IMG/VR virus record: IMGVR_UViG_3300042353_000570
Coordinates: 1 to 40,411 of that record
Origin: a virus
Length of the DNA stretch: 40,411 bases
Strand: one strand, 5' to 3'
The notes under the pieces are model-generated. The model saw nothing but the letters and a program-made list of their open reading frames with translations, ran no database searches and was not told where the DNA came from. This document shows, piece after piece, positions 1 through 40,411 of the stretch (positions are counted from its first letter, which is position 1; the number at the start of each line of letters is the position of its first letter). A program made the translations under genes and the position numbers.

Positions 1-127
1 GCCACTCCATCTGTTTCGTTTCGGGTTTACTCTCTTGCTTTTGGTTCGTGTTTTTCATAAAATTTTTCGGGGGCTGGACGAGTGGGGGTGAAAATCGTGG
101 GGCTGGGAATCGACCCCCCTCCCCCCC
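1..127. repeat. Terminal direct repeat, left copy (contig circularity)
   Basis: These 127 bases are identical to 40285-40411. The overlap is what an assembler leaves on a circular or circularly permuted molecule, and 127 is a common maximum assembly k-mer, so it is more likely an assembly overlap than a biological terminal repeat. The copy holds the first codons of the 89-residue gene whose start is at 58 here and 40342 at the other end, followed by a G/C-homopolymer-rich stretch. Confidence 0.95.
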
Positions 128-192
128 TCTTTGACCCATAACTTCTCATAACACCCATTATACATAGTTCTCGGTTGTTGTGTTGCAATCAC
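59..192 (-). promoter_or_regulatory. Intergenic region with TATAAT box upstream of the packaging genes
   Basis: This 134-base gap separates the end of the TerS candidate from the start of the 89-residue gene (start codon at 58). On the minus strand a perfect TATAAT lies at 162-157. The best upstream -35 match, TTGCAA, is about 20 bases away, which is longer than the usual sigma-70 spacing, so the promoter is only tentative. Downstream, toward the gene, are long G runs (about 113-128). No open reading frame or strong hairpin was seen. The gap could also hold a packaging or replication signal, being beside the terminase genes. Confidence 0.4.
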
Positions 193-990
193 TTACGAAT
201 TCACCTCAGTAATATCGCCCTTTTTAGGGGCCTTATTGAGACTGGGAGGTAGTGCAGGACGAGAGTTTGCCGAAGGGTCCCGCTCCTCGTTACTGGTTCC
301 CTCGGGGGTATCGATGGTGTATTCCCCGTCCACGTCGTCGAGCTTCTTGGGGATGGAGTTGATGAGTTCTTCGTAGGAAAGGCCGTTGATTTTGTGTTCG
401 ATGTTGATCGTGAGTTGAGATCCGCCTTCGGAGTCGCGGACCTTGTCTTGGGCGGTACCGGCTATGAAGTTGAGCTCGGCTGCCTTCATCTTGTCTACTT
501 GGTCTGGGTCGTTGAGCTTGTCACGGATGGCATCGACTGCGAGGCGTCTGACGTCGCGCCAAGAGTTAGCAGCGACTTGGGATTCTTTGTCCTTGGTGTC
601 GGGGTGGTTGGCGATGATGCGAGCGATGAGTGGTGGTTTAACGCCGATGCGGGCTTGGATGGTGCGGTGGGTCATGCCCATGAGGTAGAAGTCTGCGACG
701 ATGTCGCACAGGGCTCGGAAGTTGGTAGACATGCCGTCCCAGTTGACGTCGTCTTCGCATTCTTTGGCCTGTTCTAGGGCATTTTCAAACCGAGTAGGGC
801 GTTTACCCTCCTTGGTCAGTGTTCCGTCCGCTTGACGCTGTAGCTTCCATTCGACGGCTTCCTCGTAGTTGACTGGGCAACCGGCGCGGAACCATTGGAC
901 GGCTGTCTGTTGTCGAACCTTGAAGCGGGTTGCGAGTTTGACGGAGATGGAGTGTTCTGTTTCGGGTTTGGCTGTGCGTTGGGGTTTCAT
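193..990 (-). CDS. Putative terminase small subunit (HTH DNA-binding protein)
   Basis: A 265-residue protein. The start at 990 is chosen because its ATG overlaps the TAA of the upstream gene (TAATG); a longer in-frame extension would run through that gene. Residues about 14-50 look like a helix-turn-helix region (ISVKLATRFKVRQQTAVQWF). A second helical, HTH-like stretch follows at about residues 95-125, and the tail is polar and disordered. TerS proteins recognise the packaging site on phage DNA and hand it to TerL. No signature motif proves this. The call rests on the HTH, the length, and position: in the circular genome it is followed by two small genes, an HNH endonuclease and TerL. It could instead be another DNA-binding regulator. 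Confidence 0.5.
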   Translation of the reverse strand: MKPQRTAKPETEHSISVKLATRFKVRQQTAVQWFRAGCPVNYEEAVEWKLQRQADGTLTKEGKRPTRFENALEQAKECEDDVNWDGMSTNFRALCDIVADFYLMGMTHRTIQARIGVKPPLIARIIANHPDTKDKESQVAANSWRDVRRLAVDAIRDKLNDPDQVDKMKAAELNFIAGTAQDKVRDSEGGSQLTINIEHKINGLSYEELINSIPKKLDDVDGEYTIDTPEGTSNEERDPSANSRPALPPSLNKAPKKGDITEVNS

Positions 991-1238
991 TATTTGGCTC
1001 TCCAGTTGGATGCTTCGACTACGAGGCGTCGGGCCTCTTCGAGGGAGTGGAAGTAGATTTCTTGTTCGCCGATATCGCGGGAGTATTCGGGGGGATTGAT
1101 GTGGTCGATGGCCCATCGGAGGGATTCGGCGAGATCGGTAGCGAGTCGGCAGGTGTGGCGGATGCCTGGGTGGTCTTGCCATTCTTTGTTGCAGGATGGG
1201 CAGCCGATGTTGGGGTCGATGGAGTAGGGTTTTGTCAT
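990..1238 (-). CDS. Hypothetical small protein with a CxxC / HxC cluster
   Basis: 82 residues. The N-terminus carries CPSC near residue 13 and an HTC near residue 28, a pattern that could bind zinc. The remainder is helical and acidic. It lies between the DnaB-like helicase and the TerS candidate, sharing TAATG with the latter. I do not recognise the family. The context (replication to packaging transition) and possible zinc ribbon suggest nucleic-acid binding, but this is inference. Confidence 0.6.
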   Translation of the reverse strand: MTKPYSIDPNIGCPSCNKEWQDHPGIRHTCRLATDLAESLRWAIDHINPPEYSRDIGEQEIYFHSLEEARRLVVEASNWRAK

Positions 1239-1242
1239 GGGG

Positions 1243-2511
1243 TTAGCGGAGCTCGAAGCGGGAGATGTCTCCGCGCATGGTGACTGGGAATGATCTGTCT
1301 CGTTCGCCGTCGCGGTTCTTGGCGATGTGTACAGCGGATCCGTCTTCGGACTTGCGGATTAGCCAGACGTGGTCGGAGTGGTGGCCAATGGCGCGAGACT
1401 CGCGGAGCCGGCCTTCCTCGTTGAGTTGGCTGGCGGTGGCTAGGGCGAGGTTGAGTTGCAGGGCGATGGCTTTGAGGCGGCGGGTGATTTCGGAGACGTG
1501 TTGTTCGCGGGTCTCGTTGGAGTTCATGTTGCGGAGGTGGATGAGTTGGATGTAATCGACGACGACGAGGTCGGCACGGCCTTGGCTGGCGAACTCCCTG
1601 ATGGCGGACTCGATGGAATCGATATCGGAGTAGCCCGACTCGACTTGGACATTCATTCGGGAGATGTCGGAGGTCGCGGCGTTGAATCGGTGGAGTTCCT
1701 GGGCGTTTGGGTCTTGCTTGATTCGTTTGATGGGGAAACCGGCGAGGTTGGATATGAATCGGGCGAGGACCTTCTTGGCCGGCATCTCGAGGGAGAAGAT
1801 GAGGACGTGCTTGCCGGCTTTCATGGCCTCGAGGGCGATCTGTAGGAGGAGGATCGTTTTACCGCCCGATGTTTCTGCGGCGATGGTCATGAGTTCCCCA
1901 GGCTTGACTCCACCGGAGGCGATTTCGTCTAGCGCGTATATGCCTGTGCCGTAGGATACGGTGGGGACCTTGTCCTCGAGCTCGGCGACGAGATCGTTGA
2001 TGTGGTCCTTGGTGGATTTGCGGGGTTTGTCGAGTTGGGCAGCGCACTCGGAGAGGGCAAGGGAGACGGATCCGATGTCGCCGGTCTCATCTCGGAAAGA
2101 TTCTTGGGCTTCGGCGAGGATCTTGGCGGCGTTGCGGTATCGAGCGGAGTCTACGAGGAAGGCTCGGTGCCATCGGGTCGTCTCGATGTCGGATGGGGTA
2201 TTGCTGATGTATTCGGCGAGGCTGCCGATGGCTTCGAGTTGTCCGGCTCGTTCGAGGGCGGATTGGACTGCGAAGAAGTCGGTCTTGCCTGACCCGCTTT
2301 CGTGGCACTTTTTAGCGGCAGCGAGGATGGTTCTGTGCTTGGGGATGAAAAATAGATCCTCTGGCCAGCTCATGGCTTCGAGGTTTTGGTTGTTGGCCAG
2401 AATAGCTGAGATTGCAGCCTTTTCGGAGGATTCGTTGAATGGTACGGCTTTTTGCATCGGCTGGGTAAGGAGGTCAGATTCTGGCCATCTGGTTGCGAGA
2501 TTGGTTCTCAT
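1243..2511 (-). CDS. DnaB-like replicative helicase
   Basis: 422 residues, the normal size for a phage DnaB. Residues about 25-125 resemble the helical DnaB N-terminal domain, followed by a RecA-type ATPase core. The P-loop is AETSGGKT at about 212-219 (Lys218), SLEM follows at 240-243, the Walker B strand LVVVDYIQL is at about 315-323 (Asp319), and a sensor stretch ATASQLNEEG lies downstream. It would unwind the replication fork as a hexamer in the cytoplasm. The P-loop differs from the common DnaB form (GxPGxGKT) in lacking its first glycine and proline, but keeps GKT. It directly follows the initiator-like gene, so helicase loading and unwinding are encoded together. No strong ribosome binding site is seen; Met19 is an alternative start. 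Confidence 0.92.
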   Translation of the reverse strand: MRTNLATRWPESDLLTQPMQKAVPFNESSEKAAISAILANNQNLEAMSWPEDLFFIPKHRTILAAAKKCHESGSGKTDFFAVQSALERAGQLEAIGSLAEYISNTPSDIETTRWHRAFLVDSARYRNAAKILAEAQESFRDETGDIGSVSLALSECAAQLDKPRKSTKDHINDLVAELEDKVPTVSYGTGIYALDEIASGGVKPGELMTIAAETSGGKTILLLQIALEAMKAGKHVLIFSLEMPAKKVLARFISNLAGFPIKRIKQDPNAQELHRFNAATSDISRMNVQVESGYSDIDSIESAIREFASQGRADLVVVDYIQLIHLRNMNSNETREQHVSEITRRLKAIALQLNLALATASQLNEEGRLRESRAIGHHSDHVWLIRKSEDGSAVHIAKNRDGERDRSFPVTMRGDISRFELR

Positions 2512-2517
2512 TTTTGG

Positions 2518-2952
2518 TTAGAGGCAGGTTCTGAATGTGGGGGTCGTAGACCCCTTTATATTCTCTTCTCTAGGTGACGCTGAGACCGTGACGGGAGCGT
2601 GAGGTTTACCGTGACGATAATTTAAACTCCTCTTGGCGCTTAAAGCCCTCTCCTTTGCCGTCTTACCATTGTGCCTCTCAAACTTAGATAGCGTAATTGA
2701 CTTACCGGAGCGCAGGATCCAGCCCACGTTCACCATGGCCTCGATGAACCCCTCAACGCCAACCTCGCGATTTAGCAACGCTGACACCGTGACGGAAGCG
2801 TCACCATTTTTGGTGTGTCCGTCGAACCATCTCCAGACCCTCATGAGCTTCCCGACGACCGCATCGGGGTCCAGATTTAGCGTTGCCGCGATGTCGTGGA
2901 CCTCCTGCTTGTCGGGGGTCGTTGTTTCAAATTTGATCCAGTCTCCTGCCAT
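2518..2952 (-). CDS. Replication-initiator-like winged-helix protein
   Basis: 144 residues. The N-terminus (MAGDWIKFETTTPDKQEV, then LDPDAVVGKLMRVWRWFDGH) matches a family of phage and prophage replication proteins that begin with GDWIK and contain a winged-helix domain of the DnaD/RepA-like type. A KFERHNGKTAKERA stretch near residue 95 is also typical. The role is probably origin binding or helicase loading for the DnaB-like protein encoded next. The C-terminal tail is short and low in structure. The family is recognised from memory; the exact biochemical role is inferred from context. Confidence 0.7.
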   Translation of the reverse strand: MAGDWIKFETTTPDKQEVHDIAATLNLDPDAVVGKLMRVWRWFDGHTKNGDASVTVSALLNREVGVEGFIEAMVNVGWILRSGKSITLSKFERHNGKTAKERALSAKRSLNYRHGKPHAPVTVSASPREENIKGSTTPTFRTCL

Positions 2953-2953
2953 A

Positions 2954-3160
2954 TTATTTGCCCTTCTTAAAAAGTGCCTTGAGTTCGTTGCGTTGGCGCT
3001 CGAGGCGCCGGCTGCATTCGCGGAGCGGGAATGACCAGAGGGATCCCGAGGCGGCGACGGCAGCTTCGGTCTCTGGTGTGTCGCTCACCCATGCGCTCTC
3101 GGGGAGCGCTTCGGCTCGGTCTCGGTCTTCCTTGATCTTGGTCCAGTCTGGTTCGCTCAT
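2954..3160 (-). CDS. Hypothetical protein, basic C-terminus
   Basis: 68 residues. The ATG at 3160 overlaps the stop of the upstream gene (ATGA), which decides the start. The N-terminus is acidic (MSEPDWTKIKEDRDRAEALP). The C-terminal third is strongly helical and basic with Arg/Lys repeats (RECSRRLERQRNELKALFKK), likely a short coiled coil. No recognised family. It is part of the early, translationally coupled run of genes between the RuvC-like resolvase and the initiator-like protein. Confidence 0.6.
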   Translation of the reverse strand: MSEPDWTKIKEDRDRAEALPESAWVSDTPETEAAVAASGSLWSFPLRECSRRLERQRNELKALFKKGK

Positions 3161-3360
3161 TCCTCGTCCTCCGGTGGTATTGGCATTGCTGCCCAGTGCA
3201 GGACCGGCTCCTCCTCGTGGATTCGGGCGCCTGAAACATTTCGCCAGACTTTGCCGTCGAGGAATCCTGTCCAGACCTCGCCGCCGAGTGTGTGGATGAT
3301 GACGGTCTCGCCGTCGTCCGGTGGCGTTGATGCCGGAACCCATGTGATTGTTGTGCTCAT
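3157..3360 (-). CDS. DUF551-like small protein
   Basis: 67 residues starting with an ATG that overlaps the stop of the tiny membrane peptide upstream (ATGA). The pattern is W-x-P near the N-terminus, then PPDDGETVIIHTLGG, a central WRN, and a C-terminal LHWAAMPIPPED. This resembles the DUF551 family of small phage proteins, where a Trp-rich core ends in HWxPLPxPP. The function of DUF551 is unknown. It lies in the early region. Confidence 0.6.
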   Translation of the reverse strand: MSTTITWVPASTPPDDGETVIIHTLGGEVWTGFLDGKVWRNVSGARIHEEEPVLHWAAMPIPPEDEE

Positions 3361-3449
3361 ATATTGTCGTCGTTTTCTTGGATCGCCCACAGGAAGAGTC
3401 CCGAGAAGACGATGCCGATTGCTAAGATGCTGAAGATGATGGTTTTCAT
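3357..3449 (-). CDS. Tiny single-pass membrane peptide
   Basis: A 30-codon gene read as MKTIIFSILAIGIVF followed by SGLFLWAIQENDDNI. Residues 3-23 form one hydrophobic segment, followed by an acidic tail. It shares ATGA with the end of the RuvC-like gene and again overlaps the next start, so it fits the coupled operon perfectly. The function is unknown. Small phage membrane peptides of this type can act in superinfection exclusion or lysis timing, but nothing here shows that. Confidence 0.5.
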   Translation of the reverse strand: MKTIIFSILAIGIVFSGLFLWAIQENDDNI

Positions 3450-3880
3450 TTTGTATCGAAGGCGTAGACCGCTACCGCGAGTGCCGCCCACAGGTGGCTC
3501 TTCATGCCGTAGGTCGGGCCTGGGGACTTCTTGGTACCCTGCGGACCGAGTCGGTCGATGAGCGCCTGCCGGACGTTGCCGTCCTTGGCCCTCGGGGAGT
3601 GGCAGAGGTGGAGCTTCGCATCGCGCCGGTAGACCAAGCGCGGCTCCACCCGAGCCACTTCCACGAACCTCCCGATCCATACACAGGTCTCGAAAACCTC
3701 CTTGCCCACGGCCATGCCGTAGGATGCGATCATCTCGCAGGCGCATCGAGTGTATTCGCGACCGATCAAGATCTGTCTGATCTCCGCATTGGGCAGGTGG
3801 TCGGCGTCGATGATCCGGCGCCCGTCCCAAAGGACAAACGCCGTCTCCGTAGTGCCAGGGTCGAGGGCAAGGATGGTCAT
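3446..3880 (-). CDS. RuvC-like Holliday junction resolvase
   Basis: 144 residues with an RNase H fold pattern. LALDPGTTETAFVLWDG at the N-terminus supplies Asp7, CEM near residue 48 supplies Glu49, RAKDGNVRQALIDR near 97-110 is the conserved phage/RuvC helix, and SHLWAALAVA near 128 is the final active-site helix with His129. The family cleaves four-way or branched DNA during recombination or before packaging. The gene follows the SSB-like protein, and the neighbouring ATPase and nuclease make this a recombination module. Confidence 0.82.
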   Translation of the reverse strand: MTILALDPGTTETAFVLWDGRRIIDADHLPNAEIRQILIGREYTRCACEMIASYGMAVGKEVFETCVWIGRFVEVARVEPRLVYRRDAKLHLCHSPRAKDGNVRQALIDRLGPQGTKKSPGPTYGMKSHLWAALAVAVYAFDTK

Positions 3881-3881
3881 C

Positions 3882-4382
3882 TCAGAACGGGATGTCGTCT
3901 CCGTCGGCGGTTTTGTTGGCGGGCTTTGTCGGCACCTTCACGTCGTCGCCACGGTCGATGGTGGAGAGGCGGTCGATGAGTTTTTCGATGAGGTCGGGAT
4001 CGACCTCGTTTTTCGGTGCCTGTTCCGCAGGGTTGAGCCAGCGAGCTTTGAATCGGGTCTCCCCGTTGTATTCTTCGGTCTCCACGGTGATCGAGCACGC
4101 CTGTCCTGCGAAGGTAGCCGTGCCGCTGGCGAGTGACTTGATGTCCCAGTTCTTGCCGAAGCAATCGTCGATGGCGAGCATTGTGCGCTTCGCGGCCTTC
4201 TCGGTTAGGTAGCCGCGCCAGACGATTTCGCGCCCGTTTTGCGATCCCGCGTCGGTCACTACCGCCGGCACGCGGATGAATTCGCTACCGGAGTCGGTGA
4301 CTCCGATCCACCCGTTCCCTGGGGCCTTGACCTTGCAAAGGAAGCGGCCTGTTTCGTTGACGTATCTATTTTCGTTATCCAT
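3882..4382 (-). CDS. Single-stranded DNA-binding-like protein
   Basis: 166 residues. The acidic C-terminal tail ends DGDDIPF, the hallmark tip that bacterial and phage SSBs use to recruit partners. The body has alternating beta-strand patterns (FLCKVKAPGNGWIGV; ACSITVETEEYNGETRFKARW) compatible with an OB fold, although sequence similarity to classical SSB is weak. It is placed between the Cas4-like nuclease and the RuvC-like resolvase. It would coat single-stranded DNA during replication and recombination. A related DUF669-type phage protein is an alternative. Confidence 0.65.
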   Translation of the reverse strand: MDNENRYVNETGRFLCKVKAPGNGWIGVTDSGSEFIRVPAVVTDAGSQNGREIVWRGYLTEKAAKRTMLAIDDCFGKNWDIKSLASGTATFAGQACSITVETEEYNGETRFKARWLNPAEQAPKNEVDPDLIEKLIDRLSTIDRGDDVKVPTKPANKTADGDDIPF

Positions 4383-4476
4383 ATTGTTTTTAGTTGTTTG
4401 GTCCGCGTTTTTTGGGGTGCGCGGCCCCCCTTTGCCCCTGCTCCTACGGGACGGACCTTTGTAGGTTGCGAGGAAA
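4383..4476 (-). other. Short intergenic gap
   Basis: The 94 bases between the nuclease and the SSB-like gene contain GC-rich inverted segments (GGTCCG near 4400 and CGGACC near 4453) that could pair weakly. There is no clear uridine tract directly after them. No gene was seen. A weak terminator or leader structure for the SSB-like gene is possible. Confidence 0.3.
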
Positions 4477-5520
4477 TTAGTTTTTCAGCTTGGGTTTGGT
4501 TTTCACCTGGCGAAGTTGTTTGCTTGGGGATCCGGTGCGGCTGTGGGATGGGAGAGGTTCACGGCCAAGCGCCGCCGCCCACTCTCGGTAGGACTTGCCA
4601 GACATCTTGCCGCCCATAGCCATGATGATGCTCTCCACGGGGGCATTCGTTTTGCGTGCAACGTGCAGGATTGCCTCCACGTCAAAGTATTCGCGGCCAT
4701 TCACCTCGGTGATCTTCCAGCCGTCTACCTCGCCGCCCTCCTCAAGTAATCTTCTGAGCTCATCGAGGGCCGGCTCGGCCACCGCCTTCTCGACGGCCTT
4801 CCATTGGGATGCGAACTGGGCCAGAGTTTCCGGCGTAGCCATCACCCGCTCGAGGATCTCCGGCACCGAGGTCTTGGGCACATCGATGACGGCGAGCCCC
4901 TCCTCGATAGGACGGACAACGGCAGGGCATGTGGCATAATTCGCACACCAAGTGCAGTAGTCGCACGCTTGGGGCTGGGAATTCGGGTCCAGCGCTGCGT
5001 CCTTTAGCGTGTCGATAGTTTTCTGCGCGTGTTCCAGCGTCCAGTTGTAGCTGACTACCTTCCGTTGGTCGCAGTAGATGATGTGGGTCGCCCAGTTCTG
5101 CTCAAACGTGCGTATCATACAAGACAGGGCGTAGGCCGCCATCTGCGGAGTGTAATTTCGCAATTGTCCCGTCTTGAGGTCCCCTACCCAACCGGTGCGG
5201 TCGCAAAGGATATCGGCTGTGCCGACGTGGGGAAGCCCAGGCACAGGCATGGCGAGGTACTCCTCCCGAGCCTCCAGCGTGCCGTTGCACTTGTACCTCT
5301 CCACAAGGTCGATAGCCCACTGCACATTGGCGCCGTCCTCGGGGGGTAGCGCCTCGAGCTTCGAGCGGTCGCCCATCACGGCGAAGCGGAATGCCTCGTC
5401 CATACGGGTGCCACGCTCCGCAGCCGGACCCACAGGCCCAGGCTTCGGCCGGTACTTAGGGCACTCCCAGAGCTTCGGCAGCAGGGACGGGCGGATGTCT
5501 TGTAATGTCAATGGAATCAT
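4477..5520 (-). CDS. PD-(D/E)XK nuclease with Fe-S-type cysteine cluster (Cas4/AddB-like)
   Basis: 347 residues. RGTRMDEAFR near 37-46, GTADILCD with Asp103, DLKTG with Asp114-x-Lys116, and QMAAYA near 126-131 follow the order of a PD-(D/E)XK exonuclease core. Cysteines at 20, 186, 189, 192 and 198 match the arrangement of the iron-sulfur cluster in Cas4 and AddB nucleases. Such phage nucleases process DNA ends for recombination. The gene sits beside a Sak4-like ATPase and an SSB-like protein. The C-terminal 130 residues are helical and may be a separate domain. Confidence 0.85.
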   Translation of the reverse strand: MIPLTLQDIRPSLLPKLWECPKYRPKPGPVGPAAERGTRMDEAFRFAVMGDRSKLEALPPEDGANVQWAIDLVERYKCNGTLEAREEYLAMPVPGLPHVGTADILCDRTGWVGDLKTGQLRNYTPQMAAYALSCMIRTFEQNWATHIIYCDQRKVVSYNWTLEHAQKTIDTLKDAALDPNSQPQACDYCTWCANYATCPAVVRPIEEGLAVIDVPKTSVPEILERVMATPETLAQFASQWKAVEKAVAEPALDELRRLLEEGGEVDGWKITEVNGREYFDVEAILHVARKTNAPVESIIMAMGGKMSGKSYREWAAALGREPLPSHSRTGSPSKQLRQVKTKPKLKN

Positions 5521-5524
5521 AATT

Positions 5525-5773
5525 TTAAGGTTTTTTTGTCTGTATCATCTGCTTCATTGCTTGCTTCATGTAGGCCACTCCGTAGGGCATCCCCTTGCGT
5601 TTAAAGAAGGCGTTGCAGGCCGCATTGATCTCGTCGCACTCGGCACTAGTCAGGTAGTCGATCCCTGTCCTCGCATCGTCGTAGTGCAGGCAGGCCCAGT
5701 TCATGTTGGTCGGCGTAGAATCCTGACCCCGTCGGAAGACGGGCCTGTCGCGAGCGAGATCGACGTCCTTCAT
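5525..5773 (-). CDS. Hypothetical protein between the AAA ATPase and nuclease
   Basis: 82 residues. The ATG at 5773 overlaps the stop of the ATPase gene (ATGA), so it is preferred over a longer in-frame extension that overlaps the ATPase. The sequence has a short basic N-terminus, MNWACLHYDD near residue 24, and a helical C-terminus rich in Lys and Met. I do not recognise it. Coupling suggests it works with the recombination module. Confidence 0.6.
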   Translation of the reverse strand: MKDVDLARDRPVFRRGQDSTPTNMNWACLHYDDARTGIDYLTSAECDEINAACNAFFKRKGMPYGVAYMKQAMKQMIQTKKP

Positions 5774-6717
5774 GCCTGCTCCACGCAGGAGGCCTTCCAC
5801 GCATCCACCGCATCGAGGAACTTCGACGGGGTCGCATGCACTTGGGCGATGTAGTCCAGAGGAGCATCGGTCCACTGCTGGTCCTCGCCGATCTTGCCTC
5901 GGTAGCGCAGGAAGGCCGTGATCTCGTCGCCCTTGTCCTTGAATTTTGCCTTGAGGATATCCAGCGGGGAAATCTGCGGCACCGGCACCTTCGCCGGCAC
6001 GCTCGAGACAAAGAGCGACTCGATGCTCGCCCACTCCATCGGGAGTTCCTCCGCCAGAGCCGAGCGGGTCTTCGCGTCGTACGCCGCCGAGTGCGAGGTC
6101 AAGATGATGCGCTCCTTGCCGCCGCGTCCCTTCGCCTTGCCGGATTCGCTCTCCACCACACGGGTCTTAAAGTTGAGGAAGAAAAGGTGGTCCACCCACT
6201 CCTTGATGAGAGGCGACGCCTGCTTCGTGAGCTTCAGCTCGTAGCGGTCGTAGGGGAGCACCTGATCCGGTGGCTCTTGACGTTTCACCTGGGCGTGACC
6301 GATCAGCACCACATGGATCCCAGCCTCGATGAGGAGGTCGAGGGAACCGAGGAAGCGAGCCATCCGCTCCGCCGCCATCGTGAAGCCCTTGCCGTAAGGG
6401 ATTTCTTCAAGGCTCTTGATTTTCTTCTCCTCCTTCAGAGCTTCATGGTTCAAGCGCTCGGCCCAGTCGATAGAGTCCAGCACCACCGTCTTAAAGTCGT
6501 GCTTCTCCGTCGCCAGCTCGCGCACCGCTTCATTCAGCGCAGCCCAAGTCGGAGTCGCCACCCGAGGGATATCGAGGTGCGAAGTGCCGTTCTCGACATC
6601 GAGGAAGAGAGGTGCCGGCGCCTTGGCGGCCAGCGTCGTCTTGCCGACACTCTCCACCCCGTAAAAGCAGACCCGCTGGGCCCGCTGGATTTTACCAGTT
6701 ATGATTTGTAGTTTCAT
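5770..6717 (-). CDS. Sak4-like / AAA_24 RecA-fold ATPase
   Basis: 315 residues. Walker A is GVESVGKTT at 20-28 (Lys26). LDVENG at 39-44, Walker B TVVLDSID at 77-84, and HVVLIGHAQVKR further on match the phage AAA_24 family, which includes the Sak4 recombination ATPases related to RecA. The likely role is ATP-dependent single-strand annealing or strand-exchange assistance, acting with the adjacent SSB-like protein and nuclease. No separate Erf, Redβ or Sak annealase was recognised, which fits a Sak4-type system. Confidence 0.8.
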   Translation of the reverse strand: MKLQIITGKIQRAQRVCFYGVESVGKTTLAAKAPAPLFLDVENGTSHLDIPRVATPTWAALNEAVRELATEKHDFKTVVLDSIDWAERLNHEALKEEKKIKSLEEIPYGKGFTMAAERMARFLGSLDLLIEAGIHVVLIGHAQVKRQEPPDQVLPYDRYELKLTKQASPLIKEWVDHLFFLNFKTRVVESESGKAKGRGGKERIILTSHSAAYDAKTRSALAEELPMEWASIESLFVSSVPAKVPVPQISPLDILKAKFKDKGDEITAFLRYRGKIGEDQQWTDAPLDYIAQVHATPSKFLDAVDAWKASCVEQA

Positions 6718-6729
6718 GTTTTGTGTTTT

Positions 6730-6888
6730 TTATTGTGTGAAATTGTCCTCGTCCTCGAGGCGACGGTTGCGGCGGTTGCGAATCATGGTGAGCCAGCGGT
6801 GGCGCTCCTCTTCCACCCCGAGCCGGTAGCAGGCCCAGCACGACCCAAAGGTCAGCACGACCAGGCAAATGCCAAAGGTCGCCGTCAC
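6730..6888 (-). CDS. Small membrane protein with basic tail
   Basis: 52 residues from a GTG start whose GTGA overlaps the stop of the upstream gene; an AAGGA-like ribosome binding site lies just before it. Residues 3-23 are hydrophobic (TFGICLVVLTFGSCWACY). The tail has charged EEERHRW and RNRRNRR clusters, then an acidic end. Topology is probably one membrane pass with a cytoplasmic basic tail. Function unknown. Confidence 0.55.
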   Translation of the reverse strand: MTATFGICLVVLTFGSCWACYRLGVEEERHRWLTMIRNRRNRRLEDEDNFTQ

Positions 6889-7004
6889 TTCCTTGCACCC
6901 CCCAGTACAAAGAACGTGAACCAGAGCAGACCTGCCACCGGACCCACCAAAGTTAGAAAATCCAGCGAGTACTGGATGTTGCGGATTATAAAATCGTGTT
7001 CCAT
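6885..7004 (-). CDS. Small single-pass membrane protein
   Basis: 39 residues starting at the ATG that shares TAATG with the excisionase-like gene. An acidic start (MEHDF) is followed by a hydrophobic segment (about residues 13-36, including LVGPVAGLLWFTFFVLGG). It is coupled upstream and downstream, forming a pair of tiny membrane-protein genes directly after the lysogeny regulators. A role in host takeover or exclusion is possible but unproven. Confidence 0.5.
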   Translation of the reverse strand: MEHDFIIRNIQYSLDFLTLVGPVAGLLWFTFFVLGGARK

Positions 7005-7198
7005 TACGCCGCCCTCCGGTTCGTTGAAGCTCGGCGCTTCGCCATCCACCATTGTTCTAAGGAGGGCTTGAGGATCGACCACCCACCCCGATTGCCGCGT
7101 GGCTTCTCAGCGGTGAAGTTTCCCTTGCGACAAAACTCGCGGATCGCGAATTCCGAGTACCCCGTGTACTGCGCGGCATCTGTGACGCTGATCATCAT
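7004..7198 (-). CDS. Excisionase-like helix-turn-helix protein
   Basis: 64 residues: ISVTDAAQYTGYSEFAIREFCRKG forms a MerR/Xis-type helix-turn-helix near the N-terminus, followed by GGWSILKPSLEQW, the wing and final helix common in excisionases and phage HTH_17 proteins. The C-terminus is basic. In this location, downstream of the integrase and RHH regulators, it probably bends attachment-site DNA to direct excision, or acts as a transcription regulator. Confidence 0.7.
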   Translation of the reverse strand: MMISVTDAAQYTGYSEFAIREFCRKGNFTAEKPRGNRGGWSILKPSLEQWWMAKRRASTNRRAA

Positions 7199-7257
7199 TT
7201 CGATGCCCCCATGAGGCTCGCCGCCTCCGTTGTCGTTATCTCGTCATTTGTTGTCAT
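7195..7257 (-). CDS. Possible 20-residue leader peptide
   Basis: A 20-codon frame begins with ATG at 7257 and ends in a TGA that overlaps the excisionase-like start. It lies just downstream of one operator-like palindrome and a TATAAA box. It could be a leader that couples translation to the next gene, or chance. There is no protein-level signature. Confidence 0.2.
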   Translation of the reverse strand: MTTNDEITTTEAASLMGASK

Positions 7258-7294
7258 ATTTATATGGGTTACTAAAACCTTTGGAGAAAAAAAA
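7236..7294 (-). promoter_or_regulatory. Candidate promoter with operator in the spacer, driving the excisionase-like operon
   Basis: On the minus strand a TATAAA box lies just downstream of the palindrome at 7267-7279. A weak -35 (TCTCCA, 3 of 6 consensus positions) sits 17 bases upstream of the box, so the palindrome fills the spacer. Repressor binding there would block RNA polymerase. The promoter assignment is by eye. Confidence 0.4.
7267..7279. promoter_or_regulatory. Operator-like palindrome copy 1 (GGTTACTAAAACC)
   Basis: A 13-base imperfect palindrome with GGTTA half-sites. The other copies are at 7331-7343 (identical) and 7668-7680 (GGTTACTATAACC, with perfect arms). All three lie around the two RHH regulator genes, and this one sits upstream of the excisionase-like gene. 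Likely binding site for one or both RHH proteins. Confidence 0.6.
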
Positions 7295-7513
7295 TTACAG
7301 ACACAGGCATGTAAGCGCCACATTGGCATTGGTTACTAAAACCGATTCCAAAAAAAACTCAACTTGGCGACTAACTGGTCTTTTGCTTTTTGACGCTGCC
7401 ACCCTTACTCGCTCGACTAACTCCCTTGGTAATCTGACGCTGAACTGCAACTTTTGTTGCTTGCGCGATTGCGATGTAGTCGGCTGGGGTGAGTTCTGTG
7501 TTGCGTGTGGCAT
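7295..7513 (-). CDS. Ribbon-helix-helix DNA-binding protein (second, overlapping)
   Basis: 72 residues. LQFSVRLPRELVERVRVAA followed by PVSRQVEFFLESVL is a clear Arc/CopG-type ribbon-helix-helix: a beta strand, helix 1 and helix 2. The N-terminal 20 residues are polar and are encoded in a region that overlaps, in another frame, the last 47 codons of the first RHH gene. The DNA encoding its C-terminal part contains the operator-like palindrome at 7331-7343. It likely forms dimers with itself or its neighbour and represses from the GGTTA palindromes. Confidence 0.72.
   Translation of the reverse strand: MPHATQNSPQPTTSQSRKQQKLQFSVRLPRELVERVRVAASKSKRPVSRQVEFFLESVLVTNANVALTCLCL
7331..7343. promoter_or_regulatory. 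Operator-like palindrome copy 2
   Basis: GGTTACTAAAACC, identical to the copy at 7267-7279 and 64 bases from it, about six helical turns, so proteins bound to both would lie on the same face of the DNA. It lies within the coding sequence of the second RHH protein. Confidence 0.55.
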
Positions 7514-7646
7514 GAGTTAGAATTTCTTCAATGAAAGCGGTGATCGTCAAACCACGCAAATTCGCAGCTTTGCGAACCCGACGAGCAAGCGTTCTCGGAA
7601 TATAGAATCCGATCACTTCTTTATCGGCGGCGTGTTGGTTTGGCAT
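7371..7646 (-). CDS. Ribbon-helix-helix DNA-binding protein (first)
   Basis: 91 residues. VIGFYIPRTLARRVRKAANLRG then LTITAFIEEILTHAT (residues about 11-47) is a ribbon-helix-helix domain of the CopG/Arc class. The long C-terminal tail is polar and ends in Lys/Ser-rich residues; its last 47 codons overlap the start of the second RHH gene in a different frame. The palindrome at 7668-7680 lies just upstream of the start, which suggests autorepression. With no CI-type repressor in the genome, this pair is the best candidate for lysogeny control. Confidence 0.72.
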   Translation of the reverse strand: MPNQHAADKEVIGFYIPRTLARRVRKAANLRGLTITAFIEEILTHATRNTELTPADYIAIAQATKVAVQRQITKGVSRASKGGSVKKQKTS

Positions 7647-7700
7647 GACGAGAAAATTTCTACTCTAGGTTACTATAACCTCACAACAATTATTTTTAAT
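7647..7700 (-). promoter_or_regulatory. Candidate promoter of the RHH genes overlapping an operator
   Basis: On the minus strand TTGTTG and TAGAGT (4 of 6 match to TATAAT) are 16 bases apart, and the palindrome at 7668-7680 occupies the spacer. This is the same arrangement as at 7236-7294 and supports repression of transcription by a protein bound to the palindrome. An A/T-rich stretch lies upstream. Confidence 0.45.
7668..7680. promoter_or_regulatory. Operator-like palindrome copy 3 (GGTTACTATAACC)
   Basis: The most symmetrical of the three copies, with perfect 5-base arms GGTTA/TAACC around CTA. It lies 22 bases upstream of the first RHH gene, in the spacer of a candidate promoter. Confidence 0.6.
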
Positions 7701-7747
7701 GGAGTGATCACCTACCCCTAACTTTTCTATTGACACTCCCATAGATA

Positions 7748-7945
7748 CTATCTCTGCGGGCGAAAATATTTTTTCACCTTTGCTCTATTTTCAAGGACTT
7801 TTGCAATGAGACGCTCCCGATTTTTTTGATACCAATCTGATTTCCGTTTCGCCTCGGCGTTCTTGAACGCGAGGTCGGTGGCGTACTTCGTCCTGTACTG
7901 CCGAGCCATGAATTTCTTCTGAATTTTCTTGTCTTGGTACGGCAT
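7748..7945 (-). CDS. Small basic protein next to the integrase
   Basis: 65 residues. The ATG at 7945 is chosen because a strong GGAGG lies about 9 bases upstream; the longer frame starts with GTG inside the integrase end. The protein is very rich in Lys, Arg and aromatic residues (WYQKNRERLIAKVLENRAK), like the N-terminal helices of some HNH endonucleases, but no HNH residues follow. Probably DNA-binding; function unknown. It overlaps or abuts the integrase end and is co-transcribed with it. Confidence 0.6.
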   Translation of the reverse strand: MPYQDKKIQKKFMARQYRTKYATDLAFKNAEAKRKSDWYQKNRERLIAKVLENRAKVKKYFRPQR

Positions 7946-7947
7946 AA

Positions 7948-8949
7948 TTAAATCCTCCACCACGCCTTCTCATCCGCTCTCACGGCGGGAACGGCATAGA
8001 CACGTTGCACCATCGTTGGTGACGTGTGCCCCATTTGAAAAGCCGTGAGTCCGGCATTACCGCAACGCCCGAGGTGATAAGTCGCAAACGAGTGTCGCAT
8101 CGCATTGTCAGGCCACCCCTCCCAACCGATGGCCAGAGCCACCTTGCGCCTTCTCTCGTACAGAGCTTCTAGCGACCCACTCACGATCTGCCCTGTCTTC
8201 TTCTCGAAAAACTTTTTGCGCTTCATCAGCGGCTCGGTCATATCGACCAATCGCTCCAGCATGCCTTCATGCTGCTTGGATACCTCCGTTCTGACGTGAA
8301 TTTGCTTTGTCTTAACGTCGATATCCTCCCAATTCATCCTCGCCACCTCAATCGTCCTCAGACCCGCAAATCCACCCAAAAGAACCAGTGCCTTTACATC
8401 GTCAGGCATCGTGGCATCCAGAAGGGATATCATTTTTTCTGGAGTCAAAATGTTCCTTCCAGGAGTCGCCCTCGGAGGTCGAACTCCATCGAGCGGCGAG
8501 CGGTCAATGAACCGCATGCGATAGCACCAGCGGAAAAACATCCGCGCATAACGAAACCACATCGCCTTGCTCGTCTCCGATCCACCCAGCGATCTTACCC
8601 AGCGATCCATTGCCAGAGGTTCGACTCTAGCTATCGGCCCACTGAGGTAAGACGAAAGATTTTTCACGGTAGCCGCAATTTTATCCGCATGGCTTTTCGA
8701 TTTTCCCTCCGCCTCTACGCTCCACATTCGCAACGCCTGCGCCACACTCATGCCATCATCACCGTAAATCGCCTGAGTGCCCTTTTCGCGCACCAATATC
8801 ACCAATTTTTGCCCTTCCTCAAACGCTTGGGCTTCCGTTGCAAAAAACCTTCGGATTTTTTTTCCGTAGAACGAGGCCCGCAATTCTAATTTCCAAGGAG
8901 ATTTTGGTCTCGCTGGGTAATAGGCCACTATAAAAGGCGAATTGTTCAT
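7948..8949 (-). CDS. int: Tyrosine-family site-specific integrase
   Basis: 333 residues with the normal layout: a short N-terminal arm-binding-type region (about 1-60), a SAM-like core-binding domain (about 65-170) and a catalytic domain. GFAGLRTIEV supplies the first Arg, AMRHSFATYH the box II Arg, GHTSPTMVQRVYA the His and the Tyr nucleophile. In box II the usual HxxR reads NAMR, so the first His is replaced by Asn. It acts on the attP site just upstream (9094-9154), inserting the phage into a host tRNA-Ser gene. No strong ribosome binding site precedes the ATG. Confidence 0.92.
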   Translation of the reverse strand: MNNSPFIVAYYPARPKSPWKLELRASFYGKKIRRFFATEAQAFEEGQKLVILVREKGTQAIYGDDGMSVAQALRMWSVEAEGKSKSHADKIAATVKNLSSYLSGPIARVEPLAMDRWVRSLGGSETSKAMWFRYARMFFRWCYRMRFIDRSPLDGVRPPRATPGRNILTPEKMISLLDATMPDDVKALVLLGGFAGLRTIEVARMNWEDIDVKTKQIHVRTEVSKQHEGMLERLVDMTEPLMKRKKFFEKKTGQIVSGSLEALYERRRKVALAIGWEGWPDNAMRHSFATYHLGRCGNAGLTAFQMGHTSPTMVQRVYAVPAVRADEKAWWRI

Positions 8950-8969
8950 ATTGGTTATTGTTGGTTTTC

Positions 8970-8987
8970 GTTGTCCACGTTGTCCGC
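8970..8987. repeat. Paired arm-type repeats GTTGTCC (integrase-proximal)
   Basis: Two adjacent direct copies of GTTGTCC, 9 bases apart, lie upstream of the integrase gene. A second pair in the same orientation and with almost the same spacing is at 9189-9207. Paired short direct repeats on both sides of an attP core are the usual arrangement of arm-type integrase binding sites. Confidence 0.5.
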
Positions 8988-9073
8988 AAGCTGCACTTAA
9001 AAGCCAATATTAACCAAAATGAACAAACATCAAGCAACAATAAAGAAAGACTCCCTGAGTGCTTCAATAAAGG

Positions 9074-9092
9074 CTCTAGACGCTGTCTAGAG
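9074..9092. repeat. Inverted repeat CTCTAGA...TCTAGAG beside attP core
   Basis: Seven-base perfect arms around CGCTG, directly next to the CCA end of the tRNA fragment. It may be the remnant of a host tRNA terminator, or a protein-binding site. There is no clear uridine tract. Confidence 0.4.
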
Positions 9093-9093
9093 G

Positions 9094-9154
9094 TGGCGGA
9101 AGGGGAGGGATTTGAACCCTCGGTAGGTTACCCTACGTTCGATTTCGAGTCGAA
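9094..9154 (-). other. attP: attP core: 3' fragment of tRNA-Ser(CGA)
   Basis: Read on the minus strand, this holds a 5-bp anticodon stem (TTCGA/TCGAA) with loop CTCGAAA and anticodon CGA, a long variable arm (GTAGG-GTAA-CCTAC), a T arm (GAGGG-TTCAAAT-CCCTC), the 3' acceptor strand CCCTTCC, discriminator G and CCA. The 5' half of the tRNA (acceptor 5' strand and D arm) is missing, so it is not a functional tRNA gene. Such fragments are the usual attP core of phages that integrate into tRNA genes and restore the tRNA on insertion. It lies between the integrase and the end of the late operon. Confidence 0.88.
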
Positions 9155-9188
9155 ACACAGGCGTTGGCTTGCAGTGATTTGCGATGAC

Positions 9189-9207
9189 GTTGTCCAGTGT
9201 TGTCCAT
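9189..9207. repeat. Paired arm-type repeats GTTGTCC (distal)
   Basis: Two copies of GTTGTCC(A), 10 bases apart, on the far side of the tRNA fragment. Together with 8970-8987 they flank the attP core. Confidence 0.5.
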
Positions 9208-9296
9208 TTAGGGCATTTTCAACGACTTGCTAAAGTCCGATCAATGAGTTACATACACAAAATTCGACTAAAAGTCGAATGGGGCGATATTGGCAA
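9208..9296. other. Intergenic, no gene seen
   Basis: Between the arm repeats and the terminator. Contains a short inverted repeat ATTCGACT-AAA-AGTCGAAT (about 9262-9280), which could be another recombination or regulatory site. No open reading frame of note. Confidence 0.4.
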
Positions 9297-9331
9297 CAAA
9301 AACGCCCCGACTTTTTAGGGTTCGGGGCGTT
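9297..9331 (-). terminator. Intrinsic terminator of the late operon
   Basis: On the minus strand AACGCCCCGA and TCGGGGCGTT form a 10-bp GC-rich stem with an 11-base loop, followed by a T run (GTTTTTG). It lies just after the stop of the polyvalent protein gene and should stop late transcription before attP and the integrase. Confidence 0.88.
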
Positions 9332-9339
9332 GGGTTGGG

Positions 9340-12300
9340 TTACTTAAACTTCGCCAAGTCTTCTGCCGATGGGGCGTTTATCTGCGGGCCTTTGGATTTG
9401 GCCTGCCTTGCCGCTTTGGCTTTGAATGCGTCGATGCGTTTTTGCATTTCGCCTGTGGCCTGGCGGGTGTCCGCTTCAAAGTTTTTGAAAAGTGACTTTA
9501 GTTCCTTTTCAGAGGATTGAAGCTGATCGATACGCTGTCTGTAGGAATTCCTAATCTTTTCTGCTCTTCGATTGAGAGGAATCGGGCTTTGTGCGAGTGC
9601 TTTGTCTCCCCTGAGATAAGTTTTCGCATCTCTAAGACTGATAGACGCGGCTTGTGAGAGTTGGTCGGCGTGTTCATTGAGTAGCTCCTTTGTTGCTTTT
9701 AATATAGTCGAGTCGTATTCCTGCTTTTCAAGATAAATTGATTGGTATTCGCGTGGTATGACAGAGGAATTTCCTTTGCCTAAAATATCTTCTGCAATGA
9801 GGTCCAAAGTGTCTGGACTAATCGGGACGGGGCCTTGTTCTGTGAATTTTGGATGCACATCGATGAGGACCCCGTTTGGCCGTTGGGAGATGTTGGCTTC
9901 GTGTCCTTCGTCTGTGAGGGCCTGTGCAAGGTCTTCCAGCCCGTCCATGCTAGCTTTGCCGTGCATCCAGATGGAATGCGATTGCGCTTGGGTGGGGTCC
10001 ACGCTCTTGAATCGGCTTGCAGCTTGTGCGGCTTGGTAAAAATGTTTTCCAAGCACGGACATGAATGCCGGCCGATATTTTTCTGGGATGGCATCCATGG
10101 GGATGCGGACATTGGGCGAGACATCACCTTGGAATGTGCCTCGGCCGAATTCGATTCGCGTAATGTCGGCGTTGGGTGCTCCGAAGACGCTGGCGAGCTT
10201 GCTGAGTGGGGATGGCAGCTTGATGCTTTTGTCTGCCTTGTCTGCTGTGCGCAGGGTGAGGGATTTTGCAGCACGCTGTAGCACTTGCTCTGCGAGCTTG
10301 ATGTTTCCAGGGATGGCCAGCTTTTTTGACTCCTCGAGGGCGTCTGCAAATTTCTTACCGTCCTCGCGGAGCTTGGTGTTCATTTCCATTGTCTGGATGG
10401 TGCTCTTGAGGAATTCGGTTCCTGGAGGGGTGAGGATCTGCTGCACGCGAGGATCGGAAAGCACGCTGGCAGTAAATCTCGGCAGTCCGGTAATAGGATC
10501 CCTCGGAACATCGATACCGGCCTCGCGGAGGTCGTCTGCGGCCAACTTGAATGCGCTGGCGTATGCATCGCCATTGAATGCTTCTTCATCGGTGATGTTG
10601 GTGCGGCGCTGGAGACGCTGCTCGGCGCGTTGCTGCACCCAGGAGAGTGCTTGAAGTTGATGGGATTGAAATGGACCAAACGGGGAGTTCATTCCTCCAT
10701 TAGCATTAACATGGTCGCGGAGGTTATTTCCAAACCTGCTTTGTAGCTCATAGAGCACTGGGTAAGTGCCGAAGGCGGAATCTGGGATACCCATCGAGGC
10801 GGCCACCTGACGATCATTGGTAGTAAGCGGTGGATCGTCGCTTAATCCTGTAAGGAACCGGAAAGTGCCGCCAAAGCTGCCAACTTTGCGTTGTTCGGCT
10901 TTTCCAAATTCGCCCATCAAGGCGTCTTTGACCGAAGTCTGAACAACGGCTGGGGTGACGCTCGGTGTTTTTTGGAAATCCTCTGCCAGAATAGCGATGG
11001 CGAGGCGTGCGTTGTAGTTAGGATCTGCGAGTGGTGATGTCGCTGCTGTGACATCCATGGTTTTGCCCAATTCATTTTGCGAAAAGTCAGGGAATGATTC
11101 CGACATAGCTTCGGAAGAGATTTCATACCAGAGACGGTCTTTGTTTGGCAGATTCTCTGCTGCTTTCCAATGGGCCTCTGGCGGTGGCTTCATAGTGAAG
11201 CCCTTTTCTTGCAGCTCTGAGATGGCTCTTGATGCGGCTGGGCCAGTGACTGCGATAGCGTCGGCCCATGCCTTGTCAATGGCTGCTTGTGTCACATTCA
11301 TCGCCCCTGTTTTTGTATTGAGATCGTGCTCAAGAAATCTGCGCCCGTCGGCGGCTCGCACGGGTTGACCTGGCAGCTTGGTGCCGATCCATCGCTCATT
11401 TGCTGGGATGCTTAATTTGATATCCTCCAGTGACCGTGCAAAAACATCTTTGCCTTTAGGTCCCACCGCATCCGGCATCGCTTGGCCTTGGGGATTGTAT
11501 AAGGCGTCTTCTGTGGCTTTGGGTAATGATATGAGCCGGTCTCGAGAGTAGCCGGAAAGATCATTCATGTCAGTGATTGGAGATAATGACAGCTCGTCAC
11601 CCATTTCGTGAGCTCCCCACATGCGATCTCCGTCGGACCAACGACGGGCGACATCGAGGGCGCTGGATGGTTGCTCGCCGTGTTTCCTTAAAAACGAGGA
11701 CAACTGCCGATCTGTCATTTGTTCGATAGGCTTTAGAGGTTTTGCATCCGGCATCGCTTGGCCTGGGGTGGAAATATATGTTGGGTCTTCAATTACCGTT
11801 GCGATGCGGCCGACTGTTTCTCTCAATGGTGTTGGCTTTACGCTTTCGACATTAAGAAAAGGGTATCCATATTTAATGCCGCTGGGTTTTATGTCGTATT
11901 TTGAGCCAGGACTAACCTTGTGGAGATTGAAGTCGCTCCGAAATTTATCGACACTATCGTAAATTGTCGGTTCTCCCACATCGGCGTAACCAACTATGGT
12001 CGGTTTACCTGAGCCAAGAGTTTTTGCAATTGCGACGCGCCTGCCTACATAAGGAGACAGAGATGGCGAATCTCGCGTTTCAATTATTTTTTCTCCGCGC
12101 AATATCTGCCCTGTAAAATCTTGAGTAGAATCATCAATGTTAATAGCTCGCAAACGAGTGTCATTATCTGGCAATGCTTGGCCGGTTGGCAGGTCTCTTG
12201 ACAAGTCTGGAAGGGGGGTGGGGATTTCGGGGAGGAGGTTGTTGTTGGCTTTGTCGTAGTCGAAGTGGAAGCCTTGGCGTCCGGTGCCTACGGCGGCGTC

Positions 12301-15300
12301 TACGCGGTCGAGGCGGAACTGCTTGATGGCGCTGCTGGGGCCAGCGATTTTGCCGCTGAAGGGGTTTGCGCCTCGATTCATTTGGGTCGCGATGCCGATG
12401 AGGGAGTTGATGGCGTCGCGGCGTTTCTCGTCCATTTTGTTGGAGCCTGGAAGGTCGTTGCGGTGGTTTTCCATCCACTGCTTGAGGTCGGCCTCGATGA
12501 GCTTGATGTCGTTGTTGTAGAGACGGCCGATGATCGGGTCGCCCGCGTTGATGGCTTTGATGGCGCGGTTGCGGAATTGTGTGAGGTCTAGGACGGAGGC
12601 GAGGAGGTTGTTTTTTCCGCTGAGTTCCCATCCCCAGGGGATGACTTCGCGGGTGATAGCCTCGAGGTTGCCGAGTTTCTTGATTTGGAAAGCGCCTGTG
12701 TCGCCGCTGCCGATGGCGTGGTAGCGGACCTGCATGCTTTCGCCGGATGCTGCGGCGGCCTCGAACTGGCGAGCGAAGCCGCGTTGGTGTTGCGCGAAGC
12801 CGTTTAGGAAATCAAAGGTGGGCGGGAGGATGCGGCCTCGCACGGTGACGCGGCCGTCGGCTGTCTTCTTCGGGCCGAGTGCAGGATTGCTACGGTCGAT
12901 CAACTTGGATCCTACAAGGGATTTGACCTGTTGCTGGCGCTTGATTGTCTCGGCGGTGATGTCGCGCTGTTCGCGGAAGACGGCCTGTCCGGTGGCTGGG
13001 TCGATGCGGGCGAATTCGTTGGCCATGACGCCGCTGCCGTAGTCGTGGAAGGTGACTTGGGGATTGTTTGCGAGGTCGGTTGCTCGGCCTGTAGGGGCTA
13101 CGCGCACGCCTCGGGCTTGGGTCTGCTCTGGGTGGTTGATCCAGTTGCGGTAGTTGTTGAGGTATTGGTCGAGCTGTTTTTTGAGGACAGGATCGGTCGC
13201 TAGGATGGGGTTCGCCTTGAAGAGCGGGTCCGGCTGGCCGGTGACGGGGTCGATGCGGACGCCGGAGATTGATAGGGCGTTGGCTTGCGCTCCGAGGAAG
13301 TTCTCCATGCTGCCGAGCCATGATCCGTCTGCTGGGAGGTGGCGGCGGATGCCGGCAAAGTCCATCGATTGGCTGGCTTGACGGAAGTCCTCGGCAAAGA
13401 TTTCGTCTCGCGCCCAGTCGAGTGGATCCATGTCGCCTCGGAGGAGTCCAGATTGACCGAGCTCGTCCATCTTCGCGGTGATTGCGGCAGGAGTGACGGG
13501 GAAGTTTTGCCCAGGGAATTTGGCGGCATTTTCGTTTTGGATCATGGCGGTCGCGTATTCGCGGCCACGGGCTTCCACGCCGACTTGGGTATAGCGGCGG
13601 GTGGTGAAGGAGCGAATCGTATCGGCTTGGGCGCTGCCGAGGGCTCCGCTCTTGAGCAGGGCGTGCCCGAGTTCGTGCGGCACGATGCCGTCGCGTTTGG
13701 CGTCGAGGTTGACAAAGACACGGGCCTTTTCTCCTGGGGGCGCTTGGATGAAAAGTCCAGCAGCGCCATTTTGAAATTGGACTTTTGCGTTTTTGATGTA
13801 GTCGCTGTCTCCGGCTCGTTCTATGCCATCAAGCGGCACGAAATCCACCTTGTCTCGGAAAAAGCCCTGCATGGCGGCGAGGTCGCCGAGTTGTTGCGTG
13901 GAGTAGGTCTGAATTGTTTTGGTGACATCGCCGCCGGCGAGCTCGACATCCATGAGCATGCGGGCGGTGTCAAAGGCGCGGGACTCGGCGCGGCGTTGCT
14001 CGAGGCCGGTGAATCGGCCACCGGCTCCGCCTACGGCTCCAAAACCAACGCCCATGCCAAACATATTTGCTGCGGCTTTATCCTCGTCGGCATTGAGTGC
14101 GAGGGCAACGAACGGCGCGTTGGCGACGGCGCCCTTGACTGCTCCGGTGGCGACGGCAGAGGCTCCGCGCACGCTTTGGACGATGGCGGGGGATGCCAGT
14201 GCGTCGGCGATGGCGCGGGTCTGCTTGCCGAGTCGCGGGTCGGCAGCGAGCCGAGCGGGGGTGGACTCGATGGGGCGAAATCTGGTGGGGTTCTCGAGAG
14301 CTTCGCGTACCAAGGACAGCTCGGGAAAAGCCTCGAGCTTGGTGGCGACGGAGACTTGCGCGATGTCGTCAAATCCCTCGCCGGCATCCGAGGCAACGCG
14401 CAGGATGGTGGCCGTGGGGCCAGAGATTTTCTGGACCGTGCGCAGGACACCGAGTCCCGCTCGGTAGCCTATGTAAGCGCCTCCGATGATCTTGGCCGCG
14501 TCCTGTGCTTGGGAGACTCCTGGTATATCGCTATCCAAACCGAATACACCTCCACCGATGCCGCCAGCGGCAGACCACTTTGCCATCTTGATCTGGTTTT
14601 CTGGCGTGATCTTTGTGCCTTTTTGGATGATCTCTTGGAATTTTGCGGCACCAGTTTCCATGCCGGCGATGCCTTTGGCTGCGGCACGGTCAAGCACGCG
14701 AGCTGCTCTAGCACCGCCAGCTTTAGTGAGACGAGAGAAGCCAAGCGTCTTGGCGCCAGCGCTCAGCGGGATGCCCATTGTGGCAATGTTGAACGGCTCA
14801 AGAAGGCCGCCAGCCAGCTCCGAGGTGGCCTGCATGGGTTGCTCTGTTTGATTGCGACCTGTGGTGAGGCGGGTGATAAATTCGGTGGGGGCGGTAGTAG
14901 ATGCGACCCACTCTTCGAGTTCTTTCTGCCGTGAGCGCTCCATGACAAAGCGGTCAAACTCTTCGTCCTTGAGGTCTTCTTCGGTGACGGCGCGTATGGA
15001 TCGGCCTTGCCCTGCTGCGGATTGTTGCTCTCCAGCGAGCACCTCTGCATCCGAGCGACCTGCTCCGGATTGACCGAATACAAACTCGCCCGTTTGCTCG
15101 TCGCGGCCGATAGGCGTGGGGGCATTCGTCTGGCGGATCCAGCGAGTCACATCGTTGGTGTTGCGCCAAGATTTCTTGGCAATGGCTTTCATTGTCGCTG
15201 GGGATCTTGCGAGAAATTCGCCTGGGTCATCCGATATTTCGTGGATCGTATCGCCGATGGTTTGCAAGATGCCCCAAGTGCCCGTCGCCGCGTCTTCGAG

Positions 15301-15741
15301 CAGCCCTGGTATTTTGCCTTCGGATTTCAGTCTGGCCTTGAGTTGCTTGGCCTCGAAGTATTCGTCGCGGGTCGGAATGTAGGTCGGGTCGTCGTAAACG
15401 GAGGCGACTATTTTTTGATCGATTTCGTCGGAGGTGAATTCCTTGGGCTTGTTGGCTTGTTCGAGGAGGTCGAGTTCCTCGGTCGAGTACTCGCGTCCGG
15501 CCTCGAGTTTTGCGACGGGTCCCATAGCGGGACCGCGAAACGGATTTTGCATGGAAAAAGGAGTCCCGTCCCCGACGGCCAACTCGGGTGAGCCTGTTGC
15601 TTCAGGCGCTGTTGGTGCGCTTGCTACGGGGGAGGCAGAGGCGGTGCGGGAAGTTTCTGGATTCTCGACCGGCAGCTCGGCGGCCGCCATGGCATCAAGT
15701 TCTTCGGAGGTGAATTCTCTATTGGGGGATGAACTTGCCAT
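9340..15741 (-). CDS. Giant polyvalent ejection-type protein with zincin and ASCH-like domains
   Basis: 2,133 residues from ATG 15741 (a GTG at 15768 is an alternative). The N-terminal 120 residues contain three short (F/Y)(T/S)xxE(L/I)D repeats. Glycine/alanine-rich hydrophobic segments at about 309-330, 394-430 and 527-577 could insert into membranes. HELGH at 689-693, with an acidic EIFAED stretch about 85 residues later, fits a zinc metallopeptidase. About 1197-1302 resembles an ASCH domain (GEKIIETR, then RVAIAKTLGSGKPTIVGYADV). Near 1550-1750, WYEISSEAMSESFP and following sequence resemble modules seen in other phage polyvalent proteins. The C-terminus is a coiled coil. Such proteins are packaged in the virion and delivered with the DNA, which fits its place after other ejection-type genes. 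Confidence 0.8.
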   Translation of the reverse strand: MASSSPNREFTSEELDAMAAAELPVENPETSRTASASPVASAPTAPEATGSPELAVGDGTPFSMQNPFRGPAMGPVAKLEAGREYSTEELDLLEQANKPKEFTSDEIDQKIVASVYDDPTYIPTRDEYFEAKQLKARLKSEGKIPGLLEDAATGTWGILQTIGDTIHEISDDPGEFLARSPATMKAIAKKSWRNTNDVTRWIRQTNAPTPIGRDEQTGEFVFGQSGAGRSDAEVLAGEQQSAAGQGRSIRAVTEEDLKDEEFDRFVMERSRQKELEEWVASTTAPTEFITRLTTGRNQTEQPMQATSELAGGLLEPFNIATMGIPLSAGAKTLGFSRLTKAGGARAARVLDRAAAKGIAGMETGAAKFQEIIQKGTKITPENQIKMAKWSAAGGIGGGVFGLDSDIPGVSQAQDAAKIIGGAYIGYRAGLGVLRTVQKISGPTATILRVASDAGEGFDDIAQVSVATKLEAFPELSLVREALENPTRFRPIESTPARLAADPRLGKQTRAIADALASPAIVQSVRGASAVATGAVKGAVANAPFVALALNADEDKAAANMFGMGVGFGAVGGAGGRFTGLEQRRAESRAFDTARMLMDVELAGGDVTKTIQTYSTQQLGDLAAMQGFFRDKVDFVPLDGIERAGDSDYIKNAKVQFQNGAAGLFIQAPPGEKARVFVNLDAKRDGIVPHELGHALLKSGALGSAQADTIRSFTTRRYTQVGVEARGREYATAMIQNENAAKFPGQNFPVTPAAITAKMDELGQSGLLRGDMDPLDWARDEIFAEDFRQASQSMDFAGIRRHLPADGSWLGSMENFLGAQANALSISGVRIDPVTGQPDPLFKANPILATDPVLKKQLDQYLNNYRNWINHPEQTQARGVRVAPTGRATDLANNPQVTFHDYGSGVMANEFARIDPATGQAVFREQRDITAETIKRQQQVKSLVGSKLIDRSNPALGPKKTADGRVTVRGRILPPTFDFLNGFAQHQRGFARQFEAAAASGESMQVRYHAIGSGDTGAFQIKKLGNLEAITREVIPWGWELSGKNNLLASVLDLTQFRNRAIKAINAGDPIIGRLYNNDIKLIEADLKQWMENHRNDLPGSNKMDEKRRDAINSLIGIATQMNRGANPFSGKIAGPSSAIKQFRLDRVDAAVGTGRQGFHFDYDKANNNLLPEIPTPLPDLSRDLPTGQALPDNDTRLRAINIDDSTQDFTGQILRGEKIIETRDSPSLSPYVGRRVAIAKTLGSGKPTIVGYADVGEPTIYDSVDKFRSDFNLHKVSPGSKYDIKPSGIKYGYPFLNVESVKPTPLRETVGRIATVIEDPTYISTPGQAMPDAKPLKPIEQMTDRQLSSFLRKHGEQPSSALDVARRWSDGDRMWGAHEMGDELSLSPITDMNDLSGYSRDRLISLPKATEDALYNPQGQAMPDAVGPKGKDVFARSLEDIKLSIPANERWIGTKLPGQPVRAADGRRFLEHDLNTKTGAMNVTQAAIDKAWADAIAVTGPAASRAISELQEKGFTMKPPPEAHWKAAENLPNKDRLWYEISSEAMSESFPDFSQNELGKTMDVTAATSPLADPNYNARLAIAILAEDFQKTPSVTPAVVQTSVKDALMGEFGKAEQRKVGSFGGTFRFLTGLSDDPPLTTNDRQVAASMGIPDSAFGTYPVLYELQSRFGNNLRDHVNANGGMNSPFGPFQSHQLQALSWVQQRAEQRLQRRTNITDEEAFNGDAYASAFKLAADDLREAGIDVPRDPITGLPRFTASVLSDPRVQQILTPPGTEFLKSTIQTMEMNTKLREDGKKFADALEESKKLAIPGNIKLAEQVLQRAAKSLTLRTADKADKSIKLPSPLSKLASVFGAPNADITRIEFGRGTFQGDVSPNVRIPMDAIPEKYRPAFMSVLGKHFYQAAQAASRFKSVDPTQAQSHSIWMHGKASMDGLEDLAQALTDEGHEANISQRPNGVLIDVHPKFTEQGPVPISPDTLDLIAEDILGKGNSSVIPREYQSIYLEKQEYDSTILKATKELLNEHADQLSQAASISLRDAKTYLRGDKALAQSPIPLNRRAEKIRNSYRQRIDQLQSSEKELKSLFKNFEADTRQATGEMQKRIDAFKAKAARQAKSKGPQINAPSAEDLAKFK

Positions 15742-16585
15742 TAGGTTGTTGGACGAAAGTTTGGCCACGGATGACGCGGATGACGGGTTGCTGGGGCTGG
15801 GCGGGTGCGGCTTGAGGTTGGGCGGCCGGCTGTGCTGGTGCTTGGGACGCTTGCGTGCTTGTCATAGCCTCCAAGACTTTTTTTGAGTCTTTTAGATAAT
15901 CTGTCCAGATCGTCTCATTCTGATGAATTTTGGGAACCATTGAGCGTAAGAATTCAAGGTCTGTTCCCGCGATTGGTTTGAGGAATTTGGTTAGTTCCAA
16001 TATGTCACTGCTCACTAAACGATCTAGCTCCGCTCTTTGGGCTGCACGCTTGTCATTCACCCCACCGGCATCCAGCATTGCTCCTCCTGTGCCGTCCCAC
16101 TTTCCGACAAGTGGATTTAATGGCGTGAATTCTGGGTTTTTGTCATTTGTGTATTTGTCAATTTTTTCAAAAATCAATTGCTTTCTCGTTGACACTTCCG
16201 CTGAGTCTTTTGCTGCTTGAATTTTTTCTTTCTCAAGTTTTTCGATATCCAGTTTGGATTTTTGTAATCCAAATTGAGCCGCTTGAGCTTCAGTTTGAGC
16301 TTTTGGCGTGGACTGCTCGCGGAGTCTTTTGTCGGTCTCGGTTACGAACATGGCCATCTGCTCGGGGCTCATTTGGAGGTCTGGGTTTTCTTTGAGGTGG
16401 TAAAGCAGTTCTTTTTGCGGGGCGGAAAGAGACTCAAAGCCATTTGTCTGCAAGCGGCCGATGAGGCCATTGAAATCGAAGGACAGGCCTTTGGATTGGC
16501 GTTGTGGCGGTGGTGCTGGCATCTCTGCAACGGGGGTCACAAAGTCTGCCATGTCCTCTGCGGTGGGATTGGGTTGCGGTGTCAT
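15719..16585 (-). CDS. Putative internal virion / ejection protein (coiled coil)
   Basis: 288 residues from the ATG at 16585, five bases after the previous stop; a longer frame would overlap the upstream gene. The N-terminus is Pro-rich, the middle (about 100-150) is a charged coiled coil (KLDIEKLEKEKIQAAKDSAE), and the end is an Ala/Pro/Gln-rich low-complexity tail. It overlaps the start of the polyvalent gene by 23 bases. Composition and location beside the ejection-type proteins suggest a virion-internal protein; no family recognised. Confidence 0.65.
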   Translation of the reverse strand: MTPQPNPTAEDMADFVTPVAEMPAPPPQRQSKGLSFDFNGLIGRLQTNGFESLSAPQKELLYHLKENPDLQMSPEQMAMFVTETDKRLREQSTPKAQTEAQAAQFGLQKSKLDIEKLEKEKIQAAKDSAEVSTRKQLIFEKIDKYTNDKNPEFTPLNPLVGKWDGTGGAMLDAGGVNDKRAAQRAELDRLVSSDILELTKFLKPIAGTDLEFLRSMVPKIHQNETIWTDYLKDSKKVLEAMTSTQASQAPAQPAAQPQAAPAQPQQPVIRVIRGQTFVQQPNGKFIPQ

Positions 16586-16590
16586 AATGA

Positions 16591-17091
16591 TTAGCGCCCA
16601 GGAACCAGGCTTTGCCAACTTTGAGCTGGAGTAGGGGCGGCGTTGGTGCTCATGGGCACTTGGTTTTGCGGCACTTGGTATTGAAGCTGGGCTTGGGTTA
16701 TACGGTTGTTTTGCGCGTTGTATTGCACCCCATACATCCATTGCTTGAGGTCGTAATCCATGAGGGAATCTGCCGTCGAGACAATGGCTTGACGCTTGCC
16801 GAGGGGCATGGTGTCGAATTTGTCGATGGTGTCTTGAGAGATAAGATTACTGCCGTCGGATTTTTTGATGCCCTTGAGCATGTCAAACTTTGCGTTGACT
16901 CCGTCACTAGCGATGCGTGTCTCGCCCGCCTTGATCATCCCCCCCGCGATGCTGCTGCCTGCGGATTGGAGGCCGTCGCCGATGCCTTCGGAAAATTGCT
17001 TCATGCCTTGCATGTAGGAATTGGCGGCATTACCACCGGCGTTGGCTAGGATGTTGCCTATGTTGGACGAGATCGGGGGGGCGTATTGCAT
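16591..17091 (-). CDS. Putative internal virion protein, Gly/Gln-rich
   Basis: 166 residues. The N-terminus (NIGNILANAGGNAANSYM) and SSIAGGMIKAG are small-residue-rich amphipathic segments; the C-terminus is Gln-rich. This resembles small ejection proteins of podoviruses by composition, not by a specific motif. It lies between the YkgJ-like gene and the coiled-coil protein. Confidence 0.6.
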   Translation of the reverse strand: MQYAPPISSNIGNILANAGGNAANSYMQGMKQFSEGIGDGLQSAGSSIAGGMIKAGETRIASDGVNAKFDMLKGIKKSDGSNLISQDTIDKFDTMPLGKRQAIVSTADSLMDYDLKQWMYGVQYNAQNNRITQAQLQYQVPQNQVPMSTNAAPTPAQSWQSLVPGR

Positions 17092-17092
17092 A

Positions 17093-17383
17093 TTATGTTG
17101 GTAGGTTTTTGGATTGACGGGCTTCTAGGCAGAGTTCGCTGCCTGGCTGAAAGGCGCGGCAGGCTTGTGGGCGTAAAAGGTATATTGCGCAGGCGACTCC
17201 TCGCCCCACCTCGCCACGGAGGGCGATGCAGCGTCCGCAGGGGTCGGTCTTGAGCAGGGGGTAATCGGTGCGGAGGTAGTCGGCAGGGATGCCAGCGGCA
17301 TCGGAGCGGTCGCGCCGGAGCACGGGCCAGCTCCACTTATGGCTGCAACATGCTCCACACCGTTGACAGTTGTATTCTTCCAT
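17093..17383 (-). CDS. YkgJ-type cysteine-cluster protein
   Basis: 96 residues with the family pattern: Cys6-x2-Cys9-x2-Cys12-Cys13, then DPCGRC (49-52), CAIYLLRPQACRAF (Cys65, Cys75) and Cys85. YkgJ-family proteins bind a metal or iron-sulfur cluster; their function is not well defined. The gene overlaps the last 86 codons of the PAPS-reductase-like gene in another frame, an unusually long overlap. The two form a pair embedded in the virion-protein operon, so the protein may serve as an electron or metal partner of that enzyme. Confidence 0.78.
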   Translation of the reverse strand: MEEYNCQRCGACCSHKWSWPVLRRDRSDAAGIPADYLRTDYPLLKTDPCGRCIALRGEVGRGVACAIYLLRPQACRAFQPGSELCLEARQSKNLPT

Positions 17384-18198
17384 GTGGGTTGAAATCCTTG
17401 AGCTTGACTTGAAAAATCAATGTAAGGCGCAAGGTGAGAAATGTTGTTTGTTTGAGCGTTTAGTTTTGGGCAATGAACGGTGTCAGAAAGGTGGCGGTTC
17501 ACGCAGTTGAGGCAAACTGGATAGTAATCGGCATTTTGCGATTTGTCGTTTTTGTGCTGCCAGCTTGCGTTTGATTTGATGTATCGGGAGTCATCATTAG
17601 GGACTCCCTCGGATTCGAGATAGTTCCAGACATCTGCATCCGTCCAATCGCGCATTGGGAAGAATTGCCACGGGGCTCCGTCTGGGCGGACGACATCTTG
17701 CGCGAGGGGGACTTGGCCTTTAATTAGGTCGATGTCCGACGATTTCTGGCCGTGAAAAACAGAATCCCACGGGAAATTAAAACGTCCAGTGGGGCGCTGC
17801 AAGGCGTCAAGCCCGCAAGTGTAAGGCTCTCCATCTTTTGGGTGCTCTGTGCCTAGAAAAAGCAAAAGAATTTTATGTGGCGCCATTTCGTAGCCTTTGA
17901 CTAAATCAAAACGAGGTTTGCCTGATTCAATATCGTAGCCATCTTGGAGCGCATAAGCGTAGGGCGCCCAGTCATACATTTCGAGATCCCACTCCCGAGC
18001 GAGTAGGTCGGAGTGAGCATACCTTTGGCGGAAACGGGGCTCGCGCCATTGGATCACCGGCAACTTCACGCCTACCTTGAAAAGCAGGAGATGGAGCATA
18101 GCCGTGCTATCCTTACCGCCACTCCACAGCACGGCAGGGTTATTTACCTGATCCAGCCAGGCACTCATTTTAGATACGGTATTTTGAATTAGATTCAT
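17125..18198 (-). CDS. PAPS-reductase / DndC-like PP-loop protein
   Basis: 357 residues from ATG 18198 (TAATG with the upstream gene). The PP-loop SGGKDSTAMLHLL lies near residues 27-39, followed by PMRDWTDADVWNYLESEGVP, characteristic of PAPS reductases, and a CLNCVNRH...C zinc-finger-like stretch near 245-262. Members activate sulfate/sulfur chemistry or adenylate substrates; DndC-type relatives act in DNA phosphorothioation. The last 86 residues overlap the YkgJ-like gene, are Ala/Pro/Ser-rich and unlike the rest, so the natural C-terminus may be near residue 271. Probably an accessory (moron) gene carried in the structural region. Confidence 0.78.
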   Translation of the reverse strand: MNLIQNTVSKMSAWLDQVNNPAVLWSGGKDSTAMLHLLLFKVGVKLPVIQWREPRFRQRYAHSDLLAREWDLEMYDWAPYAYALQDGYDIESGKPRFDLVKGYEMAPHKILLLFLGTEHPKDGEPYTCGLDALQRPTGRFNFPWDSVFHGQKSSDIDLIKGQVPLAQDVVRPDGAPWQFFPMRDWTDADVWNYLESEGVPNDDSRYIKSNASWQHKNDKSQNADYYPVCLNCVNRHLSDTVHCPKLNAQTNNISHLAPYIDFSSQAQGFQPTWKNTTVNGVEHVAAISGAGPCSGATAPMPLASLPTTSAPITPCSRPTPADAASPSVARWGEESPAQYTFYAHKPAAPFSQAANSA

Positions 18199-20357
18199 TA
18201 TATAGCGCCACCAATTATCATCGCCCCGCCAACACTTCCCCCCGCTGCCAAAGCCCCACCACCGATGCTGCCCCACATGCCCGCCTGCCCTGCGCTGTAA
18301 GCGGCCTCGGATTGCATCTTGGCTCCGGCGATTCCGCCGACCATGTCTATGCTGGCACCGGCGACTTGGCTTCCGAGGCCGTTGACGTTATACATATTGC
18401 CGAGGCCGAGGTTGCGGATGAGCGGGTTCATCGCCGAGTATTGGCCCATCATGCCGAGCTGGGCATTCATGCCTGCGGCATTTTTGGCCTCCATGTAGTT
18501 GGAGGCGGCCCCGAGCTGGTTGATGTTTTGTTGAGCGGAGGCGAGACGGTTGGACTCGTTGATCGTCGAGGCTTGGAGCCCCGTTTGCTGGTTCGCGAGA
18601 GCGGCCTGCTGTGCGAGCTGGGCATTCGTCGTGCCGAGGGATAGAGCTGTCTGCTGGTTCGCAAGAGAAGCTTGTTGAGCATAGCCAGCATTGGCGAGGT
18701 TCGCCGCCTGTGTGTTGGTGGCGTTGTATTGCCCTGTGTTAAATGCTGTCTGTTGGTTCGCCTGCGCTGCGCGGAGAGCGGCGTCTTGGTTGGCCGCATT
18801 AGCTGTCTGGCGGAGACCGGCATTATATTGCTCGGTCTGCATCCCTGCCGCTTGGTTGAGTCCGCTCGCACGCAGAGCTGCGTCTTGGTTCGCTAGGTTC
18901 GCTTGTTGGAGGTAGCCTGCATTGGCTTGGTTGACCCCGAGCGTCGCCGCTTGGTTTGCCCGAGCCGCATCCATTCCGGCAGCTTGGTTTGCCAGGGAAA
19001 GTTGCGCAGATTTAGCCTGGTTAGCGCGAGCCGCATCGAGCGACAGAGCGGAGTTCTGCTGCTGGCGCGACACGTCGGAGTTTTGCACGGCGGACGCAAA
19101 GGCCCCGTCTTGCTGGAATCTTTGCTGGCTGTAGCGGTCGCGGTTGAGGAGTTCGCCCGCAAGGGCTGAGTTGCCGGTCGCCATGCCCCGCGCCGCATAT
19201 CCTGCGCGGGCAGATTGCACCGCATCGCGGGACGCCTCGGAGGAAAGCCGCCCGTTGGTAGCAAGCCTGTCTTGCGCGGTCTGGTAGAGGCTTTGGCCGA
19301 GCTGCCCTTGCCCGATCTGTTGGGCCGAGATATTGCGGACGCGAGCCGCATTGATTGCCCCGATCTGCGGGGTATCTGTGATCTGCGCCCCGCTGACATC
19401 GCGACTTGCGACTCGCTCGTATGCTCCCGCTTGTTGCGCCTGCATTTGTTGAGCGGTGATGGCGTCCACATTTCCCATCTGGGAAGCTGTGGCGCTCGCT
19501 CCCGTCACGTCGGCCACGTTGCCCACTTGGGATCCCGCGATGCGCTCGGCGGCGATGTCTTTGCTGGCGTAGCCTTTGGCATTTGCGTCTACAAAAGCCT
19601 GCCCTTCCGCAGTGACTTGGCCGAGCTTGTTGGCGTATTGTCCGGCGCTATCGAGAGCGGCGTAGGCTTGCGGGTCGGCTTGTTGAAAAGAGTCCACCAA
19701 GCTCACCCCTTCGGTCTTCATCGCCTCGTTTGCGGTGGAGATAGATTGCCCTAGTTGGGTGAAATTGTTATTTGCCAACGTGTATGCAGTGGTCGTTTTT
19801 TTGACAGCGCCTTCCAGCTTCTTGACCGCTTTACTCGTCGGAGCGGCCGCGAAGGATTGGGCCGACGTGAGCGCAGACGAGGCTTTTGCTGTTGCCGCTT
19901 GTAGGCTTTTTAAAGTTTTAGCCGAGGTCTTCGGGTTCGCTTGAGCCGCCGCTAGCTTGGCTTGCGATGCTTCGGCGGCTTTGGCAGCCGCCGCTACCTT
20001 TTTGTCCGCATCGGCTTTGGCTTTTGCTTGAGCTGCGGTGAGCTGCCCTTCCGTTTTACTTTTTGCTGCGGTAGCCTTATCGAGTTTTTTTTGAGATTTA
20101 GGTTGAGCTTTTTTGAGGCCGGTCACTTGCTTGTCCAGCTCGGCTTGGCGAGCGGGGTCCAGAGTCATAGTGCGCCCGCCCGAGTTTAGGTAGTTTACAA
20201 ATGCGTTTGTGCCTTGTTGCGCTCCGCCTATGTTGGCTTGGCCCACCGCAGGCGCGAGCGTATTGATCGTCGTCTTGGATTTGTTAGCGAGTGACTGTGC
20301 GCTCGGAGCTTGAGGCGCTGCTTGAGGCGCTCCACCTCCTCCAAAAAGCCCGCCCAT
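18198..20357 (-). CDS. Large Ala/Gln-rich ejection-type protein with tandem repeats
   Basis: 719 residues. The N-terminus is MGGLFGGGG; residues about 80-200 are Lys/Ala-rich coiled coil. About residues 430-620 carry many copies of an ANQDAALRA/ANQQTAL-like unit, and the end is glycine-rich and hydrophobic (GGGALAAGGSVGGAMIIGG). This layout is typical of podoviral internal-core or pilot proteins that are ejected into the cell. It lies after the tail genes and before other such proteins. The repeats are also visible in DNA (about 18560-19040). Confidence 0.68.
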   Translation of the reverse strand: MGGLFGGGGAPQAAPQAPSAQSLANKSKTTINTLAPAVGQANIGGAQQGTNAFVNYLNSGGRTMTLDPARQAELDKQVTGLKKAQPKSQKKLDKATAAKSKTEGQLTAAQAKAKADADKKVAAAAKAAEASQAKLAAAQANPKTSAKTLKSLQAATAKASSALTSAQSFAAAPTSKAVKKLEGAVKKTTTAYTLANNNFTQLGQSISTANEAMKTEGVSLVDSFQQADPQAYAALDSAGQYANKLGQVTAEGQAFVDANAKGYASKDIAAERIAGSQVGNVADVTGASATASQMGNVDAITAQQMQAQQAGAYERVASRDVSGAQITDTPQIGAINAARVRNISAQQIGQGQLGQSLYQTAQDRLATNGRLSSEASRDAVQSARAGYAARGMATGNSALAGELLNRDRYSQQRFQQDGAFASAVQNSDVSRQQQNSALSLDAARANQAKSAQLSLANQAAGMDAARANQAATLGVNQANAGYLQQANLANQDAALRASGLNQAAGMQTEQYNAGLRQTANAANQDAALRAAQANQQTAFNTGQYNATNTQAANLANAGYAQQASLANQQTALSLGTTNAQLAQQAALANQQTGLQASTINESNRLASAQQNINQLGAASNYMEAKNAAGMNAQLGMMGQYSAMNPLIRNLGLGNMYNVNGLGSQVAGASIDMVGGIAGAKMQSEAAYSAGQAGMWGSIGGGALAAGGSVGGAMIIGGAI

Positions 20358-20710
20358 TACGCCAACCTCGCTTTCCGTAGCATCTGCGACCAGGTATTGA
20401 CACGCAGCTTATCTGTGCCTCGGCGGCACCACAGCACATACTCGCGGGCCTCGCGGATGATGTTTAGAAATTCTCGTATGGGATTTAGTTTTGTCGTCGA
20501 GACAAACAACTCGACGAACCAAGCATTCGGGGGGAGGTCATACATAAGCGGGATTGGGTTTTGGGGATTGTAATGCGCTTCGTGCGCCAGAAGAAAATGC
20601 TGCGACGACGCATGGACCAATCCGCTCTCGACGTTGCGCGTCAGCGCCTCCTCGAATGTGGTGTCCGTATTTTGCTGGATCCATTGGTGAGCGATTTGCC
20701 ATGCGGTCAT
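20357..20710 (-). CDS. Hypothetical phage protein, late region
   Basis: 117 residues. WQIAHQWIQQ at the N-terminus, a central HFLLAHEAHY, NAWFVELFVS and a C-terminal REYVLWCRRGTDKLRVNTW fit a conserved phage protein seen near ejection genes in other podoviruses. I know no function for it. It shares TAATG with the following gene, so translation is coupled. Confidence 0.65.
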   Translation of the reverse strand: MTAWQIAHQWIQQNTDTTFEEALTRNVESGLVHASSQHFLLAHEAHYNPQNPIPLMYDLPPNAWFVELFVSTTKLNPIREFLNIIREAREYVLWCRRGTDKLRVNTWSQMLRKARLA

Positions 20711-20714
20711 AATA

Positions 20715-22160
20715 TTATTTCCCTGCTTTCAATGCGGCGACTTCGGCGGCGAGTTCTTGGATCGCCTTGAGCATCGGCGCGATGAGTTCTTCATATCCAA
20801 TAGAGAGTACGTCGTCTCCCCCCTTGATCGAGTGATCTTGGTAGCCCCCAAAGTCGAGTCCCTGCGCGTCGAGGACTGCTTTGACCTCTTGGGCGATGAG
20901 CCCGTGATGGTAGCGGTTGCGCTTCTTGCTGCCGTCGTGCGTGATATTGGCCAGCTTGACATCTTCCTGCCATTTGTTCAGCGCCGCTTTATATGCCGCT
21001 TTCTCTTCGTCTGAAGCGTCTTGAGCCGGAAAAGTCGGGGCAAAAGGCCGATAGTCTTCGCGGTAGTCCCACCGAAAATCCACCGGACGAAGGGCTTGAA
21101 TAAATTTAAGCCCCAAGGCGGTATCGCGGATGTCGGTTTTATCTCGTACATCTGAACGATTTTGAACGGCTCCGTATGCGAAAACTGTTGTCGCAGAGTC
21201 TCCTAACTGGACTTGGTTGCTTGCTGTGACGGAAGTGTTGGCTCCAAGGCAAGTTGTGTTGGCTCCATTAGTTGTAAAATTCGACGCTTGATATCCAATA
21301 GCTGTATTAAGTCCGTTTGTTGTATGGTTATTTAATGCAAAATTTCCAACCGCAGTATTATAGCTGGAGGTTGCATTGGCTGCCAATGAGGAATCGCCTA
21401 CAGCCGTGTTGTAAAAGCCAATGGTATTTGCGTTAAGGGCCAATGTACCCACCGCTATATTTCGCTCCCCAGTTGTATTATTGAAAAGTGATTCTTGCCC
21501 GACCGCGACATTTCGAGACCCAGTTGTGGTTTTGTTTTGGGCATTATGCCCTATAGCGATATTATTTGCGCCTGAAGTTAATGCCTGCAATGGCGATCCG
21601 CCGCCTAATACCGTGTTTGTGCCTTCATTAGTGTTCCCTTTTCCAACCATATTGCCGCCCAAATTGGCGTTGGCGTTGGAATCCCTCAAAACAATGGTGC
21701 TTGCAGTAGCGGCAGTGGTGGCCGTGGTGCGGGCGTTGGCAAGCGTGCCGGTAGTGATTGCCGAGGCGTCGTGCGTGTGGTAGTCAGGCGCGGCCGTCAC
21801 GGTTATGTTGCCGCCGCCATTGAATGAGACGCCGTTGATTGTGCGCGCCGTTTGAAGAGTCGTCGCCGTAGCTGCATTGCCAGACAATGCCGCCGTGATC
21901 GTGCCGGCGGTGAAACTTCCTCCGGCATCCCTAGCCACGATGCTGTTCCCCGTATTTGCGGATGTCGCCGTGGTCGCCGTATTAGCGACTTTCCCCGCCG
22001 TGGTGATCTGCGCGAGCTTCGTGTCGGCGATGGCGGCGGTGTTGGAGATGTCGGCGTTGACGATGTTAGTGACGGTGCCGGAGTCCACCAGAGAGTGGAG
22101 CGTTGCGGGAGTGACGAGTTCGCCGTTGGTAAATACTTTGCCTTTTGAGAGAGTTGCCAT
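20715..22160 (-). CDS. Tail fibre with YadA-like repeats and S74 chaperone domain
   Basis: 481 residues. About 165-330 contain repeated N(T/I)A(V/I)G units spaced as in trimeric beta-roll adhesins. The C-terminus is an intramolecular chaperone/peptidase S74 domain: SDVRDKTDI at 336-344 gives the Ser336/Lys341 pair that cleaves the domain after trimer folding. KFIQALRPVDFRWDY, HGLIAQEVK and YEELIAPMLKAIQEL are further family motifs. It follows the large tail protein, so it is probably the receptor-binding fibre or spike. Confidence 0.85.
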   Translation of the reverse strand: MATLSKGKVFTNGELVTPATLHSLVDSGTVTNIVNADISNTAAIADTKLAQITTAGKVANTATTATSANTGNSIVARDAGGSFTAGTITAALSGNAATATTLQTARTINGVSFNGGGNITVTAAPDYHTHDASAITTGTLANARTTATTAATASTIVLRDSNANANLGGNMVGKGNTNEGTNTVLGGGSPLQALTSGANNIAIGHNAQNKTTTGSRNVAVGQESLFNNTTGERNIAVGTLALNANTIGFYNTAVGDSSLAANATSSYNTAVGNFALNNHTTNGLNTAIGYQASNFTTNGANTTCLGANTSVTASNQVQLGDSATTVFAYGAVQNRSDVRDKTDIRDTALGLKFIQALRPVDFRWDYREDYRPFAPTFPAQDASDEEKAAYKAALNKWQEDVKLANITHDGSKKRNRYHHGLIAQEVKAVLDAQGLDFGGYQDHSIKGGDDVLSIGYEELIAPMLKAIQELAAEVAALKAGK

Positions 22161-22162
22161 GG

Positions 22163-24064
22163 TTAATTGAGGGTGCGGGTTTCGGTAGAGTCGGAGCCAG
22201 ATCGGGTGGCCTCCGCGCTGATTTGGCGGAGGATGGGTCGCCCTCTTTGAGTGCGGAATCGGAGGTCGAGGCCGGTCGCTTTGCAGCGCAGGGGGGCTTT
22301 TAATGTGTAGTCCTCCTCGTCGCCGGTGGTGTTCTCCAGTTCGGCGACTTGGAAGTCAGCGTCGTAGTCAGTCGTCACGGCATCAAGCGTGCAGGCGGAG
22401 TCGTCGGGCAGGAGCACGCTGGCTTTGGCGCGGGTGAGGCGCTTGGTATTGAGGCTACCCCAGCCGTAGCGGCGGGTAATGAGTTCGGAGGGGATTTCGG
22501 TGTAGAGGTCTTGCGCGTTCGCATAGGGTACTTCGTCGCCGTAGTCCAGCTCGTCCAGAAGAAAGAGAGTGCCTGCGCGGCTGGCTGCAAAGAGGCGGCG
22601 TTGGCTGGAGTAGGTGGCGACAAGCAGCTCATCCAGATTTACCGAGTAGGTATCACGGCTTTCCCATTGCGCATTCAGCGCATTCCAGAGAAAGAGTGTA
22701 TTGTTGGCCGTCGCATTTAGGCCGACAGGGACAGCAAGATAGTAGCGGTTATTCCACCACTTGCCCACCGCCCTGTAAGCGTAGTCCGTATTGATCTCGT
22801 CGATCTGGTCGGCAATCGGATCCGAAAGAGGTTGCGTATTAGCGCGGAGCTTGAGGTCGAGCTGGGTATCCAGCCGGTAAACTCCCGAGTCCGACAAGAA
22901 AAAGACAAACTGCCCCGCCGTCACCACCGAGCGCCGAGCCACGCACCCGATCTCGTCCGTGAGCAGCGTGAGCTTGGAGACGGCTGAGTCCACCGTGAAG
23001 GTGTCGCCCGTCGCATTGCTGGTGTCGGAAAGGTTGGCGAGCCAGATGCTATTGCGCATGAAGACGAGCGCCTGCCCTTCGACCCACGGGTGTATCGCCA
23101 CCAAGAAATCGTTGCTGCCTTGGTTAGCGCGGAAAGATTGGAAAAAGGGGTCGTAGAGGTCGGGGTCCAAGACATCGGAGATCGCCACCGTATCGCGTCC
23201 ATCAGGGATCCAGAGGCGGTTGCCAATGTAGCTGGCCCAGCCGGTGGAGCGCAGGGTCTTGAATGTCACGCCCTCAGCAGGCACACCCGCGACTGCGCGT
23301 TGAAACTCGATGGTTGATCCATCCCAGCACAGCGGGGCTTTGACTCGGCGGATTGCGATGTCGGCGGCGACATCCGGCGATGTGCCAGCGGGCACGCCGA
23401 TGGTGAAGGAATTTGCCGTCACCCCGACGATATCAAACTCATGGCCTTGGAATGTGGCCACAGCCCCCTCCTCTATCCGCACCCGCATATCCACAGAGTA
23501 GCCATGTGCCGCGACGTGGACGGTAGCCGTGGTGCCAGAGACCGCTATGCCGCTCGCCGTAGTGTATTGCCACTCCCAGCCAGGCAAAGATATGTCCGCC
23601 TCACGGAAAATGTAGAAGCGGTTGAATGCTTGGATGGTCGAAACGCTGTCCGTCGGCTCGATGATCTCGTCGGACGCTGTGGCGGTGGCGGGATAGTTGA
23701 TCTCCTCGATAGGCTCATTCTGCCTATAGAGAAAAGCCGAGGTCGGCCCGCAGAGGACGATGTATTCATTCTCGTCGTCGTAGTTAGGCGACGAGAAAAC
23801 GCCGCTGGCAAAAATGCCGCCCGAGTAGATCGTGCGCACTCGGGCGTTTGCATCGAGCACGAAGGGAAGAGTAAGCGGCTGCGTGCCTGCGGAGATGCCG
23901 TCGCCAAGACGCTTGGCACCTTTGCGCGTCTGCGCTACACCTCGGTCGAGGCGCATATTTTCGGAGTATTGCACCATGCCAGGCTGGAGCTGGAGCGGGT
24001 TGAGGCGCGACGCCATGCCGATGAATCCTGCATCTCCTTCGGTGATTGTTTGATCGTCGGGCAT
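22163..24064 (-). CDS. Large podoviral tail protein (beta-propeller-like)
   Basis: 633 residues. The start MPDDQTITEGDAGFIGMASR followed by LQPGMVQYSENMRLDRGVAQTRKGAKRL is typical of a widespread podoviral tail protein. The remainder is beta-rich, with many RLYI/VFF and GNRLWIPDGR segments and blade-like spacing. It probably forms the tail hub, tube or nozzle. Downstream genes encode the fibre. Family assignment is by pattern; the exact structural role is inferred. Confidence 0.65.
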   Translation of the reverse strand: MPDDQTITEGDAGFIGMASRLNPLQLQPGMVQYSENMRLDRGVAQTRKGAKRLGDGISAGTQPLTLPFVLDANARVRTIYSGGIFASGVFSSPNYDDENEYIVLCGPTSAFLYRQNEPIEEINYPATATASDEIIEPTDSVSTIQAFNRFYIFREADISLPGWEWQYTTASGIAVSGTTATVHVAAHGYSVDMRVRIEEGAVATFQGHEFDIVGVTANSFTIGVPAGTSPDVAADIAIRRVKAPLCWDGSTIEFQRAVAGVPAEGVTFKTLRSTGWASYIGNRLWIPDGRDTVAISDVLDPDLYDPFFQSFRANQGSNDFLVAIHPWVEGQALVFMRNSIWLANLSDTSNATGDTFTVDSAVSKLTLLTDEIGCVARRSVVTAGQFVFFLSDSGVYRLDTQLDLKLRANTQPLSDPIADQIDEINTDYAYRAVGKWWNNRYYLAVPVGLNATANNTLFLWNALNAQWESRDTYSVNLDELLVATYSSQRRLFAASRAGTLFLLDELDYGDEVPYANAQDLYTEIPSELITRRYGWGSLNTKRLTRAKASVLLPDDSACTLDAVTTDYDADFQVAELENTTGDEEDYTLKAPLRCKATGLDLRFRTQRGRPILRQISAEATRSGSDSTETRTLN

Positions 24065-24075
24065 CTAGTTGTAAG

Positions 24076-24096
24076 TATGCGGGAGCGTGTCAAGTG
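24076..24096 (-). promoter_or_regulatory. Repeated TTGACAC...CTCCCGCATA element, copy 1
   Basis: A 21-base element that recurs with one change at 29571-29591. Both copies lie just upstream of the start codon of a tail gene (24064, 29556). It contains TTGACA, but that lies only about 24 bases from the ATG, too close for a normal -35 with a transcribed leader. Its role is unknown. Confidence 0.4.
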
Positions 24097-24629
24097 CTCG
24101 CCAAAAGGTACGGGATTGTCTTCTGACCGGCGCGGTCCATTTCGGAGTACACCAGCGCAATAAAAGATTCCCACTGGCTCGGGTGGATCGTCTGGCAACC
24201 AAGCGAGGAAGTCGTATGGTAGCTCCCGCGATGGATGTTGATCGCCACCCCCATGCTGTCGCCCTCGCCGTCGCGGGTCACAGGGAGTTCCTCGGCAGGG
24301 TTTGCTGGGCGCAGCGCGGGATAGCCGCCACCAGGCTTGCTGAGGCCGTGCTTGCCCTTGCGATACCGATGCACGCCGGTCTTGAGAACAGCGATGCCCT
24401 TGCGTTTCACGCTAGGGTCGGTGTTGGCATTGAAAGCGGCGTAGGCATTTTGCGAGACAAGGAAAATGGCGTCGTCGTAGATGCCACGGTCATTCTCTCC
24501 AGCCACGCCCATCGTGTCGCGGTAGTAGCCGCGAATCCCCACCAGCGCGACGGCATCCTCCACGCGAGCCTTGGCGAGCAGGGCTTGCGTCTTCGACTTC
24601 GCTTGCTGGGGGCGGGACGGGGGGAGCAT
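24090..24629 (-). CDS. Lysin candidate with L,D-transpeptidase-like motif
   Basis: 179 residues. Near 131-152, INIHRGSYHTTSSLGCQTIHP has the His...Ser-x-Gly-Cys arrangement (His133, Cys145) of YkuD-type L,D-transpeptidase/peptidoglycan-active folds, also seen in phage endolysin-like proteins. An N-terminal basic segment precedes a RGYYRDTMG strand. It follows the holin- and lipoprotein-like genes, so a cell-wall hydrolase role in lysis is likely. It lacks a signal peptide, so release would depend on a holin. Confidence 0.65.
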   Translation of the reverse strand: MLPPSRPQQAKSKTQALLAKARVEDAVALVGIRGYYRDTMGVAGENDRGIYDDAIFLVSQNAYAAFNANTDPSVKRKGIAVLKTGVHRYRKGKHGLSKPGGGYPALRPANPAEELPVTRDGEGDSMGVAINIHRGSYHTTSSLGCQTIHPSQWESFIALVYSEMDRAGQKTIPYLLAST

Positions 24630-24687
24630 CAGAAGTTTTAAGTTTTAAGAATTAAGCCTCCGTGTCCTCTGTGTCCTCTGTGGTCAA
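24630..24687. other. Short gap with tandem GTGTCCTCT repeat
   Basis: Contains GTGTCCTCT twice followed by GTGG, and the AT-rich AAGTTTTAAG motif also seen at about 25020-25050. No gene; possibly a mosaic junction. Confidence 0.35.
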
Positions 24688-24852
24688 TCATTTGGAAGAT
24701 GTCGGTAGCGGTAGCTCATAGCACAGGGTTCCGTAGTCTCCACGGATACACACTTGCGGCGCACGCATACCCGCGCACCCGCTTAGAAGCAGGGTCAGGA
24801 AGCCAGCGAAGACCGACAAGACAATGAGGAGAGCGTTAGATTTTGGGCTCAC
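24688..24852 (-). CDS. Small lipoprotein, o-spanin-like candidate
   Basis: 54 residues from GTG 24852, overlapping the upstream gene by 17 bases. An N-terminal hydrophobic segment is followed by a lipobox LLSGC at about 22-26 (Cys26), then a short exported part with two Cys (Cys35, Cys44) and a Pro-rich end. Lipidated small proteins in a lysis cluster are usually outer-membrane spanin subunits (Rz1-like). No matching i-spanin was recognised, so it could instead be a superinfection-exclusion lipoprotein. It supports a Gram-negative host. Confidence 0.6.
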   Translation of the reverse strand: MSPKSNALLIVLSVFAGFLTLLLSGCAGMRAPQVCIRGDYGTLCYELPLPTSSK

Positions 24853-25006
24853 GGCGGAATAGCTCTATCAGTCCTATAGCCGCTACCACGGCGCTAGAGA
24901 TCGCTTGGAGTTGAGCGGGGTCGATGGCGTAACCGCAGAGACCGGCGAGTATCGCCAGCCCGCGAAACGTGGACGGTTCCTTGAGGCGTTGGAGTAGTGT
25001 GTTCAT
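24836..25006 (-). CDS. Small holin-like membrane protein
   Basis: 56 residues: MNTLLQRLKEPSTFRG, then two hydrophobic stretches (LAILAGLCGYAI; ISSAVVAAIGLIELF) and a short basic end. This EPSTFRGLA...AI pattern is common in holin-associated phage proteins. It lies between another holin-like gene and the lipoprotein. Either this or the next protein may be the pore former. Confidence 0.6.
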   Translation of the reverse strand: MNTLLQRLKEPSTFRGLAILAGLCGYAIDPAQLQAISSAVVAAIGLIELFRREPKI

Positions 25007-25049
25007 GGGGGGAGGTTAGTTTTAAGGTTAAAGTTTTAAGTTTTAAGTT
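25007..25049. other. AT-rich gap with TTTTAAG repeats
   Basis: Repeated TTTTAAG units between the two membrane-protein genes. No gene. The same motif recurs at about 24631-24650. Confidence 0.35.
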
Positions 25050-25232
25050 TCATTCCTTTGGCACGTCCCACTTGCGCAGGATGACGATAAAGGAGGCGAT
25101 GCCCACCGCGCAGCCGATCACCAGTGAGGAGACGCGAAGCCACGCCTCGATCTCCGGCAGCATCGAGACCGTGACCCCGCCCGCTGTAGCGAGCAAGCCG
25201 GTGAACGAGGCGGTGGCTTGGTGCGTGTCCAT
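25050..25232 (-). CDS. Holin-like membrane protein
   Basis: 60 residues from the ATG that overlaps the stop of the adhesin gene (TAATG). About residues 9-27 (FTGLLATAGGVTVSMLPEI) and 31-50 (VSSLVIGCAVGIASFIVIL) are hydrophobic, giving two probable membrane passes, and the end is charged. Size, topology and location at the head of the lysis cluster suggest a holin. Confidence 0.62.
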   Translation of the reverse strand: MDTHQATASFTGLLATAGGVTVSMLPEIEAWLRVSSLVIGCAVGIASFIVILRKWDVPKE

Positions 25233-27448
25233 TAGCTGAGGGCGGCGGCGAGTTGAGCTCCGGTGGTGGCAACCGTGCTGCACTGCGCGAGGCGGGTGGT
25301 TTCCAGTAGATCCGTTTTGGCTTTGATGGCCGTGACGTCTGAGTTTGCAGGCGCTGTATAGGCCGAGGAGGCGAGGCGCGTGCTGATGGCTTGATCTACT
25401 CGGGCCAGCTCCACGGCCAACTCGGTGCGGACTGCGCTGGCGTTTGCCGCTGCCGTTGGCGCTGTGCTCGGGGCTGTGTAGCCGGAAGTGGCGAGGCGTG
25501 TGCTGGTGGCGACATCCACTCGGGCAAGCTCCACGGCGAGCTCGGTGCGTGTTGCCGAGGCGATGCTTGCCGCACTCGGCACGGATGGCGAGTTAGTGAG
25601 CGTCGTTACCGTTCCGCCGGTGATTTCTTTCGTGGCTGCGCTCCACACGGCGGTCGCGTTCGCGGCGGCTGTCGGTGCGGCGGTTGTAGGGATGGAGTCG
25701 ATTTTTCCACCGACGCGCTCGAGGTCGGCTCGGACTGCGGCGACAAGGGAGACTTCGCTGAGGTTGGTGTTGCCGATGGCGCCGACGATGGCGTTGAGGA
25801 CGGCTTGGCCGTCTGCTTCGTTGAGGAGGCTACCTTCGACGGCAGTTGCGATTTGTGCTGTTGTCGGCGCGGCGCTGTAGGCCGAGCTTGCGAGGCGTGT
25901 GCTCACTGCGGCGTCCACTCGGGCGAGTTCGGTGGCCAGTTCCGATCTCACCTGTGTGGCGATGGCGGCTGCGGTTGGGACGGTTGGCGCGTTGGTGAGG
26001 GTGGTCACGGTTGCCAGCGTGCCGGATGGCGCGAGGCGGCTGGATATGGTGGCGTCAATGCGGGACAGTTCCACGGCTAACTCGGCGCGGATCGCGGCGG
26101 CGGTGAGCGTTCCCGTGCCAGTTGTCGCGTCTACAGGGACTCCAAGATTGACTGCGGCGGCGGGGGGGACTGCTAGTGTGCCGGTGAGAGTCCCCACCGC
26201 GTAGGTTGTGCCGGATCGCACATTGGACACGGCGGGCATATCGCCCTGCGTGGCATCGACCAGAGTTTTGGGAGAGCCGGTGTTTGTAAAATTAAACACG
26301 GCGGCATTGGTGGTAATGGATTTGAATTTAATGACTCCAGAGGTAGGCGATTGGCCGCGAGTGCCGTATTCGATTTGTTCCAACTCGACTTCGCCCAGCC
26401 CAACATTTACCACTCCGACTGCCGCAGTGAGTCCTGTGGAGCCGAATCCAAAGGCATTAGCAACCGCTCGCGTGAGGCGGATGATGCCAGTGCTTTCGTT
26501 ACGCGCTCCATGAGCGGCAGTGCCTCCGATTGCGGAGCCGTTAATGGTAACGATGCCGACGCCTGCATTTTGCAATCCGTAGGCGGTGGAGGTCGTGCCT
26601 CCAGTAGCTGCCCCCGTGATTGTGATCGTCCCATTGACTTCATTGCGGCAGCCGACCGCCGATCCGCTGCCATTGCAGAGACCAATGATCGTGATGTTGC
26701 CTGTGGAGGCATTCGAGGCTCCAAAGGCGGCGGAGTTTGTGCCACCGGTCACATTCCCTTCAATGTGGATGGTTCCGGTCGAATCGTTCCGCACTCCAAA
26801 ACAATTAGTGGCGTTATTACCACCAGTGACATTTCCGTAGATGTTGATTCGCCCGCCGACTGAATTAAATGCTCCGCGACCTCCAAATCCTCGACCGGTG
26901 ACATTGCCGGTGATGTTGACGGTGCCGGTGCCATTATTGGAGACTCCGCTGCCGTTGCTTGCGCTGGCACTTGGAATAACATTGCCATAAATGGTCAGAG
27001 TTCCCCCATTTTGTTGGTTTACTGCTCCATTTGCTGTATCGCCTGCGCCGCCTGTGATGTCGCCGTAAATCGTGAGAGTGCCGTTGCCATTATTAAAAAA
27101 TGCAGCAGAGCCATAACTTGCCCCACCAAAGCCATTGCCATAAATCGTGGCTGACGAAGTGCCTTGCGTAATGATGCAAGTCGTGCTGCCAGCGTGACAA
27201 TTTGCCGTCAGCGTGACGCCGGTTGAAAGAGTGAATCCGCCGCCATTCGTGGCTCCACCAGTGGTGTCGGTGCGAACCTGCCCAGTCGCTCCGAGGTCGG
27301 TGCTGACATTGACCGTGATGGCGAATGAGTTTGCCATGAGGACATCGCCGCTGGCAAATGTGACGGCGGCGGCTGTGCCGCTGGGCGTGGTTGCCCAGAC
27401 ATTGGAGGCGTTGATGTTTCCAGCGAGGCGGGCGTAGTAGGTGGCCAT
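25232..27448 (-). CDS. Large repetitive fibre/adhesin protein
   Basis: 738 residues. The N-terminus begins with MATYYARLAGNINASNVWA, seen in phage fibre proteins. About 100-330 has repeats of G(T/N)(I/V)xIxGxxxGG with NxSTG, suggesting a beta helix. The C-terminal half has at least four copies of (R/T)xELAxELxRxDxxxSxRLAxSxY with proline/alanine spacers. It is probably a trimeric side fibre that meets the cell surface. It lies directly upstream of the lysis genes. Confidence 0.7.
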   Translation of the reverse strand: MATYYARLAGNINASNVWATTPSGTAAAVTFASGDVLMANSFAITVNVSTDLGATGQVRTDTTGGATNGGGFTLSTGVTLTANCHAGSTTCIITQGTSSATIYGNGFGGASYGSAAFFNNGNGTLTIYGDITGGAGDTANGAVNQQNGGTLTIYGNVIPSASASNGSGVSNNGTGTVNITGNVTGRGFGGRGAFNSVGGRINIYGNVTGGNNATNCFGVRNDSTGTIHIEGNVTGGTNSAAFGASNASTGNITIIGLCNGSGSAVGCRNEVNGTITITGAATGGTTSTAYGLQNAGVGIVTINGSAIGGTAAHGARNESTGIIRLTRAVANAFGFGSTGLTAAVGVVNVGLGEVELEQIEYGTRGQSPTSGVIKFKSITTNAAVFNFTNTGSPKTLVDATQGDMPAVSNVRSGTTYAVGTLTGTLAVPPAAAVNLGVPVDATTGTGTLTAAAIRAELAVELSRIDATISSRLAPSGTLATVTTLTNAPTVPTAAAIATQVRSELATELARVDAAVSTRLASSAYSAAPTTAQIATAVEGSLLNEADGQAVLNAIVGAIGNTNLSEVSLVAAVRADLERVGGKIDSIPTTAAPTAAANATAVWSAATKEITGGTVTTLTNSPSVPSAASIASATRTELAVELARVDVATSTRLATSGYTAPSTAPTAAANASAVRTELAVELARVDQAISTRLASSAYTAPANSDVTAIKAKTDLLETTRLAQCSTVATTGAQLAAALS

Positions 27449-27451
27449 AAC

Positions 27452-27733
27452 TTAAAGTCCTTTCGCGGCGATGTATTGTTGCAATGCGGTTTGGATAGCT
27501 CCCACAGCTTGCTGGGTTGCCTCGTCGCTTCCTGCCAGTGATCCGAGAGCGATTCCGATGGCGGACTCGTCAGCGGTGATGACCTCGCCGTTTTCGATGA
27601 GGGTCGGGACAAGGCGCATGGCGACATTGGCGTCACTTGAGCCATCGCCCAGATACCGGCCCGATATGGCCAATTTGAGCGAGAATTTCGGGTAGGTTTT
27701 GCCGTCGATGGTGGTGGGTGTGGATGCGTTCAT
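27452..27733 (-). CDS. Hypothetical small tail-associated protein
   Basis: 93 residues. N-terminal half beta-rich (KFSLKLAISGRYLGDG), C-terminal half helical and Ala/Gln-rich (ATQQAVGAIQTALQQYIAAKGL). No family recognised. Located between fibre genes; probably a structural or assembly component. Confidence 0.6.
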   Translation of the reverse strand: MNASTPTTIDGKTYPKFSLKLAISGRYLGDGSSDANVAMRLVPTLIENGEVITADESAIGIALGSLAGSDEATQQAVGAIQTALQQYIAAKGL

Positions 27734-27748
27734 ATGGATTTTTTTAGG

Positions 27749-28114
27749 TTAGCTGTAGGAAAGGGATTGTTTGTTCGACCACGCGCCGGTGGCGGATTGC
27801 TCCGAGACGACATTGCCGGCGGAGTTGGTGGTGATGCGGTAGATAGTCCAGGCGGTGGAGTCTTCGGCTGGGCCGGAGGCGGGGTAGTCGTCCCAGGCGA
27901 GTCGGCCAATGTAGAGGGTGGTGCCGTCGGTCGCGCTGAGAGACAAGTAGTCGCTCGGGTCGCGGGGTCGGGCGAGGCGGAAGACAGATCCCGCCGTGTC
28001 CTTGCTGTACAGACGGCGGTCGGCGAGGTTAATGGCCAACTCCCCCACAGCGAGTTGCTGTGCGGTCGGCACTCGGCCTGCGACGGATGTCCGCTTGGTC
28101 AGTAAGGTGGGCAT
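27749..28114 (-). CDS. Short fibre N-terminal-type protein
   Basis: 121 residues. KRTSVAGRVPTAQQLAVGELAINLADRRLYSKD is the widespread attachment-type start of phage tail fibres, followed by a short beta-rich part (TLYIGRLAWDDYPASG). It lacks a long distal fibre, so it may be a baseplate-attached short fibre or an adaptor for the larger adhesin. Confidence 0.68.
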   Translation of the reverse strand: MPTLLTKRTSVAGRVPTAQQLAVGELAINLADRRLYSKDTAGSVFRLARPRDPSDYLSLSATDGTTLYIGRLAWDDYPASGPAEDSTAWTIYRITTNSAGNVVSEQSATGAWSNKQSLSYS

Positions 28115-28128
28115 GGTTTAATATTTAT

Positions 28129-28181
28129 AAAAAAAGGGGCTCCGTAGCGGTGGAGCGGACGAGCCGCACCACCGCACGGAG
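28129..28181 (-). terminator. Intrinsic terminator within the tail-fibre operon
   Basis: On the minus strand CTCCGTGCGGTGG pairs with CCACCGC(T)ACGGAG, with one bulged base. An inner GCGG/CCGC stem surrounds CTCGT, and a seven-T run follows. It lies in the gap after the coiled-coil fibre gene, so expression of the following fibre genes would be reduced or need another promoter. Confidence 0.75.
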
Positions 28182-28191
28182 GGGGAGGGTC

Positions 28192-28962
28192 TTAGAACGA
28201 GCCGCCGTCGATTTCTGCTTCGATGGCGTCGAGACGACCGTCGAGAGAATTTTCGGCTGCTGTGGCGCGGGAGATTTCGCTGTTGAGCGAGCTGGTCACT
28301 CCGGTCACTGCTGAGGCACGATCCGTGATCTCTGTCGCCAAATTCGCGGCTACAACGCCTTCAGCGGCGGTCGCACGCGAGATTTCGCTTGAGAGGTTCG
28401 ATGTCAATGTGCTGTCAGCACTGGTGCGGGCGGAAGTCTCGCTGGCGAGATTCGATGCAACGGTGTTGACATTACCTTGGAGGGTCGTGTCGGCTGCGGC
28501 ACGGTTTGTGATCTCGCTTGCAAGGTTCGCGGCGATGACACCTTCAGCGGCAGTCGCCCGATTGACCTCTGTGGTCAATGCGCTGGAGGCGCTGGTGGCG
28601 AGGGAGGTGATGGCACCATTCAAAGTGCTGTCCGCACCTTGGAAGGCAGTGACGATTTCGCTCAACGAATTGAGCGCCGTCGCGTCCACATTTGTCAGGA
28701 CATTGTCGATGCGAATGCCAAGAGCACCTTCCGCTGCTGTCGCACGGGAAGCCTCTGCTGAGACTGCCGATGTGCGTGAGCTGCTCTCGCTGGCGAGTGC
28801 TGCTGCGGTCGCGTAATGGGCGCCACCGATTGGCACTACGGCAGAGCCGTCGCCAATATAGAGGATGCCGTCGATTTTGTTGTATGCTGGCTCGCCCGAA
28901 AGCAAGCTGGAGGGGGCTCCGGCTGCGCCGGTCAAGCGCCGTTTGATTCTTAGATTTGCCAT
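28192..28962 (-). CDS. Coiled-coil tail fibre protein with tandem repeats
   Basis: 256 residues. A fibre-type N-terminus (GEPAYNKIDGILYIGDGSAVVPIGG) is followed by a long Ala-rich helix with repeated RATAAEG and SEI(T/S) units (at least five), typical of trimeric coiled-coil stalks. A terminator follows directly. It probably forms the shaft of a tail fibre. Confidence 0.7.
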   Translation of the reverse strand: MANLRIKRRLTGAAGAPSSLLSGEPAYNKIDGILYIGDGSAVVPIGGAHYATAAALASESSSRTSAVSAEASRATAAEGALGIRIDNVLTNVDATALNSLSEIVTAFQGADSTLNGAITSLATSASSALTTEVNRATAAEGVIAANLASEITNRAAADTTLQGNVNTVASNLASETSARTSADSTLTSNLSSEISRATAAEGVVAANLATEITDRASAVTGVTSSLNSEISRATAAENSLDGRLDAIEAEIDGGSF

Positions 28963-28999
28963 ATATTATTTAGGGGGGTTGTTGTCTGCGGGGTTAGTC

Positions 29000-29272
29000 C
29001 TAAAACTCACCGCCGTCCGAATCGGAGACGATGGGTGTGTAGGAAAGTGTTGTCGGATCCCAACGGTGCGGGAGGTTGGTATCGGCGGGAAAATAGATGC
29101 GGGCCACGACGCCCACTATCGGGAAGTCAGCGAGCGTCGAAAATCTCTGCACGTCGTCGAAGTCGTCGGGGATCATCGCGCCGGAGATTTGTCCCGACGA
29201 GTCGAGCTGCGCGACCTGGGCGGTCGTGCTGACCATGTTTCCTGTGAGGGGGTCAAAGGAGATTTGCGACAT
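29000..29272 (-). CDS. Short fibre-associated protein
   Basis: 90 residues: SFDPLTGNMVSTTAQVAQLDSSGQISGAMIP then a beta-rich half (VVARIYFPADTNLPHRWDP). Similar composition to phage fibre connectors. No named family. It overlaps the upstream gene by one base. Confidence 0.6.
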   Translation of the reverse strand: MSQISFDPLTGNMVSTTAQVAQLDSSGQISGAMIPDDFDDVQRFSTLADFPIVGVVARIYFPADTNLPHRWDPTTLSYTPIVSDSDGGEF

Positions 29273-29556
29273 TAGAAAGGAGGATACTGGATGAATGAGG
29301 TTTGTAGCTGCGCGTTGTCGGTCGCGGGGACGCCACCGAAATACGTCATCCGAATGCGGGCGACGGCGGTTCCGCTAAAGCTGTATTCCGTGTAGTCGGT
29401 GTTGTTCGTAGCTCCGACTTTATAGATTTGGAATTTGTCGTAGAGAGGTAGCGCAAAGCCTGTGGTGACTCGCAGAGCCCCATCTGGTGTGGCTTGCACG
29501 GGTTGCACTATGCCAGCGGAAGAGCGGGCGGCGATCTGGATTGTGGGATTGCTCAT
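29272..29556 (-). CDS. Hypothetical tail-associated protein
   Basis: 94 residues, beta-rich (IQIAARSSAGIVQPVQ; DKFQIYKVGATNNTDYTEY; ARIRMTYFGG). No family recognised; position suggests a small tail or fibre component. The repeated element at 29571-29591 lies upstream of its start. Confidence 0.58.
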   Translation of the reverse strand: MSNPTIQIAARSSAGIVQPVQATPDGALRVTTGFALPLYDKFQIYKVGATNNTDYTEYSFSGTAVARIRMTYFGGVPATDNAQLQTSFIQYPPF

Positions 29557-29570
29557 ATCGTTATTTTTAT

Positions 29571-29591
29571 TATGCGGGAGGGTGTCAAGTG
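29571..29591 (-). promoter_or_regulatory. Repeated TTGACAC...CTCCCGCATA element, copy 2
   Basis: Differs from the copy at 24076-24096 by one base. It falls in the gap between the second neck protein and the 94-residue gene. It may be a recombination junction or a regulatory element. Confidence 0.4.
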
Positions 29592-29596
29592 GGGGG

Positions 29597-30541
29597 TTAG
29601 TTGAAGCGAGCAGTCCAAGTGCGTACCTCGCCCTTGCGCAGCCAGGCGTCGTCCATCGCCTTGAGCAAAAAGCCCTCGGCGCGTGCCGTCATATAGGTCG
29701 CCTTATTTTCTTGGCCTACCTCTTCGAGCAGCACGGATGCAAGGCCAGAGGTCTTGATGTAGTCGCCGAGGAAGAACGGGATCGACTGCTTATGCCAGTA
29801 AAGCGTATTTGTCGGCGCATTGCCTTTCGTTGCGGCAATAGCGCGGTAGCAGTCGCCGGTCGGGGGATGGTAAACGAGGTCGGCAAAGACATAGCTTGCC
29901 GAGGCATCGTAGGTCGCAATCGTCAGCTCCGGCACAGGCTCGCAGAATTTCACATGCACCGTGCCGCCTTGGTAGGCCGTGTCGGTGATGAGTATGCGGT
30001 CGGCCGAGACAGAGTGCTTCAACTCATACGGGATCGACGTGTCGGGATTCGAGGCATACACCGCCACCACATCGCCGATAGGCGTCTTGCCATCAGCAAA
30101 GAGAGGCACATACGGGATCTCGCTTGATGGCGAGTTCTGTGAGTCCTCGACATAGGTTGCCGTGAGTCGGTTGTTCCAAGCCACATTGAGCGCCGTGTCG
30201 ATATTCAGCGCAGCGCCCGCCGCATTCGTCGTGACCCGCTTGATGCGCCACACAGCCTGCTCAAACGTACTGCCCTCAAGCGCACGGCCAATGTAGGAGA
30301 TCGTGCCTGCGTAGTCGCTCTCGTAGGTGTATCCGCCCTCCGCGAAGCCCGCACCGAGCACGATGCGTTCCTCCGTGTGGTTGATCTCAGGCCAATCGAA
30401 AAACGTCCAAGCGTAGTTCACCGCCTCCGAAACGTAGTCCATCACCAACGCCCCACGATGGGCATTCTCCGGCAGCTCGGGGTTGAGACCCGAGCGGGCG
30501 TTGATGCTATCAATGAGTTGTTGGAGACGGACCGTTTTCAT
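29597..30541 (-). CDS. Putative neck/adaptor protein B with carbohydrate-binding-like insert
   Basis: 314 residues. The N-terminus (QLIDSINARSGLNPELPE, then VNYAWTFFDWPEI) repeats the pattern of the neighbouring protein upstream, so the two are tandem paralogs. Near residues 210-250, YDASASYVFADLVYHPPTGDCYRA...YW resembles a CBM5/12-like carbohydrate-binding module. Placed after portal, they may form the head-to-tail connector or a tail adaptor. Function is inferred from position and duplication. Confidence 0.62.
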   Translation of the reverse strand: MKTVRLQQLIDSINARSGLNPELPENAHRGALVMDYVSEAVNYAWTFFDWPEINHTEERIVLGAGFAEGGYTYESDYAGTISYIGRALEGSTFEQAVWRIKRVTTNAAGAALNIDTALNVAWNNRLTATYVEDSQNSPSSEIPYVPLFADGKTPIGDVVAVYASNPDTSIPYELKHSVSADRILITDTAYQGGTVHVKFCEPVPELTIATYDASASYVFADLVYHPPTGDCYRAIAATKGNAPTNTLYWHKQSIPFFLGDYIKTSGLASVLLEEVGQENKATYMTARAEGFLLKAMDDAWLRKGEVRTWTARFN

Positions 30542-30549
30542 CTTTTATT

Positions 30550-31407
30550 TTAGCGACCGAGGGCTGCTTTGTGCGAGCGATCCAAGACCGACGCAATCGG
30601 GCTTGCCGCTGCGCGTTGCATTGCCGTGGATGGGAACAAGTCGCGGCGAGTACCCTGCAATCGAGTCTGGCCCTGCTTCAATTCAATGATGTCGATTTCT
30701 TTCTGGAGAGCATCGCTGGCGAGGCCGTCCATATATTGAGCCTTATCGAACTGCCCGTCTTCGCGAAGAGCGTCTGCCGCAGTCGCAAATTTCACATACT
30801 CCGAAAGCACGCGAGGGAAGTCCGCCGAATTTGACGACGTGTTGAACATCGTCGGGCGAATCGTGAACTCAACATAGACCTCGTTAGGCGAGGCATTCGT
30901 GAATTGTGTTGGGCCGACGATAGCGCCGCCGTCCGTGACCCAGAAATTCACGCGCTCCGCATAGCGAACCACGCGAGGATCCTGCCGGTAAACGTGCATG
31001 ACCTCACCGACAGGAGTTGCCGCCGTCGTGCCAGAGGCCGCCGTGAAAGCCTGATCGAAATCAATCGAGCGCACGAAGTCGGTAAGAGTCGCGGCCGAAG
31101 TCCATGTCGCCGTGACGGTCGGCAGCACGCCCGCAGCACCACTGCCTGTCTTGCGGTAGTATTGGTTGAGGTAAAATACCTCGTCACCGGCGATGTAAGT
31201 CGCAGCGGCATCGTAAGTCTTGCGGAACTGGCGCTTCTCGATAGCCGAAAGCTCCGGCCACTTGTAGGCCTCCCACGCAAAACGGGTGCGAGTATTTATA
31301 TACTCCGTCAGCGCCGAAGCGGTGGACGGCTGGATGGTCTGTGTCGGATCAAGCCCGATGCGGGCCGCTGCGCCGTCGAGGACGGATTGGAATGTGACTG
31401 ATCTCAT
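30550..31407 (-). CDS. Putative neck/adaptor protein A with carbohydrate-binding-like insert
   Basis: 285 residues. N-terminus SVLDGAAARIGLDP, then ALTEYINTRTRFAWEAYKWPEL, parallel to the downstream paralog. Near residues 65-102, YDAAATYIAGDEVFYLNQYYRKTG...TW resembles a CBM5/12-like module, but at a different place than in the paralog. Directly follows the portal gene, consistent with a connector or adaptor. Confidence 0.62.
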   Translation of the reverse strand: MRSVTFQSVLDGAAARIGLDPTQTIQPSTASALTEYINTRTRFAWEAYKWPELSAIEKRQFRKTYDAAATYIAGDEVFYLNQYYRKTGSGAAGVLPTVTATWTSAATLTDFVRSIDFDQAFTAASGTTAATPVGEVMHVYRQDPRVVRYAERVNFWVTDGGAIVGPTQFTNASPNEVYVEFTIRPTMFNTSSNSADFPRVLSEYVKFATAADALREDGQFDKAQYMDGLASDALQKEIDIIELKQGQTRLQGTRRDLFPSTAMQRAAASPIASVLDRSHKAALGR

Positions 31408-31413
31408 GATTTT

Positions 31414-33516
31414 TTATTGGGGGGTGGGTTGTTGTTGGGGGGATTGTTGCTGCATTTGCTCGGCGACCTTTTGGAGTCCAGGCTGGGCGCCGACTCGGCC
31501 GATCTGGGCGTTCTGTTGTTGCTGTAACTGGAAAGAGAAAGACTCCATGCGGGCGGTGAGCATGGCGGCGAAGATTTGATCCTGCTGGAGGCGCTGCTGG
31601 ATCGCCGGATTGCTCTGGATGATGTTTTGCAGGGTCTGCAAACGGAGTTGGAAGTTTTGGCCCTCGCTCTTGAGCGGTGGCTCGGCGCCGGCGGCAATCT
31701 TCGTAAACTGCACCTGCTCGTCGTCCATCTCCTGCTGGCTGGCGGCATCCGCATCGCGGACAAGCAGGCCGGCGAGATTCGGATCGATGGATCCGAAGAG
31801 GAATTTGACAAGACCGGCGCGGTCGATGACGCCCTCTGTATCAAGAGGGATGAGCTGGGTGAGCCCTTGCATTTTGATTTTAAGGGCCTCGGAGTCGAGG
31901 GTGCGGGCGTCGAAGTCGAGGCGCAAATCGTACTTACCCTGGATATCCTGGCGGCTGGCGCGGAAAGGGGTGGGCAGGCCGCCGGCGACGCGGACGAACT
32001 GGATGTCGTCGAGGTACTGCTGACAGAGCTGGAAGGTCTGGCCGAGGATGAGTGCCATGTCGGCGAGCCAAGTATCAACGAGATCCTGCTGGGCGAGGAG
32101 CGCTCGCTGCGGTGCCATGTCGCCACGGGGGATGCCGAAGTACTCGTCAACGTCTCGCCGAGTCGCCGCCTCGATCTCAATCGTGCCCATGTCATTTACA
32201 GGTGGAGCCATCCATTGGAATTCGCCTGGTCGGCGCTCGGGGAGTTGTTTTGCCGGCCCGAGGACGATGTCCATCTTCCCGCGATTGGCGGGGACTTTGA
32301 GCGGGGGCAGAATAGTGAGTGAGGCGCGGTCGCTGCGGTAATCGCGCTGGACCTTGATCTCGCTCTGCTGAGTGGCGACGAGCTCTGGCACGCCTCGGGA
32401 CTCGATGAGAGGGCGAGAGGTGCGCTCGAGCGGCAACTCAACAAAGGGGTAGTGGCCGTGCTCGTAGCCCATCGCCTCTGATTTGGCGACACGGTCCACG
32501 ACGCTCGGCTGGATGTGGGTGCACCAGACCTCCATAGCGCCGATCTGCTCGTTCCATTTCTTCTGGTAAACGCGCCAGACCTCGATCATATCCCGCTCGT
32601 CGGAGAGCAGGAGGGAGTCGGTGACGCGGTACATGTTCCGAGCGTTGCGTCGGTTGACGCCGGTGTGCTTGACGGCCTCCTCGATCCAGCGTGGGTCGTA
32701 GTCTTCGGTGATCTCGCGTTCGCGGAGCTCGTCCTCGCGGAGCAACTCGCGGCAGGCGATGAATGGCGCCCGCTGGAGGTCGTAGGTGGATGGTGGAAAA
32801 ATGATGTCCTCCCAGGGCTCGTAGGCTTGCCAGTCGGGGAGGTTCTCGAAAATGTAGGGCGAGTCGTATTCAAAGGCTCCGGTCTCGCGGAGCTTGCGGA
32901 CATTGGAAGTAGTCCCCTGCCCTGGCAGCAAGGCATCCATCTCGCGGGCGACGGCCTCTTCCTGCGTTGGATCCAAGATGGCTTCGATGATGAGGGCGAG
33001 CTGTGGGTCGCCGGTCTCCATGTACTGCATCTGGAGGGACTCGAGGGTGAAAGTGATCTTCTCGTTGCGTGTGCTACGGCGCCAGAAGACGCCCATGACG
33101 GCGAGGCCGTAGGTCTCGCGGATATTCGCGGCGAGCTCGATCTCGCGCTTGGTCATGGCGGCGCAGTGAGAATTCAATATCCACTGGATGACGGTCTCGA
33201 CCTTGCGGCCGGCCATGATGTCAGTAGTCTCGGTCGGCATGACGGCGAGACGGGCGCGGCCGAAGGAGTTTTTCATTAGGCGGACACGCTCGTTGACGAT
33301 CATGTCGCTCAAGCGGATCTTGGCGTCGGAGGCGCCGTCCCACGGGAATGCTTGCTTGCCGAGATTTGCCGAGTACTTTCGGCCGGTCTCGTCTTGCCCC
33401 GCCCAGAGGCAGAACCTCTGGTTGTAGTTGAGATTCTTGCGCGTCCAGTAGGAGGCTGCGTCTGTCTCCGCTTGCTCGACGAGGCCGATGAGTTCTGAAA
33501 TGGCGGAGGATTTCAT
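31414..33516 (-). CDS. Portal protein
   Basis: 700 residues from the ATG overlapping the upstream stop (ATGA); a longer in-frame extension overlaps the upstream gene. WTRKNLNYNQRFCLWAGQDETG near the N-terminus, a central mixed alpha/beta body, and DVDEYFGIPRGDMAPQRALLAQ followed by the helical stem region are typical of podoviral portals. The C-terminal 60 residues are a Gln-rich helix (barrel-like). It forms the dodecameric ring for DNA entry and exit and lies between the 110-residue protein and the neck proteins. Confidence 0.85.
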   Translation of the reverse strand: MKSSAISELIGLVEQAETDAASYWTRKNLNYNQRFCLWAGQDETGRKYSANLGKQAFPWDGASDAKIRLSDMIVNERVRLMKNSFGRARLAVMPTETTDIMAGRKVETVIQWILNSHCAAMTKREIELAANIRETYGLAVMGVFWRRSTRNEKITFTLESLQMQYMETGDPQLALIIEAILDPTQEEAVAREMDALLPGQGTTSNVRKLRETGAFEYDSPYIFENLPDWQAYEPWEDIIFPPSTYDLQRAPFIACRELLREDELREREITEDYDPRWIEEAVKHTGVNRRNARNMYRVTDSLLLSDERDMIEVWRVYQKKWNEQIGAMEVWCTHIQPSVVDRVAKSEAMGYEHGHYPFVELPLERTSRPLIESRGVPELVATQQSEIKVQRDYRSDRASLTILPPLKVPANRGKMDIVLGPAKQLPERRPGEFQWMAPPVNDMGTIEIEAATRRDVDEYFGIPRGDMAPQRALLAQQDLVDTWLADMALILGQTFQLCQQYLDDIQFVRVAGGLPTPFRASRQDIQGKYDLRLDFDARTLDSEALKIKMQGLTQLIPLDTEGVIDRAGLVKFLFGSIDPNLAGLLVRDADAASQQEMDDEQVQFTKIAAGAEPPLKSEGQNFQLRLQTLQNIIQSNPAIQQRLQQDQIFAAMLTARMESFSFQLQQQQNAQIGRVGAQPGLQKVAEQMQQQSPQQQPTPQ

Positions 33517-33845
33517 TGTACGACGATGGTCGGCTTGGCGGTGGTGGTGACGACGGTGTGTGGGTTGCTCTTTTTGAATTCCTCGCGGAATCCTTTGTCC
33601 TTCCAGCAACCAGGGAGAAGGTTGTTCCAATAAATGTACGAATCGAAATCAATCGACATCGTGTGCTGGCCGATGCCATCCACGGTGCCTCTCGCCGCCT
33701 CGAGCCTGTCGCTGGCGGCCTTGATCCGCTGTTGGCGCATCTCGGCGGTGACCATGCTGGCGTGCCAACCGGTGCGGAGTTCTTCCGTAATCAATGGGGC
33801 AAGGTCTCCCAGATCAGATTCGAGTTCTACAGCGAGATCGGACAT
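33513..33845 (-). CDS. Small protein between capsid and portal
   Basis: 110 residues. A helical N-terminus is followed by TMSIDFDSYIYWNNLLPGCWKDKGFREEFKK, an aromatic-rich segment. I do not recognise it. Its place suggests a head-completion or assembly factor; it is coupled to portal by ATGA. Confidence 0.6.
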   Translation of the reverse strand: MSDLAVELESDLGDLAPLITEELRTGWHASMVTAEMRQQRIKAASDRLEAARGTVDGIGQHTMSIDFDSYIYWNNLLPGCWKDKGFREEFKKSNPHTVVTTTAKPTIVVQ

Positions 33846-33867
33846 TTAAAAAAATTGGCCGCAATTT

Positions 33868-33908
33868 GGTGGGGCGCTCGTATGTCTAGGGGGAGAGAGC
33901 GCCCCACC
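33868..33908 (-). terminator. Strong hairpin downstream of the capsid gene
   Basis: GGTGGGGCGCTC and GAGCGCCCCACC form a perfect 12-bp stem with a 17-base loop. On the minus strand the T run comes only after about 14 more bases, following a second small hairpin (AATTG-CGGC-CAATT-T7). It may be a partial terminator or an RNA-stabilising structure that lets capsid mRNA accumulate above downstream genes. Confidence 0.6.
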
Positions 33909-33930
33909 ACCTATGCGGGGAGGTTTTTAT

Positions 33931-34953
33931 TTAAGCAGTCGGAGCGAACTTACCGAGTGCGAGTGGGCTCTTCACGCAGAGGGCGCAGATGGCGTCCACG
34001 ATGCCGCGTGATCCACCGCCACGGTCTTCTAGCTCTTGGTAGCGGGGCTTGCGGTTGTAGCGCAGCTCGACCATGTCCATGTCGAGCACATAGCCGCGTC
34101 CGTTTTTCACGGCAGAGGCAGAGGCGCCGGTAGCGTCCTGAGCGAGGAACAACGATGGGATGAGCTCGAGTGTGCCGAAGTCGCCCTCGAAGATGTCGAC
34201 CGTGGAGACGATTTTATTCTCGTCTTTTTGGTTCAGCACGCGGATGGCGCTGGCGACATTCGTTGATGCGAATTGGGTGCGGGTGAATGCGGTGAACTGG
34301 CGCTTGAGCACAGGGCCGCAAATGAGGCTGTATGTGTTCGATTTGCCGGTCTGCTCGTAGAGGGACTGCAACATGTCCTGGATGTTGTTCTCGGTGAGCG
34401 AAGCTGTAGCTGTCGTGTTGATCGCGCCGACTGGGGTGCGGTACGCCGCGTTGACAGGGAGGTCGGACTGAGCGCCGTTCTGGATCCACTTGCCAAGACC
34501 ACGGGTCTTGTAGGGAGTCGCACCGGACTGCTCGACGCCTTCTTGGTCGGAGCAGAATGCGGCTTCCATGGAGCGCTTGAGTTGCTCGAGGCTCTTGGAT
34601 ACGGCGCGTGCCATTTCCTTTTTCTTGCCGATGCCGGCGACCTCAGAGACGTTCTGAGCGAGATCGTCCACGGATGGGACTTCGCGGAACTTCTGGATGC
34701 GGGCTGAAAGCAGAACGCGGTTGGCTGCGTTGTCGATGAAGTCGGATGAGGAAACATCCGTATTCGATAGGACGCCGGCAGGAACGGTCACGGCGTTGAA
34801 GCCGTCGGCTTGCCATTGAGTAAGGGGATTGATGGGGTCGGAGCCTTTCTTGGCCATCGAAACGACGGGGCAAGTTTTTGCGTCAACCACAGCGATGAGA
34901 TCGCTGAGATCCTGGCGGATGCCAGTCTGGGAGGTAATAAGTGTAGCTGCCAT
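33931..34953 (-). CDS. Major capsid protein (SU10/DUF5309-like)
   Basis: 340 residues. N-terminus MAATLITSQTGIRQDLSDLI, a central FIDNAANRVLLSARIQKFREVPSVDD, and a C-terminus GRGYVLDMDMVELRYNRKPRYQ match the SU10-type major capsid family, an HK97-fold group in podoviruses. It follows the scaffold gene and is itself followed by a strong hairpin, as expected for the most abundant virion protein. Confidence 0.85.
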   Translation of the reverse strand: MAATLITSQTGIRQDLSDLIAVVDAKTCPVVSMAKKGSDPINPLTQWQADGFNAVTVPAGVLSNTDVSSSDFIDNAANRVLLSARIQKFREVPSVDDLAQNVSEVAGIGKKKEMARAVSKSLEQLKRSMEAAFCSDQEGVEQSGATPYKTRGLGKWIQNGAQSDLPVNAAYRTPVGAINTTATASLTENNIQDMLQSLYEQTGKSNTYSLICGPVLKRQFTAFTRTQFASTNVASAIRVLNQKDENKIVSTVDIFEGDFGTLELIPSLFLAQDATGASASAVKNGRGYVLDMDMVELRYNRKPRYQELEDRGGGSRGIVDAICALCVKSPLALGKFAPTA

Positions 34954-34993
34954 AATGTTAAGGGGGGGGTATCTGAATTTTTAGTTTTTTTGG

Positions 34994-35995
34994 TTAGAGT
35001 GCGCCTTCGAGATAGGCGGCGATGTCGTCGGTCTTGAGCGAGGATCCACGCTTGAAAAGCGCTTGCGCTCCGTCGCGGTTCGCAATGTCTTGGGCGGGCA
35101 CTCGGGCACCTTTTGCAGGACTAGGAGGGGAACTGGCTCTCACATGGGAATTCGACTCGACCTTGGCCGTGGCCTTCTTTGTTGCTTGGCCGGCACGGGC
35201 GAAGCGCATCTTCATGCCCTCCATGGCGTCGCCGATGATCATCTCGAGGTGCGGAAGATTCCGCAAATAGGGATGCTCCTTGAGCGTGGCCGTGAGCATG
35301 CTGTGCTCCTGCGTGCCTACCTTGAAGAGTGCGGGATAGAATTGCTTCGTCTCCGGCATGACCATGTCGCGCTGCGCGATCCATTCCTTGCGCTTCGGCG
35401 CGTGCTCGGTGAGGAGCTCGTCGGCGGTGGCTAGGTACTCGCGCACCTGAGATGGCTCGTAGTAGACCTCTTCGCCGCTGGCATTCTGGACCGTGCCGCC
35501 CTCGAGATTCTTGATCGCCCAGGCGCGGATTTTTTTCGCGGTGGAGATCCTGTCTTCGAGTTGGTCCGAAGTCTCCACGTCGGCGAGCGGATTGCTCGGG
35601 GAGGGAGTGATCTGGACCGGCGTGGAGGCTTCGAGCTTGGCTCGGAGCTCACTGACCTCGGTCTCTAAAGTGTCGGCACGTTCTTCTGCCTCGCGCCGCT
35701 TGGACGTGATCTTATCGATCCGCTTGAGCAGCTTGTCGGAAGTAGGGGTCTTCTCTTCTTCTGGCTCGGCGTCGTCGGGTTCGGCGTCGTCGGGCTTGTC
35801 GTTGTCGTCTTCTTGTGAAAGATCAGATTCCGCTGAGGCATCCTCCGTGTCGGTGGCCTCTGGCTGCGCTTCTGGCGCGTCCTCGGTCTCCTCGGCGGCG
35901 GGTTGTTCCTGCGGGGTTATCTCTTCGAGAGCGAAGCCGATTTCGGCTGCGATATCAGAGAGCTGCATTGGGGTGTCGTTTGTGTCTGTCATCAT
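34994..35995 (-). CDS. Scaffolding protein candidate
   Basis: 333 residues. The first 95 are very acidic and low-complexity (EETEDAPEAQPEATDTED), followed by a coiled coil (KRIDKITSKRREAEERADTLETE), a helical centre and a basic C-terminus (KKATAKVES; SPPSPAKG). This acidic/coiled-coil/basic layout and place just upstream of the capsid gene are typical of scaffolds that guide capsid assembly and then leave. Two Met codons start the frame. Confidence 0.75.
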   Translation of the reverse strand: MMTDTNDTPMQLSDIAAEIGFALEEITPQEQPAAEETEDAPEAQPEATDTEDASAESDLSQEDDNDKPDDAEPDDAEPEEEKTPTSDKLLKRIDKITSKRREAEERADTLETEVSELRAKLEASTPVQITPSPSNPLADVETSDQLEDRISTAKKIRAWAIKNLEGGTVQNASGEEVYYEPSQVREYLATADELLTEHAPKRKEWIAQRDMVMPETKQFYPALFKVGTQEHSMLTATLKEHPYLRNLPHLEMIIGDAMEGMKMRFARAGQATKKATAKVESNSHVRASSPPSPAKGARVPAQDIANRDGAQALFKRGSSLKTDDIAAYLEGAL

Positions 35996-36140
35996 GGCAT
36001 TCCAACCAAGTGGGTCAGCGCCTTTTTGCGAGTGGCACAGGGGTCTCGTTAATGCGTGACCTTGCGATCAAATCTCGCACTGGCAACACGCCGAAACCCA
36101 CACCGACACAAATCCACCTTTATCGACCTATAACGACCTA
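35996..36140. other. Non-coding spacer before the scaffold gene
   Basis: About 145 bases between the cassette terminator and the scaffold gene. It contains an ATAGGTCG-type direct repeat at 36121-36141. It is the natural place for a promoter of the structural operon, but no -10/-35 pair is convincing. Confidence 0.4.
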
Positions 36141-36203
36141 AAAAAACAGGGGCGTCCTCAATGACCGCCGGAAAGTTATATTGAAAATTGAAGTTGAGGA
36201 CGC
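36141..36203 (-). terminator. Intrinsic terminator at the end of the modification-type cassette
   Basis: GCGTCCTCAA (36203-36194) and TTGAGGACGC (36161-36152) form a perfect 10-bp stem, followed by CCCTG and a T7 run on the minus strand. The loop is long (32 bases) and contains the stop codon of the TGT/DpdA-like gene. It separates the accessory cassette from the scaffold operon. Confidence 0.62.
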
Positions 36204-36814
36204 ATGTCTCCGCCGGTTGATTGCTCTAAATATCGGTGAAGTTCTTCCAATCGCTCCTCTCCTCCTCGCGTCCAACCTGTGCCATCGCAGGATTCGACTC
36301 CCGCTTCATGGCACATCCAAAGGAGTCGCTCGGAATTAACACGCCCCACATGGACTCGAGGAAAGTTGTTTGCCCAAGTGTGTAGGTGCTTCCACTTCCA
36401 CTCGGTTGTGCCTCCTACAAAAATTACTTCGGCTTCGTCCGGCACATCGTTTGGGTTCATTCCATCCTGCACGGCAAACGCAAAGCATACCCCGCGCAGG
36501 CGATCTCGTAGTTGCGGCATCCATTCATGCCAGCGGATGATCGTTGACTCTCTGTCTGCTACTACATCTGGAACTACCACCCAGCGCGGCTTGTGTGCAT
36601 TTTTTGATTTCTCAATCAAATTGAGAAAAGCATCAGCATCCCACTTCCGATCATTTGCCCATGCCCCATATGCCCCATTGTCTAGAGCGTATGGCATCCA
36701 AGATGGAGGTTGCCGCCAACCATCTGGAGATAGCAGCCAGCCGATTCGGTTTTGAAACCTACCGGCAAGGTATCCTATCTGGATTCCAGAGTTATTGGAC
36801 GGCATCACAATCAT
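36176..36814 (-). CDS. tRNA-guanine-transglycosylase / DpdA-like protein
   Basis: 212 residues from ATG 36814; GGGGTG upstream supports it over the TTG at 36829. The motif order follows the TGT TIM barrel: ALDNGAYGAW (Asp45) as for DSGGFQ, VVPDVVAD, FAVQDGM (Gln116) as for VQG, FVGGTTEWK as for GGLAVGE, RVHVGRVNS, and VESCDGTGWTRGG (Asp177) as for the nucleophile motif FDCVxPTR. Family enzymes exchange guanine for a 7-deazaguanine in tRNA (TGT) or DNA (DpdA). The Cys/His zinc site of bacterial TGT is not seen. No queC/D/E/folE-like genes are present, so a precursor would come from the host. It ends the accessory cassette. Confidence 0.55.
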   Translation of the reverse strand: MIVMPSNNSGIQIGYLAGRFQNRIGWLLSPDGWRQPPSWMPYALDNGAYGAWANDRKWDADAFLNLIEKSKNAHKPRWVVVPDVVADRESTIIRWHEWMPQLRDRLRGVCFAFAVQDGMNPNDVPDEAEVIFVGGTTEWKWKHLHTWANNFPRVHVGRVNSERLLWMCHEAGVESCDGTGWTRGGEERLEELHRYLEQSTGGDMRPQLQFSI

Positions 36815-36857
36815 TTTTACACCCCGCAATCAGTAGGTGGTGGTGAAATTAGCGGAT

Positions 36858-37142
36858 TCACACTTTCCTGCTCGCCTCGTCGATGCGAATCATCAGGTCG
36901 CTCTCCAGCGCCCGCAGGGCGTCTAGGGCCCCAGCGCAGTGGGCGAGCTGCCCGTGCTCGGTCGCTGTTTTGATGCTGCCGACAAGCTCCACAGCGTCGT
37001 CGATGTGATCGCGCACGACCTGCAAGACGGCTTGCACGACAAGCGGCTTGGTGCCTGGCATGCACAGCGCGGTCACCATGTCGTCGTCATCGAGGCGGTC
37101 GGGAGTCATGTATCGGGTGGTTTGTTTTTTTAGGTTGAACAT
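36858..37142 (-). CDS. Hypothetical protein in the accessory cassette
   Basis: 94 residues. The start ATG overlaps the end of the Mom-like gene by 13 bases (Met12 at 37109 is an alternative). The N-terminus is polar with a DRLDDDDM stretch; the rest is helical, probably a small bundle (VVQAVLQVVRDHIDDAVELVGSIKTATEHG). Not recognised. It lies between two candidate modification genes and may help one of them. Confidence 0.6.
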   Translation of the reverse strand: MFNLKKQTTRYMTPDRLDDDDMVTALCMPGTKPLVVQAVLQVVRDHIDDAVELVGSIKTATEHGQLAHCAGALDALRALESDLMIRIDEASRKV

Positions 37143-37603
37143 AGGGTTATGGATTTGGTGTTTGATTTTTTTTCAAAAATTAAAAGACGACCTTTTGTGG
37201 TCCCGCATAAACGCCAGCCTGCGATTTTAAAACAGCATCCAGGGTTGCTTGACCGGATGCGTCGCGCATCGACATAGGTATAGTGCCGTTCACCAGGCCA
37301 GCAGAAATCAGCAATGGCGTCAGCCTGTCCGAGAAGGAGGCTGGATTTATGTTCCGACTCGTTTCTAAAAACGGAGCAGTTGATTCCTTGCTGACCGGAT
37401 AAATCGATAAATTTTTTCCAGACGAACAATGCGTCTCCATTCCATGTTCGCAGGACGATTTTTTGACCTGGTCCGCAGAACAATTTTGGTTTTCTACCGT
37501 CTTTGTAAAATTGACGGCTATAATGTCGGTCAAAAAGTTTTCGGCAAACATCGTCTCCGTCTTTTGTAATCCACCAAAGAGGTTGTTCATCTGATGCAAT
37601 CAA
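37130..37603 (-). CDS. Mom-like GNAT-fold protein
   Basis: 157 residues from a TTG start sharing TTGA with the stop of the HTH gene. It shows RHYSRQ (27-31), CSVFRNE (77-82) then SS at 87-88, TYVDA (109-113), SSNPG (118-122) and CFKIAGWRLCG (124-134). This motif order matches a phage family with a GNAT-like fold and is reminiscent of the Mu Mom family, which modifies adenine in DNA to block restriction (the SYAD...GHxG...YxAxxw region of Mom has an analogous layout). A different acyltransferase function is possible. The neighbouring TGT/DpdA-like gene supports a nucleic-acid-modification role. Confidence 0.5.
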   Translation of the reverse strand: MIASDEQPLWWITKDGDDVCRKLFDRHYSRQFYKDGRKPKLFCGPGQKIVLRTWNGDALFVWKKFIDLSGQQGINCSVFRNESEHKSSLLLGQADAIADFCWPGERHYTYVDARRIRSSNPGCCFKIAGWRLCGTTKGRLLIFEKKSNTKSITLCST

Positions 37604-37791
37604 GCGAGTTGGAATTTTTTGATGATGGCGGGGAGGCTGAACGTGTGCCGTGTGCCTGCTGGCGCTGCAATGGGCCGCAGGAGACCGACCGAGACGTAGG
37701 TCTTGTATGTGGCGTCGCTGATCTCCAGCAACTCCATCACGTCCCGCTTCCGCAGCGTGCGTGCGCTAGTAAGTCCCGCCGCCAGTAACAT
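37600..37791 (-). CDS. Small HTH protein after TerL
   Basis: 63 residues from ATG 37791, chosen for an excellent AAGGAGGG ribosome binding site just upstream. A longer in-frame extension (126 codons) is a shadow of the TerL end. TLRKRDVMELLEISDATYKTYVSVGLLRPI is a MerR-type helix-turn-helix, and a short wing follows. It overlaps the end of TerL by 26 bases and couples to the Mom-like gene through TTGA. It may regulate the cassette or late genes. Confidence 0.65.
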   Translation of the reverse strand: MLLAAGLTSARTLRKRDVMELLEISDATYKTYVSVGLLRPIAAPAGTRHTFSLPAIIKKFQLA

Positions 37792-39376
37792 GGAGACGCC
37801 CTCCTTCCACGTTGCCGACCCCAGAGGTAAGGAGGTATCGGAGGCAGTCGATGGGGTCCTTGCTGGCACCTTTCTGGCCGTCGCTTCCGGTCCACTCCTT
37901 GAGGGCCCAGATCGTGTTGGTACAGCACTCGCTGATGTACAGCTTCGGTGCGTTGGTGTGGTCGATTTTTGTTTCTTCATTGTAATAGATTGCGTCGTTA
38001 ATGAGGCCGACTCCCTCTTCGATGTTCTCGCCAGGACAAGCTCGGAAACTCATGCCGGCGTCCTCCAACTCCTCCAAGAGGGTGGTGCTTTGCTCGCGGG
38101 TTCCGGCTACGGTCGTATTCGCATATCTCGAGTCTATCCACCGCTCAAAGACCTCGACCCCGTCAAGCTTCTCGACCCGCTCGATCTCGCTCTTGTACGC
38201 GAGCAACCCGAAGCCGAAACTCTTCTGCCCGTCTCCGGCCTCGCCGTCGGCTTTCTTCCCGCTCGACACCGCCCACGGCCCAGCGTGCCCGACGCCCTCG
38301 ATGTAGGTGTCGGTCTGCGGCCACTCGCGGTAGACCCACGCCCGCTCGCCGGCATCGATGCGGATCCACAACATGAACCAGTTTTTCCCGCCCGCCGGAT
38401 CGCAGAAAAGGTAGTTCGTCCCGTCCTTCGGCACTTGGTCGGCCTTGACGACATGCACCGCCTCACGGAAGCGCGGAAAACGCGTCGCGGTCGCCTTGAT
38501 CGGCACGCCGTAAGCTCGGCAAAGGATTTTTTCCCGCGGTTGCTTGGCGAGCTCGGTCTTCATCCGGCCGTACCCAGCCCAAGGGTTGTTTTTTGTCTGA
38601 AAATAGATGACCCCCGCATTCCGCGTCGTACACTCCTGCACCACCGGCACCATCTCAAAGCCCTTCCCGTTTTTCTTCGGCAAAAGCTCGGCATCGCACT
38701 CCTCGAGGGTCTTGGCGCCTTGCAGGTAGTTTTTTACCGTGGGGCTGTAGCCTTCGATGGGCGTAAAGGTGACGAGAAGGATGCCATTTCGGTCGAGAAG
38801 ACGGAATCGGATTGTCTCGAGCCAGTCCAACGGCACCAACTCGTCGCACCAGGCTAAATCGATCTCGCCTCCCTCGATGGTGGTGATGTCCTGCGCGTAA
38901 TTTCGGAACCACACCTGCGACTTATTCGGAAGCACCGCCGTATTCTCAGAAAATCCGTTCTTTTGCGTGTACGAAATGTTCGTGACCTTGTTCCGCTTCG
39001 CCACCCGCAGCTCCCGAGGCATGAAATTCCACACAATCGGCTGCTGCATGCTGATGCTGTTGTCATTCGTGGTCTGAAAGCACCAAACCCTGCTCGCCGG
39101 CTTCTCCAACAACGTGCGGACGACCATCTTTCCCGCCCAAGTGCTCTTCCCCGAGCGATTCCCGCCCAACACCAAGAGGTCGCGGTAGCGCTTGGCGATC
39201 TTCTCCGCCTTCGTCCAGTGCTCCGGCTCGTACCCGTACCGCACCGGATCCTCCTTCTCGCTAGAAATCCTCTTCTCCCGCTCCACCAACAACCTCTTAG
39301 CCCCCTCGGGGTCAGCCAAAAAATGCTCCGGCGGGATAAACGGCAAAAGCGGGTGGGGTGATTGCGTAAAGGTCAC
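37766..39376 (-). CDS. terL: Terminase large subunit
   Basis: 536 residues from a GTG that overlaps the HNH stop (GTGA). Walker A GGNRSGKST at 71-79 (Lys77), Walker B IDLAWCDE with Asp178/Glu179, and coupling motif TFT at 203-205 define the packaging ATPase. NYLFCDPAGGKNWFML near 330-345 begins the RNase-H-like nuclease domain. It pumps DNA into the prohead and cuts it at start and end. It is placed after an HNH endonuclease, an arrangement frequent in cos-type phages. Confidence 0.95.
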   Translation of the reverse strand: MTFTQSPHPLLPFIPPEHFLADPEGAKRLLVEREKRISSEKEDPVRYGYEPEHWTKAEKIAKRYRDLLVLGGNRSGKSTWAGKMVVRTLLEKPASRVWCFQTTNDNSISMQQPIVWNFMPRELRVAKRNKVTNISYTQKNGFSENTAVLPNKSQVWFRNYAQDITTIEGGEIDLAWCDELVPLDWLETIRFRLLDRNGILLVTFTPIEGYSPTVKNYLQGAKTLEECDAELLPKKNGKGFEMVPVVQECTTRNAGVIYFQTKNNPWAGYGRMKTELAKQPREKILCRAYGVPIKATATRFPRFREAVHVVKADQVPKDGTNYLFCDPAGGKNWFMLWIRIDAGERAWVYREWPQTDTYIEGVGHAGPWAVSSGKKADGEAGDGQKSFGFGLLAYKSEIERVEKLDGVEVFERWIDSRYANTTVAGTREQSTTLLEELEDAGMSFRACPGENIEEGVGLINDAIYYNEETKIDHTNAPKLYISECCTNTIWALKEWTGSDGQKGASKDPIDCLRYLLTSGVGNVEGGRLHVTGGGTY

Positions 39377-39900
39377 TGCGCCTCCTTTATTAGTTCTCTA
39401 AAATCGTTAGCCCACTGATCCCATGCCTTTCCTTTTTTTCCTTCAGAGAGTTTAAATGCAGCGCCCGATGCATCGCACACAACAGGACCGCCATAAAGTG
39501 TTTTGCAGTAATAAATATCTGGATAATCATCACTGGAGCTTTTCTCAATTCTTTCAAGAAGCAGCAACGGATAGTCCAAACTCTGGTATTCTTCTTGATA
39601 AACTACCCAAGGGACCACAATCCCAATAGAATCCTCCCAAAAATGCCTTTTTGTGTGGCAGTGATTGCAATATGTTACCAAATCCTCGTTCGGATATTCC
39701 CACGGCCTTTTTCCTTTTGCGTAGTATGTGTGGTGAACGTGCAGCTCTGAATTTTCGTCGCCACATAAGCAACACTTCCATCCGTCACGCTCAAAAATTT
39801 GAAGACGCTTGCGTTGCCACCTTGGATTTCTTAATTGATCGCTATACTTACTCATTTTTTTGTAGCCGAGCTTTTCGAGTTGATCATGGGTCCAGTTCAC
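39373..39900 (-). CDS. HNH endonuclease
   Basis: 175 residues from GTG 39900 (GTGA overlap). WQRKRLQIFERDGWKCCLCG, ELHVHHTYY and LVTYCNHCHTKRH give the HNH core: two Cys pairs for zinc and the HH...N/H catalytic motif. The C-terminal half is less conserved. HNH proteins beside TerL assist cos cleavage and morphogenesis in other phages, so a packaging role is likely. Confidence 0.85.
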   Translation of the reverse strand: MNWTHDQLEKLGYKKMSKYSDQLRNPRWQRKRLQIFERDGWKCCLCGDENSELHVHHTYYAKGKRPWEYPNEDLVTYCNHCHTKRHFWEDSIGIVVPWVVYQEEYQSLDYPLLLLERIEKSSSDDYPDIYYCKTLYGGPVVCDASGAAFKLSEGKKGKAWDQWANDFRELIKEAQ

Positions 39901-40076
39901 TGAGCCTCCTTTTTCAGCACATCGAGGATGCCCTTGAGCAACCTCACCTCCTCCCTCGCTTCGTCGCGCTCGCGTTCCAGTTTGCGCGCAAAGTTGGATG
40001 TAACGACCTGCATTGGAATCGGGTTTGTTCTAATAAGTCCCTCATGCTGCGCCTCATCAGTCTCTGGTGTACTCAT
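39897..40076 (-). CDS. Small coiled-coil protein
   Basis: 59 residues between the 89-residue gene and HNH, coupled on both sides (ATGA and GTGA). The first 25 residues are polar (MSTPETDEAQHEGLIRTNP), the rest one charged helix with KLERERDEAREEVRLL, a clear heptad-like coiled coil. No family recognised. The regular coupling and clean frame support a real gene. Confidence 0.6.
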   Translation of the reverse strand: MSTPETDEAQHEGLIRTNPIPMQVVTSNFARKLERERDEAREEVRLLKGILDVLKKEAQ

Positions 40077-40342
40077 CCCTCATACCCCCCGTGCAACAGC
40101 ACACTCGTCTTCGGCTTCACATCGACCAACGCCCCAGCAGGGTCCTTGCCCACCACCACCGGCTCGTTCGCCCTATAAAACGAATTGTTCCTCACCGACA
40201 CATTCACCACCACCCCCTCGATATCCACCCTCAATATCCTCGGATTCTGGGGCTGTCTCCCAGGCGCCGTCTTTCCCCTCTTAGGCCACTCCATCTGTTT
40301 CGTTTCGGGTTTACTCTCTTGCTTTTGGTTCGTGTTTTTCAT
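40073..40342 (-). CDS. Hypothetical protein at the head of the packaging genes
   Basis: 89 residues. The first 30 are polar and Lys/Gln-rich (KNTNQKQESKPETKQ), the rest beta-rich (ILRVDIEGVVVNVSVRNNSF). Its start also exists at 58 in the left terminal copy, so the gene is intact across the circle. It is preceded by a gap with a TATAAT box. No family recognised. Confidence 0.6.
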   Translation of the reverse strand: MKNTNQKQESKPETKQMEWPKRGKTAPGRQPQNPRILRVDIEGVVVNVSVRNNSFYRANEPVVVGKDPAGALVDVKPKTSVLLHGGYEG

Positions 40343-40411
40343 AAAATTTTTCGGGGGCTGGACGAGTGGGGGTGAAAATCGTGGGGCTGGGAATCGACCC
40401 CCCTCCCCCCC
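40285..40411. repeat. Terminal direct repeat, right copy
   Basis: Exact copy of 1-127; see the left copy. One of the two should be removed to obtain the circular genome. Confidence 0.95.

Follow-up and report, generated by a model that had tools for sequence, protein, structure and literature searches.

Two exchangeable cargo slots beside the terminase gene of a temperate phage hold candidate nucleic-acid-modification enzymes

Introduction

Between the packaging and structural genes of a viral genome, a gene for a GNAT-fold protein and a gene for a protein of tRNA-guanine transglycosylase (TGT) type lie within one compact block. An earlier note, made from the sequence of this DNA, had regarded the pair as a possible undescribed system of hypermodification or anti-restriction. 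The locus thus raises the question of whether the two genes form one pathway or are separate enzymes that share a site. Comparing the block with sibling genomes, we arrive at a probability of roughly 0.6 for the second answer, namely that the locus is a cargo site stacking independent modification enzymes, here a DNA-acting TGT fed by the host and a separate GNAT acyltransferase. Phages of the DpdA-only kind and exchangeable phage cargo are already known; what is new here is the site itself, a small TGT family linked to que genes, and the visible serial replacement of cargo.

Results and discussion

The block lies in a temperate phage with a probable verrucomicrobial host

The window, which denotes the whole stretch of DNA that was analysed, is an entire IMG/VR record of 40,411 bp. 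Because the genes at its two ends (193-1182 and 40073-40342) adjoin each other in L260, a sibling whose terminase large subunit (TerL) is 97.6% identical to that of the window, this record probably represents a near-complete, circularly permuted genome. It encodes an integrase and a DnaB-like helicase, and the phage carrying the block is temperate. The order TerL, HTH-like gene, ORF94, scaffold and capsid recurs in a contig of a Chthoniobacter MAG, and further TerL relatives were found in Verrucomicrobia and Pedosphaera MAGs as well as in one alphaproteobacterial MAG. From these MAG contigs, which may be misbinned, the host is likely a verrucomicrobium, provided that the binning is correct.

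All four ORFs that had been claimed between TerL and the scaffold gene are present on the minus strand, where the order is TerL, HTH (63 aa), GNAT (157 aa), ORF94 (94 aa), TGT (212 aa), scaffold and capsid (Table 1). Their close linkage is likewise as described, with overlaps of 4 bp between the GNAT gene and the HTH stop and of 13 bp between ORF94 and the GNAT gene, and with the TGT following 43 bp after ORF94. The terminator said to close the block held up in part: a 10-bp stem with a 32-nt loop and a T-run is present at about 36142-36204, but the hairpin is weak, as the terminator scan reported nothing at this position and its folding energy is ordinary (z = -0.98). The promoter scan was uninformative. 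Neither the HTH-like protein nor ORF94 matched a family in Pfam and PHROG searches. In all 45 sibling loci, which came from a TerL search and share the order TerL, HTH, ORF94 (L036 and L262 represent one and the same contig), the 63-aa HTH-like gene follows TerL and ORF94 is conserved, each with 42% identity in L405. Intact homologues in tens to hundreds of viral contigs, together with low dN/dS for the TGT and the GNAT gene, indicate that the ORFs of the block are real genes.

Table 1. Coordinates of the features discussed, in window numbering.
Feature	Position	Strand	Evidence and remarks
Integrase	7948-8949		
SU10-type major capsid protein	33931-34953	-	PF17236, 2.2e-45
Head scaffolding protein, right fixed gene of the site	34994-35995	-	phrog_8865, 1.6e-5; position conserved
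22 bp after the TGT frame	36156-36177	-	same sequence as the 22 bp that follow the PAPS-like stop codon in L223
TGT-fold, DpdA-like transglycosylase, 212 aa, cargo of slot 2	36176-36814	-	phrog_15826, 1.5e-35; ATG start
15-codon scar VNPLISPPPTD-CGV-stop, just before the TGT start	36817-36861	-	comparison with L223
ORF94, fixed gene between the two slots	36858-37142	-	kept in siblings
GNAT-fold acyltransferase candidate, cargo of slot 1	37130-37603	-	phrog_24928, 3e-28; TTG start
HTH-like protein, 63 aa, fixed gene, overlaps the TerL end	37600-37791	-	HTH recognised by eye
TerL, left fixed gene of the site	37766-39376	-	phrog_2, 7.8e-20; PF03237, 6.9e-6; order kept in siblings

Siblings exchange single genes in two slots

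Throughout the 45 sibling loci, the TerL-HTH-ORF94-scaffold frame is constant and the cargo is variable. Slot 1, from HTH to ORF94, usually measures 6-37 bp, and slot 2, from ORF94 to scaffold, most often 168-320 bp. Both are empty in L216-L218, whose TerL is about 99% identical to that of the window. L037, the sole sibling with the GNAT gene (97% identical), lacks the TGT, and L223 carries a PAPS-reductase-like ATPase as cargo (phrog_424, 6.6e-47). L036 is without the GNAT gene, and the ORF at its TGT position opens with the first 52 bp of the TGT and then continues as a Dam-like methyltransferase (phrog_111, 1.2e-12). Genes of the same kind also turn up elsewhere: L260 holds the TGT between homologues of the window ORFs 1243-2511 and 193-1182, and L038, with a TerL of just 49% identity, has the GNAT gene (91% identity) at another position. 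On this comparison, the relatives appear to swap the cargo of both slots freely.

The borders of the exchanged pieces can be read from the alignments. Relative to the empty sibling L217, slot 2 differs essentially over 36147-36851. The scar in front of the TGT consists of the first 11 and the last 3 codons plus the stop of the PAPS-reductase-like gene that is intact in L223, and the 22 bp behind the TGT frame match those that lie behind the stop codon of that L223 gene (Table 1). The simplest history would have the TGT inserted directly behind the PAPS-like gene and the latter then lost by an in-frame deletion; in L036, a methyltransferase gene has in turn overwritten the TGT. As to slot 1, the GNAT gene fills the interval from the HTH stop to the start of ORF94, and L036 shows this site empty. 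The GNAT gene and the TGT (GC3 of 0.405 and 0.469, against 0.73-0.79 for their neighbours) are of foreign composition and were separately acquired. Both are under purifying selection, the TGT with a dN/dS of 0.06-0.10 and the GNAT gene with one of 0.11-0.19.

These sibling genomes and fossil gene ends indicate that phages exchange single nucleic-acid-modification genes in slots beside the terminase, and such exchange would enable them to stack chemically different candidate protections gene by gene. P2-like phages and P4 satellites are reported to have hotspots of exchangeable defence cargo between fixed flanks (PMC9122126), and the site in the window resembles them in both respects. Unlike those hotspots, it lies inside the packaging-capsid string, its gene-end scars point to serial replacement, and its cargo consists of single enzyme genes of the nucleic-acid-modification type.

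The slot-2 protein belongs to a transglycosylase family linked to queD and queC

The TGT/DpdA-like identity proposed for the slot-2 protein is supported by fold, motifs and the linkage of its family to queD and queC. The AlphaFold2 model (pLDDT 91.8, from an alignment of 33 relatives) matches the TGT fold: the 50 top-ranking PDB matches are without exception chains of the TGT family, Cap10 included, at E about 2e-5 and a TM of 0.6 on the query. Enzymes of the DpdA/TGT type are marked by two catalytic aspartates and by a base-pocket glutamine and Gly-Gly pair. Across 33 TGT-family sequences, D45, Q116, G134-G135 and D177 are invariant, and the order of these motifs is that of TDSGGFQ, IIQG, VGGLAVGE and FDC in E. 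coli TGT, the residue equivalence being drawn from motif order. Searches for NCBIfam, PADLOC and Pfam matches at E <= 1 returned none, PDB sequence searches with the TGT and GNAT profiles gave chance matches only, and phrog_887 (queuine tRNA-ribosyltransferase) matched weakly (1e-3). Since the profile alignment of the family to E. coli TGT was not significant, the assignment is based on the fold, on the order of the motifs and on the linkage of genes.

This linkage is extensive. At 50 of 68 distinct TGT-family loci, queD and/or queC lies within 1.5 kb on the same strand, often with queD 30 bp downstream or with queC overlapping the TGT start, and a Pfam check confirmed the neighbours as PTPS/QueD (1.5e-30) and QueC (4e-50). 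We consider this association of genes the strongest functional evidence for what the family would do. It ties a poorly annotated, widespread family of 212-aa transglycosylases to 7-deazaguanine synthesis genes, and the resulting prediction can be tested for hundreds of viruses from the environment. The copy in the window is an orphan, neither queD nor queC being found in the whole 40,411-bp record, in line with the absence of precursor-synthesis genes that had been remarked on before. Among TGTs at least 80% identical to it, a que gene is present in 8 of 17 loci and the remainder are orphans. Of 76 genomes from the class of the putative host, 34, or under half, gave a QueC match (E < 1e-24), so that a host-made precursor for the TGT is plausible, yet not assured. 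Most likely, the TGT is a DNA base-exchange enzyme with a host-fed precursor.

DpdA-only phages are a recognised third group (Hutinet et al. 2019), for which a supply of preQ0 by the host has been proposed (PMC6884629). The window resembles them in having a TGT-fold enzyme without precursor-synthesis genes. It differs from them in that its 212-aa enzyme falls outside the scanned NCBIfam and PADLOC models and sits in a cargo slot near the terminase, and in that queD follows immediately after close homologues elsewhere. The mycobacteriophage and Arthrobacter phage proteins named 'DpdA-like tRNA-guanine transglycosylase' by SEA-PHAGES (phrog_15826) belong to the same family, at 30-34% identity; these function names were given by similarity, and phage lineage and gene neighbourhood in the window are different.

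Other activities have to be weighed for this protein. Transfer RNA-type TGTs carry a C-terminal zinc motif, CxCxxC...H. An enzyme that acts on tRNA in a queuosine-type reaction, aiding host or phage translation and unrelated to DNA protection, would fit the TGT fold and the frequency of the queuosine route in the host class. We nonetheless rate this as rather unlikely, as the family members, of just 212 aa, are without that C-terminal motif (the window protein has no CxCxxC, its only cysteines being at 110, 168 and 176), and as a gene resembling a DNA methyltransferase occupies the place of the TGT in sibling L036. A further point for a tRNA substrate is the suggestion that que genes of phages increase Q in tRNA (PMC6884629). 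The second possibility, that TGT and GNAT gene are transient passengers with no current function in the phage, would account for their foreign composition and polymorphic presence, for the scar of an earlier gene and for the missing queD and queC, but the frames are intact and constrained (dN/dS 0.06-0.19), and orphan TGTs 93-94% identical to that of the window recur in other contigs; we hold it to be highly improbable.

The slot-1 protein has a GNAT fold, but Mom family membership is not supported

Mom transfers a carbamoylmethyl group to adenine N6. Of the label 'Mom-like GNAT' that the slot-1 protein had received, the fold is borne out by structure prediction and membership in the Mom family is not. 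The AlphaFold2 model (pLDDT 88) matches the GNAT fold, with NatE (4y49; E 4.8e-4, TM 0.58), ElaA and others among its PDB matches, just one of which is under E 0.001. These are mostly protein or small-molecule acetyltransferases, and a BFVD fold search returned generic GNATs, none of them Mom-specific. Mom membership was rejected by Pfam (no match to PF25680 at E <= 1), by hhalign with 25 and with 147 sequences (probability below 1% against the Mu Mom alignment, with the HYS tripeptide alone in common) and by hmmsearch, which was not significant in either direction. The residues invariant in the Mom alignment are H58, Y59, D149 and Y159 (Mu numbering of L280). In the GNAT family of the window, H27-Y28 is invariant, whereas the positions corresponding to D149 and Y159, which were assigned by eye, are variable (D/N/R/S and F/Y). 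The GNAT superfamily signature is an R/Q-x-x-G-x-G/A acyl-CoA loop, which is absent here; in 147 aligned family sequences the region reads FRNE....S. The protein thus shares with Mom of phage Mu the GNAT fold, the N-terminal HYS motif, a non-canonical acyl-CoA loop and its place as a late-region accessory gene, but differs in the points above and in that no Com-like partner was seen in the window. It may be a GNAT-fold enzyme with Mom-like action.

Because significant similarity to Mom is missing, the substrate of the GNAT protein could also be a protein. Cap10 of type IV CBASS joins or handles a nucleobase on a protein, and its gene neighbours are a CD-NTase and the QueC-like Cap9. By analogy, the GNAT protein might acetylate host or phage proteins and the TGT-fold protein might act in a Cap10-like manner, an idea in keeping with the Cap10-CdnD structure among the fold matches (9ntn, 17-18% identity) and with the kind of acetyltransferases that the GNAT model resembles. 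The window holds no CBASS partner genes, QueC among them, the TGT family sits with queD and queC, and GNAT relatives adjoin DNA methyltransferases in some phages, all of which argue against protein targets and leave them improbable in our estimate. The GNAT relatives occur in 480 stretches of IMG/VR with varied neighbours; a search for a constant neighbour gene of the family found none. DNA methyltransferases are among the commonest neighbours, and in Paenibacillus phage Lily the GNAT relative adjoins two DNA methyltransferase genes.

The two genes behave as independent cargo

Were the pair one system, as had been suggested, the TGT would insert an amine-bearing 7-deazaguanine such as preQ1 and the GNAT protein would acylate the amine, giving a hypermodified guanine. 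Whole-record searches of the window-like GNAT branch found the TGT in none of 41 records, and the GNAT gene turned up in 1 of 41 TGT records. Siblings L037 and L260 hold one gene without the other, the homologues travel separately, the two genes differ in slot and composition, and neither QueF nor another amine-making gene was recognised in the window. This pattern of presence and absence argues against a joint pathway as the rule, and we judge such a pathway to be distinctly unlikely here. The same pair does recur in other genomes, albeit in a minority of records of either family. Within the L065-like GNAT branch, 6 of 50 records have the TGT, a count that includes one weak partial match and two near-duplicates. 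In L112 (3519-6627), a GNAT gene, a gene for a 270-aa nuclease-like protein (exonuclease), QueD, QueC and TGT fall within 3.1 kb; its sister contigs have the same QueD-QueC-TGT set without the GNAT gene. QueD, TGT and GNAT lie close together in L336/L337, and L338 (2001-4432) and L339 have an apparent operon of GNAT, a 265-aa protein, TGT and QueC, in which the 265-aa protein has no Pfam match and contains a CxxxCxxC (radical-SAM-like) motif.

Owing to these GNAT relatives near TGT and que genes in unrelated phages, a joint pathway retains some standing. Action of the GNAT and DpdA-type enzymes in series could produce an undescribed acylated base, and the window might then be a late-acquired version of the association in L112, L336/L337 and L338/L339; this, too, we think has little chance of being correct. 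The L338/L339 operon would be the best place for joint acyl/7-deazaguanine chemistry, and contigs in which TGT and QueC adjoin the GNAT gene offer clean candidates for a hypermodified base that would be new. In the literature, a search for links between DpdA and acetyltransferases brought up nothing pertinent. For the window itself, the free swapping of slots among relatives makes the pair look less like one new pathway than like independent protections that have been stacked.

The stacking of independent enzymes would work as follows. Single genes are gained and lost in slot 1, between the TerL-HTH pair and ORF94, and in slot 2, between ORF94 and scaffold, with borders nearly gene-exact; in this phage, a GNAT-fold acyltransferase candidate fills the former and a minimal DpdA-type transglycosylase the latter. 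Both genes are presumably expressed with the late genes and before packaging, as their position in the structural-gene string suggests. The transglycosylase would replace guanines of the replicated phage DNA with a 7-deazaguanine of the preQ0/preQ1 type, which we take to be host-made since the phage has neither queD nor queC. Separately, the GNAT protein would acylate a different group; as with Mom, an amino group of a base is the most likely target. The outcome would be two protective layers on the packaged DNA against restriction.

Further features of the genome

Three other observations concern the same phage. In the tail region, the minus-strand gene at 17125-18276 encodes a PP-loop ATPase of CysD/PAPS-reductase/DndC-like type (phrog_424, 1.1e-10; PF01507, 5.3e-7), which is a third candidate for nucleic-acid or sulfur chemistry; among six window proteins scanned with PADLOC, it alone gave matches, these being weak ones to DndC/QueC. 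A sequence of 31-36 bp, CCTCCGTGTCCTCTGTGTCCTCTGTGGTCAATC, at 24658-24693 recurs near-unchanged three times in L038 and once in L013, and is a dispersed repeat common to different phages. Finally, an HNH endonuclease gene (39373-39980) overlaps the TerL start, and short stretches within it are about 85-92% identical to DNA of L006 and L021, two otherwise unrelated TGT-bearing phages.
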